A stretch of DNA of 64,000 bases from Vibrio sp. 16. Its GTDB lineage: Bacteria; Pseudomonadota; Gammaproteobacteria; Enterobacterales; Vibrionaceae. The DNA lies in NCBI RefSeq assembly GCF_963681195.1, contig NZ_OY808998.1:248001-312000 (forward strand), in the 5' to 3' direction. The notes under the pieces were generated by a model. That model did not search any database, had not been told where the DNA came from, and saw only the letters and a program-made list of their open reading frames with translations. This document shows positions 1-64,000 of the stretch, piece after piece. Each line of letters starts with the position of its first letter. The stretch's first letter is position 1. A program made the translations under genes and the position numbers.

Positions 1-403
1 GAAGCCACAATACGCCTTCATCAAGCTGATTCTTGTTCGGCAAATCAAGCTTATAGACTGTTTCGTAATAACTGGTGTACGCATTGATGTCAGCACCAAA
101 AGTTAAGCCCGCTTTTTCAAACAAGTTAATCACGTCGTTGGAGCTGAAGTTCTTACTGCCGTTAAACGCCATGTGCTCTAGAAAGTGGGCGTATCCGCGT
201 TGCTCTGCAGTTTCATGCGCCGAGCCGACATTAACGTACATTCGCAAAGAAACAGGTTCACTGGTGGTTGGATAAATGTGGAACTTTAGCCCGTTGCCAA
301 GCTCTCCTTTCGTCCAATTGGTGTCAGGTTGGATCGGTGTCGTCATTTCGGGTTGAGAGCAACCGACCAAGATCAATGAGAAGAACAATAGAATAATTCG
401 CAT
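1..403 (-). CDS. M16-family zinc peptidase, lipoprotein (N-terminal part)
   Basis: The protein runs off the left edge, so only about 134 N-terminal residues are visible. It starts MRIILLFF and has a lipobox ending LVGC, so it is probably a lipoprotein. The M16 (insulinase/pitrilysin) zinc motif HFLEH is present near residue 75, followed by MAFNGSKNF, which is typical of the family. The ATG at 403 is preferred over the ATG at 409 because AGAAG sits 7 bases before it. The likely role is degradation of peptides in the periplasm or at the outer membrane. Family assignment is firm; substrate unknown. Confidence 0.85.
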   Translation of the reverse strand, partial: MRIILLFFSLILVGCSQPEMTTPIQPDTNWTKGELGNGLKFHIYPTTSEPVSLRMYVNVGSAHETAEQRGYAHFLEHMAFNGSKNFSSNDVINLFEKAGLTFGADINAYTSYYETVYKLDLPNKNQLDEGVLWL

Positions 404-526
404 AGCCATACTTCTGTTGGTGATTTGCTTTGAAATATAACCCAAACAACTGTTTTTTTATAAAATTCAGATCATTTATAGAACATTACCCGCAATTGCA
501 GCAAATGATGTTTGGTGATAATATCA

Positions 527-546
527 ATCGCAATTCGACGATAGAC
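527..546. promoter_or_regulatory. Candidate ArsR operator, copy 1
   Basis: ATCGCAATTCGACGATAGAC lies 10 bases upstream of the arsR start. An 18/20-identical copy occurs at 949-968, just upstream of the arsenite transporter. Each copy contains ATCG-N8-CGAT dyad ends. Repetition upstream of both genes of the module suggests a regulator-binding site. This is inference from sequence only. Confidence 0.5.
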
Positions 547-556
547 TATCTATATT

Positions 557-898
557 ATGTCCCGACAATGTAATCTCACCAATCAACAGGCGCTCGCATC
601 AACACAAGCGCAACTCGAACAAGAAGCACAGTTCGCTATGCAAGCAAAGGCGTTGTCGCACCCTGCTCGCGTTCGAATCCTAAAAATACTGTGTACACTC
701 GAAAAACTCGGTGGTTGCCTCAATAGTGATTTGGTTTCTGAACTTGGCTTAGCTCAATCAACGGTCTCCGAACACCTTCGAATTCTCAAGCAAGCCAACT
801 TTATTCATGCACAGCCCAACCCACCCAAGGTGTGCTATCGCGTGAATCGAGAAACGATCAGCCAGTTCAACCACTTGTTCGACGCTATTTTTAATTAA
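557..898 (+). CDS. arsR: ArsR-family metalloregulator of the arsenic module
   Basis: This 113-aa winged-helix repressor has the ArsR/SmtB signature: LSHPARVRIL (residues 33-42), then a helix-turn-helix with LAQSTVSEHLRILK (65-78). It lies 86 bases upstream of an ACR3 arsenite carrier on the same strand, so it should repress that gene and itself until As(III) or Sb(III) binds. The classic alpha-3 ELCVCDL cysteine pair is absent. Cysteines are at 5, 46, 54 and 93, so the metal site must be built differently, as in other divergent ArsR types. The SD is weak. A palindromic ATAGACTATCTAT at 541-553 and the repeat at 527-546 are candidate operator DNA. Confidence 0.9.
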   Translation: MSRQCNLTNQQALASTQAQLEQEAQFAMQAKALSHPARVRILKILCTLEKLGGCLNSDLVSELGLAQSTVSEHLRILKQANFIHAQPNPPKVCYRVNRETISQFNHLFDAIFN

Positions 899-948
899 TC
901 TGACATCTCCTTGGCGTATAACGGTTTTCATCAAAGCAGAATGAAAAT

Positions 949-968
949 ATCGCCATTCGACGATAAAC
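949..968. promoter_or_regulatory. Candidate ArsR operator, copy 2
   Basis: ATCGCCATTCGACGATAAAC lies 16 bases before the transporter start codon and is an 18/20 match to the copy at 527-546. Its position suggests either separate regulation of the transporter or a second operator within the operon. Inferred from repetition and position. Confidence 0.5.
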
Positions 969-984
969 GAAACAAGGCAAGATT

Positions 985-2043
985 ATGACCACACAAGCAT
1001 TAACCGAGAATGCCGCAAACAATATGAGTTTTTTGGATCGTTACCTAACCGTCTGGATTTTCGTCGCTATGGCGTTAGGCGTTGCGATTGGCGTCTTTTT
1101 CCCTGCAGTGGCGCAGTTAAATGAAACGCTATCAGTAGGCAGTACCAATATACCGCTGGCGATTGGACTCATCCTGATGATGTACCCGCCACTTGCAAAA
1201 GTGGATTACTCATTGCTAGGGAAAGTAAAGCAAGATAAGCAATCCATCGCGCTTTCTCTTATCATGAACTGGATTGTCGGCCCTATCTTGATGTTTATTC
1301 TGGCGATTACGTTTTTGGGTGATCACCCAGGTTACATGGTCGGGATTATTTTGATTGGCTTGGCGCGCTGCATCGCCATGGTTTTGGTTTGGAATGATAT
1401 CGGAGGTGGCAACAAAGAGTATGGCGCAGCGCTAGTCGCGATTAACAGCGCTTTCCAAATTGTGACTTACAGTTTTATGGCATGGCTATTCATCACGGTA
1501 TTGCCTCCTCTTTTGGGGTACCAAGGGTTCGCTGTCGATATTTCTATGGTCGACATCGCGCAAAGTGTGTTGATTTATCTTGGCATTCCTTTTATCGCTG
1601 GTTTTTTGAGCCGTAAGATTCTGGTCAGTCGCAAAGGCGAACAGTGGTACAACGAGGTGTTTATTCCGCGAATTTCGCCAATCACTCTTATCGCGCTTCT
1701 TGCGACTATCGTTCTGATGTTCAGTTTAAAAGGCGATATGATCGTTGAACTTCCGGTGGACGTCCTGCGTGTTGCTTTACCACTGGCGATCTACTTTGTT
1801 GTGATGTTCTTCGCCAGCTTCTACATCGGTAAGAAACTGGGTATCGACTACGACAAAAACGCCTCTATTGCGTTCACCGCAACAGGAAATAATTTTGAAC
1901 TGGCCATCGCCGTGTCGATTGCGGTATTTGGCATCAATTCCGACCAAGCGTTCGCAGGGGTGATTGGTCCACTAATTGAAGTGCCTGTGTTGATTGCGCT
2001 GGTAAATATCGCCTTAAGATTGAAAGCCAAGTACCACCAATAA
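985..2043 (+). CDS. acr3: ACR3-family arsenite efflux permease
   Basis: A 352-aa inner-membrane protein with about ten hydrophobic segments. It has the ACR3 hallmarks: a [13 protein letters not shown] segment around residue 135 containing the family's essential cysteine, and a [16 protein letters not shown] segment around 300. It extrudes As(III) and possibly Sb(III), driven by the proton motive force. The start follows AAGGCAAG. It is downstream of arsR and ends at a clear hairpin. No arsenate reductase (arsC) is adjacent, so reduction must occur elsewhere or arsenite is the direct substrate. Confidence 0.93.
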
Positions 2044-2057
2044 AAAGCGAATGTAAG

Positions 2058-2080
2058 AAGAGGAGCTCAGTGCTCCTCTT
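2058..2080. terminator. Hairpin terminator between acr3 and the convergent EAL gene
   Basis: A 9-bp stem AAGAGGAGC/GCTCCTCTT with loop TCAGT, starting 15 bases after the acr3 stop. It lies between convergent genes and may act on both strands. The T run is short. Confidence 0.75.
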
Positions 2081-2098
2081 TAACAACTTGATGATACA

Positions 2099-4156
2099 TT
2101 AGCATTGATGGCCGTCACACGAATCCATCAGTTCGCACACCTCTTCTAACGGCATCGGTTTGTAAAAGTAGTAACCTTGAATCAAAGAAATACCTTGCTG
2201 AGTCACGAAGTCTAACTCTTGCTCTGTTTCGACGCCTTCAACAACCGTTTTTGCCCCCGTTGCTCGAACCAACTCTGTGGTTAAGCGAAACAGCTCTCGG
2301 CCTTTCTCCTGCGTCAAGTTCACAACCAAAGATCGGTCAATCTTGACCTTATCAAACTCGTACTTACACAGATAACCGATCGACGAATACCCCGAGCCAA
2401 AATCGTCCAGCGCGATTTGAATACCAAGCTCACGAAGTGATTTCAACACACTACTCGTTGCTAACTCATCTTGGATCAATAGCTCTTCGGTGATTTCAAA
2501 CTCCACCTGAGTAAAATCAACATCGCTCTGTTCGATAAGTTTACTCACACTCGCAGCAAATCCGTTGACTAAAAACGTTTCAGGAGAAACGTTAATGGAT
2601 ACTTTAAAGTTAGGGTTGCTCGCAAGATCGCACACTTCATAGAGCGCTTGCTTGATCACCCACAAATCCAGTTCAGACGTCAGCCCTAACTTGTTAAAGT
2701 AAGACAAAAAGGTTGGCGGAGTAATCACCCCATCGTAACTGCGGTGCCTTACCAAGACTTCCATCGAGCAAACACACGAGTTTTTAATGTCGTACTGAGG
2801 TTGATAGTAAAGTACAAAATCGCCATTTTGCTGCAAATCTCTGATTGCCTTTTGCGCCACAAGATTACTGCTGACGTGCGGGAACAGGCCATTCACACTG
2901 CGTCCACTTCCGACCTCCTCATAGTTGAAAAAGTCATCACAGGTCTCTTTCGAAAACAACTTGTTTGAGCCAGCCACTTGATCCATCTGCTTAAAAAACG
3001 GCAAGTAGATTGCCATACCAATCACTATGATCACGACTTGAAGAATGCTCGCGGCAATATCGCCACTTGTCGCAAGATACCCACTCATCAGTGGAGGCGT
3101 CATCCAACTAATAAATTCAGAAACCGGCGCCACCCAACCCATTGAAATCGCAAAATACGCGAGTAAGATTCCCGTGATCGGCGCGAGCATGAATGGAACA
3201 AGCAGCACCGGGTTAAAGATGACGGGTAAGCCGAACAGCACAGGTTCATTAATGTTAAACACACTCAAAACCAGTGCTGCCAAAGCCAGTGCGCGATACC
3301 CTCTATTTTTGGCAAAGAACAACATGCAAAATACCAAACTGAGCGTATTGCCCGCCCCGCCGATACCCGCGTAAATGTCGTAAAAATTACTGGTGAGAAT
3401 GGGCAACGGCGTACCAAACTGCGCATTCATCTCAAAACTTGATTGAGTTAATGCATACAGCTCAGATTTGTATGGTGAGAAAATAATGTGCCCATTGATG
3501 CCAATCGACCAGAACAGATTCCTTAGGAACTCATACCAAATCGCGTCAAACAACGAGTGAGTATCAAGAGATGGCAACAAGCTTTGTATATACGAGTTGG
3601 TTTCTAGCCAGTAGCCAACCGCATAGCCCGCGCAAACATATAAAGTGACCAGCAACAATGTGCCCAATACAAGGTTGAGTGACTGATCGACAACATTTGG
3701 CAACTCCGAACGGATGATCCAATTCTTAGAGATTAATCCCCTCACGCTAAACGCTATTAATGCAGGAGTGATGATCGCCAAAGGATAGTTGGATGGCAGT
3801 ACAGAGCCCGCATGCAGCAATCCCCACTCGTTACACAAGATGATGTAAATAAGCAAAGACGGAGTAATGACGGTGGTGCGGGACAGACGATGAAGACGCG
3901 CCAAAAAGTCTGAAAAATAGACAAGCAGCAAGATCGGAAACATTTTCCAAACTAAGGTGCTCACGAACAGAACATGGCTGCCGATTTTTTCAAACCCGAT
4001 GACGTTTAACCCATTGCCAATCAACATACTGAATGCAGAAAGCAAGGAGACTGGCAGCAACATTACAAATACATTACACAAGCCATTTAAGTACGCGTTT
4101 TCTGATACTCGCACGAAAAACGCATACATGGGCTTGTTATCAAACAGGAACTTCAT
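2099..4156 (-). CDS. Membrane c-di-GMP phosphodiesterase, PTS EIIC-like sensor plus EAL domain
   Basis: A 685-aa fusion. Residues 1 to about 400 are a multi-pass membrane region resembling a PTS EIIC (cellobiose/lactose type) permease. Residues about 430-680 are an EAL domain with a complete catalytic set: MEVLVRH in the EAL position, FEITEELL, ALDDFGSGYSS, KIDRS, VVEGVET and QGYYFYKPM. It should hydrolyse c-di-GMP, with the EIIC-like part sensing a sugar or PTS state rather than transporting; no EIIA or EIIB domain is visible. The gene is convergent with acr3 and monocistronic. A leader of up to 300 bases precedes it. Confidence 0.88.
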   Translation of the reverse strand: MKFLFDNKPMYAFFVRVSENAYLNGLCNVFVMLLPVSLLSAFSMLIGNGLNVIGFEKIGSHVLFVSTLVWKMFPILLLVYFSDFLARLHRLSRTTVITPSLLIYIILCNEWGLLHAGSVLPSNYPLAIITPALIAFSVRGLISKNWIIRSELPNVVDQSLNLVLGTLLLVTLYVCAGYAVGYWLETNSYIQSLLPSLDTHSLFDAIWYEFLRNLFWSIGINGHIIFSPYKSELYALTQSSFEMNAQFGTPLPILTSNFYDIYAGIGGAGNTLSLVFCMLFFAKNRGYRALALAALVLSVFNINEPVLFGLPVIFNPVLLVPFMLAPITGILLAYFAISMGWVAPVSEFISWMTPPLMSGYLATSGDIAASILQVVIIVIGMAIYLPFFKQMDQVAGSNKLFSKETCDDFFNYEEVGSGRSVNGLFPHVSSNLVAQKAIRDLQQNGDFVLYYQPQYDIKNSCVCSMEVLVRHRSYDGVITPPTFLSYFNKLGLTSELDLWVIKQALYEVCDLASNPNFKVSINVSPETFLVNGFAASVSKLIEQSDVDFTQVEFEITEELLIQDELATSSVLKSLRELGIQIALDDFGSGYSSIGYLCKYEFDKVKIDRSLVVNLTQEKGRELFRLTTELVRATGAKTVVEGVETEQELDFVTQQGISLIQGYYFYKPMPLEEVCELMDSCDGHQC

Positions 4157-4460
4157 TGACTAAGCCTAAGGTCAAATCACAGTTTACGACATGCTCCCGT
4201 CTATGAGTTGCCCTACCAAATCGGTCTTAACTGCCCATTTTGATAGCTCACCCACGGGTGCGTTTCTGCCCTCTAATCAAGAGCAAGGCTTATATAAGTA
4301 GCGAGTCCTTAATTGTAATTTTTCCTGAGCACTGCACGAAGTGAGCGCTGCGCAAATATCAGATATAAGCAACCAGGCGCACCATACTCGCTTTCAATCA
4401 TCAGATCGAATCACAGTTTCTATCGTAACAACAAAACTCACCTTTGCTGAATCGATATAG
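4157..4460. other. Intergenic region upstream of the EAL gene
   Basis: About 300 bases with no credible ORF, between the GFA stop and the EAL start; both genes are on the minus strand. On the minus strand it contains GC-rich stretches that could fold. I compared it by eye with the GEMM c-di-GMP riboswitch consensus and did not find its conserved GGGAC/GCAAA core. It presumably holds the EAL promoter and leader. Confidence 0.4.
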
Positions 4461-4856
4461 CTAGCGGTCAGCGGGATGATTAACCCCATCGTGAGTGACG
4501 ACGTCACCAATATCGAACGGGTTAACACCCTCAAGGCACCCTAGGTTATAACCGAATTCATCGGGTGCCGAGCGTCTTTGATGATGGGTATAAATACCGC
4601 AGTGTTTGCAGAAGTAATGCTTAGCAGTATGAGTATTGAATTGATATAGCTTAAGCGCCTCTTCTCCTTTGAGAATTTTGATCCCGTCAAGCTTAACCGA
4701 CGCAACAATAGCCCCTCGACGTCGGCACATAGAGCAATCACAACGCCTTGGTTTCTCGACACCATTAGGCAATGTCAGCTCAAGCTCCACACTGCCACAA
4801 TGACATGTGAGCAAATGCTTCTCTTTGATTTCCGTTGGACCAATTTTCTTGAACAT
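4461..4856 (-). CDS. GFA-family (CENP-V/GFA domain) zinc protein
   Basis: A 131-aa protein with the GFA zinc-cysteine pattern: CHCGSVELEL near residue 19, CDCSMCRRRG near 39 and FCKHCGIYTHHQ near 82. The named member is a glutathione-dependent formaldehyde-activating enzyme, but most small GFA proteins are uncharacterised. It lies 24 bases downstream of the MscS-like gene on the same strand, so it is probably co-transcribed. The start is preceded by AAGGAGAACAAGG, a strong SD. Confidence 0.85.
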   Translation of the reverse strand: MFKKIGPTEIKEKHLLTCHCGSVELELTLPNGVEKPRRCDCSMCRRRGAIVASVKLDGIKILKGEEALKLYQFNTHTAKHYFCKHCGIYTHHQRRSAPDEFGYNLGCLEGVNPFDIGDVVTHDGVNHPADR

Positions 4857-4880
4857 CCTTGTTCTCCTTAGCCAGTCTTA

Positions 4881-5729
4881 TTATTCGTCGGTTTCTTTGG
4901 GAAACCTTTCTTCATAAAGCGCCATAAAATCAGCACGAATGTCCTGCTCTAGATGGGTCGCTTTGTCGGTTGGACAAAACAGCATGAAATGCACAATCTG
5001 CTCACCCGTTGCACCACTAGTAATGTGGATATGTGGCTCTGAGCCTGGCAAGTCAACGCCTGCATGCTTTTCGATCACCGTGTTGTACCTTTTCGCTACG
5101 TCGCTGAAATAGCTGATGTGCCCGTCGATTTTCTCCATGATGTCAGGAATCATTGGGTATAGATTGACAAAAGACGGCACAATAATCGAAAAATCATGGT
5201 AGACATAACGCTTCATGAAATTGAGATTTTTGACTGGGTAGGTGAAGAACATGCTGTTTGGCAGCGTTGCCGTTTTTCCGGTGTAATGGTAATGACCGTG
5301 GTATAAGTCGATTTCTTGGATCACCGTCGCCATCATATTATGTTCAATCACTTCACCACATATTTTCCCCACTTCAATCCAGTCGCCAATTCGGAATGAA
5401 CGAGAGCTGGCTCTTTGAATCGAGCCCGTAAAACAGAGAATGATCTCTTTCGATGCGACAACAATAGCAACGGCAATGGCCGTCACCGATAAGGCAAATT
5501 CATTAATCTCAGATTGCCAAAGGACAAATAACAGTAAAACGGTGAGGACAAACGAACCATTCTTCGTTCTCGACATCCAATGACGCTGCTTTTCAGAAAC
5601 AAAAGCGACATCGCCTCTGATTTTCCATAATATGGTTCGGCGAACCAATACTACCAACACCACAATCAGTGCGGTAAAGACCAATTTATGAGTGAGAAGA
5701 AAATCAATAACGACCTGTACTTTCTCCAT
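4881..5729 (-). CDS. MscS-like mechanosensitive channel protein
   Basis: A 282-aa membrane protein with hydrophobic segments at about residues 13-30 and 58-95, then an MscS beta-domain region (SRSFRIGDWIEVG, residues about 109-121) and a soluble C-terminal domain. The pore helix equivalent lies around AIVVASKEIILCFTGSIQ. It probably releases solutes on hypo-osmotic shock or conducts ions. The helix-rich N-terminus is shorter than in large MscK types. First gene of a likely two-gene unit with the GFA gene. Confidence 0.82.
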   Translation of the reverse strand: MEKVQVVIDFLLTHKLVFTALIVVLVVLVRRTILWKIRGDVAFVSEKQRHWMSRTKNGSFVLTVLLLFVLWQSEINEFALSVTAIAVAIVVASKEIILCFTGSIQRASSRSFRIGDWIEVGKICGEVIEHNMMATVIQEIDLYHGHYHYTGKTATLPNSMFFTYPVKNLNFMKRYVYHDFSIIVPSFVNLYPMIPDIMEKIDGHISYFSDVAKRYNTVIEKHAGVDLPGSEPHIHITSGATGEQIVHFMLFCPTDKATHLEQDIRADFMALYEERFPKETDE

Positions 5730-5753
5730 ACTCGCTCCCTCTCTAATTATGAT

Positions 5754-5776
5754 TAAAGGGGCACATAGCCCCTTTA
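5754..5776 (-). terminator. Hairpin downstream of a degraded gene
   Basis: A stem TAAAGGGGC/GCCCCTTTA with loop ACATA, immediately after the stop codon of the remnant at 5779-5883 and upstream of the MscS-like gene. The T-rich tail on the minus strand is weak (TTTAATC at the stem base). Confidence 0.6.
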
Positions 5777-5778
5777 AA

Positions 5779-5883
5779 TTATTCGTATTTCAGAAAGGTA
5801 ACTTCCCACACATCCCCACTCGGGTCTAGTGCAATATGCCAATATTGTCGAGTGGTTAGCGCACTTTCACTCCCAATGATGTA
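5779..5883 (-). pseudogene. C-terminal remnant of an unknown gene
   Basis: On the minus strand an open stretch of 34 codons ends ...WEVTFLKYE-stop and is followed directly by a terminator hairpin. It has protein-like composition (QYWHIALDPSGDVWEV) but no start codon, and an in-frame TAG lies immediately upstream. This looks like the 3' end of a gene whose 5' part was deleted. Parent family not recognised. Confidence 0.5.
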
Positions 5884-5923
5884 CTAGGTAGTGTCTAACA
5901 AGCCAAACGGAATAGCGGCTTAA

Positions 5924-6406
5924 TCATTTATAGCGGGCAGAGGTAATAAACTGACCAAACGTTTCACACCATACAATGACCGTGTTGTAGTTGGCCGTTT
6001 CTACACTTTCAGGGATCGGTAACGAAAAACGATCGAAGGTTTTAACATCGCCAATTTGCACCATGGTGGATTTGTTTTGCAAGAAAGCCTGTTCCGTTTC
6101 AATGAACAGTGGTGAGAGGTAGAGCTTGTAATCAGGGCCAGGGGCAAGTTTGCCCACAAAGCCAATATGGTCATCACTGATGGAGACGGATCCTTCTCCC
6201 CAATGCAAAAAATCGCTGTCTTGTCTGTCGCGTTGAAACGTTCCAGTGTACAACGCGTTGTTCGTTACGCTTTGTACTTCATGCATCGCGGGGGACTGAG
6301 GTTGGGTAAGGATAGGCAGCGCGTAAATACCAAGAGCAAAGCCTATCCCACCAACAAGTAGGTGGCTGGCAACAAGTAAGATCCGTTTCATCATTATCGT
6401 GTTCAT
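5924..6406 (-). CDS. DM13-domain exported or membrane-anchored protein
   Basis: About 160 aa. An N-terminal hydrophobic helix (ILLVASHLLVGGIGFALGIY) acts as a signal or anchor. The remainder matches a DM13 domain: YTGTFQ, FLHWGEGSVSI, LAPGPDYKLYLSP and the C-terminal VIVWCETFGQFITSARY with its single conserved cysteine. DM13 domains are proposed to be redox or electron-transfer modules of extracytoplasmic proteins. The open frame extends to a TTG at 6412; I prefer the ATG at 6406, but ATGs at 6394 and 6391 are also possible because no strong SD is visible. Confidence 0.75.
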   Translation of the reverse strand: MNTIMMKRILLVASHLLVGGIGFALGIYALPILTQPQSPAMHEVQSVTNNALYTGTFQRDRQDSDFLHWGEGSVSISDDHIGFVGKLAPGPDYKLYLSPLFIETEQAFLQNKSTMVQIGDVKTFDRFSLPIPESVETANYNTVIVWCETFGQFITSARYK

Positions 6407-6469
6407 TTCCAATGGGCCTAAATTTAATGTACACGATAATCAACAAGATATCAGTGTTGCACCAAGTAA

Positions 6470-7699
6470 TTATTGATAGCGCAACGCGGTTTTCTCTGCC
6501 AATGTGACGATCACTTGCACCGCTTGCTCCATCCCTTCAATACTGATGAATTCATGAATGCCGTGGAAGTTGTACCCGCCAGTGAAAATGTTCGGGCATG
6601 GTAGCCCCATAAATGAAAGTCGAGCGCCATCGGTGCCGCCACGAATAGGCTTAATTTGAGGCTGAATATCACAGGCAATCATCGCCTCTTTAGCGAGCTC
6701 AATAATGTGCGGGTGAGGCTCAACCATCTCCTTCATGTTGAAATAACTGTCAGTAAGCCGAAGTTCCACACGTCCTTTGTCTAGCTTTTCGTTAAGTTCT
6801 GCGACCTTTTGCTCCATGAACGCCTTGCGCTTTTCTAAGCCATCTCGTTCAAAATCACGAATGATGTAACCCAGTTCACTGCGAGCAACGGACATTTCTG
6901 CAGATTTTAGGTGATAAAAGCCCTCGTACCCTTGGGTTGTTTCTGGAGTTTCATCGGCGGGCATCATAAGTTGAAACTGGGCCGCGATATTCATAGCGTT
7001 GACCATTTTATCTTTCGCGGTTCCAGGGTGAACATTGGTGCCGTAGCAGATCACATCCGCGCTGGTCGCATTGAAGTTTTCAAACTCCAACTCACCAACA
7101 GGTCCACCATCAATGGTATAAGCCCACTGCGCACCAAACTTTTCAACATCAAACAAGTTAGCACCGCGGCCAATTTCTTCATCTGGAGTGAAACCGATGC
7201 AAATGTCACCGTGAGGAATATCCGGATGAGCGATCAACTCTGCGATCGCAGAGATAATTTCCGCGATACCCGCTTTGTTGTCTGCGCCCAGTAGCGTCGA
7301 ACCATCTGTCGTGATCAAATTGTGCCCATGTAACTTGTGCAGTTCTGGATACTGAATCGGTGAGAGCACCTCATCGCCCTTTCCTAGCGCGATATCGCCC
7401 CCTTGATAATCTTCGATAAACTGAGGGTTCACATTCTCACCCGAAGCGTCAGGGGCGGTATCCATATGAGCGACAAAGCCAATTGCAGGCACCTCGTAAG
7501 CTACATTACTAGGTAGTTTTGCCATTAGGTAGCCGTTTGAGTCGAGCGAAACATCCGCCAGACCTAACTCAATGAGCTCCTGCTTTAAGAACTCTGCAAA
7601 CGTGTATTGGCCTGGGCTGCTTGGGCATTCTAGATTGTTCGGGTTCGATTGAGTGTTAAACGTGACGTAGCGTAAAAAGCGTTGAACAAGTTCATTCAT
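6470..7699 (-). CDS. pepT: Peptidase T (tripeptide aminopeptidase)
   Basis: A 409-aa M20B metallopeptidase. Zinc and catalytic motifs are all present: HMDTAPDAS (about 78-86), LLGADNKAG (about 139), [10 protein letters not shown] (about 171) and [13 protein letters not shown] (about 361). It removes N-terminal residues from tripeptides in the cytoplasm. The frame is open upstream to 7747, but the family start is MNELVQRFL at 7699. Monocistronic, about 90 bases from the DUF3429 gene. Confidence 0.96.
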
Positions 7700-7789
7700 A
7701 GCAATATCTCTAACTTTTATGGTTTTAGTTCGTAATCTGGCCCCCATCCTACGCCTAATGTTTTAGAAAATTTTGCTATAAATCAGGTT

Positions 7790-8251
7790 TTAAGCGATCA
7801 GCGCAATACCGTGCATAACCACAACGCCCGATGTTAAACGGATTCGAAGCGTTTCATAGCCATTTGGTCCACGCTCTTGTTCTGAGTTCCTTAAGGCAAG
7901 CTCTGCGAGCAACACTAGCCCATAACTGACCGCGAGCAATATGAGCGCTAACCCCACATTGCTCCGCGCTAAAAGTAAGACGCCCCACGAAAGAATGGCA
8001 AACAAGTTACTGAGCAGCAAAGCGTTGCGGCTCATTCGATGTTTCGAATGATCAATAGCGTTCCCCCATAAAACGCCAGAGAGGAAACTCAGAATTACAA
8101 CACTGTAAAACACAAACATTTCCAGTCCGCCTACGCCGAACACACTAATGCTGTTAAGTTGCAAAACCAACCCTACGGCAAAAGGAACTAAGCCAAGGTA
8201 ACCCAAACTCAGCATCGTTGAGCGTGGTTGTTGCGTGCTTTTCACATTCAT
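7790..8251 (-). CDS. DUF3429 family inner-membrane protein
   Basis: A 153-aa protein with about five hydrophobic segments, for example LGYLGLVPFAVGLVLQL and FVFYSVVILSFLSGVLWGNA. The FLSGVLWG motif is characteristic of DUF3429. The start follows AAGGAGATTGAT, a strong SD. Function unknown. It is the conserved left neighbour of the displaced nupC 3' end. Confidence 0.8.
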   Translation of the reverse strand: MNVKSTQQPRSTMLSLGYLGLVPFAVGLVLQLNSISVFGVGGLEMFVFYSVVILSFLSGVLWGNAIDHSKHRMSRNALLLSNLFAILSWGVLLLARSNVGLALILLAVSYGLVLLAELALRNSEQERGPNGYETLRIRLTSGVVVMHGIALIA

Positions 8252-8286
8252 ATCAATCTCCTTATTCGTCGCCTTTTATACGTAAA

Positions 8287-8316
8287 AAAGCCCAAGAAGT
8301 TTCCTACTTGGGCTTT
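8287..8316 (-). terminator. Strong intrinsic terminator, ancestral nupC terminator
   Basis: Stem AAAGCCCAAG/CTTGGGCTTT with a T6 run on the minus strand. It sits just downstream of the nupC 3' relic at 8339-8419 and now also follows the giant gene. Its position suggests it originally terminated nupC. Confidence 0.85.
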
Positions 8317-8338
8317 CAATGCATCATTTAGTTAGTAC

Positions 8339-8419
8339 TTAGAGAAGGATAAAAATACCCGCTAAACACGCACTCATTAGGTTGGCTAATGTACCCGCTG
8401 ATACCGAGGTTAGCAACTT
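8339..8419 (-). pseudogene. Relic of the nupC 3' end
   Basis: On the minus strand it encodes AGTLANLMSACLAGIFILL-stop, exactly the C-terminus of intact NupC at 21108. The DNA matches 21108-21190 closely apart from an 11-base deletion (about 8398) and mostly synonymous changes. It is a detached tail left beside the original terminator and marks the left edge of an inserted block. Confidence 0.88.
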
Positions 8420-8456
8420 AACCCACGAGGTTTGATAAACGATTAAAGCGATGAAC

Positions 8457-9062
8457 TTAGTCACCAAAGTGATAACGAAGGTTTGCACTAAACGTTGTTA
8501 CGTCATTCACATCGATAAAGTATCTTGTGATCTGCCAACCAGCACTCCAGCGTTCAGCAAACTGATAATCCAGCCCCAAACCAACATAAGGGTCAATGCC
8601 ATCGTCACTGCTCTTAATCGTTTCTCCCTGATACTCGCTCTTGTAGTCAACCTCCCAAGCAAAGCCACCCACAATCGCATTAACGCTAGCATTGTTTTCA
8701 TGAAAAAGTTTGTATTGGATATCTAATGCAAACCCTTTTGCCAGTACTGGTGTCACTTTCGCGACACGAGCATGATATTCTGATGGAGGAAGACTCACAT
8801 CGTGATCCAGAGTTGCACTGCCTTCGCCAAGGTCAAGGTAACGACCCGATATAGCCCAGCGATCGGCAAACTGGTAACCCAAACCAAAAGACCACATTAT
8901 ATCGGTACTGTCCTGACTCTGCAGAAATTCATCGTACGCCGATGATCGACCGTCCGCCAGACTCATACCTACATCACCATTGACAAACCAGCTAGCCTGA
9001 CTAGTGAAACAGATCAAAGAGAGAAAGCCCCCTAAAAACACTCGACCACAATGTCGCATCAT
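8457..9062 (-). other. C-terminal outer-membrane beta-barrel module, possible separate ancestral ORF
   Basis: From MMRHCGRVFLGGFLSLIC the sequence looks like a fresh signal peptide with a cleavage-like TSQASW, followed by about 180 residues with eight-strand barrel character: FGLGYQFADRWAISGRY, GLGLDYQFAERWSAGWQ and a terminal NLRYHFGD. It resembles small OmpA/OmpW/AcfA-like proteins. It is in the same frame as the giant protein, directly after the GlyGly-CTERM-like tail, with no stop codon between. ATGs at 9062 and 9059 could initiate separately, but no good SD is visible. Confidence 0.6.
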
Positions 9063-12000
9063 ACTCAACATGCCTAACAACAACACGACTGTAACTCCTA
9101 AACTACCGCCACCGGCACTGTTACTGACTTTACTACCCGCTGTTGGGGTAACGTTCACTGTTACATCTGCATACGCGGTACCGCCATTCCCATCGCTCAC
9201 GCCATAGCGAATTGTATCGGTACCATAAAAGCCTTGCGCAGCACGATAAACAACTTGGTTTTGTTCAATTGACACGCTGCCGAAGGTCGCCGTAGCACTT
9301 ACTACCGATAAAGTGTCGTTATCTGCGTCGCCATCATTACTTAGTACATCAACGGTTACTGAACTATTCAACGCTACATACACATTGTCATTCACTGCAT
9401 TAGGGAGTGTATTGCTCGATGTTGTTGCCACACCGCCTGGATCAACAATCGTCCCATTTTCAATTCCATCATCATCGTTCGGGCCCCCATCTTGCACCGT
9501 TAACTGTACGCACCAATGACCCTCTGTGAGTCCTCTGCTCCAACTTTCATCTCCTGGAGGAGGGCAGTAACCCGCTTCCCCTTGTGTCGATGAAACAAAG
9601 TTTTCACTGTTCGTAACAAAGTCAATCCAACCAAGGTTATCTCGATACTTGCGATATATTGCACTCGCAGGAATAGGTAGGCGTTGTGGGAAGACGATTT
9701 GATATGTCTGTCCCGGAGTCGGTAACCCGTACGCAACGAAATCGAAGATACCGCCAATATTACGAGCTTCTAAGTCATCACTCAGCTCGTTATTCAGAAG
9801 TAGTAGTCCCCCCGTTTCGTTGCTCGCAAGAGTAATACCTTTGCGCAAACAAACGCCCGGTTCTCCTTCCACCAAGTAGTGGTGAGATTCCAAAGCCTGC
9901 TCTTGTACTACGTTACACTCGCTAATGGCATCTTGGTAATCAGGAATACCATCATTATCGCTGTCACCTAACCCCTCTTCGACATCAGGAATAAGGTCAC
10001 CGTCACTGTCTTGACCGCTGACTAAAGTTTCAAGCTGTTCCACGACTTCGATATACACATCACGGGTAACAACTGCCGATGCACTGTCGGTCACTTCAAC
10101 TTGAATTCGATAGATACCGGCTTCTAGTGATTCAGGGCTAAACACGAACTGCGTTGCATCATTACTGATGTTTGCGAGCTGCGCATTATCGTTGATCCAG
10201 CGGTAGCTGTGACTGTCTCCCTGGTTTGCGTCTGTGACTGTTGTCGTAACAGTTACCACTTGGTCACTGTTCTCGATGATTGAACGAGTCTGATCATTTT
10301 GGCTGACCGATACGCTCACCTCTGGAGCAATATTACTCTCAGATATGGTCAGTGTGTAGCTCGACTTACTACCAAGGTTCATACTGTCAACTAAACTGAT
10401 CACCAAGGTTTCAATCCCTTCGTTCACACTGTCATCATTCACCGCAAACTCTATATAGCCTTCTGTTCCATGGCTTATCACTACCTGTCCATTAGTGAGG
10501 CTATGGTCTGAAGCGTCTGCACTACCACTGACGGTATAGTCGACGCTCACCGGATAGCTCGGCGCTTCACCATTAAGATAGACACCTACACGATGAGTCG
10601 AGCCTTCTGTAGTAATGTCATCTTTACCTATTGTGATTAATGGATTCACCGTTACCAGTTGACTGTCTCGCCCTTCGTTACCCTCAGCATCAGTCGCACG
10701 CCAGTAAACAGTATGCAACCCTGGTTCAAAAAAGCTGTCGCTGTCAATCAAAGATACAGGTAGCGCATTACCCTGGCTGTCAATAGCAGTGGCAACACCT
10801 AGGTTGACTTTGGTAAATAGCCCCGTCGCGTTCACCGTGATATCCGCAGCCGCTGTTACCACAGGCGCTTTAGTACTCGATGGTTCAATGATGACTATCG
10901 CTTCACCTGTTGCACTGCCACCATTTCCATCAACGATGCCATAACGTAGGTTTACCAAACCGATATGTGTCGTCGTCAGCGTGATTGCACCTTCACTGAT
11001 ACTTGTGCTTCCTTGATCAGTGGATACCCAGCTCAGTGCCATGACATCCCCATCATCCACGTCGATGTCGTTCTGCAATACATCTAAGGTGTAAATCCCA
11101 TTCTCCGTAACAGGGAAAGTAAAGCGATCATTTTCGGCCACAGGCCCATCATTCACGTTCGTCACGACCAGACTAAACGCAGGTAAGCTCGAGGTTATCT
11201 GGCCATCCGACACGCTGATAACAATACCTGCCGTCGTGCCCACATGCGCATTCTTTGGTGTACCGCTTAACTCACCCGTCACTGTATCAAAGCTTGCCCA
11301 AGATGGTTTATTGGTGATGCTGAATGACAGTGTATCGATTTCAATATCATTCGCTAATGGCGTAAATCGATACGCACTGTCTTCCTCGACTGTTGTAGTT
11401 GGTGTACCACTTATCGTTGGAGCGTCATTAACGCTACCCACTACCACCACAGAAGTCGCAGTGCTACCATCGTCTGTATCGCTTGGGGTTACCATCAGAA
11501 CCACATTCCCGTTACTGTTAGCTGCCGAGGTATAATGAATCTGATTTGTTCCATCTAACCAAAGGTTAATATCCTCTGCTGCGCCAGTTAGCATGACACT
11601 GGCTGTACCTGAACCACTCACGGTGACACCATTAGTGACTCCGTTACCACCGGCAACAGTCAAGCGACCACTGGATACCTGGAATACCAATGTGACCTCG
11701 TCACCTTCGGCATCGCTAACGACAATAGCACTTAAATCAATGTTGCTGATCTCATCTTCTATTGCAGCAAAGCTAGGCACCAACCCAGTGATCACTGGTA
11801 CATCATTTATCTCGGCCACCGCCACTGTAGATGACACCGATAGCGCTGCCGTATTGATGTTGTCACCGCTACTCTCACCACTGTCGGTCAACGCCACCAA
11901 TGTTACTACTCTGGGCTTGTCCACACTTGGGTGATCGCTGCTATGGAAATAAGTGATCCCATTAACCAGAGCCTGCAGTTGCACTTGAGTCAAACTCATA

Positions 12001-15000
12001 CCCGATAACGTGATGGTCGATGTTTGCTCCGTATTCACCACGCTATATGCCAAATTACGGGTAGAGGTCATACCGTTAGCGTTACTGCCTAACTCCAGTA
12101 ACGTACCATCAATAGTCAACACCTCTTCACTAGCATCAATTACATTGCTGACAGTCAATACCAGTCCTGTAAAAGTCTGCCCATTTTCTATTGTGCTAGC
12201 TGCCGCCTGGTTGAACAGTAACACTGCCTCTGCGTTTTCTGTGTAAGTTGAGTTGAGCGCTGATGCCTTGAGGGTTGGTGCATCATTGATAGCCACCAAA
12301 GTTACGTTCGACGCTAGGGCCAAGGTCGCTGTTGCATTTTCACTACCACTGTCTGTGACCGCTGCAATAGTGACCACGCGACGAATATCAACGCTAGGAT
12401 CCTCACTGCCGTTTAGGTAGCGAATACCATTGACTAAGTCCTGGAATGCTTCTTCAGTTAAAGTGGCTCCGTTAAAGGAGACTGTCGCTATGTTATCGAC
12501 TAGTGATACTACAAAATCAAACTCACCCACAGAGCCCGTTTGCCCATGGTTCAATGCAACAGAGTGACCAGATACCATTAAGGCTTCTTCACTTGTATCG
12601 CTGACATTGCTAACAGTCAGAACGAATCCAACTAAAGACTGATCACTTTCCACGGTGCTGACGTCACTCCCTTGATACAGAGCTACCGCTTCACCACCTT
12701 CGATAAAGGTTGGGTTTGTGACGGTCACGGTAAGGGTTGGTGCATCATTGCGACCTGTTACGGTAGTGGTCACCTCATTCGTGCCGGTACTGTTGTCTTC
12801 CCCATCGTTAAAGGTAAAGCTGAGTACAATCGAACTTGCGGGCTCATTCGCCTCATTCTGGTACGTGATATTTTGAAGTACGCCATTAACCATTGCGGTG
12901 GTCGCATTGCTGTTGAAGGTCAGTACTAGTGTCCCACTAGAGTTACGAGTGACTGTTCCCACAATAGTTCCATTGTAGGTTAGCGCTCCTCCTTCAGTCA
13001 GCACTCCTAAATTGCCATGATTCGCAAATAGGTCGTTAGCATTAGCGCCACCTTTACGTTCAATGGTCAATGTCGCACCGTCGTAATTGCCAGCACCACC
13101 GCTAAGAGCATCCAACTCTGCATCACTGACGGAGGCATCACTGTCAATCACGACTGGTGAACCGTCTTCAGTAAACTCCGGTGTCGCATCTAGGTTCGAG
13201 AAAACAGGCGGTGTATTCACTTTACCTGTCATGTCTTCGCTAATAGCCAACGTTAGCTCGCCAGAGGTGGCTTTTAAATTAAAGACCTCACTAATTAAGC
13301 CCGAAGCGGTATAGGTCAGTTGCAGAGCAGTAAACGTCGCGACACCATTGTCAGGAGCAATCGTGACCGTCGCGCTACTCGCATCGGTGTCTCCGGTGAC
13401 CGTCATGATCGCAGACCCTGCCCCATTCACTTCTGAAAGCGTAATGCCTGTCACATAGTCACTGTCCACCACATTGAGGGCATCTCTCGCCGAGATCACT
13501 GGGACCGTGGTCAAACTGGTCGCTTCGGCCGTTTTCACGGAAAGCGGCGCCGGTTGTGTCTCAAAGACCAACTGAGTCGCCACCACATCCGCGATCACGG
13601 CATTCGCCGCCACCGAGGCCAAATCACTGCCGACGCCATCTTGATCGTTGGCCGTGACCGTAAAGCTTTGCTGATCAGCCGTTGCGCTGTAGGTCAGCGC
13701 CGTGAACGTGGCCACCCCATTGACCGCGGCCACCGAGTCGCCCGACAGCGTGCCGTCGCTGGCTTCGGTAAGAGTGACGGTCTCCGTAAAGTCCACGTCA
13801 GTGTTACCGAACGCATCTTGCGCCCGCACAATCGGCTGAGTGGTTAACGCTGAGCCCGAGACCGAGCCAGCCGGTTGCGTGGTAAAGGCCAGCGCTGTCG
13901 CCGTCACCTCCAGCGTGGTGCCACTGCCGTTGTTGACGGCGGTTGTCGCCCCAAATTGGGTGTTGCTGCCGCTGACCGTCACATCAGTGTCACCATCCAG
14001 GCTGAGCAGAAGCGTATTGCCCTCGGTGATGCCGGTGTTGTCATGGTAGTAAGCGTTTAAGGTGTACACCTCCGACGCCCCATCGGCCACCGAAATCGAC
14101 AAGCCTGAGAAGGTAAGCGTATCGGCGCTGGCGTTATACACGCCCGTCACGTTGGTCGCGTCCGGACCACTTAAGCGGTAAGAGATCTTCGCTCGCTGCG
14201 CATCCGAAGCCGTCCCTGCCACATTGACGACAATCTGTGACACTTCAAGAGGGAAGCCGTCCGCGGTGCCCCCATCGGTTAACGTGAAATCAAACAGGTC
14301 AACCGCTTCACCGGTTGTATCGGCGGTGGTTGGCAGCCCCACAGGCTCACTGACGCCCGATGCGGCGGTTAAGCTGGCGTCGTTGTCGGCAACGATCGCC
14401 GTGAGTGGGCTACTGTCCACTGAGGTTAAGCCGCCTGAGCTGGCCCGTATGTTGAAAGATTCACTGCTTCCACCTGAAGCGGTATAGGTCAGTTGCAGGG
14501 CAGTAAACGTCGCGACACCATTGTCAGGAGTAACCGTGACCGTCGCATTACTCGCATCGGTGTCTCCTGTGACCGTCATGATCGCAGACCCTGCCCCATT
14601 CACTTCTGAAAGCGTAATGCCTGTCACATAGTCACTGTCCACCACATTGAGGGCATCTCTCGCCGAGATCACTGGGACCGTCGTCAAACTGGTCGCTTCG
14701 GCCGTTTTCACGGAAAGCGGCGCCGGTTGTGTCTCAAAGACCAACTGAGTCGCCACCACATCCGCGATCACGGCATTCGCCGCCACCGAGGCCAAATCAC
14801 TGCCGACGCCATCTTGATCGTTGGCCGTGACCGTAAAGCTTTGCTGATCGGCCGTTGCGCTGTAGGTCAGCGCCGTGAACGTGGCCACCCCATTGACCGC
14901 GGCCACCGAGTCGCCCGACAGCGTGCCGTCGCTGGCTTCGGTAAGAGTGACGGTCTCCGTAAAGTCCACGTCAGTGTTGCCGAACGCATCTTGCGCCCGC

Positions 15001-18000
15001 ACGATCGGCTGAGTGGTTAACGCTGAGCCCGAGACCGAGCCAGCCGGTTGCGTGGTAAAGGCCAGCGCTGTCGCCGTCACCTCCAGCGTGGTGCCACTGC
15101 CGTTGTTGACGGCGGTTGTCGCCCCAAATTGGGTGTTGCTGCCGCTGACCGTCACATCGGTGTCACCATCCAGGCTGAGCAGAAGCGTGTTGCCCTCGGT
15201 GATGCCGGTGTTGTCATGGTAGTAAGCGTTTAAGGTGTACACCTCCGACGCCCCATCGGCCACCGAAATCGACAAGCCTGAGAAGGTAAGCGTATCGGCG
15301 CTGGCGTTATACACACCCGTCACGTTGGTCGCGTCCGGACCACTTAAGCGGTAAGTGATCTTCGCTCGCTGCGCATCCGAAGCCGTCCCTGCCACATTGA
15401 CGACAATCTGTGACACTTCAAGAGGGAAACCGTCCGCGGTGCCCCCATCGGTTAACGTGAAATCAAACAGGTCAACCGCTTCACCGGTTGTATCGACGGT
15501 GGTTGGCAGCCCCACAGGCTCACTGACGCCCGACGCGGCGGTTAAGCTGGCGTCGTTGTCGGCAACGACCGCCGTGAGTGGGCTACTGTCCACTGAGGTT
15601 AAGCCGCCAGAGCTGGCCCGTATGTTGAAGGATTCACTGCTTCCACCTGAAGCGGTATAGGTGGCCTGTAACCCCGTATAGGTGGCCACCCCAAAGGCCG
15701 GCGTAATCGATACTGTGGCGGCGCTGCCATCCGTATCTCCGGTCCCCGTCATCACGATAGTGCCCGCTCCATTCACTTCTGAAAGCGTAATATCCGTTGT
15801 ATAGCCCGTGTCTACAACGCCGACGCTATCTTGCGCAGATACGACGGGCACGGTGGTAAAACTGGTCGCTTCGGCCGTTTTCACGGAAAGCGGCGCCGGT
15901 TGTGTCTCAAAGACCAACTGAGTCGCCACCACATCCGCGATCACGGCATTCGCCGCCACCGAAGCCAAATCACTGCCGACGCCATCTTGATCGTTGGCCG
16001 TGACCGTAAAGCTTTGCTGATCAGCCGTTGCGCTGTAGGTCAGCGCCGTGAACGTGGCCACCCCATTGACCGCGGCCACCGAGTCGCCCGACAGCGTGCC
16101 GTCGCTGGCTTCGGTAAGAGTGACAGTCTCCGTAAAGTCCACGTCAGTGTTACCGAACGCATCTTGCGCCCGCACAATCGGCTGAGTGGTTAACGCTGAG
16201 CCCGAGACCGAGCCAGCCGGTTGCGTGGTAAAGGCCAGCGCTGTCGCCGTCACCTCCAGCGTGGTGCCACTGCCGTTGTTGACGGCGGTTGTCGCCCCAA
16301 ATTGGGTGTTGCTGCCGCTGACCGTCACATCGGTGTCACCATCCAGGCTGAGCAGAAGCGTGGTGCCCTCGGTGATGCCGGTGTTGTCATGGTAGTAAGC
16401 GTTTAAGGTGTACACCTCCGACGCCCCATCGGCCACCGAAATCGACAAGCCTGAGAAGGTGAGCGTATCGGCGCTGGCGTTATACACGCCCGTCACGTTG
16501 GTCGCGTCCGGACCACTTAAGCGGTAAGAGATCTTCGCTCGCTGCGCATCCGAAGCCGTCCCTGCCACATTGACGACAATCTGTGACACTTCAAGAGGGA
16601 AGCCGTCCGCGGTGCCCCCATCGGTTAACGTGAAATCAAACAGGTCAACCGCTTCACCGGTTGTATCGACGGTGGTTGGCAGCCCCACAGGCTCACTGAC
16701 GCCCGACGCGGCGGTTAAGCTGGCGTCGTTGTCGGCAACGACCGCCGTGAGTGGGCTACTGTCCACTGAGGTTAAGCCGCCAGAGCTGGCCCGTATGTTG
16801 AAGGATTCACTGCTTCCACCTGAAGCGGTATAGGTGGCCTGTAACCCCGTATAGGTGGCCACCCCAAAGGCCGGCGTAATCGATACTGTAGCGGCGCTGC
16901 CATCCGTATCTCCGGTCCCCGTCATCACGATAGTGCCCGCTCCATTCACTTCTGAAAGCGTAATATCCGTTGTATAGCCCGTGTCTACAACGCCGACGCT
17001 ATCTTGCGCAGATACGACGGGCACGGTGGTAAAACTGGTCGCTTCGGCCGAGTTTACTGAAAGCGGTGCAGGTTGTGTCTCAAAGACCAACTGAGTCGCC
17101 ACCACATCCGCGATCACGGCATTCGCCGCCACCGAGGCCAAATCACTGCCGACGCCATCTTGATCGTTGGCCGTGACCGTAAAGCTTTGCTGATCAGCCG
17201 TTGCGCTGTAGGTCAGCGCCGTGAACGTGGCCACCCCATTGACCGCGGCCACCGAGTCGCCCGACAGCGTGCCGTCGCTGGCTTCGGTAAGAGTGACGGT
17301 CTCCGTAAAGTCCACGTCAGTGTTACCGAACGCATCTTGCGCCCGCACAATCGGCTGAGTGGTTAACGCTGAGCCCGAGACCGAGCCAGCCGGTTGCGTG
17401 GTAAAGGCCAGCGCTGTCGCCGTCACCTCCAGCGTGGTGCCACTGCCGTTGTTGACGGCGGTTGTCGCCCCAAATTGGGTGTTGCTGCCGCTGACCGTCA
17501 CATCGGTGTCACCATCCAGGCTGAGCAGAAGCGTGTTGCCCTCGGTGATGCCGGTGTTGTCATGGTAGTAAGCGTTTAAGGTGTACACCTCCGACGCCCC
17601 ATCGGCCACCGAAATCGACAAGCCTGAGAAGGTAAGCGTATCGGCGCTGGCGTTATACACACCCGTCACGTTGGTCGCGTCCGGACCACTTAAGCGGTAA
17701 GAGATCTTCGCTCGCTGCGCATCCGAAGCCGTCCCTGCCACATTGACGACAATCTGTGACACTTCAAGAGGGAAGCCGTCCGCGGTGCCCCCATCGGTTA
17801 ACGTGAAATCAATCAGGTCAACCGCTTCACCGGTTGTATCGGCGTTGGTTGGCAGCCCCACAGGCTCACTGACGCCCGATGCGGCGGTTAAGCTGGCGTC
17901 GTTGTCGGCAACGATCGCCGTGAGTGGGCTACTGTCCACTGAGGTTAAGCCGCCAGAGCTGGCCCGTATGTTGAAGGATTCACTGCTTCCACCTGAAGCG

Positions 18001-19640
18001 GTATAGGTGGCCTGTAACCCCGTATAGGTGGCCACCCCAAAGGCCGGCGTAATCGATACTGTGGCGGCGCTGCCATCCGTATCTCCGGTCCCCGTCATCA
18101 CGATAGTGCCCGCTCCATTCACTTCTGAAAGCGTAATATCCGTTGTATAGCCCGTGTCTACAACGCCGACGCTATCTTGCGCAGATACGACGGGCACGGT
18201 GGTAAAACTGGTCGCTTCGGCCGTTTTCACGGAAAGCGGCGCCGGTTGTGTCTCAAAGACCAACTGAGTCGCCACCACATCCGCGATCACGGCATTCGCC
18301 GCCACCGAAGCCAAATCACTGCCGACGCCATCTTGATCGTTGGCCGTGACCGTAAAGCTTTGCTGATCAGCCGTTGCGCTGTAGGTCAGCGCCGTGAACG
18401 TGGCCACCCCATTGACCGCGGCCACCGAGTCGCCCGACAGCGTGCCGTCGCTGGCTTCGGTAAGAGTGACAGTCTCCGTAAAGTCCACGTCAGTGTTACC
18501 GAACGCATCTTGCGCCCGCACAATCGGCTGAGTGGTTAACGCTGAGCCCGAGACCGAGCCAGCCGGTTGCGTGGTAAAGGCCAGCGCTGTCGCCGTCACC
18601 TCCAGCGTGGTGCCACTGCCGTTGTTGACGGCGGTTGTCGCCCCAAATTGGGTGTTGCTGCCGCTGACCGTCACATCGGTGTCACCATCCAGGCTGAGCA
18701 GAAGCGTGTTGCCCTCGGTGATGCCGGTGTTGTCATGGTAGTAAGCGTTTAAGGTGTACACCTCCGACGCCCCATCGGCCACCGAAATCGACAAGCCTGA
18801 GAAGGTGAGCGTATCGGCGCTGGCGTTATACACACCCGTCACGTTGGTCGCGTCCGGACCACTTAAGCGGTAAGAGATCTTCGCTCGCTGCGCATCCGAA
18901 GCCGTCCCTGCCACATTGACGACAATCTGTGAAACATCTAGCGGCAGCCCATCGCCAGAGCCGCCATCAGTTAAGGTAAAATCAAACAAATTAATGGCTT
19001 CACCGCTACTATCCACCGTCGTTGCAAGGCTGACCGGTTCAGAAACACCATTAGCTGCAGTCAAAGCTCCATCTGAGTCAGCGCTTGGCGCTGAGGCAAC
19101 CAAGTTATCAAATCCAAGCTGCGCGTTAAAATGCATCCCAGAGGTCGTTACAGTAAAGCTTGTTACTCCCGACCAGTTTAAGTTAACCGTTTTTGAATAG
19201 AACCCTGGGCCTATGGTTGACGAGCTGGATGAATCAAACGAAGCACTCGTTACACTGACACTACTATTTGAGCTGCTAGGTGTCGTATCTGTAAATATAT
19301 ATGAACTACCCGTTCTCTTTTGTAACTCAAGAACCGCAATACTGGTGATATCTAGTGCCGAGTTAAAAGTAAAGGTATAGGTAGAGGTATCATTGGCAGT
19401 AAAAACGAGATTTCCATTTAGGTTTCCTGATGGAGAGTCAGTACCATAGTTAAACGTGGAGCCACCATGCCAATTTGACGGGCTCGTTATAGTGTAAGAG
19501 ATGGAATCTACAGAGCTGTTGACTGTCGAACCTGTAACAGATGCTGAGTCCATGGTGTCGGTCGCTGAGAGAGCGGAAAAACTGACCATACTCAACATGA
19601 CCATTGATAGCTGCGCTAGAAATATATTTGATTTATCCAT
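8457..19640 (-). CDS. Giant secreted/surface repeat protein with Ig-like repeats and C-terminal beta-barrel
   Basis: About 3,727 aa from the ATG at 19640 (the frame is open to a TTG at 19655). Order: signal peptide (LAQLSMVMLSMVSFSALSA); a beta-rich N-terminal domain (about 25-190); five 391-aa repeats (about 192-2147), each of three Ig-like modules; cadherin/VCBS-like and putative-Ig modules (about 2150-2925) with DGxG-rich ends; HYR-like (about 2927-3000) and Calx-beta-like (about 3004-3100) segments; a TSP3-like calcium motif DSDNDGIPDYQD (about 3230); a further cadherin-like repeat; a GlyGly-CTERM-like signal (AGGGSLGVTVVLLLGML, about 3508); then a second signal-like helix and an OmpA/AcfA-type barrel ending in F-type LRYHFGD. 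It is likely an adhesin or biofilm matrix protein. The middle is much richer in GC than either end. Confidence 0.85.
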   Translation of the reverse strand: MDKSNIFLAQLSMVMLSMVSFSALSATDTMDSASVTGSTVNSSVDSISYTITSPSNWHGGSTFNYGTDSPSGNLNGNLVFTANDTSTYTFTFNSALDITSIAVLELQKRTGSSYIFTDTTPSSSNSSVSVTSASFDSSSSSTIGPGFYSKTVNLNWSGVTSFTVTTSGMHFNAQLGFDNLVASAPSADSDGALTAANGVSEPVSLATTVDSSGEAINLFDFTLTDGGSGDGLPLDVSQIVVNVAGTASDAQRAKISYRLSGPDATNVTGVYNASADTLTFSGLSISVADGASEVYTLNAYYHDNTGITEGNTLLLSLDGDTDVTVSGSNTQFGATTAVNNGSGTTLEVTATALAFTTQPAGSVSGSALTTQPIVRAQDAFGNTDVDFTETVTLTEASDGTLSGDSVAAVNGVATFTALTYSATADQQSFTVTANDQDGVGSDLASVAANAVIADVVATQLVFETQPAPLSVKTAEATSFTTVPVVSAQDSVGVVDTGYTTDITLSEVNGAGTIVMTGTGDTDGSAATVSITPAFGVATYTGLQATYTASGGSSESFNIRASSGGLTSVDSSPLTAIVADNDASLTAASGVSEPVGLPTNADTTGEAVDLIDFTLTDGGTADGFPLEVSQIVVNVAGTASDAQRAKISYRLSGPDATNVTGVYNASADTLTFSGLSISVADGASEVYTLNAYYHDNTGITEGNTLLLSLDGDTDVTVSGSNTQFGATTAVNNGSGTTLEVTATALAFTTQPAGSVSGSALTTQPIVRAQDAFGNTDVDFTETVTLTEASDGTLSGDSVAAVNGVATFTALTYSATADQQSFTVTANDQDGVGSDLASVAANAVIADVVATQLVFETQPAPLSVNSAEATSFTTVPVVSAQDSVGVVDTGYTTDITLSEVNGAGTIVMTGTGDTDGSAATVSITPAFGVATYTGLQATYTASGGSSESFNIRASSGGLTSVDSSPLTAVVADNDASLTAASGVSEPVGLPTTVDTTGEAVDLFDFTLTDGGTADGFPLEVSQIVVNVAGTASDAQRAKISYRLSGPDATNVTGVYNASADTLTFSGLSISVADGASEVYTLNAYYHDNTGITEGTTLLLSLDGDTDVTVSGSNTQFGATTAVNNGSGTTLEVTATALAFTTQPAGSVSGSALTTQPIVRAQDAFGNTDVDFTETVTLTEASDGTLSGDSVAAVNGVATFTALTYSATADQQSFTVTANDQDGVGSDLASVAANAVIADVVATQLVFETQPAPLSVKTAEATSFTTVPVVSAQDSVGVVDTGYTTDITLSEVNGAGTIVMTGTGDTDGSAATVSITPAFGVATYTGLQATYTASGGSSESFNIRASSGGLTSVDSSPLTAVVADNDASLTAASGVSEPVGLPTTVDTTGEAVDLFDFTLTDGGTADGFPLEVSQIVVNVAGTASDAQRAKITYRLSGPDATNVTGVYNASADTLTFSGLSISVADGASEVYTLNAYYHDNTGITEGNTLLLSLDGDTDVTVSGSNTQFGATTAVNNGSGTTLEVTATALAFTTQPAGSVSGSALTTQPIVRAQDAFGNTDVDFTETVTLTEASDGTLSGDSVAAVNGVATFTALTYSATADQQSFTVTANDQDGVGSDLASVAANAVIADVVATQLVFETQPAPLSVKTAEATSLTTVPVISARDALNVVDSDYVTGITLSEVNGAGSAIMTVTGDTDASNATVTVTPDNGVATFTALQLTYTASGGSSESFNIRASSGGLTSVDSSPLTAIVADNDASLTAASGVSEPVGLPTTADTTGEAVDLFDFTLTDGGTADGFPLEVSQIVVNVAGTASDAQRAKISYRLSGPDATNVTGVYNASADTLTFSGLSISVADGASEVYTLNAYYHDNTGITEGNTLLLSLDGDTDVTVSGSNTQFGATTAVNNGSGTTLEVTATALAFTTQPAGSVSGSALTTQPIVRAQDAFGNTDVDFTETVTLTEASDGTLSGDSVAAVNGVATFTALTYSATADQQSFTVTANDQDGVGSDLASVAANAVIADVVATQLVFETQPAPLSVKTAEATSLTTVPVISARDALNVVDSDYVTGITLSEVNGAGSAIMTVTGDTDASSATVTIAPDNGVATFTALQLTYTASGLISEVFNLKATSGELTLAISEDMTGKVNTPPVFSNLDATPEFTEDGSPVVIDSDASVSDAELDALSGGAGNYDGATLTIERKGGANANDLFANHGNLGVLTEGGALTYNGTIVGTVTRNSSGTLVLTFNSNATTAMVNGVLQNITYQNEANEPASSIVLSFTFNDGEDNSTGTNEVTTTVTGRNDAPTLTVTVTNPTFIEGGEAVALYQGSDVSTVESDQSLVGFVLTVSNVSDTSEEALMVSGHSVALNHGQTGSVGEFDFVVSLVDNIATVSFNGATLTEEAFQDLVNGIRYLNGSEDPSVDIRRVVTIAAVTDSGSENATATLALASNVTLVAINDAPTLKASALNSTYTENAEAVLLFNQAAASTIENGQTFTGLVLTVSNVIDASEEVLTIDGTLLELGSNANGMTSTRNLAYSVVNTEQTSTITLSGMSLTQVQLQALVNGITYFHSSDHPSVDKPRVVTLVALTDSGESSGDNINTAALSVSSTVAVAEINDVPVITGLVPSFAAIEDEISNIDLSAIVVSDAEGDEVTLVFQVSSGRLTVAGGNGVTNGVTVSGSGTASVMLTGAAEDINLWLDGTNQIHYTSAANSNGNVVLMVTPSDTDDGSTATSVVVVGSVNDAPTISGTPTTTVEEDSAYRFTPLANDIEIDTLSFSITNKPSWASFDTVTGELSGTPKNAHVGTTAGIVISVSDGQITSSLPAFSLVVTNVNDGPVAENDRFTFPVTENGIYTLDVLQNDIDVDDGDVMALSWVSTDQGSTSISEGAITLTTTHIGLVNLRYGIVDGNGGSATGEAIVIIEPSSTKAPVVTAAADITVNATGLFTKVNLGVATAIDSQGNALPVSLIDSDSFFEPGLHTVYWRATDAEGNEGRDSQLVTVNPLITIGKDDITTEGSTHRVGVYLNGEAPSYPVSVDYTVSGSADASDHSLTNGQVVISHGTEGYIEFAVNDDSVNEGIETLVISLVDSMNLGSKSSYTLTISESNIAPEVSVSVSQNDQTRSIIENSDQVVTVTTTVTDANQGDSHSYRWINDNAQLANISNDATQFVFSPESLEAGIYRIQVEVTDSASAVVTRDVYIEVVEQLETLVSGQDSDGDLIPDVEEGLGDSDNDGIPDYQDAISECNVVQEQALESHHYLVEGEPGVCLRKGITLASNETGGLLLLNNELSDDLEARNIGGIFDFVAYGLPTPGQTYQIVFPQRLPIPASAIYRKYRDNLGWIDFVTNSENFVSSTQGEAGYCPPPGDESWSRGLTEGHWCVQLTVQDGGPNDDDGIENGTIVDPGGVATTSSNTLPNAVNDNVYVALNSSVTVDVLSNDGDADNDTLSVVSATATFGSVSIEQNQVVYRAAQGFYGTDTIRYGVSDGNGGTAYADVTVNVTPTAGSKVSNSAGGGSLGVTVVLLLGMLSMMRHCGRVFLGGFLSLICFTSQASWFVNGDVGMSLADGRSSAYDEFLQSQDSTDIMWSFGLGYQFADRWAISGRYLDLGEGSATLDHDVSLPPSEYHARVAKVTPVLAKGFALDIQYKLFHENNASVNAIVGGFAWEVDYKSEYQGETIKSSDDGIDPYVGLGLDYQFAERWSAGWQITRYFIDVNDVTTFSANLRYHFGD
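13200..19065 (-). repeat. Five tandem 1,173-bp repeats within the giant gene
   Basis: Identical landmarks recur every 1,173 bases (for example at 13840, 15013, 16186, 17359 and 18532), so each unit is 391 codons in frame. Units are near-identical over hundreds of bases. The third sub-module exists in two versions: ISARDALNVVDSDYVTG in the two units nearest the C-terminus, and VSAQDSVGVVDTGYTTD in the other three. Repeat lines I counted by hand are 60-68% G+C, against 42-45% in sampled flanking parts of the same gene. Confidence 0.95.
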
Positions 19641-20175
19641 AATCGATTGACTCAAACATGCACTATGCTCGTTTTTTAGCCCTAGTGATGCTAGATACTG
19701 TTAAGTCCATTTATATTCAAGTGGGGGAAATTTATGAAGGAAGAGTACGAGTTGCAATTGGTCCGCCTCATCCTGATACATCCATATATTCATTATGATG
19801 CATTATATTCTGGACAATTTTATATTCTCACCATCAATGATGATGTGATCTTCTTTCCATTTTTATGAACTAAAATGCCAAAAGTGCAAAGTCAACCCCT
19901 CATACTTTTCGTTTAATCTGATCCAGCTAGACTCAACGCTTCGTTCATCATCAACTTCATTAGCTACCATACTCAACGTCAAATCAGTGATTTCCTTAGA
20001 GGTCTATACAGATTCATCGCAAGGTATCGTCAAGTAATGTTCCAGAGTTTTTTGAACTTTATGTCTATAGTAAATGTGGCGCTATCCACAACCACATTTA
20101 CCATTTAAATGCCATAATATTTAACCATTCGCACCACCCATAATAAAAATTGAACTCATTAAAGAGGACTTTACT
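19641..20175. other. Divergent intergenic region of the giant gene and the collar-domain gene
   Basis: 535 bases without a credible gene, between divergently transcribed genes. It is AT-rich. It contains a perfect 10-bp inverted repeat, GTAAATGTGG/CCACATTTAC (20070-20079 and 20092-20101), about 75 bases before the collar gene start, which could be an operator. AGAGGA precedes the collar ATG. Promoter hexamers could not be assigned with confidence. Confidence 0.5.
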
Positions 20176-20877
20176 ATGTTCAGTACTAATCAGTTGGTTT
20201 CAAAAAAACAACTCCTGCTCGCCGGGGTCATGCTCTCGGTATCCAATAATGTATATGCCTCATGCGTGCCAGAACCTTATATAGGGTCAACCTGCACCAC
20301 TGCGGCTAATTTCTGTCCAAGAGGTTATCTCCAGGCCAACGGAAGTCTGTTGGCAATATCAGACCACACCGCTCTCTATTCCTTACTAGGAACCCGCTAC
20401 GGTGGCAACGGCACAACTAATTTTCAACTACCAGATCTAAGAGGTAGGTCTGCTATCGGTAGTGGAAATAGCCCTGGCCTGAATGAAGCCATATTGGCAC
20501 GTAAATATGGGTCAGAGACACAAACACTTACGGCTTTGAACTTACCTGCGCACACGCATGCAGCTAGCGCTTCGGGTGGCGGTGTTACTGTTCAGTTAAT
20601 AGCCTATTCTGGTAAGGGAACAAGCCCCGAACCAACAGATACAGATTACTTTCTGCAAGGTGTCGCACAAAATAGCTTTAGCTACAACCCGGAAGCGATG
20701 TTGTACGGCAAGGGTGAAGGAGATGCGATACCCTTGGAGGGAATCTCTACGAATTATGCCCCACCCTCAATCTATATCCATCCTACTGGTTACAACCACC
20801 CATTTAGTATTCGCAGTCCATCGCTAGCGCTCACTTACTGCATCGCTGTAGATGGCCTGTACCCTCCTCGAGGTTAG
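20176..20877 (+). CDS. Secreted phage tail-collar-domain (microcystin-dependent-like) protein
   Basis: 233 aa. The N-terminus QLLLAGVMLSVSNNVYAS is a signal peptide, unusual for this normally cytoplasmic or phage-type family. The collar domain is clear: NFCPRGYLQANGSLLAIS, LYSLLGTRYGGNGTTNFQLP, DLRGRSAIG, GSETQTL and LPAHTH. This is the core seen in microcystin-dependent (Mdp) proteins and phage tail collars. It lies divergent from the giant protein inside the same inserted block, so the two may work together at the cell surface; that link is inference. The SD AAAGAGGA is strong. Confidence 0.82.
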   Translation: MFSTNQLVSKKQLLLAGVMLSVSNNVYASCVPEPYIGSTCTTAANFCPRGYLQANGSLLAISDHTALYSLLGTRYGGNGTTNFQLPDLRGRSAIGSGNSPGLNEAILARKYGSETQTLTALNLPAHTHAASASGGGVTVQLIAYSGKGTSPEPTDTDYFLQGVAQNSFSYNPEAMLYGKGEGDAIPLEGISTNYAPPSIYIHPTGYNHPFSIRSPSLALTYCIAVDGLYPPRG

Positions 20878-21107
20878 TGGACTCAATGGGTTTACCGATT
20901 GGTCATCGCGACTTTAGCGGTGGCCAATTTTATGTGCTTTTCCCACGGCAATTTTAAAGCGCGCAAACCTATAAGCAGCTCTTAATTCGCTATAGTTGCT
21001 ACATACTTTCAATTGCTTTAGCGAAAAGTGTTCTCACCTTGATTTGCTTCTCAACATCTAGGGTGGGTCGTGCTAGCCGCTCCTCATCTCAGTAATCTAA
21101 CTGATAC

Positions 21108-22316
21108 TCAAAGAAGAATAAAAATACCCGCTAAACACGCACTCATTAGGTTGGCTAACGTACCCGCAAGTACAGCTTTGATACCGAGGTTTGCAACTTC
21201 AGCACGACGCTCAGGAGCAATCACGCCAATCGAGCCAAGTTGGATTGCAATCGAACCAATGTTTGCAAATCCACACAGCGCAAAAGTAATGATGACTTGA
21301 GTATGTTCAGACAAGGTCGCTTTATGCTGGACAAAGTCAATGAATGCCACAAACTCGTTCATCACAATCTTTTGACCAATGTAAGAGCCTGCCATCAACA
21401 CTTCATTTGAAGGAACACCAATCACCCATGCCAAAGGCGAGAACAAGTAACCAAATAACGCTTGTAGGGTAATACCGCTAAATCCAGCAGCTTCACCAAG
21501 GCTTTCTAAGCCAGTGTTGACCATCGCGATAACACTCACGAATGCGATTAGCATGGTACCCACCGCAACCGCTACTTTCATACCGTTCATTGCGCCGCTT
21601 GCAAGTGCATCAATAACATTGCTCTCTTGCGCTTTATCCATCTCAATATCAGATTGATTGATTGGTGTATCGCGCTCAGGAACGATGATTTTCGCCATCA
21701 TCAAACTACCCGGAGCAGCCATGAAACTCGCGGCGATAAGGTATTTGAGCTCAACGCCAAGACCGGCATAACCACCCAAAACAGAGCCCGCTACCGAAGC
21801 CATGCCACCAGCCATAACAGCAAACAGTTCAGAACGAGTCATACGAGATAGGAATGGACGAACAAGAAGTGGCGACTCGCCTTGAGAAAGGAAAATGTTG
21901 CCGGTTGCAACCAGTGATTCAGCTTTACTTGTACCCAAAAACTTTTGGATACCGCCACCAATAAACTCGATGACTTTTTGCATAATGCCAAGATAGTAGA
22001 GAGCGGAGATTAGAGCACTGAAGAATATAATAATAGGAAGGACACGAACAGCGAAGATAAATCCAGTATTGGCCAAATCACCAAATAGGAAGCTGATACC
22101 TTCATCAGCAAACCCCAAAAGACTAGAAACACCACTACTCAAACTGGTGAGTGCCGCTTGTCCCCATGGGAAATACAAAACAAGAGCAGCAAATCCAACC
22201 TGGAGCATAAGTGCACGAGACACTGTTTTCCAATTGATCGATTTACGACTCTCAGACAGCAGTACTGCGCACAACAATAGAACGACAACACCGATTAAAC
22301 CGAATAAAACATTCAT
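21108..22316 (-). CDS. nupC: NupC-family concentrative nucleoside transporter
   Basis: A 402-aa CNT-family cation/nucleoside symporter with the conserved GNIFLSQGESPLLVRPF segment (about residues 142-158), ASVAGSVLGGYAGLG and an NEVLMAGSYIG-like late motif. It imports pyrimidine and purine nucleosides across the inner membrane. The start follows AGAGGTGATC. Upstream are CRP-like and PurR-like sites. Its 3' end is followed by no obvious terminator; the terminator and a tail copy now lie 12.7 kb to the left. Confidence 0.93.
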   Translation of the reverse strand: MNVLFGLIGVVVLLLCAVLLSESRKSINWKTVSRALMLQVGFAALVLYFPWGQAALTSLSSGVSSLLGFADEGISFLFGDLANTGFIFAVRVLPIIIFFSALISALYYLGIMQKVIEFIGGGIQKFLGTSKAESLVATGNIFLSQGESPLLVRPFLSRMTRSELFAVMAGGMASVAGSVLGGYAGLGVELKYLIAASFMAAPGSLMMAKIIVPERDTPINQSDIEMDKAQESNVIDALASGAMNGMKVAVAVGTMLIAFVSVIAMVNTGLESLGEAAGFSGITLQALFGYLFSPLAWVIGVPSNEVLMAGSYIGQKIVMNEFVAFIDFVQHKATLSEHTQVIITFALCGFANIGSIAIQLGSIGVIAPERRAEVANLGIKAVLAGTLANLMSACLAGIFILL

Positions 22317-22444
22317 TAAAGATCACCTCTACAAGCATTCAATAGGTAGCTGGTCCGGTCCGTGGGGTCATTCACCTTTCCGTGTGACGGCTTGTATTGG
22401 CAGAGCACTCGCTCTTAACCGGGCGGAAAGTATAGCGAAGGATA

Positions 22445-22460
22445 TGAGATATTCATCACA
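22445..22460. promoter_or_regulatory. Candidate CRP site upstream of nupC
   Basis: TGAGA-TATTCA-TCACA matches the CRP consensus TGTGA-N6-TCACA at 9 of 10 core positions. It lies about 135 bases upstream of the nupC start. Nucleoside transporters are classic CRP targets. Confidence 0.6.
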
Positions 22461-22467
22461 TTTTTTA

Positions 22468-22483
22468 ACGCAAACGTTCAAGC
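22468..22483. promoter_or_regulatory. Candidate PurR/CytR-type operator upstream of nupC
   Basis: ACGCAAACGTTCAAGC closely resembles the purine repressor box (ACGCAAACGTTT family) and lies 7 bases from the CRP-like site. A LacI-family repressor (PurR or CytR) acting next to CRP would fit nupC control in gammaproteobacteria. Inferred from sequence. Confidence 0.55.
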
Positions 22484-22653
22484 GTTCATTCTGTAAACGA
22501 TTACACCGACTATTTCGAAGATTTGAGAAAATTCCAGCAAGGGAAGACAAAGGGAATACGCACTTAATTGCATTTATTTTCTGGAGCAAGATCACAACGC
22601 TTACTATGTAATCGTTATCATTTCAAAATAAATTTGGGCAAATATCATTTCGC

Positions 22654-22771
22654 CATCTAGTTTTATAGATGTGTCAACTAACGTACTAGTGAACATAATC
22701 TATTTCCTAACAACGTCAGCGGCTTAGACAAACACAACAAATTTTGCCCCACTTCAACGTGGGGCTTTTTT
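22654..22771 (+). ncRNA. Candidate intergenic small RNA
   Basis: No plus-strand gene precedes it, yet a strong plus-strand terminator (GCCCCAC/GTGGGGC plus T6, 22746-22771) is present. A 5' hairpin CATCTA/TAGATG (22654-22671) is followed by an unstructured stretch. CAACTAACGTACTAGTGAAC at 22675-22694 resembles, from memory, the conserved core of Vibrio Qrr sRNAs (17 of 20 with one gap). Total length of about 118 nt and the 5'-hairpin/terminator layout fit an Hfq-type sRNA. I found no sigma-54 promoter of correct spacing, so a true Qrr is doubtful. Confidence 0.5.
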
Positions 22772-22836
22772 ATATCGATACTTGCACTGTGCTGCATGCT
22801 CATTACAATGCGGGAAAAACACAACAGTGAGCCATT

Positions 22837-23280
22837 ATGGAACGAGATTACACATACGCCTCGCTCTCGCAATTACCGCGAGAAGAGCTGGAAGAACTGA
22901 GTATGCGCTTGATACAGCGCTTGATTCCTGAAGACTCAATGACGGAGCTGTTTACGTTTGACGCAGAAGAAACGGAGTCAGAAGATAAACTGATGGAAGC
23001 GCGCTTTGATGCCATGTTACGAATGAGCGCCATCGCACTGAGTCAACTGCCTGAACTGTTCAGTGAATCAGAAAACAAAGAGCAAAACACGCTTCGTATG
23101 CAAAGACTGCTCCTTTGGCACTTTTATGCTTCTTCGTTCCAGTTAGATCGCGCCATTCCTTTAGAAACACATTGCAACCACGCTGAGGTGATTCTTAAAC
23201 AGAGCCCGAACAGCGCCCTTGAGTGGGTCACGACTCTTACAGACTTACTGCGCCAATACGCGCAAATTGCTCAGAAATAA
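22837..23280 (+). CDS. Hypothetical protein, acidic and helical
   Basis: 147 aa, not recognised. It is strongly acidic, predicted mostly helical, with no signal peptide or membrane segment. An N-terminal motif LPREELEELSMRLIQRLIP suggests an amphipathic helix. It has its own terminator and lies between the candidate sRNA and a convergent carbonic anhydrase gene. Codon use looks like the core genome. Confidence 0.7.
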   Translation: MERDYTYASLSQLPREELEELSMRLIQRLIPEDSMTELFTFDAEETESEDKLMEARFDAMLRMSAIALSQLPELFSESENKEQNTLRMQRLLLWHFYASSFQLDRAIPLETHCNHAEVILKQSPNSALEWVTTLTDLLRQYAQIAQK

Positions 23281-23284
23281 GTAA

Positions 23285-23313
23285 AACGCCAGTATTGCGC
23301 TGGCGTTCTTTTT
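23285..23313 (+). terminator. Terminator after the 22837-23280 gene
   Basis: Stem AACGCCAG/CTGGCGTT, 7-base loop, followed by CTTTTTA. Its T run overlaps the end of the convergent carbonic anhydrase gene. Confidence 0.85.
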
Positions 23314-24031
23314 ATTGAGTTTGAGTGATGAGTCGGGCATTGAGCTTTTGCAGCGGGCGATTGTTGTTACCCATAATCTTATTGAATAACGCAGCTTGCT
23401 TAGCAGAGACCGTCTGAGGTGTTTTCAACACTAGCCATCTTACGCCCTCGGAACACGGCGGAGTGGTCAACGAACCACTAAAGCGATAGTAATCATTGGT
23501 ATCGCTTAACAAAGCGCTCGCATTAAAGGGAACATCTATCGGTGAGTCAGCGCCTTTCTCTGGGATATTATCAAGCAACTTCGCGAGCTCACTATTGTCT
23601 TCCCCCAGTTCGAAAAAGACGGCAACGACCGCCAAATGACCGGCTTTATCTGCATGCACAAAATGCGCTTCCAATGGGTACTCTTTGCCGTCTACGTGAT
23701 TTTCAGATGGGGTGTGAAAATGAAATTGCTTAAGCGTAAACGACTTTCCATCTATCGCTAAAGTGTTAATCCCTTCAAGTTGGGTTTGCAACGTATGACT
23801 ATTATTAAGTAGCGATACAACCTGCCCCTGATAGTCAAACGACAGTTTTTCCAGTTTGGCCTCTGTTGCTGACTCTATATTAATCGGGCTTTGGTTTACC
23901 CCGTTTGCACACTCGGACGCAAATTCTCCCCAGTGTGATGGACCATGTTGCCCTTCGTAACCCCATTGCGCTGCGTTTGCGTTGCTCATAAATGCGGTGC
24001 AAAGCCCTAGTGCGAGTAGTGTCCTTTTCAT
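23312..24031 (-). CDS. Periplasmic alpha-type carbonic anhydrase
   Basis: 239 aa from the ATG at 24031, with AAGGAACAAGT before it. Signal peptide MKRTLLALGLCTAFMSNANA. The alpha-CA zinc histidines are in FHFHTPSEN and AHFVH, and TTPPCSEGVRWLV is the conserved substrate-pocket loop. WGYEGQHGP and NQSPINI are also diagnostic. It interconverts CO2 and bicarbonate in the periplasm. No linked bicarbonate transporter is seen nearby. Confidence 0.95.
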   Translation of the reverse strand: MKRTLLALGLCTAFMSNANAAQWGYEGQHGPSHWGEFASECANGVNQSPINIESATEAKLEKLSFDYQGQVVSLLNNSHTLQTQLEGINTLAIDGKSFTLKQFHFHTPSENHVDGKEYPLEAHFVHADKAGHLAVVAVFFELGEDNSELAKLLDNIPEKGADSPIDVPFNASALLSDTNDYYRFSGSLTTPPCSEGVRWLVLKTPQTVSAKQAALFNKIMGNNNRPLQKLNARLITQTQ

Positions 24032-24252
24032 ACTTGTTCCTTTTATTTGCCAACAGTGAGTCACGCATCATAAAACGGGCAGAGGCCAGAAAAGTAGTCA
24101 GTAATCTATGTTTGCAGTTTACTTTGGAGCCAGATGCTAACTCGCTGAAATTAATTTGATTATCAACGGATTTATCTGTGCTACAGGATTGATTACGCGT
24201 CAATCTTCTTGGAAACATTTCATTGCTACTTTGCTTTAGCAAACAGAACCAG

Positions 24253-24292
24253 TTGAAAAATGAGCAATATGCGCTAATATTTAAGCATATTG
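24253..24292 (+). promoter_or_regulatory. Promoter and autoregulatory operator of the Xre/RES toxin-antitoxin pair
   Basis: A -35 TTGAAA (24253-24258) and -10 TAATAT (24275-24280) are 16 bases apart. A perfect 8-bp inverted repeat CAATATGC/GCATATTG (24265-24272 and 24285-24292) brackets the -10. This is the layout expected for repression by the antitoxin or the TA complex. Confidence 0.75.
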
Positions 24293-24309
24293 CCAAGAGG
24301 TACAAATTT

Positions 24310-24735
24310 ATGTCTACAGCAATGGAAATGGCAGCAAACGCCAACCTCAATGCTTGGTTTGGTTGGTCGATTGACAATGAGTTGGATCTGTCAAACCTAG
24401 TTCGTGATGGTGTGGATCCGTCGGTAATCAATACCTTGATGGAACATGGGTTCAATAAACAAGAACTCAATTGGGTGATACCGAGCCGAACGCTATCTCA
24501 TCGCGTTAGTAAAGCCGAGAAACTGACCCGTGATGAAAGTGCCAAAATCATCCGAGCAGCACGCTTAACAGCGCAAGCGGTCGCGGTTTTTGGCAATGAG
24601 CAAAAAGCCAACAACTGGCTCAGCAAGCCAAAGAAAAAGCTCGAAGGTCGTACGCCCAAAGAGGCAATGCAAGATGAGTTTGGTGCAAGCATTGTCGAGC
24701 AACTGCTGCTAAGAATCGAATCTGGGTATTTTTAA
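24310..24735 (+). CDS. Xre/MbcA/ParS-type antitoxin (DUF2384)
   Basis: 141 aa from the ATG at 24310, preceded by AGAGG. It has an N-terminal helix-turn-helix-like region with SRTLSHRVSKAEKLTRDES (about 59-77) and the DUF2384 tail (FGNEQKANNWLSKPKKKLEG, then TPKEAM). It neutralises the adjacent RES toxin and probably represses its own promoter. Its stop and the toxin ATG overlap as TAATG, indicating translational coupling. An in-frame extension to 24223 is unlikely because it crosses the promoter. Confidence 0.9.
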   Translation: MSTAMEMAANANLNAWFGWSIDNELDLSNLVRDGVDPSVINTLMEHGFNKQELNWVIPSRTLSHRVSKAEKLTRDESAKIIRAARLTAQAVAVFGNEQKANNWLSKPKKKLEGRTPKEAMQDEFGASIVEQLLLRIESGYF

Positions 24736-25184
24736 TGGCAATCCTTTGGCGTATATCTGACTTCGAAGACCTTCACGGCATCGGAGGGCTAAAAGCAAGC
24801 GGGCGTTGGCACCCACAAGGGCACTTAATCGTCTATTTGGCAGAGCACCCTGCCCTCGCGCTTCTTGAAGTAATGGCTGGATTAGATATTGATCTCGAAG
24901 ACCTACCCGACCGATTTAAACTGCTCAAAGTCGAAGTCGATGACGCAGAACTCAGCCAATGTCATGTTCCAACCTTACACAATGACTGGGTGAAGAATGA
25001 GAGAGGCACACAGAGTGAAGGCAATAACTGGCTAAAAGCCAACCAAACCTTACTTGCCAAAGTGCCTAGTGCCATTCTTCCCGAATCGACGAATTACTTG
25101 TTTAACGCCAGTCACCCCAACGCGAAACACGCAAAAATCATCGACGTAATACACTTCCCATTCGACGAACGCCTGGTTTCCTAA
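24735..25184 (+). CDS. RES-domain toxin
   Basis: 149 aa with the RES family pattern: ASGRWHPQGHLIVYLAEHPA (about 22-41), LALLEVMAGL, and a late STNYLFNASHPNAK segment supplying the conserved Ser and Asn. RES toxins degrade NAD+ and arrest growth. It overlaps the antitoxin gene by one base and is followed by a hairpin. The complete domain and intact antitoxin suggest a working module. Confidence 0.9.
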   Translation: MAILWRISDFEDLHGIGGLKASGRWHPQGHLIVYLAEHPALALLEVMAGLDIDLEDLPDRFKLLKVEVDDAELSQCHVPTLHNDWVKNERGTQSEGNNWLKANQTLLAKVPSAILPESTNYLFNASHPNAKHAKIIDVIHFPFDERLVS

Positions 25185-25198
25185 TGAATACAAATAGC

Positions 25199-25219
25199 CC
25201 CGAGTCCGACTCGGGCTTT
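25199..25219 (+). terminator. Terminator of the toxin-antitoxin operon
   Basis: Stem CCCGAGT/ACTCGGG with loop CCG, followed by CTTTG, 15 bases after the toxin stop codon. The T run is weak. Confidence 0.6.
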
Positions 25220-25460
25220 GCCCTTCCCAACCAAGGATGGCTTTCTCTCGCGCTAAAATACGTAACACTTTTGCACTCGGCCATCTGAACTAAGAATAAG
25301 ACGTCAATCGCAAGCTCCGCTAGCGTTCTCAAATCCGTAACAACCTATTGATTGGAAATTGAACAGACGCTTGAAAAGCGGCATCATATACACACGATTG
25401 GCGAGTGTTAGTCGCCTAATTTGCTTTGTATACTTCAAGAATTCATAGGTTAGGTGTGAT

Positions 25461-25907
25461 GTGAAACTATTTAAAATAGTTGGATTGTTTTTAATAACAG
25501 CTCTAACCCTAAACCTTTTTATTTCAACATTTTCGATCTTCCAGTTATCACGTTATTTAGATCTGCAAAATAGTAATAGGCAGAATGGTATCCATTATTA
25601 CATTGAGGCAAGGCATAGCGAACAGATTTCAGCCAAAGACCGAACTGCAGTAACCAAGCTTCTAGCTAAAGAACTCTTTATTTTGGGGCATGAGAACACC
25701 TATTATGTCGATAGCGATGGCAATGAAAAGATGTTTGAGCCCAGCGAAGAGGATCGAAATACAAGGCTGCTAAATTTTGAGACGCAGCAAGTGTCGATTA
25801 CATATATACACGAACAACTTTGTCTGAATGCACTTTATATTACGATGCTTTTGGTTATCGTATTCATAAAAGGCAAGCTTAAAAAACGCATAGAGGAACG
25901 CGTTTAG
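25461..25907 (+). CDS. Hypothetical small membrane protein
   Basis: 148 aa beginning at a GTG, with no ATG in the right place. A hydrophobic N-terminal helix (IVGLFLITALTLNLFISTF) and a C-terminal one (ALYITMLLVIVFIKG) flank an approximately 80-residue charged middle. Topology suggests two membrane passes with an extracytoplasmic loop. Not recognised. Low-GC and sited in an accessory cluster after the toxin-antitoxin pair. Confidence 0.6.
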   Translation: MKLFKIVGLFLITALTLNLFISTFSIFQLSRYLDLQNSNRQNGIHYYIEARHSEQISAKDRTAVTKLLAKELFILGHENTYYVDSDGNEKMFEPSEEDRNTRLLNFETQQVSITYIHEQLCLNALYITMLLVIVFIKGKLKKRIEERV

Positions 25908-25970
25908 GGGGAAACTCCTCACGCACGGTAGTTGCGTTTTGGTAGGTTCACAATACCAGGAACGGACAAA

Positions 25971-26606
25971 ATGGACTTGAATAATCTCTTAACTTTTATG
26001 GCGGTTGCTACATTGCTCGTTATCTCTCCGGGACCTAATGGATTTCTAATAGCGAAAACGGTACCCATTTCAGGACGAAAAGCAGGATTTGCTAACATCT
26101 GGGGATTTGTCGTTGCATTTTATGTGCATGGTACCTTATCAATTTTGGGTATCTCGGTGATCCTGTCTAAATCATCTCAGGCGTTTTTCATTTTTAAAAT
26201 GTTAGGCGCCACTTATTTGGTTTGGATTGGTTTGAAAGCGATAGCAAGTGCTTTTCAAGGAAGTTCAATAGAACCCGATGTTAAACCGAACAGTAATAAA
26301 GCATCTTCCCTACGTGTATCCTTCTTGGAAGGACTCATGACAAACGTATTGAATCCGAAAGTGTCTATGTTCTATTTGGCAGCCTTTCCTCAGTTTATTC
26401 CCAATACCGAAAGCCCAATGAGTGCATACGTTCTAGTAACGGCACATTCTATGGTCAATTTTGTATGGTTCGCCATCATGGTTATGATCCTTGCAAGAGT
26501 TAAGACGGTGACCAATAGTGCGAGGTTTAAAACGTGGTTAAACTCAATAACCGGTTTGGTATTTATAGCTTTCGGTACAAAATTGGCCTTGATGAAAAAT
26601 GACTAG
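25971..26606 (+). CDS. LysE/RhtB-family amino acid exporter
   Basis: 211 aa from the ATG at 25971 with AGGAACGG before it. The family signature VISPGPNGFLIAKT occurs at about residues 18-31, six hydrophobic helices follow, and TNVLNPKVSMFYLAAFPQF is the second conserved block. It should export an amino acid or derivative. It differs clearly from the second LysE protein at 31861. Confidence 0.88.
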   Translation: MDLNNLLTFMAVATLLVISPGPNGFLIAKTVPISGRKAGFANIWGFVVAFYVHGTLSILGISVILSKSSQAFFIFKMLGATYLVWIGLKAIASAFQGSSIEPDVKPNSNKASSLRVSFLEGLMTNVLNPKVSMFYLAAFPQFIPNTESPMSAYVLVTAHSMVNFVWFAIMVMILARVKTVTNSARFKTWLNSITGLVFIAFGTKLALMKND

Positions 26607-26645
26607 CAAAGCGTTCATGACGGATTCACTGTGCTTGGAGCAAAA

Positions 26646-27092
26646 ATGCAATATATCGAAGTAGAAAGTAGCCAGATTCCTATTGATTTACTGCTTGAAG
26701 CTGATCCTTCTGAAACGAGTATTTCTTCATACTTATCCGATTCTTGGTGCTTTGCTGCACTAGACAATGGGCGTGTTTTAGCCGCCTGCATAGTAAAGCC
26801 ACAAACTGATAGCATTGCTGAGATATTCAATATTTCTGTATATCCAAACTCACAAGGTCAAGGTATTGGTTCGGCGTTGCTTAAGTCCGTTCTATCGCAA
26901 TTATCAAGTAAAGGAATCAAACGAGTTGAGTTGGGTACGGGGACCTTTGGCTATCAGCTAACTTATTATCAACGCCTCGGCTTTCGGGTTGATTCAATCC
27001 TCAAAGATCACTTCTTGCTGAATTATCCAGAGCCAATCTATGAAAATGGAATTCAACACAAAGACATGCTGAGATTGTACTTACCGCTTTAG
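26646..27092 (+). CDS. GNAT-family N-acetyltransferase
   Basis: 148 aa from the ATG at 26646 (TTGGAG is 7 bases upstream; the frame opens at a GTG at 26631). The acetyl-CoA motif is ISVYPNSQGQGIGSALLKS, followed by GIKRVELGTGTFG and YYQRLGFRVDS. Substrate unknown. It follows the LysE gene by 39 bases, so it may be co-transcribed. Confidence 0.85.
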   Translation: MQYIEVESSQIPIDLLLEADPSETSISSYLSDSWCFAALDNGRVLAACIVKPQTDSIAEIFNISVYPNSQGQGIGSALLKSVLSQLSSKGIKRVELGTGTFGYQLTYYQRLGFRVDSILKDHFLLNYPEPIYENGIQHKDMLRLYLPL

Positions 27093-27161
27093 TTCTACAT
27101 AGCCAGCATTTAAAGCGGGTATGTAACGTTTGACGACTTTGGGTTCATTTAAGGAGATACT

Positions 27162-27686
27162 TTGGAATCCTCCACTTTATACATATTTTCAGGGCTTCCG
27201 GCTTCTGGGAAATCAACTCTGGCTAAATTGCTTTCACATCGGATTGGAGCAACATACGTTCGTATCGATACGGTAGAGCAAGGAATTCGAGACCTGTGTA
27301 ATTTCCAGGTTGAAGGCGAGGGTTACAGGCTTAGCTATAGAATTATCAGAGACAACCTAGCACTTGGGCTAAGTGCAGTGTCTGACTCATGCAACCCAAT
27401 CGAACTGACACGAAATGAATGGCAAGAAGTCGCAGAAAGTGTGGGGGCTAGGTTCGTCAATATTGAAATTCGGTGTTCAGATGCCAAAGAGCATGAGCGT
27501 CGAGTAAACTCTCGAAAAAGTGAAGTGGAAAACCTTAACCTACCCAACTGGAAACAAGTTCAAAGTCGATACTACGAACCGTGGAGTGATAGCGTGATTA
27601 CAATCGACACGGCAGGCCAAACAATAGAAGAGTCTTTCGCTGAACTGGTCGACAAGCTAGGCATTAACAGGCCAACCGATAAGTGA
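27162..27686 (+). CDS. P-loop kinase-like ATPase with TTG start
   Basis: 174 aa with a Walker A GLPASGKST at about residues 11-19 and the downstream layout of small AAA/zeta-like kinases: IDTVEQGIRD, SDSCNPIELTRNEW and RRVNSRKSEVENLNLPNW. It probably phosphorylates a small molecule. The TTG start is supported by AAGGAGAT at 27151-27158 and the absence of a nearby in-frame ATG or GTG. Last gene of the accessory cluster. Confidence 0.8.
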   Translation: MESSTLYIFSGLPASGKSTLAKLLSHRIGATYVRIDTVEQGIRDLCNFQVEGEGYRLSYRIIRDNLALGLSAVSDSCNPIELTRNEWQEVAESVGARFVNIEIRCSDAKEHERRVNSRKSEVENLNLPNWKQVQSRYYEPWSDSVITIDTAGQTIEESFAELVDKLGINRPTDK

Positions 27687-27830
27687 TACAAGTTCAGCGA
27701 TTTGAAGAAACATTGCTCTGTGCCGATATCAGCATTATCATGCATTACGCACACTTCGCACCTGATCATCTCTCAGAAGCCAATCACTAGTCTGTAGTTT
27801 GTCGTCACTTGTTGATTTTTTAGACAAAAA

Positions 27831-27853
27831 AAGAGCCGCTAAATGCGGCTCTT
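27831..27853 (-). terminator. Terminator of guaC
   Basis: Stem AAGAGCCGC/GCGGCTCTT followed by T7 on the minus strand, 30 bases past the guaC stop codon. Confidence 0.9.
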
Positions 27854-27881
27854 AATAATTCGTAACTTCCGAAGTATTGGA

Positions 27882-28928
27882 TTATTTCTCTTTACCGAAT
27901 ACGTTGTTCTCTTGCTCTTGTACGCGGATGAAAGTCGTACGCTTCGTTAGCTCTTTAAGCTTTGCTGCGCCTACATAGGTACACGTTGAGCGTACACCAC
28001 CAAGGATGTCGGAGATAGTGCCGTGAACGCTGCCTCGGAATGGCAATAGTACGGTTTTTCCTTCAGCTGCGCGGTACTTAGCTACGCCACCTGAGTGCTT
28101 ATCCATTGCCGACTGAGAAGACATGCCATAGAACTTCATGAAAGTTTCACCGTCTTTTTGAATGATTTCACCGCCTGACTCTTCGTGACCTGCAAGCATA
28201 CCGCCTAGCATGACAAAATCCGCGCCGCCACCGAAGGCTTTAGCCACATCTCCTGCACATGAACAGCCACCGTCACCGATGATCATGCCGCCAAGGCCGT
28301 GTGCTGCATCACCACATTCGATGATTGCTGAAAGCTGAGGGTAACCCACACCAGTTTTTACACGTGTAGTACATACTGATCCTGGGCCAATGCCCACTTT
28401 AACAATGTCAGCACCTGCTAGAATTAGCTCTTCACACATGTCACCCGTTACAACGTTACCCGCAGAAATAACTTTGTTTGGAAATGCAGCGCGTACCTTC
28501 TCAACGTACTCTACTAAATGCTCTGAGTAACCGTTCGCGATATCGATACAGATAAAGATAAGCTCTTCTGACAGTGCCATGATTTCTTTAGTTTTTTCGA
28601 AATCCGCATCCGAAGTACCAGTAGAAACAAACACGTTATTTAGTGTGTTTTGGTCCGCAGATTCTACAAACTCAGCCCATTGCTCTACTGTGTAGTGCTT
28701 GTGAATTGCCGTCATTACACCGTGCTCAGCCAGAGCTTTAGCCATTTCAAAGCTACCTACTGAGTCCATATTCGCCGCGATAACGGGTGTACCAGACCAT
28801 TGACGGCCGCTATGCTTGAATGTAAACTCGCGGGTTAACTCAACTTGAGAACGACTTTTAAGAGTAGAACGCTTCGGGCGGAATAGTACATCTTTAAAGC
28901 CTAACTTAAGTTCTTGTTCGATACGCAT
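27882..28928 (-). CDS. guaC: GMP reductase
   Basis: 348 aa from the ATG at 28928, with AGGAAA before it. It belongs to the IMPDH/GMPR fold and has the catalytic cysteine loop [13 protein letters not shown], the [20 protein letters not shown] phosphate-binding loop and the GMPR-type C-terminal region FRGSVHGTI. It converts GMP to IMP with NADPH in purine salvage. The leader contains a striking 5' hairpin. Confidence 0.97.
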
Positions 28929-29011
28929 GATAAATTTTCCTGTAAGCAAATTTACGTGTCGTGCGTTTTCGGTAAACGTTGGCAGACGTTTTACTGAGTT
29001 TCGGACACAAA

Positions 29012-29043
29012 AAAACCGGAGCGTTGGCAGACGCTCCGGTTTT
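29012..29043 (-). promoter_or_regulatory. Terminator-like hairpin in the guaC leader
   Basis: A 13-bp stem, AAAACCGGAGCGT/ACGCTCCGGTTTT, with loop TGGCAG, followed by a T run on the minus strand. It lies right at the predicted guaC transcription start. A second, smaller inverted repeat with the same loop (AAACGT-TGGCAG-ACGTTT) occurs at 28974-28991. Together they could attenuate, stabilise or otherwise regulate the guaC message. Confidence 0.6.
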
Positions 29044-29047
29044 CAGC

Positions 29048-29075
29048 ATTATAGGTCGCGATTTAATTCCCGCAA
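29048..29075 (-). promoter_or_regulatory. Predicted guaC promoter
   Basis: On the minus strand TTGCGG, a 16-base spacer and TATAAT (perfect -10, complement at 29048-29053). The start point would fall at about 29041, at the base of the hairpin. Confidence 0.6.
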
Positions 29076-29352
29076 GACTGATATTTTCAATTTTTTTATG
29101 ATACAGTTCGGTTAAGTTGCATACCTAAGCACACTTCCCTCCTCACCAAACCTTCAAAAATATCACAAAAACAAACACTTAAAGAGCCACCAACTAAACG
29201 TTTGCGCAATCCTTTTCTTACCATCGGTGAGTACTATTCAAGCATTCGGTTGCAGGATCATTATGTTCAGTTCACAAACCGGTGTTTTTAGCCGATTAAA
29301 CAACCTCTGCTTTTGAGTGCTAACTGATGATTTCACACTCACAAAACGCAAA

Positions 29353-29384
29353 AAAGCAGAAAACGCCGGAGCGCCTTCTGCTTT
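29353..29384 (-). terminator. Terminator of the chemoreceptor gene
   Basis: Stem AAAGCAGAA/TTCTGCTTT with a GC-rich inner loop, followed by a run of T on the minus strand, 25 bases after the stop codon. Confidence 0.85.
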
Positions 29385-29408
29385 CATTTCGAACGATGGC
29401 TGAATAGA

Positions 29409-31037
29409 TTAGAGCTTAAAGAACGCCAGTTGCGCTTTTTGCTTCTCTGCTAGTGAAGATAACTCTTCGCTTGCACTCGCACTCTGGCAAATGCCAGACA
29501 CATTTTGATTCACCAGTTCAGACATGTTCACCACGTTGCGGTTAATGTCTTGGGTTACTTGTGACTGCTGCTCTGCTGCGGTTGCAACCTGTGTATTTGC
29601 GTCGTTAATGTTGGTCACGGACTCAGTGATACCCTGCAGCGCACTGTTTGCTTGTTGTGCCAGTTCATTGTTCTTGGCCAACATTTCCAAACTAAGCTGC
29701 ATGCTGTCATTCGCCATACCCGATTGCTTTTGTAGCTCTTCGATGATGGTTTGGATTTCACCAGTTGACTCTTGAGTGCGCGCCGCAAGCATACGTACCT
29801 CGTCTGCCACAACCGCGAAGCCACGACCAGATTCGCCCGCACGTGCCGCTTCAATAGCCGCATTCAACGCCAATAGGTTCGTTTGCTCAGATACACCGCG
29901 AATCACTTCAATCACATCGCTGATTTGCTCCGACTGCTCTTTTAGCGACAGAACCACTTGAGCCGCATCGTTAAGCGCATCGCCCATTTGAGCACTTGCC
30001 TGATTGCTCTCTTCGAAGATTTCCATGCCTGATGCAGCCAGTTGATTTGCTTCACGCGCTGTAGAATCAGCCACTTGCGCGTTGTCACTCACATTATCGG
30101 CGGTACTTGAAAGCTCATTTACGGCAGAAGCAACTTGCTCAATTTCCGCCAACTCTTGCTGGGCATTCGCTTGAGATTGCGTCATTACAGCAGCAAGTTC
30201 TGTTGATGCTGAAGCCACCTCTTCGCTGATACGCATCAGTTGATCAACGGTTGTATGGAGCTGCTCTGCTGTCGTATTCACATCTTTGCTAAGCTGAGAG
30301 ATTTCGTTTTCACCATCGGCATTGGCGCGAATCGATAGATTACCCTGCGCAAGCTCTCGCATCACTTCTTGCAGTTTTTGAACTGGCGTAACAATCATTC
30401 CAGATAGGACCCACGCAACCAACAATGAGATGGCTAGCACACTAAGTACAAGGAACATCGCCAAGTTTTTGACTTTGGTGTTTTGTTCAACACTTTGGTC
30501 CATAGCTAGCGTCGCTGCCTCATTGACCTTTTTAGACAGCGTATTGATTGATTGCACCATTTCATTGCCAGCAATACGATATTGGCTAATAAAGTTGCTG
30601 TACTCAAGTTCAGTCGCTAGCCCTTGGTCTTTTCGGTTGAACAAAGTCACGCCTTGGGTCGAGAATTGAACATAGTTTTCGATTGAAGCGCGCACGGTAA
30701 CGATGTCATCACGGAACGTTTTACGCTCACGTATTAGGTCAAGATCTTGGTCGATTTCTCGCATTGCATTTTTCAGTTCGCTAAGGAACGTGTCACGACG
30801 TGACGCATCATAAATAGCATACACCGCACTAATACGAAGCGGGTAAACTTGGTCGTCAATCTTAGCCAGTGTGTCTTTGTAGAACACTAGAGCGTCGGTA
30901 TTCGCGTCCATCAACTCTTGCTCAGCTTCCAAATTGTTTTTGGTCACCCAAAGGGCGATAAACAAAGCAACGGTTGTGAATAGCACAGGTAACAACACCT
31001 GTGTACGAATAGACAAATTTTTTAAGGATAATTGCAT
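29409..31037 (-). CDS. Methyl-accepting chemotaxis protein
   Basis: 542 aa from the ATG at 31037. Order: TM1 (about 12-32), a periplasmic helical ligand-binding region of about 150 residues with four-helix-bundle character, TM2 ([20 protein letters not shown]), HAMP (about 210-265), and a cytoplasmic signalling domain with the hairpin tip [20 protein letters not shown] and [13 protein letters not shown]. It relays a periplasmic signal to CheA/CheW. No CheR-binding pentapeptide is seen at the C-terminus (ends LAFFKL). A CRP-like site lies upstream. Confidence 0.95.
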
Positions 31038-31120
31038 TATTGTTCTCAATCAGATCGGTTGAGTCGTCCGTGAACTGGGAATATTCCCATAAGAATTGTG
31101 GGGAGAAGTCTAACATAATA

Positions 31121-31136
31121 TGTGATCAATGCCACA
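31121..31136. promoter_or_regulatory. Candidate CRP site upstream of the chemoreceptor
   Basis: TGTGA-TCAATG-CCACA matches 9 of 10 core positions of the CRP consensus. It lies about 85 bases before the chemoreceptor ATG. A 14-base perfect palindrome TGGGAATATTCCCA follows at 31076-31089. Confidence 0.5.
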
Positions 31137-31288
31137 AAACATTGTTGGATAATTCATCAGTTAGGTGGTGACTTTTGTAAATATGCATTAACAGACACAT
31201 GCAACAAAGTTATAAAATCAAATCAAAGCCAATACATTGATTAAAAACAAAGAGGATTGAGATCGCTGATAACGCCGAAAATCTCTTG

Positions 31289-31729
31289 CTAGCGCTCATC
31301 TTTCGGCGAGTCCATCACCACCATAGTCGTAATAGATTGAACTTGAGCACACTCACCAAGTACATCCGCATGAAATTTTTTATAACTGGTTAGATCCTGC
31401 GTCTCTACTCGTAGCAAGTACTCGTTAGCACCAGTAATGTTGTGGCATTCCACTACTTCGTCAACAAACCGAACGTGCTCCTCAAATTCTAATTGCGCTT
31501 GCTTGCGGTGGCTTGCCAATCCAATAGACACATAGGCAACAAAGCCAACCCCTCGTTGAGCTCGGTCAAGAACCGCTCGATAACCTTTGATTACACCGCG
31601 CTTTTCCAAATCTTGAACGCGACGCAGCGTCGCCGATGGAGACAAACCAATCCGATGAGCAAGATCGACATTTGATAATCGTCCATCGAGCTTTAGCTCA
31701 TGCAATATTCTTTCTTCATACCTATCCAT
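31289..31729 (-). CDS. Lrp/AsnC-family transcriptional regulator
   Basis: 146 aa with an N-terminal helix-turn-helix (DLAHRIGLSPSATLRRVQDL, about 23-42) and a C-terminal RAM effector domain (GFVAYVSIGL; NITGANEYLLRVETQDL). It is divergent from a LysE exporter with a 131-base shared promoter region, a common arrangement in which an Lrp-type regulator induces an amino acid exporter. The amino acid is not predictable from sequence. Confidence 0.93.
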   Translation of the reverse strand: MDRYEERILHELKLDGRLSNVDLAHRIGLSPSATLRRVQDLEKRGVIKGYRAVLDRAQRGVGFVAYVSIGLASHRKQAQLEFEEHVRFVDEVVECHNITGANEYLLRVETQDLTSYKKFHADVLGECAQVQSITTMVVMDSPKDER

Positions 31730-31860
31730 TACACACCTTTATTGCAAACAAACACCTAATCACTCGAATAAAAACACATAATTGCGCTTCAATCTACTTA
31801 AACTGTTTCTTGACCGGTCAAACACATCCATTCATCTGATGTAAACGTTGAGGAGACACT

Positions 31861-32445
31861 ATGGAATTACAACAACTCAGTGCGTTGGCGATGTTTGCCT
31901 TTGTTTCTACTTTTACCCCTGGGCCAAACAACCTCATGTTGATGACTTCTGGCGCCAATGTTGGCTACCAGAGAACCCTGCCGCATATGCTGGGGATTAC
32001 CTTAGGGTTCGGGTTTATGGTGCTGCTAGTAGGATTGGGGTTAATCGGCGTCTTCAATGCCTACCCTGTCTCTCATACCGTTTTAAAGTGGCTGAGTCTT
32101 GCCTACTTAGCTTACCTCGCGCTAAAAATCGCCCGTTCTGGGAAAGCGGAAAACCGTGACGACTACAAACCCATGACCTTCCTTGGCGCTGCGTCTTTCC
32201 AATGGGTTAACCCGAAAGGCTGGTCGATGGCACTCAGTTCTGTAGCGATCTACAGCAGCTCTGGGAATTGGCATGAACTGTTGATCATTTCCGCCATGTT
32301 TATGCTGGTGAATATGCCGTCATGCAGCTTTTGGGTACTTGCAGGGCGTGAGTTACAGCGATGGTTGACCTCCACCAAACGCGTACGAGTGTTTAATCTC
32401 ACCATGGCGGCACTGCTAATTGGTTCGACGGTACCGATGTTGTAA
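31861..32445 (+). CDS. LysE/RhtB-family amino acid exporter
   Basis: 194 aa with the signature FVSTFTPGPNNLMLMTSG at about residues 14-31 and six hydrophobic segments. ASFQWVNPKGWSMALS is the second conserved block. It has a strong SD (GAGGAGACACT). Divergently paired with the Lrp-type regulator, which probably controls it. Confidence 0.93.
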   Translation: MELQQLSALAMFAFVSTFTPGPNNLMLMTSGANVGYQRTLPHMLGITLGFGFMVLLVGLGLIGVFNAYPVSHTVLKWLSLAYLAYLALKIARSGKAENRDDYKPMTFLGAASFQWVNPKGWSMALSSVAIYSSSGNWHELLIISAMFMLVNMPSCSFWVLAGRELQRWLTSTKRVRVFNLTMAALLIGSTVPML

Positions 32446-32508
32446 CCGCCTGCGCGAATGTAAATTTAATTAAAGAGGCTTCGGAACTGTTTTTTTAACT
32501 GTTACTCT

Positions 32509-32531
32509 AAATGAGAATAAGAATAACTATT
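32509..32531. promoter_or_regulatory. Candidate Fur box upstream of the siderophore-interacting protein
   Basis: AAATGAGAATAAGAATAACTATT contains Fur-type hexamers (AATGAGAATAA then GAATAAC), immediately before the gene. The first half is a strong match to known Vibrio Fur boxes; the second is weaker. Iron repression fits the gene product. Confidence 0.6.
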
Positions 32532-32541
32532 GAGTAGAAAA

Positions 32542-33312
32542 ATGAAAAAACCTTCAGCCAAGATTGTCACCGTTACCGATACTTTTTCCGTCACCCCAAA
32601 TATGCAGCGCATCACTCTACAAGGTGAAGCGCTGGCTGATTTTCCTCTCGACTGCGAAGGAGGCTACATCAAGCTGCTGTTCAATCAAGTGGGTGGAACC
32701 GATCTGTCCCAGCAAACAGAAGATAGCCTCCCTGTCATGCGTACTTATACGATTCGGCGCTTTGATCCGAATAAGTCGCAAATCGAAGTCGATTTCGTAA
32801 AACACATCACCGAAGATCAGCAGTGTGGCTTTGCCGCACGTTGGGCAATGGCAGCAAAGCAGGGGGATACGATTCATATCGCCGGCCCTGGGATCATTCA
32901 AAACATGAACCTTGATGCCGACTGGTACTTTATGACTGCCGACATGACCTCTTTACCCGCCCTATCAGCGAAGATTCAACGCTTACCGCAAGATGCTCAA
33001 GGGTATGCTGTGATCAAGGTTCAGACCGAAGATGATATACAAACGCTAGAAGCACCAGTAGGTATAAAGATCGAATGGGTGACCCAAGACTCGTTAGAAG
33101 ATGCAGCTAAACGCAAGCCTTGGCTCAACGGTCAAGTCTCGGTCTGGTGTGCTTGTGAGTTTGACTCGATGCGTGCGCTGCGTCAGTACTTCCGTAATGA
33201 ACACAACGTAGATCGTGAATACATATACATCAGCAGCTACTGGAAACAAGGGGTATCTGAAGATGGCCACAAAGTACTCAAACGCGAAGATGCCGAACGC
33301 CAACCTAATTGA
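32542..33312 (+). CDS. Siderophore-interacting protein (ViuB-like ferric reductase)
   Basis: 256 aa from the ATG at 32542 (a TTG at 32530 is also open). Flavin-binding RTYTIRRFDP at about residues 68-77 and the C-terminal SIP domain with SVWCACEFDSMRALRQYF (cysteine-containing motif typical of the family) and YISSYWKQGVSEDGH. It releases iron from imported ferric siderophore by reduction in the cytoplasm. A Fur-like box upstream supports iron regulation. No siderophore transport genes are adjacent. Confidence 0.92.
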   Translation: MKKPSAKIVTVTDTFSVTPNMQRITLQGEALADFPLDCEGGYIKLLFNQVGGTDLSQQTEDSLPVMRTYTIRRFDPNKSQIEVDFVKHITEDQQCGFAARWAMAAKQGDTIHIAGPGIIQNMNLDADWYFMTADMTSLPALSAKIQRLPQDAQGYAVIKVQTEDDIQTLEAPVGIKIEWVTQDSLEDAAKRKPWLNGQVSVWCACEFDSMRALRQYFRNEHNVDREYIYISSYWKQGVSEDGHKVLKREDAERQPN

Positions 33313-33358
33313 GGCTTGAAAACTCCACCAGACGAGCTTGAAGTGAACAACTTCAGGC

Positions 33359-34231
33359 TCAATCTTTCAACTTTTCGGCTAAAAAATCAATCAGTAAGCG
33401 TACTTTAGGAGATAAGTTCCGGTTTTGCGGATAAAGAGCCCATATCCCTTCTCGCTCATCCCGATAATCGCTCAAGACTTCAATCAAGCTGCCTGTATCC
33501 AACGCCGATTGGACATAATAATCAGGCAATTGAACCAAGCCTAAACCGCGTATCGCAGCGTCAAGCAGTGAATAACCCGAATTGCAGTGAATGCGCCCAG
33601 AAACGCGGATTGACTTTTCACCTTTACTGTCTTTAAAGCGCCAGTAATCAACCGAACCCACCAAGCATTGGTGATTTGAGAGTTCAGACAATGTATGAGG
33701 CTCACCAAAACGGTCGAGATACTCTTTACTTGCGCATACATAAAGTTGACGGCTCGACAAACGCTTTGCGACCAAACTCGAATCTTGCAATCTTCCTAGT
33801 CGAATCGCGACATCAACGCCCATCTCAATCAGATCGAGCTTTTGATTCGTCAGATTCAAATCCAAATCTACTTGTGGGTACTTTTCCAAAAACTGATGCA
33901 GCAAAGGAGCGAGCTGCTGCTCTCCATAGGTGACCGGGGCCGTCACTTTTAACAACCCTTTTGGCGTTGATTGCATTTGAGTAACGGCTAACTCTGCAAG
34001 CTCCAACCCTTCGACTAACTGCTTACACTGCTGATAGTAAAGTTGCCCCGCTTCAGTGAGCGAGACTCGCCGCGTGGTTCGATTAAACAACTTCACCGCC
34101 AAACGCTCTTCCAACGACGAGACCCTGCGGCTAACCTGAGCGACAGAAGTATCGAGCTTTTTCGCTGCTGCGGTGAAAGATTGCGTCTCTGCCACGCCAA
34201 CAAACTCGCTGACACCTTCCCAATTTGCCAT
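33359..34231 (-). CDS. LysR-family transcriptional regulator
   Basis: 290 aa. The winged HTH is at residues about 1-60 (FTAAAKKLDTSVAQVSRRVS, EERLAVKLFNRTTRRVSLT), with a substrate-binding-like effector domain afterwards (LLKVTAPVTYGEQQLAPLL). It is of the AaeR/DmlR-like subgroup. No obvious divergent target is adjacent; the next gene rightward is a hypothetical. The effector is unknown. Confidence 0.93.
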   Translation of the reverse strand: MANWEGVSEFVGVAETQSFTAAAKKLDTSVAQVSRRVSSLEERLAVKLFNRTTRRVSLTEAGQLYYQQCKQLVEGLELAELAVTQMQSTPKGLLKVTAPVTYGEQQLAPLLHQFLEKYPQVDLDLNLTNQKLDLIEMGVDVAIRLGRLQDSSLVAKRLSSRQLYVCASKEYLDRFGEPHTLSELSNHQCLVGSVDYWRFKDSKGEKSIRVSGRIHCNSGYSLLDAAIRGLGLVQLPDYYVQSALDTGSLIEVLSDYRDEREGIWALYPQNRNLSPKVRLLIDFLAEKLKD

Positions 34232-34367
34232 TACATTTATCCATCAAATACATGCTTAACTACGTCTTATTGTTACACTGAGGTAATAATAAACGCAACA
34301 CGCTTATCGCTGTAAAATGGCGCGCTTGTGGTAAACTTTTTCCTTTATTGGTTATTGAATTAAATCC

Positions 34368-34769
34368 ATGTCTAAATTGAAACTGTCTTTGCTCGGCGCT
34401 CTAGTGGCCATAGCGGCGCTACTTGCTTACGTGTTTATCCCAACGCATGTGCGCTTGGGTAGCGAAATAACGAATCAACAAGTGGGCGAAAACTATCGTC
34501 TAGTCGGTTACAAGGCAATCTCAACCAAACCGCAAGACGGTAAGCTGAACCATTACTTCCTGATCGCGAAAGACGCCACGATTGAAGATGCCGAACCTTT
34601 CTTAATCAGCTCTGACCCATTCTTAACCGTCGATAGTGTCGTCGACAACAAACTGAGCTTGAGTATTAAAGGTCGCGTAAAACACTTTGATAATGACCTC
34701 TGGGTCGAAAACGGCGATGGCAAGGTTGAACACTGGTACATCAGCGCCAACATCAACTACGTGCGCTAG
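34368..34769 (+). CDS. Hypothetical membrane-anchored periplasmic protein
   Basis: 133 aa. One N-terminal membrane helix (LSLLGALVAIAALLAYVFI) is followed by an approximately 105-residue beta-rich domain (HYFLIAKDA, LWVENGDGKVEHWYISANI). Not recognised. It lies 66 bases upstream of the pseudouridine synthase gene, separated from it by a large hairpin. Confidence 0.7.
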   Translation: MSKLKLSLLGALVAIAALLAYVFIPTHVRLGSEITNQQVGENYRLVGYKAISTKPQDGKLNHYFLIAKDATIEDAEPFLISSDPFLTVDSVVDNKLSLSIKGRVKHFDNDLWVENGDGKVEHWYISANINYVR

Positions 34770-34788
34770 ACTAGCAATCCGACCACAA

Positions 34789-34822
34789 ACAGGTAAAATC
34801 ACGCCCCTGTGATTTTGCCTGT
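34789..34822. other. 14-bp inverted repeat before the pseudouridine synthase gene
   Basis: ACAGGTAAAATCAC and GTGATTTTGCCTGT pair over 14 positions with one G-U, with loop GCCCCT. There is no T run, so it is a weak candidate for a terminator. It ends 13 bases before the preferred ATG and would sequester the alternative GTG at 34809. Confidence 0.6.
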
Positions 34823-34835
34823 AGTGAACCCGTCC

Positions 34836-36515
34836 ATGCACCAACCGGAACAACTCTTTACCCGTTTTGACACCCCAATCGACGGAATAACGCTTCCAGA
34901 AAAGTTTACCTTCCCGTTCTACTATCAGCCTCATCCGCTGTGTGTTCTTGCGGCCGAGCAATTGCAAACGCATTTGACTCACCAAACTGACTGGCAGCAC
35001 GATTTTGGTCTGACGGGGAATCAAGATGGCATTGGCAAGATGTTTGGCGTGCTTTTGGTGCACTCCCCAGACGGAGAACTTGGCTACTTTTCAGCTTTCT
35101 CTGGAAAAATCGCCGATCAAAACCTGCTACCCGGCTTTGTGCCGCCAGTGTTCGATATGTTGGCAGAAGAGAGCTTTTTCCGATCAGATTTAGCTAAGAT
35201 CACCGAACTTAACAAACAAGTAAAACAGCGACAAGCCAATCCAGAGCTCCATGCGCTTCAACAACAGTTAGCGCAGTATCAAGATGACTATCAGCAAGCG
35301 GAGCAAACCCAGCGCGAACTGATGATTCAAGGCCGCGCGGCGCGCAAGAAGCAGCGAAAACTTGCAGAGCAAACGCTGGCTGGCGATGCGTTAACACTGG
35401 CGCTCGATGATCTGGCTAGGCAAAGCGTGGCAGAAAAGAATGTGCTTAAGTACCTCAAACTGGAATGGGAAGAGAAAATCAATCAAGTTTCCATTCAGTT
35501 GAATGAGCTAACCGAGCAGATCGATGCGATCAAGCAGCAGCGCAAACAACGCTCCAATCAACTGCAAAACAAGTTGTTCGAGCAGTATCGCTTTTACAAC
35601 ATCCGTAAAGATGAAAAATCTCTTAAAGCGATTTTTGCCCCAACGACAAGCCCAACCCCACCAGCGGGCGCGGGAGAATGCGCAGCACCCAAGCTGCTTC
35701 ATTTTGCGTTTAAACACGGCTACACACCGCTCGCTCTGGCCGAATTTTGGTGGGGCGTGTCGCCAAAGTCGGAGATTCGCAAACACAAAAGCTACTACCC
35801 GTCTTGCAACAGTAAATGCCAACCGATTTTGGGCCATATGCTAGAAGGTATGCGTATTGACGACAATCCGCTAGAGAAGAGTTGGGCAGAAGACAAAGAG
35901 CTAGAGATCGTATATGAAGATGACGCCATGGTGATCGTCAACAAGCCGTCCGGTCTGCTTTCTGTCCCGGGTAAGACTATTACCGACTCCGCCTACACAA
36001 GATTGCAAAAGCGCTACCCAGATGCTGAGGGGCCATTTGTTATTCATCGACTCGATATGGCCACGTCAGGAATCTTGGTATTCGCTCTAACCCGACGCGC
36101 TAATAAAAACCTGCAGAAACAATTTATCTCCCGCTCTGTGCAAAAACGCTACATCGCACAGATTGAAGGTGAAGTCCAAGTGCAAAATGGCACCATCAAC
36201 TTACCTATGCGAGGCGATCCAGATGACCGTCCGCGTCAGCTTGTCTGTTACGAGCACGGAAAACCCGCTGAGACGTACTGGGAACTGATCGAGACATCCA
36301 ACGGGCAATCAAAGCTCTATATGCATCCCAAGACAGGAAGAACGCATCAACTCCGTGTCCATTGTGCTCATCACCTTGGTCTCAATATGCCCATCGTTGG
36401 TGATGCGCTATACGGAACGAAAAGTGATCGCTTGCATCTGCATGCTCAACGCCTTGAACTACACCATCCGTACAACCATGAGCCAATGACTTTCAGTGCA
36501 AAGTGTGAGTTTTGA
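34836..36515 (+). CDS. RluA-family RNA pseudouridine synthase with long N-terminal extension
   Basis: 559 aa. The C-terminal about 210 residues form the catalytic domain: VIVNKPSGLLSVPG, HRLDMATSGILVFA with the catalytic Asp, HPKTGRTHQLRVHCAH and the GDALYG motif. The N-terminal about 340 residues are a family-specific extension with an alpha-helical, Gln/Lys-rich coiled-coil (about 130-255) and CNSKCQPILGHMLEGM. It isomerises uridine in rRNA or tRNA; the target is not predictable. Starts at the ATG at 34836, with a GTG at 34809 possible but within the hairpin. Confidence 0.88.
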   Translation: MHQPEQLFTRFDTPIDGITLPEKFTFPFYYQPHPLCVLAAEQLQTHLTHQTDWQHDFGLTGNQDGIGKMFGVLLVHSPDGELGYFSAFSGKIADQNLLPGFVPPVFDMLAEESFFRSDLAKITELNKQVKQRQANPELHALQQQLAQYQDDYQQAEQTQRELMIQGRAARKKQRKLAEQTLAGDALTLALDDLARQSVAEKNVLKYLKLEWEEKINQVSIQLNELTEQIDAIKQQRKQRSNQLQNKLFEQYRFYNIRKDEKSLKAIFAPTTSPTPPAGAGECAAPKLLHFAFKHGYTPLALAEFWWGVSPKSEIRKHKSYYPSCNSKCQPILGHMLEGMRIDDNPLEKSWAEDKELEIVYEDDAMVIVNKPSGLLSVPGKTITDSAYTRLQKRYPDAEGPFVIHRLDMATSGILVFALTRRANKNLQKQFISRSVQKRYIAQIEGEVQVQNGTINLPMRGDPDDRPRQLVCYEHGKPAETYWELIETSNGQSKLYMHPKTGRTHQLRVHCAHHLGLNMPIVGDALYGTKSDRLHLHAQRLELHHPYNHEPMTFSAKCEF

Positions 36516-36679
36516 TGACAACAACTTGTTGCTTAATGATTAGTAATGGTTTTATAAATAACCCTGATTCATCCTGTGGTTCAGTTGATATTTTTGTTAC
36601 AAGCACTCATTTGACGCAACCTTTGTTTAAAAACTCATACAGCACGGTATATACTATAGCGCTACTCAAGGGAGGCTCA

Positions 36680-38812
36680 ATGAACAATCAAGCTCGGGAT
36701 GAAATACAAACCATCTATTCTCAATTTCAACGCTATCCCGGTATTGATGGCGCAATCGTCATGGAACAACAGGTGTACGCGATCTGTGCGAAACATGACC
36801 TTGAGTTGCCTCTCGCTCAGTTTCATTTTATTGAAGGATTAAAATGTAACCGAACAGATCGTATTGCAGAAGCGATTGATCACTACCTGAAGTGCCTTGA
36901 GCTTGTCACTGGGGAGGATGAAATTCTCGCCCTTCACGCCAACATATTGCTGGCGACCCTCTATACTGAGCAAGAGAATTACTACTCCGCCTATTTGATG
37001 TATAAGCGCGTGATCGACAACAGTGAAAAGCTCGATGACAACTACATGTCACTCGCTTACTGTAATGTCAGCAACTTATTACTTCAATTGCAGCAATATG
37101 ACATGACCGTCGATTTCGCGAGTAAAGCGGTCGCTAGCGCGCGAAAAGTGGCGAACAAGTCAATTGAGTCAATTAGTTACCTAAACAAAGCATTGGCCCT
37201 TGCGCTTGCAGAGCAAATCCATCAGGCGATCGAGTGTGCCAATCACGCTTTGATGATCGCTTTGCAGATTGATAACCCGCGCACCATCGCCTATGCTTAC
37301 GGCTACCTTGCGCGTATCCAGTCGATGTCTGATGATTACTCGATAAACGAGGTAAAAAGACATTTTCAACTCGCCAACAAGTACAGTGTTGTTCTCAAAG
37401 ATAAGTACATCCAAATGGAGAACGACACCTATTACGCGCAATTTCTGGAAAAGCATGACATCGACTCGGAAGCGATCCAGTTGTGTCGACAACTAGAAAA
37501 GCTCATCGACCCGACCTGCAACATCAAGTTTCATCTGCTCTACTGCCAAGTGGCGATTAATCTGGCGAAAAAACACAATCAAGCTGAACTGGTTTCCCTA
37601 CAAGCGACATACATAGAAGCCGCCAACCGAGCGCTCGCAGATACCCGCCAAAAGGAATACGCTTCCATCATCAGTAAAGTGAAGCAAGCCGCGGATGACC
37701 AAGAGCGCCGTCTACAGCAAAAAATCAAAGAGCACATTGAAGCCATTACAGAAATTGGCCAAGAGTTAGCGACCTGCCAAGACATCTCGGTTCATTTACC
37801 CTCTATTTTTAGCAAGATCACCAACATCATTCCGAGCGAAGAGTTCGGTATTGCACTTTATGATGAACAACAAGGCATTCTCGATTATCGCTACTTTTAC
37901 AACACTAAAGGTCCAATTGAGCGCTTCTATGTCGACTGCAACAAACAAACCAGCATCGGCTCTTATGTGGTCAAAACTAAATCCATGGTCCACCTAAACA
38001 ACGCGGATGCCACCAGCGTCAGGGCAGCGATTGGCTTAAGCGTCGATAGTGACAATGCGGCCATTCATCGAAAAGCGGACACTCCTTCGAGTCAATCACT
38101 GATGTTTACCCCCATCCTGTTGGGGAACAAAGTGCTGGGTATTATGTCTACGCAACATACGGAATCTGGGCAGTATCAACCCCACCACTGCCAGCTGTTT
38201 GAACAACTCGCCAGTTTTATTGCCATCGCACTCGAAAATCATGTCCAGCGTCATAAGCTGCAACAAGCCAACAACTTGTTAGACAACTTATCGAAAACCG
38301 ATCCATTGACCAAGCTCTACAATCGCTATCAACTGGATACGATTGCCCCGACGTTGATTCAAAAAGCAATCAATCAAGGCACGCAAATCGCCATCGTGAT
38401 CATCGATATCGACTTCTATAAAGGCTACAACGATCAGTTTGGTCATCAAGCCGGTGATGAGGCGCTGAAGATCGTCGCCGCCAACATCAGCAACGCGTTT
38501 TCAGATACATCCATCGACCATATCTTTCGCTATGGCGGAGATGAGTTTCTGGTGCTGTGCGATGGTCAAACCGACGAGCAGGTCATCCGCAAAATCCATC
38601 AGTTGCAAAGCGCTATTTTGTCATTAAAAATTGCGCATCCACGTTCTTATGCCAGTGATTACCTCACGCTCTCGATCGGCGTGTCCAATCATCGTCTTTA
38701 CAAAGAGCAACCATTAGATTTCAACGACCTGTTCAATGTTGCAGATAGCGCACTCTACACTGCAAAAGAACAAGGAAGAAATCAGTTCCATTTGAGAAGT
38801 GATGATAGTTAA
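36680..38812 (+). CDS. TPR-GAF-GGDEF diguanylate cyclase
   Basis: 710 aa from the ATG at 36680, directly after GGGAGG; the frame is open back to 36512 but that part overlaps the preceding gene and is not protein-like. TPR-like repeats occupy about 1-360, a helical linker about 375-400, a GAF-like domain about 405-545, then a GGDEF domain with the intact motif FRYGGDEFLV. No RxxD inhibitory site precedes the motif. Predicted to make c-di-GMP. Cytoplasmic, with no membrane segment, so it likely senses an internal signal or protein partner. Confidence 0.9.
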   Translation: MNNQARDEIQTIYSQFQRYPGIDGAIVMEQQVYAICAKHDLELPLAQFHFIEGLKCNRTDRIAEAIDHYLKCLELVTGEDEILALHANILLATLYTEQENYYSAYLMYKRVIDNSEKLDDNYMSLAYCNVSNLLLQLQQYDMTVDFASKAVASARKVANKSIESISYLNKALALALAEQIHQAIECANHALMIALQIDNPRTIAYAYGYLARIQSMSDDYSINEVKRHFQLANKYSVVLKDKYIQMENDTYYAQFLEKHDIDSEAIQLCRQLEKLIDPTCNIKFHLLYCQVAINLAKKHNQAELVSLQATYIEAANRALADTRQKEYASIISKVKQAADDQERRLQQKIKEHIEAITEIGQELATCQDISVHLPSIFSKITNIIPSEEFGIALYDEQQGILDYRYFYNTKGPIERFYVDCNKQTSIGSYVVKTKSMVHLNNADATSVRAAIGLSVDSDNAAIHRKADTPSSQSLMFTPILLGNKVLGIMSTQHTESGQYQPHHCQLFEQLASFIAIALENHVQRHKLQQANNLLDNLSKTDPLTKLYNRYQLDTIAPTLIQKAINQGTQIAIVIIDIDFYKGYNDQFGHQAGDEALKIVAANISNAFSDTSIDHIFRYGGDEFLVLCDGQTDEQVIRKIHQLQSAILSLKIAHPRSYASDYLTLSIGVSNHRLYKEQPLDFNDLFNVADSALYTAKEQGRNQFHLRSDDS

Positions 38813-38951
38813 CAAAGGGTTAGGTGCAACATTGTGCGAGTTCCTATCCCGGCTGTGAGCCAGCTCTGCCTTTCTGACCGATAGACAAAACTTCTATCGA
38901 AGTCCTAGCAATGACGCGTTACCATCAACAGCCACCACATCAGTTTGGAGT

Positions 38952-39440
38952 ATGGTAGCTGTGTCCGATTATTCAGCCACGATTCGCTGGCAGCGTCAGC
39001 AAAATGAACCTTTTAGCGACAATCAGTACAGCCGAGGGCATCTGTGGGAGTTCGACGGCGGTGTCAGTGTCCCAGCCTCGTCATCGCCTCATGTGGTTCC
39101 GCTCCCCTACTCGGTCGCAGAAAACGTTGACCCCGAAGAAGCCTTCATTGCTGCTATTTCCAGTTGCCATATGCTGACATTTCTCGGCATCGCCGCAAAA
39201 CAGCGGTATGTTGTGGATTCCTACGTTGATAACGCGATAGGTGTCATGGCCGAAGATGAAAACGGCTATACCTCTGTTACCGAGGTGACACTCTCTCCTA
39301 CTATTTGTTTTTCCGGCGACAAGAAACCATCCTTTCAGCAAATTGAGAAAATGCACCATTTAGCGCACCGACACTGCTTTATCGCCAACTCGGTCAAAAC
39401 CGACATTCGATTAAATCTCCCCCACGAGGCAGAGTCATGA
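38952..39440 (+). CDS. OsmC/Ohr-family protein
   Basis: 162 aa. The paired redox cysteines of the OsmC fold are in AISSCHMLTFL (about 70-80) and HRHCFIANSVKT. The family reduces organic hydroperoxides. The annotated ATG at 38952 has GGAG almost touching it, so the GTG at 38961 (SDYSATIRW) may be the true start. It overlaps the following gene by ATGA and is probably translationally coupled to it. Confidence 0.85.
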   Translation: MVAVSDYSATIRWQRQQNEPFSDNQYSRGHLWEFDGGVSVPASSSPHVVPLPYSVAENVDPEEAFIAAISSCHMLTFLGIAAKQRYVVDSYVDNAIGVMAEDENGYTSVTEVTLSPTICFSGDKKPSFQQIEKMHHLAHRHCFIANSVKTDIRLNLPHEAES

Positions 39441-39874
39441 AAAACAAAGCGTTATTAGCCACTTTCATCGCTTTCGGCGTCTTCATTTTAGTCGGCCAGC
39501 AAGCCAACTTATTCGGCTCAAACAAACCGGAATCTTTCCCTAAATTGCCGGACTCTCCCCAATTTGCGGTTTCAACCCAGCACGATGGCGTCTGGCTAGG
39601 GCGTCGTGTCGATGTGACAGGCAACAATATGTGTGAGCGCACCACCATCACAGGCAAGGTTGTCGATGGATTTGCAACGCTCAACCTAACATACAATGGA
39701 ACCTCTCTAAAAGGATGGATAAACGCGGACGAAAGCGAGCTCACTCTCTACGCTTCTAACCGTCAATGGGATTACCGCTTCACTGGAAGTGTTGGAAAAG
39801 ACAAAATTCAAGGCAAGTGGTACCTGACCAATGGTCCATGTAAAGGAACCTGGTATCTCGAAAAACAAGTCTAA
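39437..39874 (+). CDS. Hypothetical exported protein
   Basis: 145 aa. An N-terminal signal anchor (ALLATFIAFGVFILVG) precedes a small beta-rich domain containing two Cys (NNMCERTTITG and NGPCKGTWYLEKQ). Overlaps the OsmC gene by 4 bases (ATGA), implying co-translation. Not recognised; possibly a partner in the same stress response. Confidence 0.7.
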   Translation: MKNKALLATFIAFGVFILVGQQANLFGSNKPESFPKLPDSPQFAVSTQHDGVWLGRRVDVTGNNMCERTTITGKVVDGFATLNLTYNGTSLKGWINADESELTLYASNRQWDYRFTGSVGKDKIQGKWYLTNGPCKGTWYLEKQV

Positions 39875-39956
39875 TCACACTCACCAGTTCATGGTACACT
39901 CTGCGTCAATTCAGGGGGATTTAATTCCTCAAGACTATTAACACAGAGTGTCACCC

Positions 39957-41123
39957 ATGCCGTTCGCAAAACTAGGCCTAAGCCAACCGTTAACTCAAGC
40001 CATTCAATCTCTCGGTTACAGCAAACCCACAACTATCCAAACCAAAGCAATCCCAGCTATTTTACAAGGGGATGACCTTATCGCGGCCGCTCAAACCGGC
40101 ACAGGAAAAACCGCGAGTTTTGTCTTGCCTATTCTGGAGAAGTTGGCGAAGGGTGAAACTCAGCGAAAAAAACGAGTACGTGCGCTAATTCTTACGCCGA
40201 CTCGCGAACTGGCTCAACAAATTGAACAGAAAGTGCGCGACTACGGTCAAAACTTATCACTTACGTCTCTCGCTATGTATGGTGGCGTGGATGAAAAGCC
40301 ACAAAAGCAAGCCCTTATCGAGGGTGTCGACATTCTTATCGCAACACCAGGTCGATTGCTCGATATGTACGGTAAGCGCGCGGTTCACTTTGAGGAAATC
40401 GAGGTGTTGGTAATGGATGAAGCAGATCGCATGCTCGACATGGGCTTCATCGATGACATCAATAAGATTCTAGATCGTCTGCCAACCGATATTCAGCACC
40501 TGTTGTTCTCCGCGACGCTTTCTAACAAAGTACGAGACTTGGCGAAAACCGCCGTGCATGACCCGTTTGAGATTTCGATCGCCGCCAATCAAGCATCAAA
40601 AAAGAACATCGAACAATGGCTTATCACTGTTGATAAAGACAAAAAATCGGCTCTACTTAGCCACATGATCAAAGAGAATAATTGGGACCAAGCCCTGATC
40701 TTTATCGAAACGAAGCACGGTGCAGCCAAACTGGCATCGCAGTTAGAAAAGCGCGGGATCGAGGCAGAGGCCTTCCACAGTGGACGCAGCCAAGCGGTGC
40801 GCTCTAAACTGCTGGCTGACTTCAAAGCAGGCAAAATTAAGTACATGATTGCAACCGGTGTCGGCGCACGTGGTATCGATATCGAAGGGCTCACTCGTGT
40901 AATCAACTATGACCTGCCGTTCCCTGCCGATGAATACGTTCACCGCATTGGCCGAACTGGTCGTGCAGATGCGCAAGGCGAAGCAATTTCGTTCGTGTCA
41001 AAGGACAACTTTAAAAACCTGTGCATGATAGAAGCACGTCTAGGTCACTTGATTGAGCGCCGAGTGATTGAAGGGTTTGAACCACGCAAAGTCGTGCCGA
41101 TGAACAAAAGACTCAATCAATAG
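39957..41123 (+). CDS. DEAD-box ATP-dependent RNA helicase (RhlE-like)
   Basis: 388 aa from the ATG at 39957 (a GTG at 39948 is also in frame). Motifs in order: Q motif (TTIQTKAIPAIL), AAQTGTGKTASF, PTRELAQQ, TPGRLLD, VMDEADRML, SATL, and HRIGRTGR. Compact helicase core with a short C-terminal tail, unlike RhlB or DeaD. Likely functions in ribosome biogenesis or RNA turnover. Ends at a clear terminator. Confidence 0.95.
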   Translation: MPFAKLGLSQPLTQAIQSLGYSKPTTIQTKAIPAILQGDDLIAAAQTGTGKTASFVLPILEKLAKGETQRKKRVRALILTPTRELAQQIEQKVRDYGQNLSLTSLAMYGGVDEKPQKQALIEGVDILIATPGRLLDMYGKRAVHFEEIEVLVMDEADRMLDMGFIDDINKILDRLPTDIQHLLFSATLSNKVRDLAKTAVHDPFEISIAANQASKKNIEQWLITVDKDKKSALLSHMIKENNWDQALIFIETKHGAAKLASQLEKRGIEAEAFHSGRSQAVRSKLLADFKAGKIKYMIATGVGARGIDIEGLTRVINYDLPFPADEYVHRIGRTGRADAQGEAISFVSKDNFKNLCMIEARLGHLIERRVIEGFEPRKVVPMNKRLNQ

Positions 41124-41135
41124 TCCCAATCGAGT

Positions 41136-41158
41136 AAAGAGGCCAAGTTGGCCTCTTT
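41136..41158. terminator. Terminator between the helicase and GGDEF genes (convergent)
   Basis: Stem AAAGAGGCC/GGCCTCTTT with loop AAGTT, then TTTT-like run on the plus strand. It lies between convergent genes. Confidence 0.85.
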
Positions 41159-41161
41159 TCT

Positions 41162-42502
41162 TTAATCATCGACCACTTTAAGTACATTAGTGGGTTTCTC
41201 TTTGGCGAATACGAAGTGGCTGCCTTTACGCTCTTTAGCGATATACATTGCCTGATCGGCCAATTTCACTAAGTCACGATGATTGTCAGTACAATTCGGG
41301 TAGACGGCAATACCGATACTGACGCCAACATGATAGCCTTTATTACCGATGACAATCGGCCGCTCAACTTCATGAATGATTTGAGTCGCTTTAGCGGAAA
41401 TGAAAGACTTGTCCGTTAGTAAATCCAGGCACACAACAAACTCATCCCCGCCGAAACGGCTCACGATATCTGTCTTCCTCGTGACGGTTAAAAGGCGCTC
41501 AGAAAGACGTATCAAAACTTCATCACCAATATCATGGCCGTAGGTGTCATTGATCTCTTTAAACTTATCCAAGTCGAGGAAAAGCAACGCAACCAATAGC
41601 CCCGTTCTCTCTGCTTTCTCTAGCGCGGTTTGCAAGCGTTTTTCCATCGAGCGTCGATTGAGCAATGCCGTCAGAGAATCATGCTCTGACAAGTATTCGA
41701 GCGCATGCGTTTTCTTTTCCAGTTCAAGGGTTTGTTTACTCACCTCGTTCTCCAACTGAGACTTAGTAAACACACTGTGCTCTAACTCTTCATTCATTGC
41801 GTTAAACGTTTTTCCCAATGTACTGAACTCATTGTCTAAGTGTTCGCAGTGAATTCGATGGGAAAAACGACGCTTCTTAACACTGTTAATGGCCGTTGAA
41901 ATCGCGCGTGCGCCAATACGGAAACTTTTAAGCAGCATAAACGCAGCGAAGCTCATACCAACAGAGAACATCACCAGCACAACCGCAAGATAGACCATGG
42001 TCTCCTCGATTTTGAGGTTGGTCTGGGAAAGTTCAGTTTCATGTTCGCTCGAAATGTATTCGTACATATTTTGAATCAACATATTGTAACGCCCCGTCAA
42101 CACCGCTTGTCGCTGCGCGACGAAATCGCGTCTTGCAGACAGCTGCTTGAGCTCGGCTTGAAACTGCTTGTCTTCCGATAGAAGAGCGGTAAGTTGATTG
42201 TTTAATCGGTTGAGTTTAGTCACTTTACTCACATTGACGTTGGACATGGCCAATCGTTCAGACAAGCGTTTTTGCTGCTCGACGAGATTAGAAAAGCTTT
42301 TGTCGTCTTTATATTCTAAGTAGAGCCATAGCTCACCTTGCAGAGCACTGACTTCCGTCTGGATTTCAAGCAGTTTCATCTGGTTACGTGTTGCGTCAAC
42401 GTGTTGATTGTACAAACTGTACATTGACCACGCGGATATCACTGTCATCAGAATACCAATCCCAAGTAGCGTATACATTTTAGAAGTGATTGATCCTTTC
42501 AT
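41162..42502 (-). CDS. Membrane diguanylate cyclase coupled to a periplasmic binding protein
   Basis: 446 aa. Two membrane helices (about 10-30 and about 172-195) bracket an approximately 140-residue periplasmic helical region, followed by HAMP, a coiled coil (QLENEVSKQTLELEKK) and a GGDEF domain with RFGGDEFVV. An RxxD product-inhibition site (RKTD) sits five residues before the motif. It should produce c-di-GMP in response to its periplasmic region. The ATG at 42502 has AGGAG overlapping the stop of the binding-protein gene upstream, so the two are one translational unit. Confidence 0.92.
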   Translation of the reverse strand: MKGSITSKMYTLLGIGILMTVISAWSMYSLYNQHVDATRNQMKLLEIQTEVSALQGELWLYLEYKDDKSFSNLVEQQKRLSERLAMSNVNVSKVTKLNRLNNQLTALLSEDKQFQAELKQLSARRDFVAQRQAVLTGRYNMLIQNMYEYISSEHETELSQTNLKIEETMVYLAVVLVMFSVGMSFAAFMLLKSFRIGARAISTAINSVKKRRFSHRIHCEHLDNEFSTLGKTFNAMNEELEHSVFTKSQLENEVSKQTLELEKKTHALEYLSEHDSLTALLNRRSMEKRLQTALEKAERTGLLVALLFLDLDKFKEINDTYGHDIGDEVLIRLSERLLTVTRKTDIVSRFGGDEFVVCLDLLTDKSFISAKATQIIHEVERPIVIGNKGYHVGVSIGIAVYPNCTDNHRDLVKLADQAMYIAKERKGSHFVFAKEKPTNVLKVVDD

Positions 42503-42510
42503 TGTCACTC

Positions 42511-43482
42511 CTAATCCACTGTCCCTAGAAGTTGATAGTCAACCAAAGCTCTGACATCGACAGGATCACCTTCAAGAATGTTGCGTTCTGACGCCCACCT
42601 TGCTTGCAGTTGTAAATTTGATAGCAGACTGTAGTCGTTGGTGAGCTCAAAAACGTAGTCATTCCAAGCCCAGTTCACTTGCTGAGGCAATATGCCGAGC
42701 TCTTGGCTGATAAGATCGATGCTGTCATCTGGATTCGCTTCTATCCATTCAATGGCATCAGACAGCGCTAACAAGAGCAATCGATCTTGCTCCTTCCTAC
42801 CCTCTCCTCTTGCGGATTTAGATAACAGATTAAAGGACAATTGATAGACCCCTTCCGTCCCCAAATTGACCAACGGAGAAGCAGACACGAGCGTCGCTCT
42901 ATAGCCATACGGCTCCCAAATTGAAATCGCATCAACCTGATACGAGAGCAAAGCCGCAACCAACTCATCTGGCTGAATGTACACCCGCTCTACCTGCAAA
43001 TCCTGTAGAGCATGGGTAATTAACAAGAGATCAAAGTAGAATTCACTAGAACTGGACTTAACAATGCCCACTTTTTTGCCAGCAAGATCCGACAGTTTGC
43101 TAATGTTATTCGCCTCGAGTGCTAAAAGTTTGAGGTCATTACTTGAACGGACAAAACTCGACAAAATCGAGACATTGCTATGATGATAACGATTAAACAG
43201 TGCCACAGTTTCAGACGCGGTCGCGTAATCAACTTTGTCTTCTTGCAGCAAGTTGGCGCACTTCACTCCGCCTTTACAGGGCATGATTTCAACATCCAGC
43301 CCGTGTTTAGTAAAAAAGCCTTGCTCTTGTGCAATAAAAAACGGCGTGCTGAGAGGCGTAAGTGACACAGCAACTTTCACCGAATTCTCAGCTAACCCAT
43401 GAGGCGATCGTTGCTCCTCAATAAACCACCAACTACTCGCCGCCAATACCACTAAAAAGGCAACAACTGACACAATCTTCAT
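42511..43482 (-). CDS. Periplasmic substrate-binding protein (SsuA/NMT1-THI5-like), DGC partner
   Basis: 323 aa. N-terminal signal helix (VSVVAFLVVLAASSWWFI), then a periplasmic binding fold of the SsuA/NMT1 type: VAVSLTPLSTPFFIAQEQGF, KHGLDVEI, GKKVGIVKSSSSEFYF and AISIWEPYGYRA. There is no ABC permease or ATPase nearby. Instead the gene ends in a TAG overlapping the SD of a membrane diguanylate cyclase. The likely role is to bind a ligand and control the cyclase. Possible ligands are sulphonates, pyrimidines or other small aliphatic molecules; not predictable. Confidence 0.87.
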   Translation of the reverse strand: MKIVSVVAFLVVLAASSWWFIEEQRSPHGLAENSVKVAVSLTPLSTPFFIAQEQGFFTKHGLDVEIMPCKGGVKCANLLQEDKVDYATASETVALFNRYHHSNVSILSSFVRSSNDLKLLALEANNISKLSDLAGKKVGIVKSSSSEFYFDLLLITHALQDLQVERVYIQPDELVAALLSYQVDAISIWEPYGYRATLVSASPLVNLGTEGVYQLSFNLLSKSARGEGRKEQDRLLLLALSDAIEWIEANPDDSIDLISQELGILPQQVNWAWNDYVFELTNDYSLLSNLQLQARWASERNILEGDPVDVRALVDYQLLGTVD

Positions 43483-43659
43483 TCGACGCTCCCTTCGAAC
43501 TTATCACCCTTAAGGATAGTAAATTAGTTGAATATATCTAATCTCTATATCGGTATAAATCCCATCCCTTTATCACACGGTGTGCTAACGTCGTATCTTT
43601 TCTTGGTTCCTTCGTAGTATTCTCTGCCACGAAAAATAAGAGTATTTGTAGGACCATTC

Positions 43660-43974
43660 ATGACTTACCCAACTAAAATGACGTTTTTCGAGTTTTTGAC
43701 GCCCCTAGTCGCGGCAGGAAAGAAGACGATCACCATCAGAGATGAATCGGAAGCCGATTATGTCCCCGGCACCACTGTCGAGGTGTACACACTCGAAACC
43801 GATACCAAAGTGTGTGATGTAAAAATCCTCTCGGTAGAGCCTTTACACTTCGACGACATCAACGAGTTTCATGCCGAGCAAGAGTACATTGAACTACCGA
43901 AACTGAAGCAGCTTATCCGCGAGATCTATCCAAACAACAACCACTTGTTCGTTATTCACTTCGAACTGGTTTGA
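43660..43974 (+). CDS. yqfB: N4-acetylcytidine amidohydrolase (YqfB, ASCH domain)
   Basis: 104 aa with close resemblance to E. coli YqfB: MTFFEFL, GKKTITIRDESEADY, HAEQEYIELPKLKQLIREIYP and HLFVIHFEL. It removes the acetyl group from N4-acetylcytidine, and the family also hydrolyses related substrates. The conserved charged residues of the active site (KTITIRDESE) are intact. Monocistronic. Confidence 0.92.
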   Translation: MTYPTKMTFFEFLTPLVAAGKKTITIRDESEADYVPGTTVEVYTLETDTKVCDVKILSVEPLHFDDINEFHAEQEYIELPKLKQLIREIYPNNNHLFVIHFELV

Positions 43975-44079
43975 CAAACATAGGCAGATGCTAGGCACAA
44001 TCACGTTTATCCCCTCAAGCAAAAATAGCAAGATAGGTGCAAATATTGGCGAGGGGATCGTTGACGATCAAAAAAAAAC

Positions 44080-44094
44080 TAGACGACTGGTCTA
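44080..44094. promoter_or_regulatory. NemR-type operator, copy 1
   Basis: TAGAC-GACTG-GTCTA, a dyad 20 bases upstream of the tetR ATG. The same motif TAGAC-GACCG-GTCTA lies before the reductase gene. NemR of E. coli binds a TAGACC-type dyad, so this is the likely operator for autoregulation. Confidence 0.8.
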
Positions 44095-44114
44095 ATTGCT
44101 ATTATCCTCTCGCC

Positions 44115-44705
44115 ATGAACTCGAAAACACAAGACACTCGCCAACACATTTTGCACGTTGGTTATGAGCTTATCGTCAACAAAGGCTTTACCGCTGTGGG
44201 TCTCTCCCAGCTTTTGAAGTCGGCAGAAGTCCCTAAAGGCTCGTTTTACCATTACTTCAAATCCAAAGAGCAGTTTGGTGAAGCGTTGATCGAAGAGTAT
44301 GTGCACACCTATATGTCACGTATTCATCCTGTGCTTAATCAAAACGACCTGAGTGGCTACGACTGCTTGCTCGACTACTTTTCACGTTGGCTCAACGTCG
44401 AAAATGGCGTGTGCAACGCAAATAAGTGCCTTATCGTAAAACTGAGCGCTGAAGTGTCTGATCTTTCGGATTCAATGCGCGTTTCGTTAGCAAAAGGCGC
44501 TGAGTTAATTATTGGAGCGTTAGCGTCAACCATTCAGCGTGGTATCGAGGATGGTTCAATTGATGAAATGAACAGCTCTATGGTGGCTAGACAGCTTTAT
44601 CAGCAGTGGCTGGGGGCAAGTTTGCTCAATAAGCTCATGCAAGATCAAACCAACCTTGAGCTGTGCTTGCTTACAACTCAGCAACGTTTACGCTCTAACT
44701 CATAG
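44115..44705 (+). CDS. TetR-family regulator, NemR-like electrophile sensor
   Basis: 196 aa from the ATG at 44115; the frame extends to 44037 but only through the operator. The HTH is at about 24-45 (AVGLSQLLKSAEVPKGSFYHYF). The ligand domain contains CNANKCLIVKLSAEVSDLSD near residue 105, with paired cysteines like the redox-sensing region of NemR. Two identical TAGAC-N5-GTCTA sites, before itself and before the reductase/GST pair, indicate regulation of all three. The SD is weak. Confidence 0.9.
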   Translation: MNSKTQDTRQHILHVGYELIVNKGFTAVGLSQLLKSAEVPKGSFYHYFKSKEQFGEALIEEYVHTYMSRIHPVLNQNDLSGYDCLLDYFSRWLNVENGVCNANKCLIVKLSAEVSDLSDSMRVSLAKGAELIIGALASTIQRGIEDGSIDEMNSSMVARQLYQQWLGASLLNKLMQDQTNLELCLLTTQQRLRSNS

Positions 44706-44710
44706 AAATC

Positions 44711-44739
44711 TCCCGTCACACTGTATGACGGGATTTTTT
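44711..44739 (+). terminator. Terminator of the TetR gene
   Basis: Stem TCCCGTCA/TGACGGGA with a 7-base loop and T6, 6 bases after the stop codon. The second operator lies directly beyond it, so the downstream operon has its own promoter. Confidence 0.9.
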
Positions 44740-44750
44740 GAAATAACAAC

Positions 44751-44765
44751 TAGACGACCGGTCTA
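44751..44765. promoter_or_regulatory. NemR-type operator, copy 2
   Basis: TAGAC-GACCG-GTCTA, 15 bases before the reductase ATG. It differs from copy 1 by one base in the spacer. Confidence 0.8.
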
Positions 44766-44780
44766 ATAAGGAAAACAGCT

Positions 44781-45812
44781 ATGTCTCAACCTACTAATCG
44801 ACAAATCGTACTCGCATCTCGTCCGACAGGTGCACCAACTCCAGACAACTTCCGACTAGAAAACAATTCGATTCCTACCGTAAAAGATGGCGAAGTCTTG
44901 CTGCGCAGTGTCTACCTCTCTCTAGACCCTTACATGCGCGGCCGAATGAGCGATGCTAAGTCTTACGCCGATCCTGTTGCAATTGGCGAGACCATGGTCG
45001 GTGGCACCGTGTGTCAAGTTGTAGAATCCAATCACCCAAATTTTGACAAAGGAGAATGGGTTCTAGGATTCACTGGCTGGCAAGATTACGGCATTTCAGA
45101 TGGCGAAGGTCTTATTAAAATGGGAATGAACCCCAGTCACCCTTCCTACGCGCTGGGCGTAATGGGAATGCCTGGCTTTACCGCCTATATGGGACTGCTT
45201 GATATCGGCCAACCAAAAGAAGGGGATACTCTGGTCGTTGCAGCAGCGACTGGTGCTGTTGGCTCTATGGTGGGCCAGATTGGTAAGTTGAAGGGTTGTC
45301 GAGTCATTGGTGTTGCAGGTGGCGAAGAGAAGTGCCGCTACGCGACCGAGCAACTTGGCTTTGATGCGTGTATCGACCACAAAGCGGAAAACTTCGCAGA
45401 GCAACTTGCCGCGGCCTGTGATCAAGGTATTGATGTCTACTTCGAAAATGTCGGTGGCAAAGTGTTTGATGCGGTGCTTCCGCTACTCAATACTGGTGCT
45501 CGCGTTCCACTGTGCGGTCTTATCTCTCAATACAATGCAACTTCGCTTCCTGAAGGTCCAGATCGCATGTCAATGTTGATGGCACAATTGCTGATTAAGC
45601 GCATCAAGATGCAAGGTTTCATCATCTTTGATGATTATGGTCATCGCTATGGCGAATTTGCCTCTCAAATGACTCAGTGGTTATCAGAGGGCAAAATTCA
45701 CTACCGCGAGCACTTGGTTGAAGGGCTAGAAAATGCACCAGGAGCCTTTATTGGCCTGCTTGAAGGGAAAAACTTCGGCAAACTTGTCGTCAAAACAAAC
45801 GAACCTGTTTAG
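44781..45812 (+). CDS. curA: NADPH-dependent alkenal/quinone-type reductase (CurA-like MDR)
   Basis: 343 aa medium-chain zinc-independent dehydrogenase/reductase. Conserved: YLSLDPYMRGRM near residue 45-56, GMPGFTAYMGLLDIG near 130, the cofactor loop AAATGAVGSMVGQIGK, and VYFENVGGKVFDAVLPLL. It reduces C=C bonds in enals, ketones or quinones, matching NemR-like control. CurA is the nearest well-known member; exact substrate uncertain. The SD AAGGAAAACAGCT is good. GST follows 8 bases downstream. Confidence 0.88.
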   Translation: MSQPTNRQIVLASRPTGAPTPDNFRLENNSIPTVKDGEVLLRSVYLSLDPYMRGRMSDAKSYADPVAIGETMVGGTVCQVVESNHPNFDKGEWVLGFTGWQDYGISDGEGLIKMGMNPSHPSYALGVMGMPGFTAYMGLLDIGQPKEGDTLVVAAATGAVGSMVGQIGKLKGCRVIGVAGGEEKCRYATEQLGFDACIDHKAENFAEQLAAACDQGIDVYFENVGGKVFDAVLPLLNTGARVPLCGLISQYNATSLPEGPDRMSMLMAQLLIKRIKMQGFIIFDDYGHRYGEFASQMTQWLSEGKIHYREHLVEGLENAPGAFIGLLEGKNFGKLVVKTNEPV

Positions 45813-45820
45813 GAGCAAGT

Positions 45821-46438
45821 ATGATCATTTTACATCACCTTAATCAATCACGTTCTAAACGCATTATCTGGTTGTTGGAAGAACTGGGCGTAGAGTACAA
45901 AATCGTCCCGTACCGCCGAGACAGCGTGACTTTTCTTGCCCCACCGGAGCTTAAATTGATTCATCCGCTTGGTAAATCGCCAGTGATTGAAGAGCAAGGT
46001 CGAGTGATTACAGAGTCTGGCGCGATTACCGAGTACTTAATCAGCAAATACGCCCCTCAGAAATTCGCGCCAAGTCAAGACAGCGAAGAGTACGTCGAAT
46101 ACCTTCAATGGTTGCACTTTGCCGAAAGCTCTGCCGCGCTTCCTTTGCTACTAAAGACCTTTGTCGCTAAAGATGGAGCGCCAACAAACTTCCTCGCAGA
46201 TTACGCGGAAGTCGAGTTGCACAAGGTAATGAGCTACGTAGACCAATCGCTTGATGGCAAACGATACCTAGTGGCAGACAAACTTACGGGCGCTGATTTT
46301 ATGATGTCTTTCATTGTTGAAATCTTGAGTAAGTTTGGATTAGTTGATCGCTACCCCAACATCGCTCAATACGCTCAGCAACTCGAAAGCCATGGCTCAT
46401 GGCACGCTGCACAAGCATTAGAAGCTCAACATGGCTAA
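45821..46438 (+). CDS. Glutathione S-transferase
   Basis: 205 aa with an N-terminal thioredoxin fold (ILHHLNQSRSKRIIWLLEEL; LGKSPVIEEQGRVITESGAI) and a C-terminal helical domain with the SGADF-like TGADFMMSFI motif. The active-site residue is in LNQSRS. It follows the reductase by 8 bases with AGGAGCAAG, so it is co-transcribed and probably conjugates the same electrophiles. Confidence 0.93.
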   Translation: MIILHHLNQSRSKRIIWLLEELGVEYKIVPYRRDSVTFLAPPELKLIHPLGKSPVIEEQGRVITESGAITEYLISKYAPQKFAPSQDSEEYVEYLQWLHFAESSAALPLLLKTFVAKDGAPTNFLADYAEVELHKVMSYVDQSLDGKRYLVADKLTGADFMMSFIVEILSKFGLVDRYPNIAQYAQQLESHGSWHAAQALEAQHG

Positions 46439-46448
46439 ATAATAGCAA

Positions 46449-46472
46449 GGTGCCGCCGGCGTTAGCGGCACC
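46449..46472 (+). terminator. Hairpin after the GST gene
   Basis: Stem GGTGCCGC/GCGGCACC with loop CGGCGTTA, 10 bases after the stop codon. No T run follows, so it is a weak intrinsic terminator. Confidence 0.5.
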
Positions 46473-46689
46473 AATCAAGTGCTTAACCCCTCTCCCAATC
46501 AGGTTGTCACGCGTGAACTGCAAACGCATAGAAACCACCTATCAATAACATAGACACAACCAGATTTATCAATCCTGATTCTGCGCCTATTCTGAGTAAA
46601 GCAAAACCACAGTGTATTCGTGGTTGTTATTCAGCATTGTTCCGTGGTGAGACCGATAGTGTCAGCGACTGAGCAGTGCAACACACTAG

Positions 46690-48873
<2,184 letters not shown>

Positions 48874-48880
48874 CGACAAT

Positions 48881-48911
48881 AGGCGCTTGTTTGAGTCAAG
48901 CAAGCGCCTTT
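48881..48911 (+). terminator. katG terminator
   Basis: Stem AGGCGCTTG/CAAGCGCCT followed by TTAATTT, 8 bases after the katG stop. Confidence 0.85.
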
Positions 48912-49005
48912 AATTTGGCAGGCTGTCGCTTTTTGCTCTAGGGTTAATCTATAGCAACAATGAGAAAGGAGGTGCATTGCACCTCCACACTAAGGAGAGT
49001 TGGAT

Positions 49006-49065
49006 ATGAATACTTTTGATTTTTTTAAACTATTCGATACCAAAGAACTGTTTATATTCTACTAG
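49006..49065 (+). CDS. Candidate 19-aa small protein
   Basis: A short ORF encoding MNTFDFFKLFDTKELFIFY with an excellent SD, AAGGAG, 9 bases before the ATG. A perfect palindrome GGAGGTGCA-T-TGCACCTCC precedes it at 48968-48986. It lies between the katG terminator and a convergent dehydrogenase whose stop overlaps its own by three bases. Size and SD quality suggest a real small protein or leader peptide; function unknown. Amphipathic or aromatic-rich, possibly membrane-associated. Confidence 0.4.
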   Translation: MNTFDFFKLFDTKELFIFY

Positions 49066-49946
49066 TTTGAAGACTGTCCTTTCGCGACAGCTTTCATCAA
49101 AACAGACGTATCCATTCGACCCAAGCCCTCTTCTTGTAGGGCTGCGTACTGTTGGTCAACTTTGCGCGTCAGGGGTAAATCCAACCCAACGCGCTCTGCT
49201 TCTTTCAGGCAGAATCCTAAGTCTTTGCGCATCCAGTCGATCGCGAAGCCAAAATCAAACTTATCTTGTGACATTGTCACGGCGCGATTTTCCATCTGCC
49301 ATGATCCTGCTGCACCATGTTTAAGCGTTTCGACCACTTGTTCAATATCTAAGCCTGATTTTTGTGCCAACAGCAACGCTTCACTCAACCCTTGTAAAAT
49401 ACCGCCAATACAGATTTGGTTGACCATTTTACAGCGTTGCCCCTGTCCGTTTTCCCCAAGTAGGCTGATTTGCTTTGCGTAAACGTCCATCACCGGTGAG
49501 ACACGATCAAACACCTGCTGATCGCCGCCACACATAATGGTTAGCACACCGTTTTCAGCCCCAGCTTGTCCACCAGACACTGGAGCGTCGATAAATTGAT
49601 GACCGCTATCCTGCGCCGCTTTTGCAAGTTCTACGGCCAGTTCTGCCGAGGTCGTGGTGTGATCCACCAGCACAGCACCCGGCTTAAGACCTGCAATAAT
49701 GCCGTCATCACCGTAAACGACGCTGCGAACGTCATCATCATTACCGACACAAACAAAGACGATGTCGCTACCTTCAGCGGCTTGTTTTGGCGTCTCACAC
49801 GCTTGGCCATCATATTCGCCTGCCCACTTTTCAGCTTTGGCAAACGTACGGTTGTATACCTTTGTTGAATACCCAGCCTTACTTAAATAACCCGCCATTG
49901 GGTATCCCATCACGCCCAACCCAATAAAAGCGACTGCTTTATCCAT
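49062..49946 (-). CDS. 3-hydroxyisobutyrate dehydrogenase-family NAD(P) oxidoreductase
   Basis: 294 aa. N-terminal Rossmann GLGVMGYPMAGYLSKAG, signature DAPVSGGQAGAENGVLTIMC, and catalytic-lysine segment RCKMVNQICIGG around residue 170. The family covers 3-hydroxyisobutyrate, tartronate-semialdehyde and related beta-hydroxyacid dehydrogenases; the exact substrate cannot be assigned. SD CTAGGAGAGGAAG is strong. No valine- or glyoxylate-pathway genes adjacent. Confidence 0.92.
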   Translation of the reverse strand: MDKAVAFIGLGVMGYPMAGYLSKAGYSTKVYNRTFAKAEKWAGEYDGQACETPKQAAEGSDIVFVCVGNDDDVRSVVYGDDGIIAGLKPGAVLVDHTTTSAELAVELAKAAQDSGHQFIDAPVSGGQAGAENGVLTIMCGGDQQVFDRVSPVMDVYAKQISLLGENGQGQRCKMVNQICIGGILQGLSEALLLAQKSGLDIEQVVETLKHGAAGSWQMENRAVTMSQDKFDFGFAIDWMRKDLGFCLKEAERVGLDLPLTRKVDQQYAALQEEGLGRMDTSVLMKAVAKGQSSN

Positions 49947-50161
49947 GACTTCCTCTCCTAGTTATTCGTTTTTTGTTATGCCAGTGTACTAAACAACGTC
50001 TATCAAATTAACTACTTATCACTAAGTCCCTGATACTCTATAGAAACCTCTTATCATTCGATCATCTTTCATAATGATTGAACGCAATAAATCGACTTTT
50101 CCAGCAAAACAAAATATGCCACACTCGACCATCAATTTGTTAGTTTGTAGTAAGTAATTCC

Positions 50162-50806
50162 ATGAAATTTCAAGCCGCTATCTTCGATATGGATGGTCTT
50201 CTGCTCGATACAGAGCGTGTCTGTATGCGCGTATTCAAGCAAGCATGCGAGACTTTACAACTGCCGTTTCACGAAGCCGTCTACCTGTCCATTATTGGCC
50301 GCAACTCTGCCGGTATCGAGAAGATATTCCGCGATGCGTATGGCGAAGATTACGATGCTCTCCACGCTGAATGGCGAGTAAACTACGATGCCATTGTTAA
50401 ACATCAGGCCATTCCAGTTAAAGATGGCGTGATCGAACTACTCGAGTGGTTAAAAGCAAACAATATTCCCGCCGCAGTCGCAACCTCAACTCACAAAGAG
50501 GTTGCCGAAGCCAAACTGCGTCTTGCAGGATTGGACAAGTACTTTAAAAGCCTCACCTGTGGCTGTGAAGTGACTCATGGCAAACCCGATCCAGAGATCT
50601 ATCTTCTTGCCGCCAAGCGTTTAGGCATCGAGGCAAATCAGTGTGTGGCGTTTGAAGATTCAAACAATGGCGTTCGCAGCGCGGTGTCCGCCAATATGAC
50701 TACGTTTCAAATTCCAGATTTAGTTGAACCATGTGACGAAGTTCGAGCGCTTGGGCACAAAATCGTAAATAGCCTGCACGATGCGTTAGCCGAACTGAAA
50801 AAGTAA
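50162..50806 (+). CDS. HAD-superfamily phosphatase (beta-phosphoglucomutase-like)
   Basis: 214 aa. Motif I FDMDGLLLDTE (nucleophile Asp), motif II VATSTHKEV, motif III GKPDPEIYLLAAKRLG and motif IV FEDSNNGV. The helical cap and length fit subfamily IA phosphatases/mutases. Substrate is a small sugar phosphate or similar. Followed by a terminator. Confidence 0.93.
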   Translation: MKFQAAIFDMDGLLLDTERVCMRVFKQACETLQLPFHEAVYLSIIGRNSAGIEKIFRDAYGEDYDALHAEWRVNYDAIVKHQAIPVKDGVIELLEWLKANNIPAAVATSTHKEVAEAKLRLAGLDKYFKSLTCGCEVTHGKPDPEIYLLAAKRLGIEANQCVAFEDSNNGVRSAVSANMTTFQIPDLVEPCDEVRALGHKIVNSLHDALAELKK

Positions 50807-50812
50807 CCCCAA

Positions 50813-50840
50813 AGGCGCTCCGACAAACTTGAGAGCGCCT
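50813..50840 (+). terminator. Terminator of the HAD gene
   Basis: Stem AGGCGCTC/GAGCGCCT. The spacer is 12 bases (50821-50832), and the T run is short (CATTATTCTT). Confidence 0.6.
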
Positions 50841-50967
50841 CATTATTCTTCCAAACGCTTTTCAATAACTTTCCGATCTATCAGTTTCTCTGTGTCACTC
50901 TTTTTATTTGTTGTTTTTAGCCCAATGATAGTGATTGCCGGATATCAATTTTGGATAAGGAATAACA

Positions 50968-51828
50968 ATGACAACTCAGTATCAACCACCAAAAGTTTGG
51001 ACTATGGACGACGAAAGCGGCGGCCAATGGGCCAGTATTAACCGTCCAGACTCTGGAGCCCGTCACGAACAGACATTGCCTGTGGGCGATAACCCGATTC
51101 AACTCTACTCGCTCGCAACTCCTAATGGTCAGAAAGTAACGATCATGCTTGAGGAACTGCTGGCACTTGGCGTGACTCAAGCTGAGTACGACGCTTATAT
51201 AATCAAGATTGGCGATGGCGATCAGTTTGGTTCCGATTTTGTTTCGATTAACCCCAATTCAAAGATCCCTGCCATGGTGGACCGTTCAGGTGACGAGCCA
51301 ATTAACGTCTTTGAATCGGGTAACATCTTGCTCTACTTGGCAGAGAAGTTTGGTCACTTTTTACCGAAAGAGGTCGCTGCAAGAACCCGAGCGCTAAACT
51401 GGCTATTTTGGTTACAAGGCTCTGCGCCTTATCTTGGTGGCGGTTTCGGTCACTTCTATGTCTACGCCCCAGAAAAGTTTGAATACCCAATCAACCGCTT
51501 CACCATGGAAGCAAAACGTCAACTGGATGTGCTAGACAAACAGCTCGCCAAAACGCGCTACCTTGCAGGTGACGAATACACCATCGCGGATATTGCAACA
51601 TGGCCGTGGTATGGAAACGTTGTACTTGGACATGCCTATGATGCCGTAGAGTTCTTGCAAGCTGAGGGCTACACCAACGTTTTACGCTGGGCAAAAGAGA
51701 TCGAACAGCGTGAAGCCGTCCAACGAGGTCGAGTAGTCAACCGTTCGTGGGGTGAAGCATGGGAACAAGTACCGCAACGCAACAGCGCTGCTGACATTGA
51801 CAAAGTACTTGCCCTAAAACCAGAGTAA
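50968..51828 (+). CDS. yghU: Glutathione-dependent disulfide-bond oxidoreductase YghU
   Basis: 286 aa Nu-class GST homologue, very close in length to E. coli YghU. Conserved: QLYSLATPNGQKVTIMLEEL, ISINPNSKIPAMVDR-like INPNSKIPAMVD, FESGNILLYLAEKFG and TIADIATWPWYGN. It reduces organic hydroperoxides and disulfides with glutathione. SD AAGGAA present. A stand-alone gene with its own upstream region. Confidence 0.93.
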   Translation: MTTQYQPPKVWTMDDESGGQWASINRPDSGARHEQTLPVGDNPIQLYSLATPNGQKVTIMLEELLALGVTQAEYDAYIIKIGDGDQFGSDFVSINPNSKIPAMVDRSGDEPINVFESGNILLYLAEKFGHFLPKEVAARTRALNWLFWLQGSAPYLGGGFGHFYVYAPEKFEYPINRFTMEAKRQLDVLDKQLAKTRYLAGDEYTIADIATWPWYGNVVLGHAYDAVEFLQAEGYTNVLRWAKEIEQREAVQRGRVVNRSWGEAWEQVPQRNSAADIDKVLALKPE

Positions 51829-51837
51829 AACGAAATA

Positions 51838-51862
51838 GCGGTTTAGTGACTCACTAAGCCGC
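51838..51862. terminator. Hairpin between convergent yghU and GNAT genes
   Basis: Stem GCGGTTTAGTGA/TCACTAAGCCGC (12 bp with one G-U). No strong T run on either side; probably a shared terminator. Confidence 0.6.
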
Positions 51863-51901
51863 AAACATAGGTGCCGTCATCAACAATTGACGTTTTACCC
51901 A

Positions 51902-52357
51902 TTATAGAGGACGAGTCATAAATCGACTGTGAGGATCTTCCTTATACCCCCCAAACGGCCCGCAATACTCAAATCCGTATTTCTCATACAGAGATCGAGC
52001 TGGTTGAAAGAATGCCTGCGAACCCGTTTCTAAACTGATGGTTTTGTATCCCTTCACGCCCGCTTGCTCTATCACATGTTCCAGTAAGCCAGAGGCAACG
52101 CCTTGATTTCGGGCGTTGCTCGATGTTCTCATCGATTTCAGTTCAACGTGTTGGTCGCTGAGTGATTTTATCGCAACACAACCGAGCAGTTTTTCACCGG
52201 ACCACCCACTATAAAAGGTAATTTCAGGCGCTTTAAGCGCATCCACATCCAATGCATGAACACTTTCTGGTGGTGACGTCGCGTACATATCTTGGAGGTG
52301 CTCCTGCAAAAGTTGTAACACTTCACCACCACTCAAGTCATCAATTCGAATTTCCAT
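51902..52357 (-). CDS. GNAT-family N-acetyltransferase
   Basis: 151 aa. Acetyl-CoA loop MRTSSNARNQGVASGLLEHV and GYKTISLETGSQAFFQPA with YEKYGFEYCGPF. Resembles small YafP/ElaA-type acetyltransferases. Substrate unknown. First of a run of minus-strand small genes. Confidence 0.88.
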   Translation of the reverse strand: MEIRIDDLSGGEVLQLLQEHLQDMYATSPPESVHALDVDALKAPEITFYSGWSGEKLLGCVAIKSLSDQHVELKSMRTSSNARNQGVASGLLEHVIEQAGVKGYKTISLETGSQAFFQPARSLYEKYGFEYCGPFGGYKEDPHSRFMTRPL

Positions 52358-52384
52358 ATTCTCTGCCCTTTTAATTTTTCAAGT

Positions 52385-52711
52385 CTACTTAATACAAACC
52401 TGTGCATCATAGTCGTAAGAGCCACCCGCATCTAAGCACACATCGACGGCGATAAACTGGTTCGCTTGCGCAATGAAAACCAATACTAACACCCAAAAAA
52501 GGCTCCCTATCGCGATCAACCAGTTATCACTTAGTCCTTTATTTTTTGTAAATACAGCACGCACAACACGACCTGTGGTTTTAATAATTCCATCGATAAT
52601 AAGGGTAAAAAAGAGCCAAGACAAAAAGCGAAATACGGATCCTAGTTCGAACTGCACCAGTTCTTCTCCAACAATGTTGTAATATTTCCGTGTAGAATCA
52701 CTTATTCTCAA
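52385..52711 (-). CDS. Hypothetical membrane protein
   Basis: 108 aa with a hydrophobic segment near residues 25-45 (FLSWLFFTLIIDGIIKTTG) and a second at about 65-85 (WLIAIGSLFWVLVLVFIA). C-terminal CLDAGGSYDYDAQVCIK carries two cysteines, likely periplasmic and possibly disulfide bonded. Not recognised. Confidence 0.65.
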   Translation of the reverse strand: MRISDSTRKYYNIVGEELVQFELGSVFRFLSWLFFTLIIDGIIKTTGRVVRAVFTKNKGLSDNWLIAIGSLFWVLVLVFIAQANQFIAVDVCLDAGGSYDYDAQVCIK

Positions 52712-52765
52712 ACATAAGTAAATATTGTTGTTCGGACTGGTTGTTAAACGGAACGGGAAGACTGA

Positions 52766-52981
52766 CTACTCTGGGCAATATTTCATCACCATCGTATGCA
52801 GCGAAAAAACCAAGGCCAAGAACAATGTTATCTGCCATAACCCATCTTGATAAAACGTCATCTGGTTATTAGACCAAACCCTAAGAGCAATATTGAAAAG
52901 CTCCCCTTTAATGCCGATCACCACTACCGCAGCGAGGTAATATTTTAGGAACTCAATAATCAGTCTTTTCAGTGATGCCAT
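52766..52981 (-). CDS. Hypothetical small membrane protein
   Basis: 71 aa with two hydrophobic segments (FLKYYLAAVVVIGIKG; QITLFLALVFSLHTMVM). No strong SD visible. Not recognised. Same strand and spacing as its small-gene neighbours. Confidence 0.5.
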   Translation of the reverse strand: MASLKRLIIEFLKYYLAAVVVIGIKGELFNIALRVWSNNQMTFYQDGLWQITLFLALVFSLHTMVMKYCPE

Positions 52982-53197
52982 GACAATAGAAGTTATTCGG
53001 TGACTAACAATTCACCAATCATAATGGAAGAATAAACGTGAAGGCAGTTGAAGGGCGGTTATCTTTACTATCTTTCCTGAAACGGAGAGCTAATGCGAGT
53101 CAGTGCAAATAATTGGAGTGTAAAATTCAGTTAATCGGTCACTTAGATGAGAACAGCAACGTCTCACCTAAGTGATAATCAACAAAGTGTCAGATTT

Positions 53198-53758
53198 TTA
53201 TTGGGGAAGTTCAATGGACGCATTGGCGACATCAAGCCGAGAAAGCTGCGATAAAAACTGAGCAATATTGGCCTTGGCTGAACCTTCATTGGCAATTTTT
53301 AAACGCTGCATACCGTCAAAGGCATCGTCAGTTGATGCTGTAAATGCAGCGGTAATGAGCTCATTAAATAGGACTTTCCCGGAGCTCTTTTCAATCAAGC
53401 GGTATTGAATGGATGACGTAACTGTCATGTCTAGCCCAGCAAGTGGCTGATCGACTTCAACAATGTCAGCAGACAGCGCGTAGACTGAGTTTTCTGTCTC
53501 AGCCAATAGCTGCTGAGACTGTAGCGAGGATTTTAATGCGGTAGAAAAATCATCGCTACCAATTTCTGATTGCAGCAACGGATTGGTCCATTTACCGCCG
53601 GAAACCTTATCTATCGTAACAGAGTTCGTTAAATTCTCATCATATTGGTGATTTACCGCACCATCTACTTTCATGTTTTTTACCTGTGCCGGTAACGCAC
53701 AACCAAAAAGAAGTGCTGCAGAAAGTGTAACGGAAATAGTTTTAAAAAAGTTCATCAT
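53198..53758 (-). CDS. Putative outer-membrane lipoprotein
   Basis: 186 aa with a lipoprotein signal peptide (VTLSAALLFGCALP, lipobox LFGC). The mature part is a single mixed alpha/beta domain, with SSIQYRLIEKSSGKVLFNELI reminiscent of YajG-like lipoproteins, but the assignment is tentative. Aspartate/serine-rich. Not linked to any recognised operon. Confidence 0.75.
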   Translation of the reverse strand: MMNFFKTISVTLSAALLFGCALPAQVKNMKVDGAVNHQYDENLTNSVTIDKVSGGKWTNPLLQSEIGSDDFSTALKSSLQSQQLLAETENSVYALSADIVEVDQPLAGLDMTVTSSIQYRLIEKSSGKVLFNELITAAFTASTDDAFDGMQRLKIANEGSAKANIAQFLSQLSRLDVANASIELPQ

Positions 53759-53893
53759 TTACCTAATAGCTAACGTTCATTGTCGCCCCAATTGCACACT
53801 TGCTTAGGAGTCACAATGCCTTGATTGAAAAATTTAAAAATTACGTAATGAAGGAGGCCACGAAGCTTTCAATTGGAGTAGACAATCAAATAC

Positions 53894-54358
53894 TCATTGC
53901 TTTTCGGTTGGGCATTCGCCGTCAACCTTCGGGATCTCAATGCCGTTCAAGCCGATTCGAGCGCCACAATCAAATACGCCACCAGAGCACTGCCCTCCCT
54001 CGTCTTTGAAGACGAGCATGTTCCCTTTACGTGAGACGCTCAGCTCACAAAAGAAATCGTATTCTTCATCACTTTCTCGATAGACTAGCACGTCCTCCTC
54101 ACGCGTCATTTTGAGCGGGCCAGCCGCGTCTTCCGATGTTGAGCCTATCGAGCACACATGGAAGTTGGCACCAAAAAGTGTCCCTTCAACGAAGTAGTCT
54201 TCTGCCACTCGAGTAACGAGCATGTATGAGGTTCTCTCTTCAGTTTCACCAGTGACTGCACTGGCAATATCATCTTTGATGAGGTAGCAGCCTTCAAACT
54301 CAGACGCATATAACGTTGATGAACATAATAAAACTAAGAATAGCAATCGCTTTAACAT
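53894..54358 (-). CDS. Hypothetical secreted cysteine-containing protein
   Basis: 154 aa with a cleavable signal peptide (LLFLVLLCSSTLYAS). Mature part is acidic, with six cysteines (GCYLI, HVCSI, FFCEL, QCSGG, DCGA and GECP), probably disulfide-bonded in the periplasm. Not recognised. 24 bases separate it from the next minus-strand gene upstream, suggesting co-transcription. Confidence 0.7.
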   Translation of the reverse strand: MLKRLLFLVLLCSSTLYASEFEGCYLIKDDIASAVTGETEERTSYMLVTRVAEDYFVEGTLFGANFHVCSIGSTSEDAAGPLKMTREEDVLVYRESDEEYDFFCELSVSRKGNMLVFKDEGGQCSGGVFDCGARIGLNGIEIPKVDGECPTEKQ

Positions 54359-54382
54359 AGCGCTCCTCGTTGAATAGATCGT

Positions 54383-54760
54383 CTACACATCGTCATTGGA
54401 GTAAATTGATATGGTTATCGCACCACCGATTTCAGCAAGCTTTGTTACAGACTCTTGCGTAAGACTCGATTGAAAAGCCTTCGAGCTACCTGCAGCTTCA
54501 AAACCAACATCAAACACACGTTTGCTCGCACTATCCCATAGCTTTCTTAAGTGCTGAGGTAAGCGATTAACGAGCTGGTAGTATTGATTGACTATCGCGT
54601 CCTCAGAGGTTTCGCAGGTTTCGAAACTGCCAAACCACATATCGGCAACCTTCTCCACACGAAACACCATCACTTGATCTCCCCAATGTTCCACGAGAGG
54701 TCGAATATCTCGAGAAGACTCGATATCTAGGTCAATATTCAAAAAGTGAGTTTCATGCAT
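54383..54760 (-). CDS. Hypothetical protein
   Basis: 125 aa, soluble, no signal peptide. It has the feel of an immunity-like or DUF4279-like small alpha/beta protein (NIDLDIESSRDIRPLVEHWG; ITISIYSNDDV), but I cannot assign a family. It lies just upstream (transcriptionally) of the secreted cysteine protein; the pair may be an effector/immunity-style unit or simply co-transcribed. Confidence 0.6.
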   Translation of the reverse strand: MHETHFLNIDLDIESSRDIRPLVEHWGDQVMVFRVEKVADMWFGSFETCETSEDAIVNQYYQLVNRLPQHLRKLWDSASKRVFDVGFEAAGSSKAFQSSLTQESVTKLAEIGGAITISIYSNDDV

Positions 54761-54861
54761 CGTTGTGCACCCGATTTAGCTGATGCCGGGATTATATAAT
54801 CGAACAGCCACGGAGGTGGGATAGGCTTACAGGCGCTTACGTTTTAACCTGTTGTGATGAT

Positions 54862-55548
54862 TTAGATAAGCCAGTCGAATGATCGATTTAAAAATTGTCC
54901 AACGTTTTGTTTTACTATTTCACCATGTGACATGACTAGAGTTTGGGGCTTCCACGCAAGCAGTCGCTCAAGATGGAGACGAGCGTCTTCTTTCCCAAAC
55001 ATAAAACTCAAACGCCAGTCTAAGGGCGTTTTTCCGTTTGGAGCCAATATGCCGACACCTCGCGCAACCAGTCTCTGCCAATAGTTAAAATCCTCTCCTG
55101 AGAAATTTTCAACCAAGTCCGTGACAATCAAGGTTCTCGAAGTGACATGGAAAAACACGCACTCTTCCATAACAGGCGATCCAGAAAACAACTCTTGTTC
55201 AATTTCCCCTGCCCAAAGCGCTTCTGTCGAAGAGTTCAGCGATCCTTCGAAGGTAAGATCTGAGCGCTTTTTTATGACCTCATCGGTTCCAAATAACAAC
55301 GCTTGAGGGTAAGCACTCAACCAGTCAGAGATAAAGAGATGATGTAAATGGTTGGGCGCAATCAGATACTTTACTTCCCCAAGTTGTGCTATTTGCTCGC
55401 TTAACGCTGGTGACATTTTGATCGGACTATGAATCCAAAGCTCGCCAGTTGCCAAACGAATGACGGTCATCCTTGTTTTGAAAGGAAAACCCAAGAAGGA
55501 TACGGTCGTGCCGTCATATATCCAAATGTTCTCAGCTAATTGTTTCAT
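54862..55548 (-). CDS. DUF4336 domain protein
   Basis: 228 aa. DUF4336 is related to the metallo-beta-lactamase fold. Seen here: GELWIHSPIKMS, LIAPNHLHHLFISDWLSAYP (histidine-rich, replacing the HxHxDH motif), and VMSHGEIV. Biochemical role unknown. SD not strong. Confidence 0.8.
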   Translation of the reverse strand: MKQLAENIWIYDGTTVSFLGFPFKTRMTVIRLATGELWIHSPIKMSPALSEQIAQLGEVKYLIAPNHLHHLFISDWLSAYPQALLFGTDEVIKKRSDLTFEGSLNSSTEALWAGEIEQELFSGSPVMEECVFFHVTSRTLIVTDLVENFSGEDFNYWQRLVARGVGILAPNGKTPLDWRLSFMFGKEDARLHLERLLAWKPQTLVMSHGEIVKQNVGQFLNRSFDWLI

Positions 55549-55669
55549 TCATGTGCCTGCTTTAACCCTAGTTTGTGACCTGAAATCGAGTTTTGCAGAC
55601 CACTCAAACGTGGGAGTATTACTCCCACTATCAAAACTTCGCTCATTTAAACTCCAAGATGACGCATGT

Positions 55670-56023
55670 TCAGCTTTCAACGATGATTGTAAAACCGCCA
55701 TAGATAATACGTTTTCCATCAAAAGGCATGGGGTTGTGTTCTGGACTCATTCTTGGGTCTTTGGTGATCCTCTCCCATGCTTCGTCTCGTCGACTTCGTG
55801 ATGGCCAGATAACCCATGAGAAGACAACGACTTCATCGGGTTTTCGGTCAACTGCCATAGGAAAAGACGTTACTTCACCCTCAGGCACGTCATCTTCCCA
55901 CGCTTCAACCACTTGCAGCGCTCCGTACTCCTTGAACATTTGTGCAGCGATCTCGGCATGCACTATGTATTTTTGCTTGTTTCCCTTCGGCACCGCCGCA
56001 ATAAATCCATCGACATAAGACAT
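55670..56023 (-). CDS. DUF1428 family protein
   Basis: 117 aa, matches the small alpha/beta-barrel-like DUF1428 family: MSYVDGFIAAVPKGNK, AWEDDVPEGEVTSFPMAV, VFSWVIWPSRSRRDEAW and MPFDGKRIIYGGF. Cytoplasmic, function unknown. SD AGGAGAAATTAATC is good. Confidence 0.88.
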   Translation of the reverse strand: MSYVDGFIAAVPKGNKQKYIVHAEIAAQMFKEYGALQVVEAWEDDVPEGEVTSFPMAVDRKPDEVVVFSWVIWPSRSRRDEAWERITKDPRMSPEHNPMPFDGKRIIYGGFTIIVES

Positions 56024-56140
56024 GATTAATTTCTCCTAGATTATGAAATATAACCATAGCCCAACCTTACGATGCCGTGTATATCAGTTAGCGCCTAATA
56101 TCACACGGGTCAGTTTTGCAAAATACTTGGCAAGTAGCTT

Positions 56141-56986
56141 TTATATGATTCGCCTTTCAAGATAGTGGCTAATCGACTGTTGAGCTTGAAACAATGAGCT
56201 TATGGGCACATTAAGGTTAAGTTTTTCGATTTCTAACGCCGAGGATCCATTGTTGGTTTCAAACTGCGCCCAACTGACCTCTTCAACACTTCGTATTGCT
56301 TGAAATATCAATAGAAGATTGGCGAACTCTTTTGGAGAGTAACCTTTCGGCTCAGCAATAAAATGTTGTCTTGCAGTCGTCTGTTGTTGAGCAAGCAGCA
56401 AATAGAATCGTGCAACGTCGTCGACGTGGACATATTGATTGTGGCCCACTGAGGGAATTGCAACCTGTATGGATTGGTTAGCCCATGATTGCACAATACG
56501 TTGCAGTTGACAGTTTTCACCACCATAGACCAGGCTCGGGCAGTAAACGATGTGCCATTGTTTTTGGATGGCATCGTTTATCGTTCGGACGTCCGGTTCC
56601 ACTACCTTGAGTGGCTGCAACCGAAAGTGCAGTAGGTCATCGCTTGTTGCGTGGCCAAACAGCCAGACACCTGAGGTATGAATTTTTGTCGCGTTATTCG
56701 CAGCAAACGTGTCCAACGTTTGTAATAGTTTGAACTCTATCTGTGCAATGTCTTCTGGCGAAAACTCTAACCAATGTGGACGTGCGCAATTGACTATGAC
56801 ATCAAAACAACTGACAAGCTCAGACGCGTTTACTTCTCTACCACTTACGTAGCAAGCTATCTGACCGCTTCGATTGTAAGTGAACACATTATAGCCGCTA
56901 TAAAGAAAACCCTCGCCGACGTGACGACCAATATAGCCCGTCGCCCCAGCAATGAGCACGCTCTTGGTTCTAGGTACCGCTTCCAT
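56141..56986 (-). CDS. NAD-dependent epimerase/dehydratase-like (extended SDR)
   Basis: 281 aa. N-terminal nucleotide-binding loop GATGYIGRHVGEG, and VNCARPHW. The Tyr-x3-Lys pair typical of extended SDRs is not evident in the HTSGVWLFGHAT region, so catalysis may be atypical, resembling NmrA-like or SDR regulatory members. The substrate is unknown. Confidence 0.8.
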   Translation of the reverse strand: MEAVPRTKSVLIAGATGYIGRHVGEGFLYSGYNVFTYNRSGQIACYVSGREVNASELVSCFDVIVNCARPHWLEFSPEDIAQIEFKLLQTLDTFAANNATKIHTSGVWLFGHATSDDLLHFRLQPLKVVEPDVRTINDAIQKQWHIVYCPSLVYGGENCQLQRIVQSWANQSIQVAIPSVGHNQYVHVDDVARFYLLLAQQQTTARQHFIAEPKGYSPKEFANLLLIFQAIRSVEEVSWAQFETNNGSSALEIEKLNLNVPISSLFQAQQSISHYLERRII

Positions 56987-57057
56987 GGTTTATTGCCTGT
57001 ATAGGTGATTGTTGGTGCAAGATTACTCGCCAAATCTCTGTATAAATGGCATGCTAA

Positions 57058-57681
57058 TTACAGTGACAACTCAACACCTTTTGAAAGTAGTGCTAGCTCA
57101 CATTGATGCGCATTTTCGAACTGAATTCCCTGAATGCCAACGGACTCTGCTCCTTCAACGTTATGTGCCATATCGTCAATAAACACCGTTTCAGAAGCTT
57201 CTAAATCATAGTGAGAGAGCAGCGACTGATAAATCTCAGGCTGAGGCTTTAATAAGGCAAGATCCGCTGAAACGATAGCACCATCAAACAGTGGCCAAAA
57301 ATCATACGTTTCTTTAAGGTGAGCAACAATTTCGTGGACATTATCAGTCAAAGCAAACACGCGGTAACCTGCGGATTTACAACATTGAATCAGCTCAACC
57401 GAGCCATGAATCAGTATTTGCGTGCGCTTGACATAATAGAACAATCTCTCACACTCTAACTCTGTAAAACCCAATAATGCTTGATACTGCGCCTTTGCCT
57501 CACTCTCAGTTAATAGACCTTTATTTAAGTCTAACCACGTCGGCGATTGAAATATCAGCCTCGCTTTCTCTTCCAACGAATCGATATTTCCAAAAGTGAG
57601 CCTAACTATTTCTAGCGGAGACCACCGCACCACAACGTTGCCGATATCAAACACAATATTTTTTATCTTACTCGCTGTCAT
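57058..57681 (-). CDS. HAD-superfamily hydrolase (YihX-like)
   Basis: 207 aa. Motif I VFDIGNVVVRWSP, motif II FALTDN, motif III LLKPQPEIYQSLL and motif IV VFIDDMAHNVEGA. Resembles alpha-glucose-1-phosphatase YihX. Last recognisable core gene before the integron array begins. Confidence 0.9.
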   Translation of the reverse strand: MTASKIKNIVFDIGNVVVRWSPLEIVRLTFGNIDSLEEKARLIFQSPTWLDLNKGLLTESEAKAQYQALLGFTELECERLFYYVKRTQILIHGSVELIQCCKSAGYRVFALTDNVHEIVAHLKETYDFWPLFDGAIVSADLALLKPQPEIYQSLLSHYDLEASETVFIDDMAHNVEGAESVGIQGIQFENAHQCELALLSKGVELSL

Positions 57682-58241
57682 TACCCTCTCCTTTCAGCCT
57701 CACTTCACAATAAACACTTAAAACGATAAACTCATCCGATATCGCTTGCCGAGAGGCAATCTTCAACGTTCATAAATTCGTCCTACAATTTTGCGATTGT
57801 AAAAAACCTCGATGTATTTGAAGTTTCCCGCCAGTGTTTAAGTTGTTTTGAGAGCAGATTACCCGAAACCAAATAAGCAACCAAACACCTACCGACTTTT
57901 TGTGATACAAGAACCACAAATATCACTATGTTTCTGCCAAGGTACCAACGAGCACGAAATGCAGACCTCTAGCAACAAAGAAGGTTTTGAACCCGAGAAA
58001 CCCAAAGCTGCAAACTAATGGCAAATTCGAAAACTTCAGTGGACTTGCCCTCGCCACGCTTGAGCCAGTGAAACTCGCCACTAACCGACTCCAAAAACCA
58101 ATAAGACAACCCAGGAACATTGGCATGTTTTACGGCTGGTGGGTTCAAGAATTTGAGCCTACAATCTTGAATTGCCGACTTAGAAAAACGAATGCTCAAA
58201 GAGACCTCAGAAAATGAGAACAAAGAACTTTTCTGCCCGCC
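57682..58241. other. Distal end of the integron array, non-coding or decayed cassette DNA
   Basis: 560 bases with no credible gene. 57793-57823 matches the transposase tail of the IS at 59726-59756 at 29 of 31 positions, so a fragment of an IS3-type element lies here. The rest, 57840-58241, is bounded on the right by an attC but has no recognisable attC on the left. It probably represents a gene-less terminal cassette or junction DNA. Confidence 0.55.
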
Positions 58242-58371
58242 GCCTAACGCCGCATTAAGGTGTGAGAAACGCAGACCACCGAACCTAAACCATACAACCT
58301 TAAACACAAAACCCAACGACGGGATGAAAAATACCATGCGTTGGGAATCTGTCTTAAACGCTTTGTTAGGC
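58242..58371 (-). repeat. attC site 1 (VCR-like)
   Basis: About 130 bases. It starts GCCTAAC and ends GTTAGGC on the plus strand (inverse core and core sites) with a long imperfect dyad between. Belongs to the Tim44-like cassette gene, whose TAA stop lies inside the core site. Minus-strand orientation. Confidence 0.93.
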
Positions 58372-59100
58372 TCTCAGATCACTTACAACTGTAGTTTCAA
58401 TCTTGGGTAAATACTTGGCTTCTTTGGCATAATCTACGGACATCGAACTACTTTCAATGTTAGAGACTTTCCAAACACCATCAATCAAGGTCAAAGTCCA
58501 TATTGTTTCAACATCTTTGAACTTTTTGCTCCCTTCGACTATTTCGCCTGTCTCTTTAACTTTCAGGTAATCTTGAGTTTCACCGGTAATTGCAACCACG
58601 ACTATAGAGCCTTCATGTTCTGCAGATTGATTCCTATGAACAAATAGTAGCGGTTTAATTTGGGACAAATGAGTTACCTTGCAAACATTAACTAACCCTT
58701 GTTTTTTCCAATTTTCAAGATGCACTTGTTGCTGATTTTGCCAATACCAATCTGTCATCCAGTCAGAAACAGTCGATAAGTCTTCACTCTCCCAACCTGA
58801 ATGCACTCGATAAAAACAATCCTTGGCTCTTTCTTGTACTTTTAACCACTCAAACAATTCACTGTAGCCAGCCATAAATCTTAGATCTTTTCTAGCGCGT
58901 CTCTCAGCTAATTTCTCCTTGCAAAGGTAGTAAACTATCCAGGGTGAAAAAAAGGTCAGTATACATAGCATTATTACCTTTCCCCAGAAAGTCTCAGATA
59001 ATGCGCTTGCAATTACCCCTCCAGGACCAGCAAATGCGGGGTCCGCAACTACTAAACATGTAACAGAAATTGCCGACAAATAAATCACTAATTTACTCAT
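58366..59100 (-). CDS. Cassette gene: Tim44-like membrane protein
   Basis: 244 aa from the ATG at 59100, with AAGGAGG before it; the open frame extends into attC2 but that is spurious. A signal or TM helix (LSAISVTCLVVADPAFAG) and a second TM (GKVIMLCILTFFSPWIVYYL) precede a Tim44/YchN-like soluble domain: FYRVHSGWESEDLSTVSDWM, KQGLVNVCKVTHLSQIKPL and IWTLTLIDGVWKVSNIES. Tim44-like domains bind lipids or proteins at membranes. Function in bacteria unknown. Its stop TAA lies in attC1. Confidence 0.75.
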   Translation of the reverse strand: MSKLVIYLSAISVTCLVVADPAFAGPGGVIASALSETFWGKVIMLCILTFFSPWIVYYLCKEKLAERRARKDLRFMAGYSELFEWLKVQERAKDCFYRVHSGWESEDLSTVSDWMTDWYWQNQQQVHLENWKKQGLVNVCKVTHLSQIKPLLFVHRNQSAEHEGSIVVVAITGETQDYLKVKETGEIVEGSKKFKDVETIWTLTLIDGVWKVSNIESSSMSVDYAKEAKYLPKIETTVVSDLRA

Positions 59101-59124
59101 TAAACCTCCTTGTATACGATTTGA

Positions 59125-59252
59125 GCCTAACGCAACGTTAAGTGATGAACAACGCCAACCACCAAACCTAAACCATTGTTCTTTTGACACTAAATCTGAC
59201 TGGAACTGAAACCGCCAAGCGCTGTGAATCCACCTTAAACGCATTGTTAGGT
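59125..59252 (-). repeat. attC site 2 (VCR-like)
   Basis: GCCTAAC at 59125 and GTTAGGT at 59246-59252 flank a 128-bp imperfect palindrome. Closest in sequence to attC5. Belongs to the TM2-domain cassette. Confidence 0.93.
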
Positions 59253-59268
59253 ATATTGCTGGTAAGTA

Positions 59269-59595
59269 CTAGTTGCTATGAATCAAACTTAATGGTCTCC
59301 CTTTAGAATCAGTGAAATTGTTGCAAACTCCTATCCTAATGGTGTCTACAATCCACCAAATACCAAACCCACCACCAGTCAAAAACATCAATATACCTGT
59401 ACCAATTTTTCCATATACAAATCTGTGTATGCCTAACCAACCTAAAAGTAAACAGACAAAGAAGGCTACCACACCATCTGAACTTCGACGCGTAGTAGCT
59501 CTGGTGGGAATAAACTCTTGTTTATATTTACAAGCACCACATACATTCACGGTCTCCGGCATCTCCTGACCACAATTTCGACAAAAAACATTCAT
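59269..59595 (-). CDS. Cassette gene: zinc-ribbon plus TM2-domain protein
   Basis: 108 aa. N-terminal zinc ribbon CRNCGQEMPETVNVCGACKY, then the TM2 pair of helices (VVAFFVCLLLGWLGIHRFVYGK; GILMFLTGGGFGIWWIVDTI) with the diagnostic GxxGxHRFY-type turn. TM2 proteins are small membrane proteins of unknown function. The SD is AAGGAT. The IS3 element is inserted upstream of it, between its promoter side and attC3. Confidence 0.85.
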   Translation of the reverse strand: MNVFCRNCGQEMPETVNVCGACKYKQEFIPTRATTRRSSDGVVAFFVCLLLGWLGIHRFVYGKIGTGILMFLTGGGFGIWWIVDTIRIGVCNNFTDSKGRPLSLIHSN

Positions 59596-59668
59596 ATATC
59601 ACTAATTATCCTTAAAATAATTGTTCTTCCGTATACTGGTGTACCCACAAAAAGTAGACAGTACATAA

Positions 59669-60452
59669 CTACATACTTTCGTACTCAACTGGGCTGACAT
59701 GCCCCAACGCTGAGTGTCTTCTTCAGCGATTGTAAAATACCTCGATGTATTCGAAGATGCCCATTCGGGCTTCTTCGACAGTTTGGTAGTCTTCTGCGTA
59801 TATCAGTTCGACTTTCAGTCGACTGTAGAACGACTCCATCACCGCATTATCCCAACAGTTGCCCTGTCGACTCATGCTCGGCACACCTCCATGCTTGCGC
59901 ATGAAGTCTTGATATTAATATGCTCTGTATTGTACACCACGGTCCGAGTGGATAATGACGCCCTTAGGCGGCTTACGTGACTCAAACGCCATTTTTAGGG
60001 CATTGGTGATGAGCTCGACGGTCATCGTTGTCCCTAGCGAGCAACCCACGATGCGCCTTGAATGCAGGTCCATCACCGTCGCCAAGAAGAGCCAGCGGCT
60101 CTTCACCCAGATATACGTGATGTCCGTAACCCACTTCTGATTTGGCGTCTTAGACTCAAAGTCTCTTCGCAGTAAATTGTCGGCAACAGTCGTCATCGTA
60201 GCCACATCCTTGCTGTATTTAAACCCTTGCCATTACGTGCCCTGATACCTTTTTCTTTCATGATATCAGCCACATAATTCACGCAGCAGGAATAGCCAGC
60301 TTCATTTAGCTCTTCGGCTATTCGCACTGAACCGTAACGAGCTCGGTATTGGGCATAGATACACAAGACGTGCTGTTCAAAGCGCTCTCGCCGACATAGC
60401 TTTCAATAAACTCGTACTTCACTCTTGCTGCTTCGCGAAGTACGCCGAGACC
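59669..60452 (-). pseudogene. IS3 transposase orfB, inactivated
   Basis: DDE-transposase fragments are readable in different frames: YCARYGSVRIAEELNEAGYS-like around 60300, KTPNQKWVTDITYIWVKS (60150), [23 protein letters not shown], and HSALGHVSPVEYES at the end. Lesions: a frameshift around 60395, another near 60210, an in-frame TAA at 59915-59917 and a TGA near 59722. It cannot make a full transposase. Confidence 0.9.
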
Positions 60453-60727
60453 TTTTTTAGGAATTCCATTTCATCTTTGAGTCGCTTGTTCTCGCGCCTT
60501 AGCACTCGAAGCTCTTCGGACTCTTTCTTCGAATAATCGACACCATCTAAGGTGTTAAACTGTTTATCAGATAGGCGTGTGAACTGGCGCTTCCAGTTCC
60601 GGATCTGCTGGGCACTGATGCCCAGCTCCTTGGCAACGGAGACGGCTGTTCGGCCAGGAAGACTGGCCAAGCGGACTGCTTCTTTTCGGAACTCTTCGGT
60701 GTACGCTGGATTACGATGTTTAGCCAT
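60419..60727 (-). CDS. IS3-family transposase OrfA
   Basis: 102 aa helix-turn-helix protein (FRKEAVRLASLPGRTAVSVA; GISAQQIRNWKRQF) with a leucine-zipper-like tail. The slippery heptamer AAAAAAG (complement at 60452-60458) should allow the -1 shift into orfB. OrfA is intact although orfB is broken. Confidence 0.92.
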   Translation of the reverse strand: MAKHRNPAYTEEFRKEAVRLASLPGRTAVSVAKELGISAQQIRNWKRQFTRLSDKQFNTLDGVDYSKKESEELRVLRRENKRLKDEMEFLKKVSAYFAKQQE

Positions 60728-60796
60728 AAATCACCTCTCAATTAGACCCTAGATCTAACTCAGTAAAGTGTCTACTAAACGTGGGGGTACTCGGAG

Positions 60797-60925
60797 GCAT
60801 AACGCCGCATTAAGGTGTGAGCAACGCTACCACCTAACCTAAACCATGCCACCGTAAACACAAAACCCAACGATAGAATGAAAAATGCCAAGCGTTGGGA
60901 ATCACTCTTAAATGCTTTGTTATGA
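60797..60925 (-). repeat. attC site 3 (VCR-like)
   Basis: GCATAAC at 60797 and GTTATGA at 60919-60925 with internal dyads. Closely resembles attC1. It begins 5 bases from the IS end, so the IS landed right at the cassette boundary. The stop codon of the following gene lies in its core site. Confidence 0.9.
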
Positions 60926-61777
60926 AACTTTGTCAAAGTTGTATCGGCGAAGCACAACGTAATCCAAACTACCACACCAAATTACTGGTTTTCCTGTTGT
61001 TGCATAGTAGCAATCACCAATGATAAGCGCATGACAACCCTCTAATTGGTCTAACGACTTATCTACCTTAAAGTAAGCTCGGAACTCTTCTGTGATATCA
61101 GGATTGATTGAAACACTTAAGCCATCGGTGCGATTACCTGCGTTTAACCAAAGCCTACCATCTGCAGTAAAGCCAGCGTCACTGATAAAGCCCCAATAAA
61201 CTCGACTTAGCCCGTTGTACCCTTCGTGGACATCTTTAAAGTTTACAAATAACTCGTTCGCTTTTTCTGGTAAACCCTGAATGGGAGCATTAGGTATTGT
61301 TACTTTAGAATCAGATGTATAGAGCTTGTCGGAACGAACTAGCTTATATAATGTGTTTTTAAGCGTTAGATGTGCAGGGTAATCTTTACCACCACCATTT
61401 TTAACCTCTTTTCCTGATCTTCGCTCTCCCACAGGAGTGTCCGGTTTCGGTGCTGGGGTTTGAACATCCACTTCATAGTTTTTATCTAAGCCAAGATCCA
61501 AAACTATGCCTGAGTCTGGATTAGCCGCAGGCTGTCCATCGCCTCCATCGCCATCATCAACGACTTCATAATTTGTCGCATATGTGCAATCTTCAGAATG
61601 ATGGGCACAGAAATGGGGAACTTTGTTCCCATAACTAGATTTTCTAAACCAAGCATCGCCTTTACAAGAAGTACATTGCAGATTTCGGCGCATAGTTACT
61701 ATAGCTTTTTCACCTAACGCCCAAAATTCATCTGCGTACCATTCTTTTCCATCAATAGTACAAAAAGCAATATCCAT
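60920..61777 (-). CDS. Cassette gene: hypothetical with CoiA-like zinc-binding N-terminus
   Basis: 285 aa. The N-terminal 60 residues carry a CTSC...HFCAHHSEDC zinc-ribbon-like pattern (CTSCKGDAWFRKSSYGNKVP, then HFCAHHSEDC) reminiscent of CoiA-type competence proteins, followed by a low-complexity Asp/Pro linker (DDGDGGDGQPAANPDSG) and an alpha/beta C-terminal domain. Function not assigned. Stop lies in attC3. Confidence 0.65.
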   Translation of the reverse strand: MDIAFCTIDGKEWYADEFWALGEKAIVTMRRNLQCTSCKGDAWFRKSSYGNKVPHFCAHHSEDCTYATNYEVVDDGDGGDGQPAANPDSGIVLDLGLDKNYEVDVQTPAPKPDTPVGERRSGKEVKNGGGKDYPAHLTLKNTLYKLVRSDKLYTSDSKVTIPNAPIQGLPEKANELFVNFKDVHEGYNGLSRVYWGFISDAGFTADGRLWLNAGNRTDGLSVSINPDITEEFRAYFKVDKSLDQLEGCHALIIGDCYYATTGKPVIWCGSLDYVVLRRYNFDKVS

Positions 61778-61822
61778 TGTTATTACCTCTTAATTATTTT
61801 CGACCTAGCCAAATTGGAAGTT

Positions 61823-61948
61823 TCATAACGCCCTGTTAAGGTGTGAGCAACGCAATACCGAAGCTCCCGCATACCACCTTAAGCACAAAAACCAACGCAT
61901 AGTAAAAATGCCACGTGTTGCGAATCACTCTTAAACAGATTGTTAGGC
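61823..61948 (-). repeat. attC site 4 (VCR-like)
   Basis: 126 bp from TCATAAC to GTTAGGC (61942-61948). Nearly identical in its 5' half to the partial attC7 at 63923. Confidence 0.92.
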
Positions 61949-61989
61949 AGTTTCCCCAAGTACTACTTTACTGACAAAACCGTCGGTAC

Positions 61990-62750
61990 TCAGAATCTCT
62001 GTTTGAATCCCCCAATATTCATAGACAGCCTGAAATTTCTTTGAAACCTGTCATCATCAGTAACTAAGATGTCAGCGATAGAGCCATAAATCGCATGACT
62101 AACATCATGCATTCTTGAACGGCTTTTTTTGACAGCTTCAGGTCTATAGCGAATGCTTTCTAAATAACAAAATGTGATTTCAATGCAACGCTCAAATGCG
62201 GTGTGTGACTTTAATATTTCAGGGTAGTTGAAATCTCTCAAGCCAACTCGCCTTGCAGACATAGCCGCTAAAAAATCTAGATGAAACCTGCCATTTAAAG
62301 CTAGAGAGTGCTCCTCCTGCAATAAAATAGAAGAACTTTCATTAGACATTTTTTGTGCCGTTTTACCTGTAGGGTCTGCACTCTTATACCATTCCAACTG
62401 CTCACTTTCTTGCTGCTCAAGATGAGAGTTTAAATGATAGAAATCAATAACTCTTTTGAAGCACAAAGACGGGTGTTCAATAGTGATATGCATTGGTATA
62501 TCCGATCCCGGAAACACCTCTCTATTTCCTGTTAACTCAGATATGCTATCTATTTCTTCGAGTACTCTCTGCTTGACCTCTCGGTTACTTGCCGCCATAA
62601 AAGGAACTGCAAGTTCTTCCATATGAGCAGGACTATATAGAAAACTATTCTTCTTTTTTAACTCTAATATCGCATTGACAAGATCAGAACTTTTTCCTGC
62701 TAAATACTCAGACAACACGTTCTGATCCAAATATATTTTTTATTTTCCAT
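61990..62750 (-). CDS. Cassette gene: PIN-domain-like protein, 5' end out of frame by one base
   Basis: The body (61990-62730) reads as a PIN-type nuclease: IYLDQNVLSEYLAG at the N-terminus, FLYSPAHMEEL, DVSHAIYGSIADILVTDDDR at the C-terminus with clustered Asp residues. The in-frame starts are only TTG or ATA, and a TAA lies just upstream. In the other frame an ATG at 62750 with GAGTAAG before it gives MENKK and then an A6 run (complement at 62736-62741); one extra A would give a clean MENKKIYLDQNVL. So a one-base deletion, a sequencing error or programmed slippage separates start and body. Confidence 0.7.
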
Positions 62751-62780
62751 ACTTACTCTTTAACTTTCGTCACAGCTACT

Positions 62781-62908
62781 GCCTAACGCCGCGTTAAGTG
62801 GTGAACAACGCCAACCACCAAACTTAACCCATTGTACCTTATACACTTAAGCTGACATGAACCAAAATCGCCAAGCGTTGTGAATCCGCCTTAAACGCCT
62901 TGTTATGT
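62781..62908 (-). repeat. attC site 5 (VCR-like)
   Basis: 128 bp from GCCTAAC to GTTATGT (62902-62908). Same subfamily as attC2 (CAACGCCAACCACCAAAC core). Confidence 0.92.
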
Positions 62909-62917
62909 TCACATTAC

Positions 62918-63247
62918 TCAAATAGTATGCCCACATTTTTGGCATTCGATTTTTCTATCTTTTAATGATTGCCCAAAGTTTGATTTCCCACAGTTGTCGC
63001 AAAACTTAGCGCCACGTATATTCATAAAAGTTATTAGAGATACAATGGGAACAATTACAATCCAGAATTGATGATTAACAAAGCCCTGCAAGTGTACAAT
63101 GAACAAAAATAAAGCCCCTGTCACGACAGAGAATAATGGATAGTATTTCCTCTTAAACTGTGCATTTTTATTTATATAGAACAACACAAAACCGAGGAGT
63201 GAAACACCTCCCCAAACACCAAAAGCTATTAGTACTTTCTCATCCAT
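62918..63247 (-). CDS. Cassette gene: small membrane protein with C-terminal zinc ribbon
   Basis: 109 aa from the ATG at 63247; the longer frame to 63280 enters attC6. Three hydrophobic segments (VLIAFGVWGGVSLLGFVLFY; PLFSVVTGALFLFIVHLQ; FWIVIVPIVSLITFMNI), then FCDNCGKSNFGQSL and ECQKCGHTI, a C4 zinc ribbon. Not recognised beyond that. Confidence 0.7.
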   Translation of the reverse strand: MDEKVLIAFGVWGGVSLLGFVLFYINKNAQFKRKYYPLFSVVTGALFLFIVHLQGFVNHQFWIVIVPIVSLITFMNIRGAKFCDNCGKSNFGQSLKDRKIECQKCGHTI

Positions 63248-63267
63248 TTTCACTATCCATATTGTGT

Positions 63268-63393
63268 ACATAACGCCCAATTAAGGGGTGAGCCACGCGA
63301 CCACGACACTCAATTTGGACACCGTAAACACTGTACTAAACCCAAACTAAAAATGCCAAGCGTGGGGAATCCCTCTTAAATTGTTTGTTATAA
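63268..63393 (-). repeat. attC site 6 (VCR-like)
   Basis: 126 bp from ACATAAC to GTTATAA (63387-63393). It is more divergent in its centre than the other six. Confidence 0.88.
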
Positions 63394-63402
63394 GGCGGAC
63401 TT

Positions 63403-63900
63403 TTAGTCAAGCGCCTTTTCTAACCAAACAGAGCTAATGTACTTGCCATTTTTCTTTGCATACTCATTAAATACGCCAACTTCTCGAAAACCAAAACGCT
63501 TATGCAAGGCAACCGAAGCGTCATTTGGTAATGCAATACCTGATAGAACCCTGTGGACTCCGTAATCGGAAATTGAGGAGAACAGCTTTGAGTATAATTT
63601 TGAACCAACTCCTTTACCCCTTGCTGTTTCTGCAAGGTATACGGTAACTTCCGCTGTATCCTCGAATGCTGAAATGTCCCTGTATGGCTGAGAACATGCA
63701 AAACCTAACAACTTGCCATTTTCTATAGCGACGAACAGTTGATGCTTACTATTGTATGAGAACTGAGAAAACCAGTTTAGACGATTTTCCTGCGTAAGTG
63801 CGCGATCTTCAAAACGCGCGTTAGTGTGCTCAATATAAAAATTGAAGATGTCTGTGATAGCTGCAATATCACCTAATTTCCCAACTCTAATTTCCACCAA
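63403..63900 (-). CDS. Cassette gene: GNAT acetyltransferase (phosphinothricin-acetyltransferase-like)
   Basis: 165 aa. The start is TTG at 63900 or GTG at 63897, with AAGGA before. Acetyl-CoA motif EVTVYLAETARGKGVGSKLY, then GIALPNDASVALHKRFGF (PAT/Bar-like) and ISSVWLEKAL. Possibly protects against a small amine-containing toxin or antibiotic. Follows attC6. Confidence 0.85.
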   Translation of the reverse strand: MVEIRVGKLGDIAAITDIFNFYIEHTNARFEDRALTQENRLNWFSQFSYNSKHQLFVAIENGKLLGFACSQPYRDISAFEDTAEVTVYLAETARGKGVGSKLYSKLFSSISDYGVHRVLSGIALPNDASVALHKRFGFREVGVFNEYAKKNGKYISSVWLEKALD

Positions 63901-63922
63901 AGTTCCTTTTATTTTCGAGCCT

Positions 63923-64000
63923 TATAACGCCCTGTTAAGGTGTGAGCAACGCTATACCGAAGCTCCTGCATACCACCTTAAACACTAAACGCAACGGATA
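63923..64000 (-). repeat. attC site 7, partial
   Basis: Starts TTATAAC and matches attC4 almost base for base over its first 70 or so bases before the window ends. The array continues rightward. Confidence 0.88.

Follow-up and report, generated by a model that had tools for sequence, protein, structure and literature searches.

The stretch of DNA analysed here (the window; 64,000 nt from Vibrio sp. 16) contains a giant gene on the minus strand, the open reading frame (ORF) of which runs from 19655 to 8457 and is free of stop codons across 3,732 residues when read from a TTG codon; an alternative ATG start corresponds to residue 6 of the TTG-started ORF. The gene and its parts are as follows.

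8457..19655, minus strand: giant gene encoding a passenger, an internal GlyGly-CTERM-like tag, a putative internal signal peptide and a barrel; 3,732 aa from TTG
19563..19640, minus strand: N-terminal signal-peptide-like sequence MDKSNIFLAQLSMVMLSMVSFSALSA, assigned by reading
13252..18243, minus strand: passenger tandem repeats of 1,173 nt (391 aa) with five 300-nt cores in register, from a repeat search
9426..9752, minus strand: choice-of-anchor U domain, residues 3302-3410 (NF041766, 39.4 bits, cut-off 32)
9153..9413, minus strand: Big_9 Ig-like domain, residues 3415-3501 (PF17963, whole-protein score 90.8 bits)
9042..9113, minus strand: internal GlyGly-CTERM-like tag GGGSLGVTVVLLLGMLSMM followed by RHCGR, residues 3515-3538 (by reading, by TIGR03501 at 14.9 bits and by relatives)
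8994..9041, minus strand: second hydrophobic segment VFLGGFLSLICFTSQA, residues 3539-3554, taken to be an internal signal peptide that ends in SQA ahead of the barrel (by reading and by relatives)
8460..8993, minus strand: barrel with the OmpA transmembrane fold, 178 residues (3555-3732), by Pfam, AlphaFold and Foldseek

A domain scan of the giant protein revealed cadherin/Ig-like domains in the passenger. The repeat cores are spaced by exactly 1,173 nt and, compared to the reference copy, one is 91% and three are 69–71% identical; the repeat exceeds the 500-nt limit of Tandem Repeats Finder and was seen by another repeat search. Elsewhere in the window, a phage tail collar domain protein is encoded upstream of the giant gene (20176-20877, plus strand), and a 685-residue protein in which PTS EIIC permease and EAL c-di-GMP phosphodiesterase domains are joined is encoded at 2099-4156 (minus strand).

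The initial annotation had placed a GlyGly-CTERM-like tail at about residue 3508, and the motif GGGSLG was located close by, its first residue being 3515 in TTG-based and 3510 in ATG-based numbering. The junction reads SNSAGGGSLGVTVVLLLGMLSMM-RHCGR-VFLGGFLSLICFTSQA, after which the barrel starts with SWFVNGDVG. As in GlyGly-CTERM, a Gly-rich motif is followed by a hydrophobic helix and then by a basic cluster, although the RHCGR cluster is weak. The score of the window tail against the GlyGly-CTERM model TIGR03501 lies below the cut-off of 15.5 bits, and the tail is thus borderline when taken alone; the tail of a related locus (L006) scored 13.7 bits against the same cut-off, and a whole-genome TIGR03501 scan of the window genome did not return the giant protein, matching instead two other proteins of the ordinary GlyGly-CTERM kind. 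What raises the tag above chance level is its conservation across 22 fused tails, hand-chosen by the analyst, the alignment of which has nine invariant columns, including G6, G7, R24 and W46. The GlyGly-CTERM tag is described as located at the extreme C-terminus (PMC3237569), whereas 194 residues lie beyond the basic stretch in the window protein. These begin with a segment that by reading resembles a signal peptide, RHCGR-VFLGGFLSLICFT-SQA providing a basic n-region, a hydrophobic core and small residues at positions -3 and -1. An AlphaFold model rendered residues 11-41 of the window tail, which span both helices, as one continuous helix at a pLDDT of about 49–52 and does not support a hairpin, so the hairpin is a reading of the sequence itself.

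The barrel was recognized by both profile and fold as being of the OmpA type. It scored 37.9 bits against Pfam OMP_b-brl (cut-off 28.7) and 28.5 bits against OmpA_membrane PF01389 (cut-off 21), and AlphaFold, with the window tail and ten named Shewanella relatives as input, gave a mean pLDDT of 82.6, with 15 of 18 ten-residue blocks from residue 51 onwards averaging at least 88. The best solved match of the barrel in Foldseek was OmpA (9fzc, E 1.1e-10, TM 0.79 by target length), while a sequence search of solved structures with the tail profile gave zero matches at E 0.01. Type Va autotransporters have a twelve-stranded translocator barrel joined to the passenger; Pfam Autotransporter was not among the Pfam matches of the window barrel, and the giant protein instead has an OmpA-type barrel and two intervening hydrophobic segments. 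The frame had been described as running on into a signal-like helix and a barrel of about 180 residues, and a single frame was confirmed; the earlier observation of a tag, a second signal-like segment and a barrel in one frame is genuine.

The fused frame was found well beyond the window. In the genus survey, 47/227 genomes matched A2, a profile built from two tails, at E 1e-6, and at least 14/227, including the window genome, had the junction within one open frame of at least 569 aa; G005, G090, G108, G167 and G233 gave partial matches, the frames being roughly 900 aa long. The Shewanella-containing family (the family of G041) yielded matches to A2 in at least 122/152 genomes and the junction in a single frame in at least 45/152, one of these frames being 429 aa long. 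A sample of the whole class contained 84/369 genomes matching the A3 profile and the fused form in at least 21/369 (hosts), including the window genome and covering 13 family groups, where a host was defined by a match starting at profile position 8 or earlier in a stop-free frame of at least 500 aa. One of these 21 hosts (G603, L175) was counted from its survey match, its barrel having failed the script, and 20/21 were read by eye; G567 (L147) shows the hairpin by eye yet was counted with the 63 other barrel-match genomes, since its match starts at position 22. A first scan of genome contigs returned zero relatives and a second returned ten Shewanella loci, all of them fused, with frames of at least 1,223 aa within the fetched DNA, and Shewanella sp. 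ANA-3 is among the carriers of the fusion; these loci overlap the genomes of the family survey, and the tail of at least one is identical to that of an already surveyed genome. The viral contigs scanned yielded zero relatives.

The passenger domains vary among the seven proteins scanned, encompassing Ig-like, TSP3, FG-GAP and lectin-like (below cut-off) domains, and three of the seven end, on the C-terminal side, in an OmpA cell-wall domain. G376 encodes three paralogues of the fusion whose tails are almost identical (L066, L095 and L096), while the rhombosortase match of this genome lies in two overlapping frames, and the fusion of G133 (L131) is broken by a frame change past most of the barrel. 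The tail profile was unmatched in G179, labelled as the same species as the window genome, where flanks of 97–98% identity enclose other genes; by reading, the site of the giant gene (window 7800-21100 compared to L204) is there occupied by sulfatase, radical-SAM maturase-like and von Willebrand/MoxR-like genes. The giant gene is thus accessory and its site variable. At three further loci (L140, L145 and L151), the two helices are absent and a related barrel is joined to other domains. One protein, encoded by G502 (L194:3822-5564), has an OmpA cell-wall domain and two Big_9 domains followed by an OmpA barrel, so that its domain order is inverted relative to that usual for OmpA.

To describe the junction, 80 distinct junctions were picked for the hairpin layout (58 by script and 22 by eye), 78 of which were parsed. 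In the junctions that were read directly, the glycine motif leads into one helix and, past a basic loop, into another, after which a small-x-Ala site (with few exceptions) precedes the barrel. The loops of the parsed junctions are 3–30 residues long with means of 3.69 R+K and 0.29 D+E, and 75/78 are net positive, a loop starting by definition at R, K or H; a simple rule located a small-x-Ala site past the second helix in 74/78. The parser misplaced the motif in L147, L167, L168 and L170 and left L139 and L173 unparsed. A stricter second parser, which drops L109, L147, L176 and L177, gave net positive loops in 76/76, but its score rewards charge and this number is not evidence. Excluded from the 80, as the hairpin was not seen, were L058, L145, L140, L144, L151, L155 and L179, of which L140, L144, L151, L155 and L179 have more than 300 residues ahead of the barrel.

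Relatives in which each part has an ORF of its own and the order is unchanged, which the initial annotation had proposed to look for, were found as adjacent genes in eight genomes (G032, G293, G273, G251, G260, G336, G388 and G123), with two such loci each in G293 and G273. When spacing is taken from the first ATG, five pairs from three genomes (G032, G293 twice and G273 twice) overlap by 4 nt and the remaining pairs lie at -7, +3, +7 and +22 nt, the start in G123 being ambiguous. The upstream ORF of the pairs ends in a GlyGly-CTERM-like tail, lacking the double glycine in two of the eight genomes (G032 and G251), and the barrel ORF opens with a signal-like sequence of its own. The same survey found 13 further separate barrel genes without a tagged neighbour; the family of barrels is thus not bound to the tag. 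A barrel tree was constructed by a quick search from 77 chosen and thinned barrels (50 hairpin, 8 split, 3 direct and 16 other); support is below 80 on 23/74 inner branches. Seven changes between the fused and split forms are needed on this tree, and the split label requires at least four changes on well-supported branches. Separation and rejoining of the halves, with each retaining its processing signal, would be expected if the mature products are separate.

The cleavage of a terminal tag by rhombosortase is known from experiment, VesB being cut at the glycine motif and its product reaching the surface via type II secretion (PMC6219818, PMC11389362). The cleavage suggested earlier for the giant protein depended on such an enzyme, and the window genome carries both a rhombosortase (TIGR03902, 170 bits, cut-off 84) and the type II secretin GspD (532 bits). 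In the class sample, rhombosortase was found in 21/21 hosts compared to 29/63 other barrel-match genomes (p = 3.4e-6) and 105/348 remaining genomes (p = 4.8e-11); leaving out the window genome gave p = 3.8e-6 and 1.4e-10, respectively, and as the host genomes are related, all of these p-values overstate independence. Its presence in 76/76 listed genomes of the two main groups is uninformative by itself, all of these having been picked for barrel matches. The fusion polyprotein gene of G708 (L192:3310-6029), which encodes 691 residues and shows a weak lectin-like match, is directly followed by a rhombosortase frame that starts at the end of the fusion gene, with its first ATG 41 nt past the stop codon, and a second rhombosortase is encoded elsewhere in this genome. 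In G687, a rhombosortase is clustered with an ordinary tagged protein and with a barrel gene of the OmpA type that is convergent. Among the hairpin-free loci, rhombosortase was not matched at E 1e-18 in G502, while the genomes hosting the other two do carry it.

The giant gene most likely encodes an envelope polyprotein, from which cuts by rhombosortase and signal peptidase I would produce a surface protein together with its OmpA-like partner. From the layout of the junction we infer that the N-terminal signal peptide would direct the passenger into the periplasm, and that the GlyGly-CTERM helix would halt in the inner membrane, its basic end facing the cytoplasm. The second hydrophobic segment would then cross back as an internal signal peptide, placing both passenger and barrel in the periplasm and leaving the loop alone in the cytoplasm. 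A rhombosortase cut at the glycine motif is predicted to release the passenger, which would be modified at its new C-terminus and exported to the surface by type II secretion, and a signal peptidase I cut after SQA would release the barrel for outer-membrane insertion, the short hairpin being discarded. The products would probably form a 1:1 pair of surface protein and barrel partner, as do TraA and TraB. The initial annotation had proposed that rhombosortase frees the passenger beside its own anchor; the split ORFs, the rhombosortase of the window genome and its presence in every host of the class sample lend the processing indirect support, whereas the anchor is a guess, and the barrel may not be a tether but a partner of the passenger, comparable to TraB in its relation to TraA. 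A role of the passenger as an adhesin with a barrel partner is likewise suggested by analogy.

A recent stop-codon loss, an internal start and an autotransporter were all ranked below the processing of a polyprotein. Two products could come about through translation if the barrel were made from an internal in-frame codon and the useless extension of the full-length chain were removed at the tag. The split pairs show such a start to be workable, an ATG, GTG or TTG of some kind is present in 73/78 junctions, and two ATG codons without a Shine-Dalgarno match lie just ahead of the second helix in the window, where a minor internal start is possible. An in-frame ATG with a Shine-Dalgarno match was, however, found in only 2/78 junctions (3/76 with the second parser) as against 23/39 separate barrel genes, a looser test that accepted any in-frame ATG before the barrel and included near-identical genes; any start codon with such a match occurred in 10/78 (12/76), and five of the 78 junctions have no start-type codon, two of these through a misplaced motif. 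Predicted internal starts are rare and not conserved across the fused junctions, which makes this explanation unlikely. The initial annotation had brought up a stop-codon loss. A recent event of this kind, or a change of frame, joining two genes of this strain into a fusion without function would fit the unmatched G179 with its other cassette and the broken copy in G133. Such an event is contradicted by the conservation of the fused frame in other genera, the form being present in 13 family groups of the class sample as well as in the two other surveys, and we regard it as highly improbable.

A surface protein that stays in one piece and uses its C-terminal barrel as the anchor would follow the general order of autotransporters, in which the passenger precedes a C-terminal barrel. 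The three loci in which a related barrel is joined to other domains without the two helices are consistent with such a design, one of them being the OmpA-domain/Big_9/barrel protein from the genome without a rhombosortase match. For the giant protein and its fused relatives this design is decidedly improbable, given that two hydrophobic helices and a basic loop are conserved between the parts, the barrel has the OmpA fold, the parts exist as separate genes with their own signals and the hosts possess rhombosortase.

Extending the processing of a polyprotein from the window to the whole class, we lean towards an envelope system where one chain would be split by an intramembrane sorting protease together with signal peptidase I, thereby fixing a 1:1 supply of surface-anchored protein and outer-membrane barrel partner. 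Rhombosortase would in that case routinely act mid-chain, with the protease gene directly downstream in at least one genome, and the fused form would interchange with adjacent or 4-base-overlapping genes. If this is true, rhombosortase tags need not sit terminally, and lists of substrates based on C-terminal matches therefore overlook a class to which giant adhesin-like proteins belong. It would further mean that Gammaproteobacteria have a TraAB-like pair of surface protein and barrel within one gene, that polyprotein processing is an ordinary route in the bacterial envelope, and that barrels can be named as partners for proteins with unexplained surface attachment.

Parts of this arrangement have counterparts in other systems. 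FbcH of Bradyrhizobium is a cytochrome b/c1 polyprotein in which signal peptidase cleaves at an internal signal peptide; it differs from the window protein in yielding inner-membrane cytochromes and in lacking a sorting tag and an outer-membrane protein. In Haloferax, a non-terminal tripartite sorting signal of an ArtA substrate is said to still work (in a 2017 study in J Bacteriol), although the enzyme there is an archaeosortase and not a rhombosortase. VesB-type GlyGly-CTERM proteins share the glycine motif, transmembrane helix and basic residues with the window protein, whose genome has the rhombosortase and type II secretin to go with them (PMC6219818, PMC11389362, PMC13393428); the window tag differs in being internal, with the frame continuing into a second signal and a barrel. 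TraA and TraB of Myxococcus xanthus, a sorting-tagged receptor followed by a barrel gene, are encoded by ORFs with a 4-base overlap, a feature shared by five split pairs found here, and form 1:1 complexes (PMC3325183, PMC12045341). Unlike in the window, these are two genes with a different sorting tag, and TraB ends in an OmpA domain; the likeness drawn here is one of layout.

The closest counterpart is MXAN_5598, also from Myxococcus xanthus, in which an internal MYXO-CTERM precedes a barrel; it has been in print since 2025, was termed atypical, and its authors suggested gene fusion and processing of the N-terminal part (PMC11980579). Like the window protein, it comprises a large adhesin region, a mid-chain sorting tag and then an outer-membrane barrel, so the idea has already been published for the myxosortase system. 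MXAN_5598 is a single case with MYXO-CTERM and myxosortase in place of GlyGly-CTERM and rhombosortase, and it contains an OmpA cell-wall domain that is missing from the window protein and present in some of its relatives. The available parts of the report do not mention an internal signal peptide for MXAN_5598 (PMC11980579), whereas one was read in the window protein. No description of an internal GlyGly-CTERM ahead of a barrel was found in the literature surveyed, as far as its available text extends. The window system is thus best regarded as a widespread rhombosortase variant of a known idea, with putative cleavage at both sites, to which the present analysis adds the rhombosortase counterpart, its breadth, the candidate internal signal peptide, the split forms that recur and the co-occurrence with the protease.
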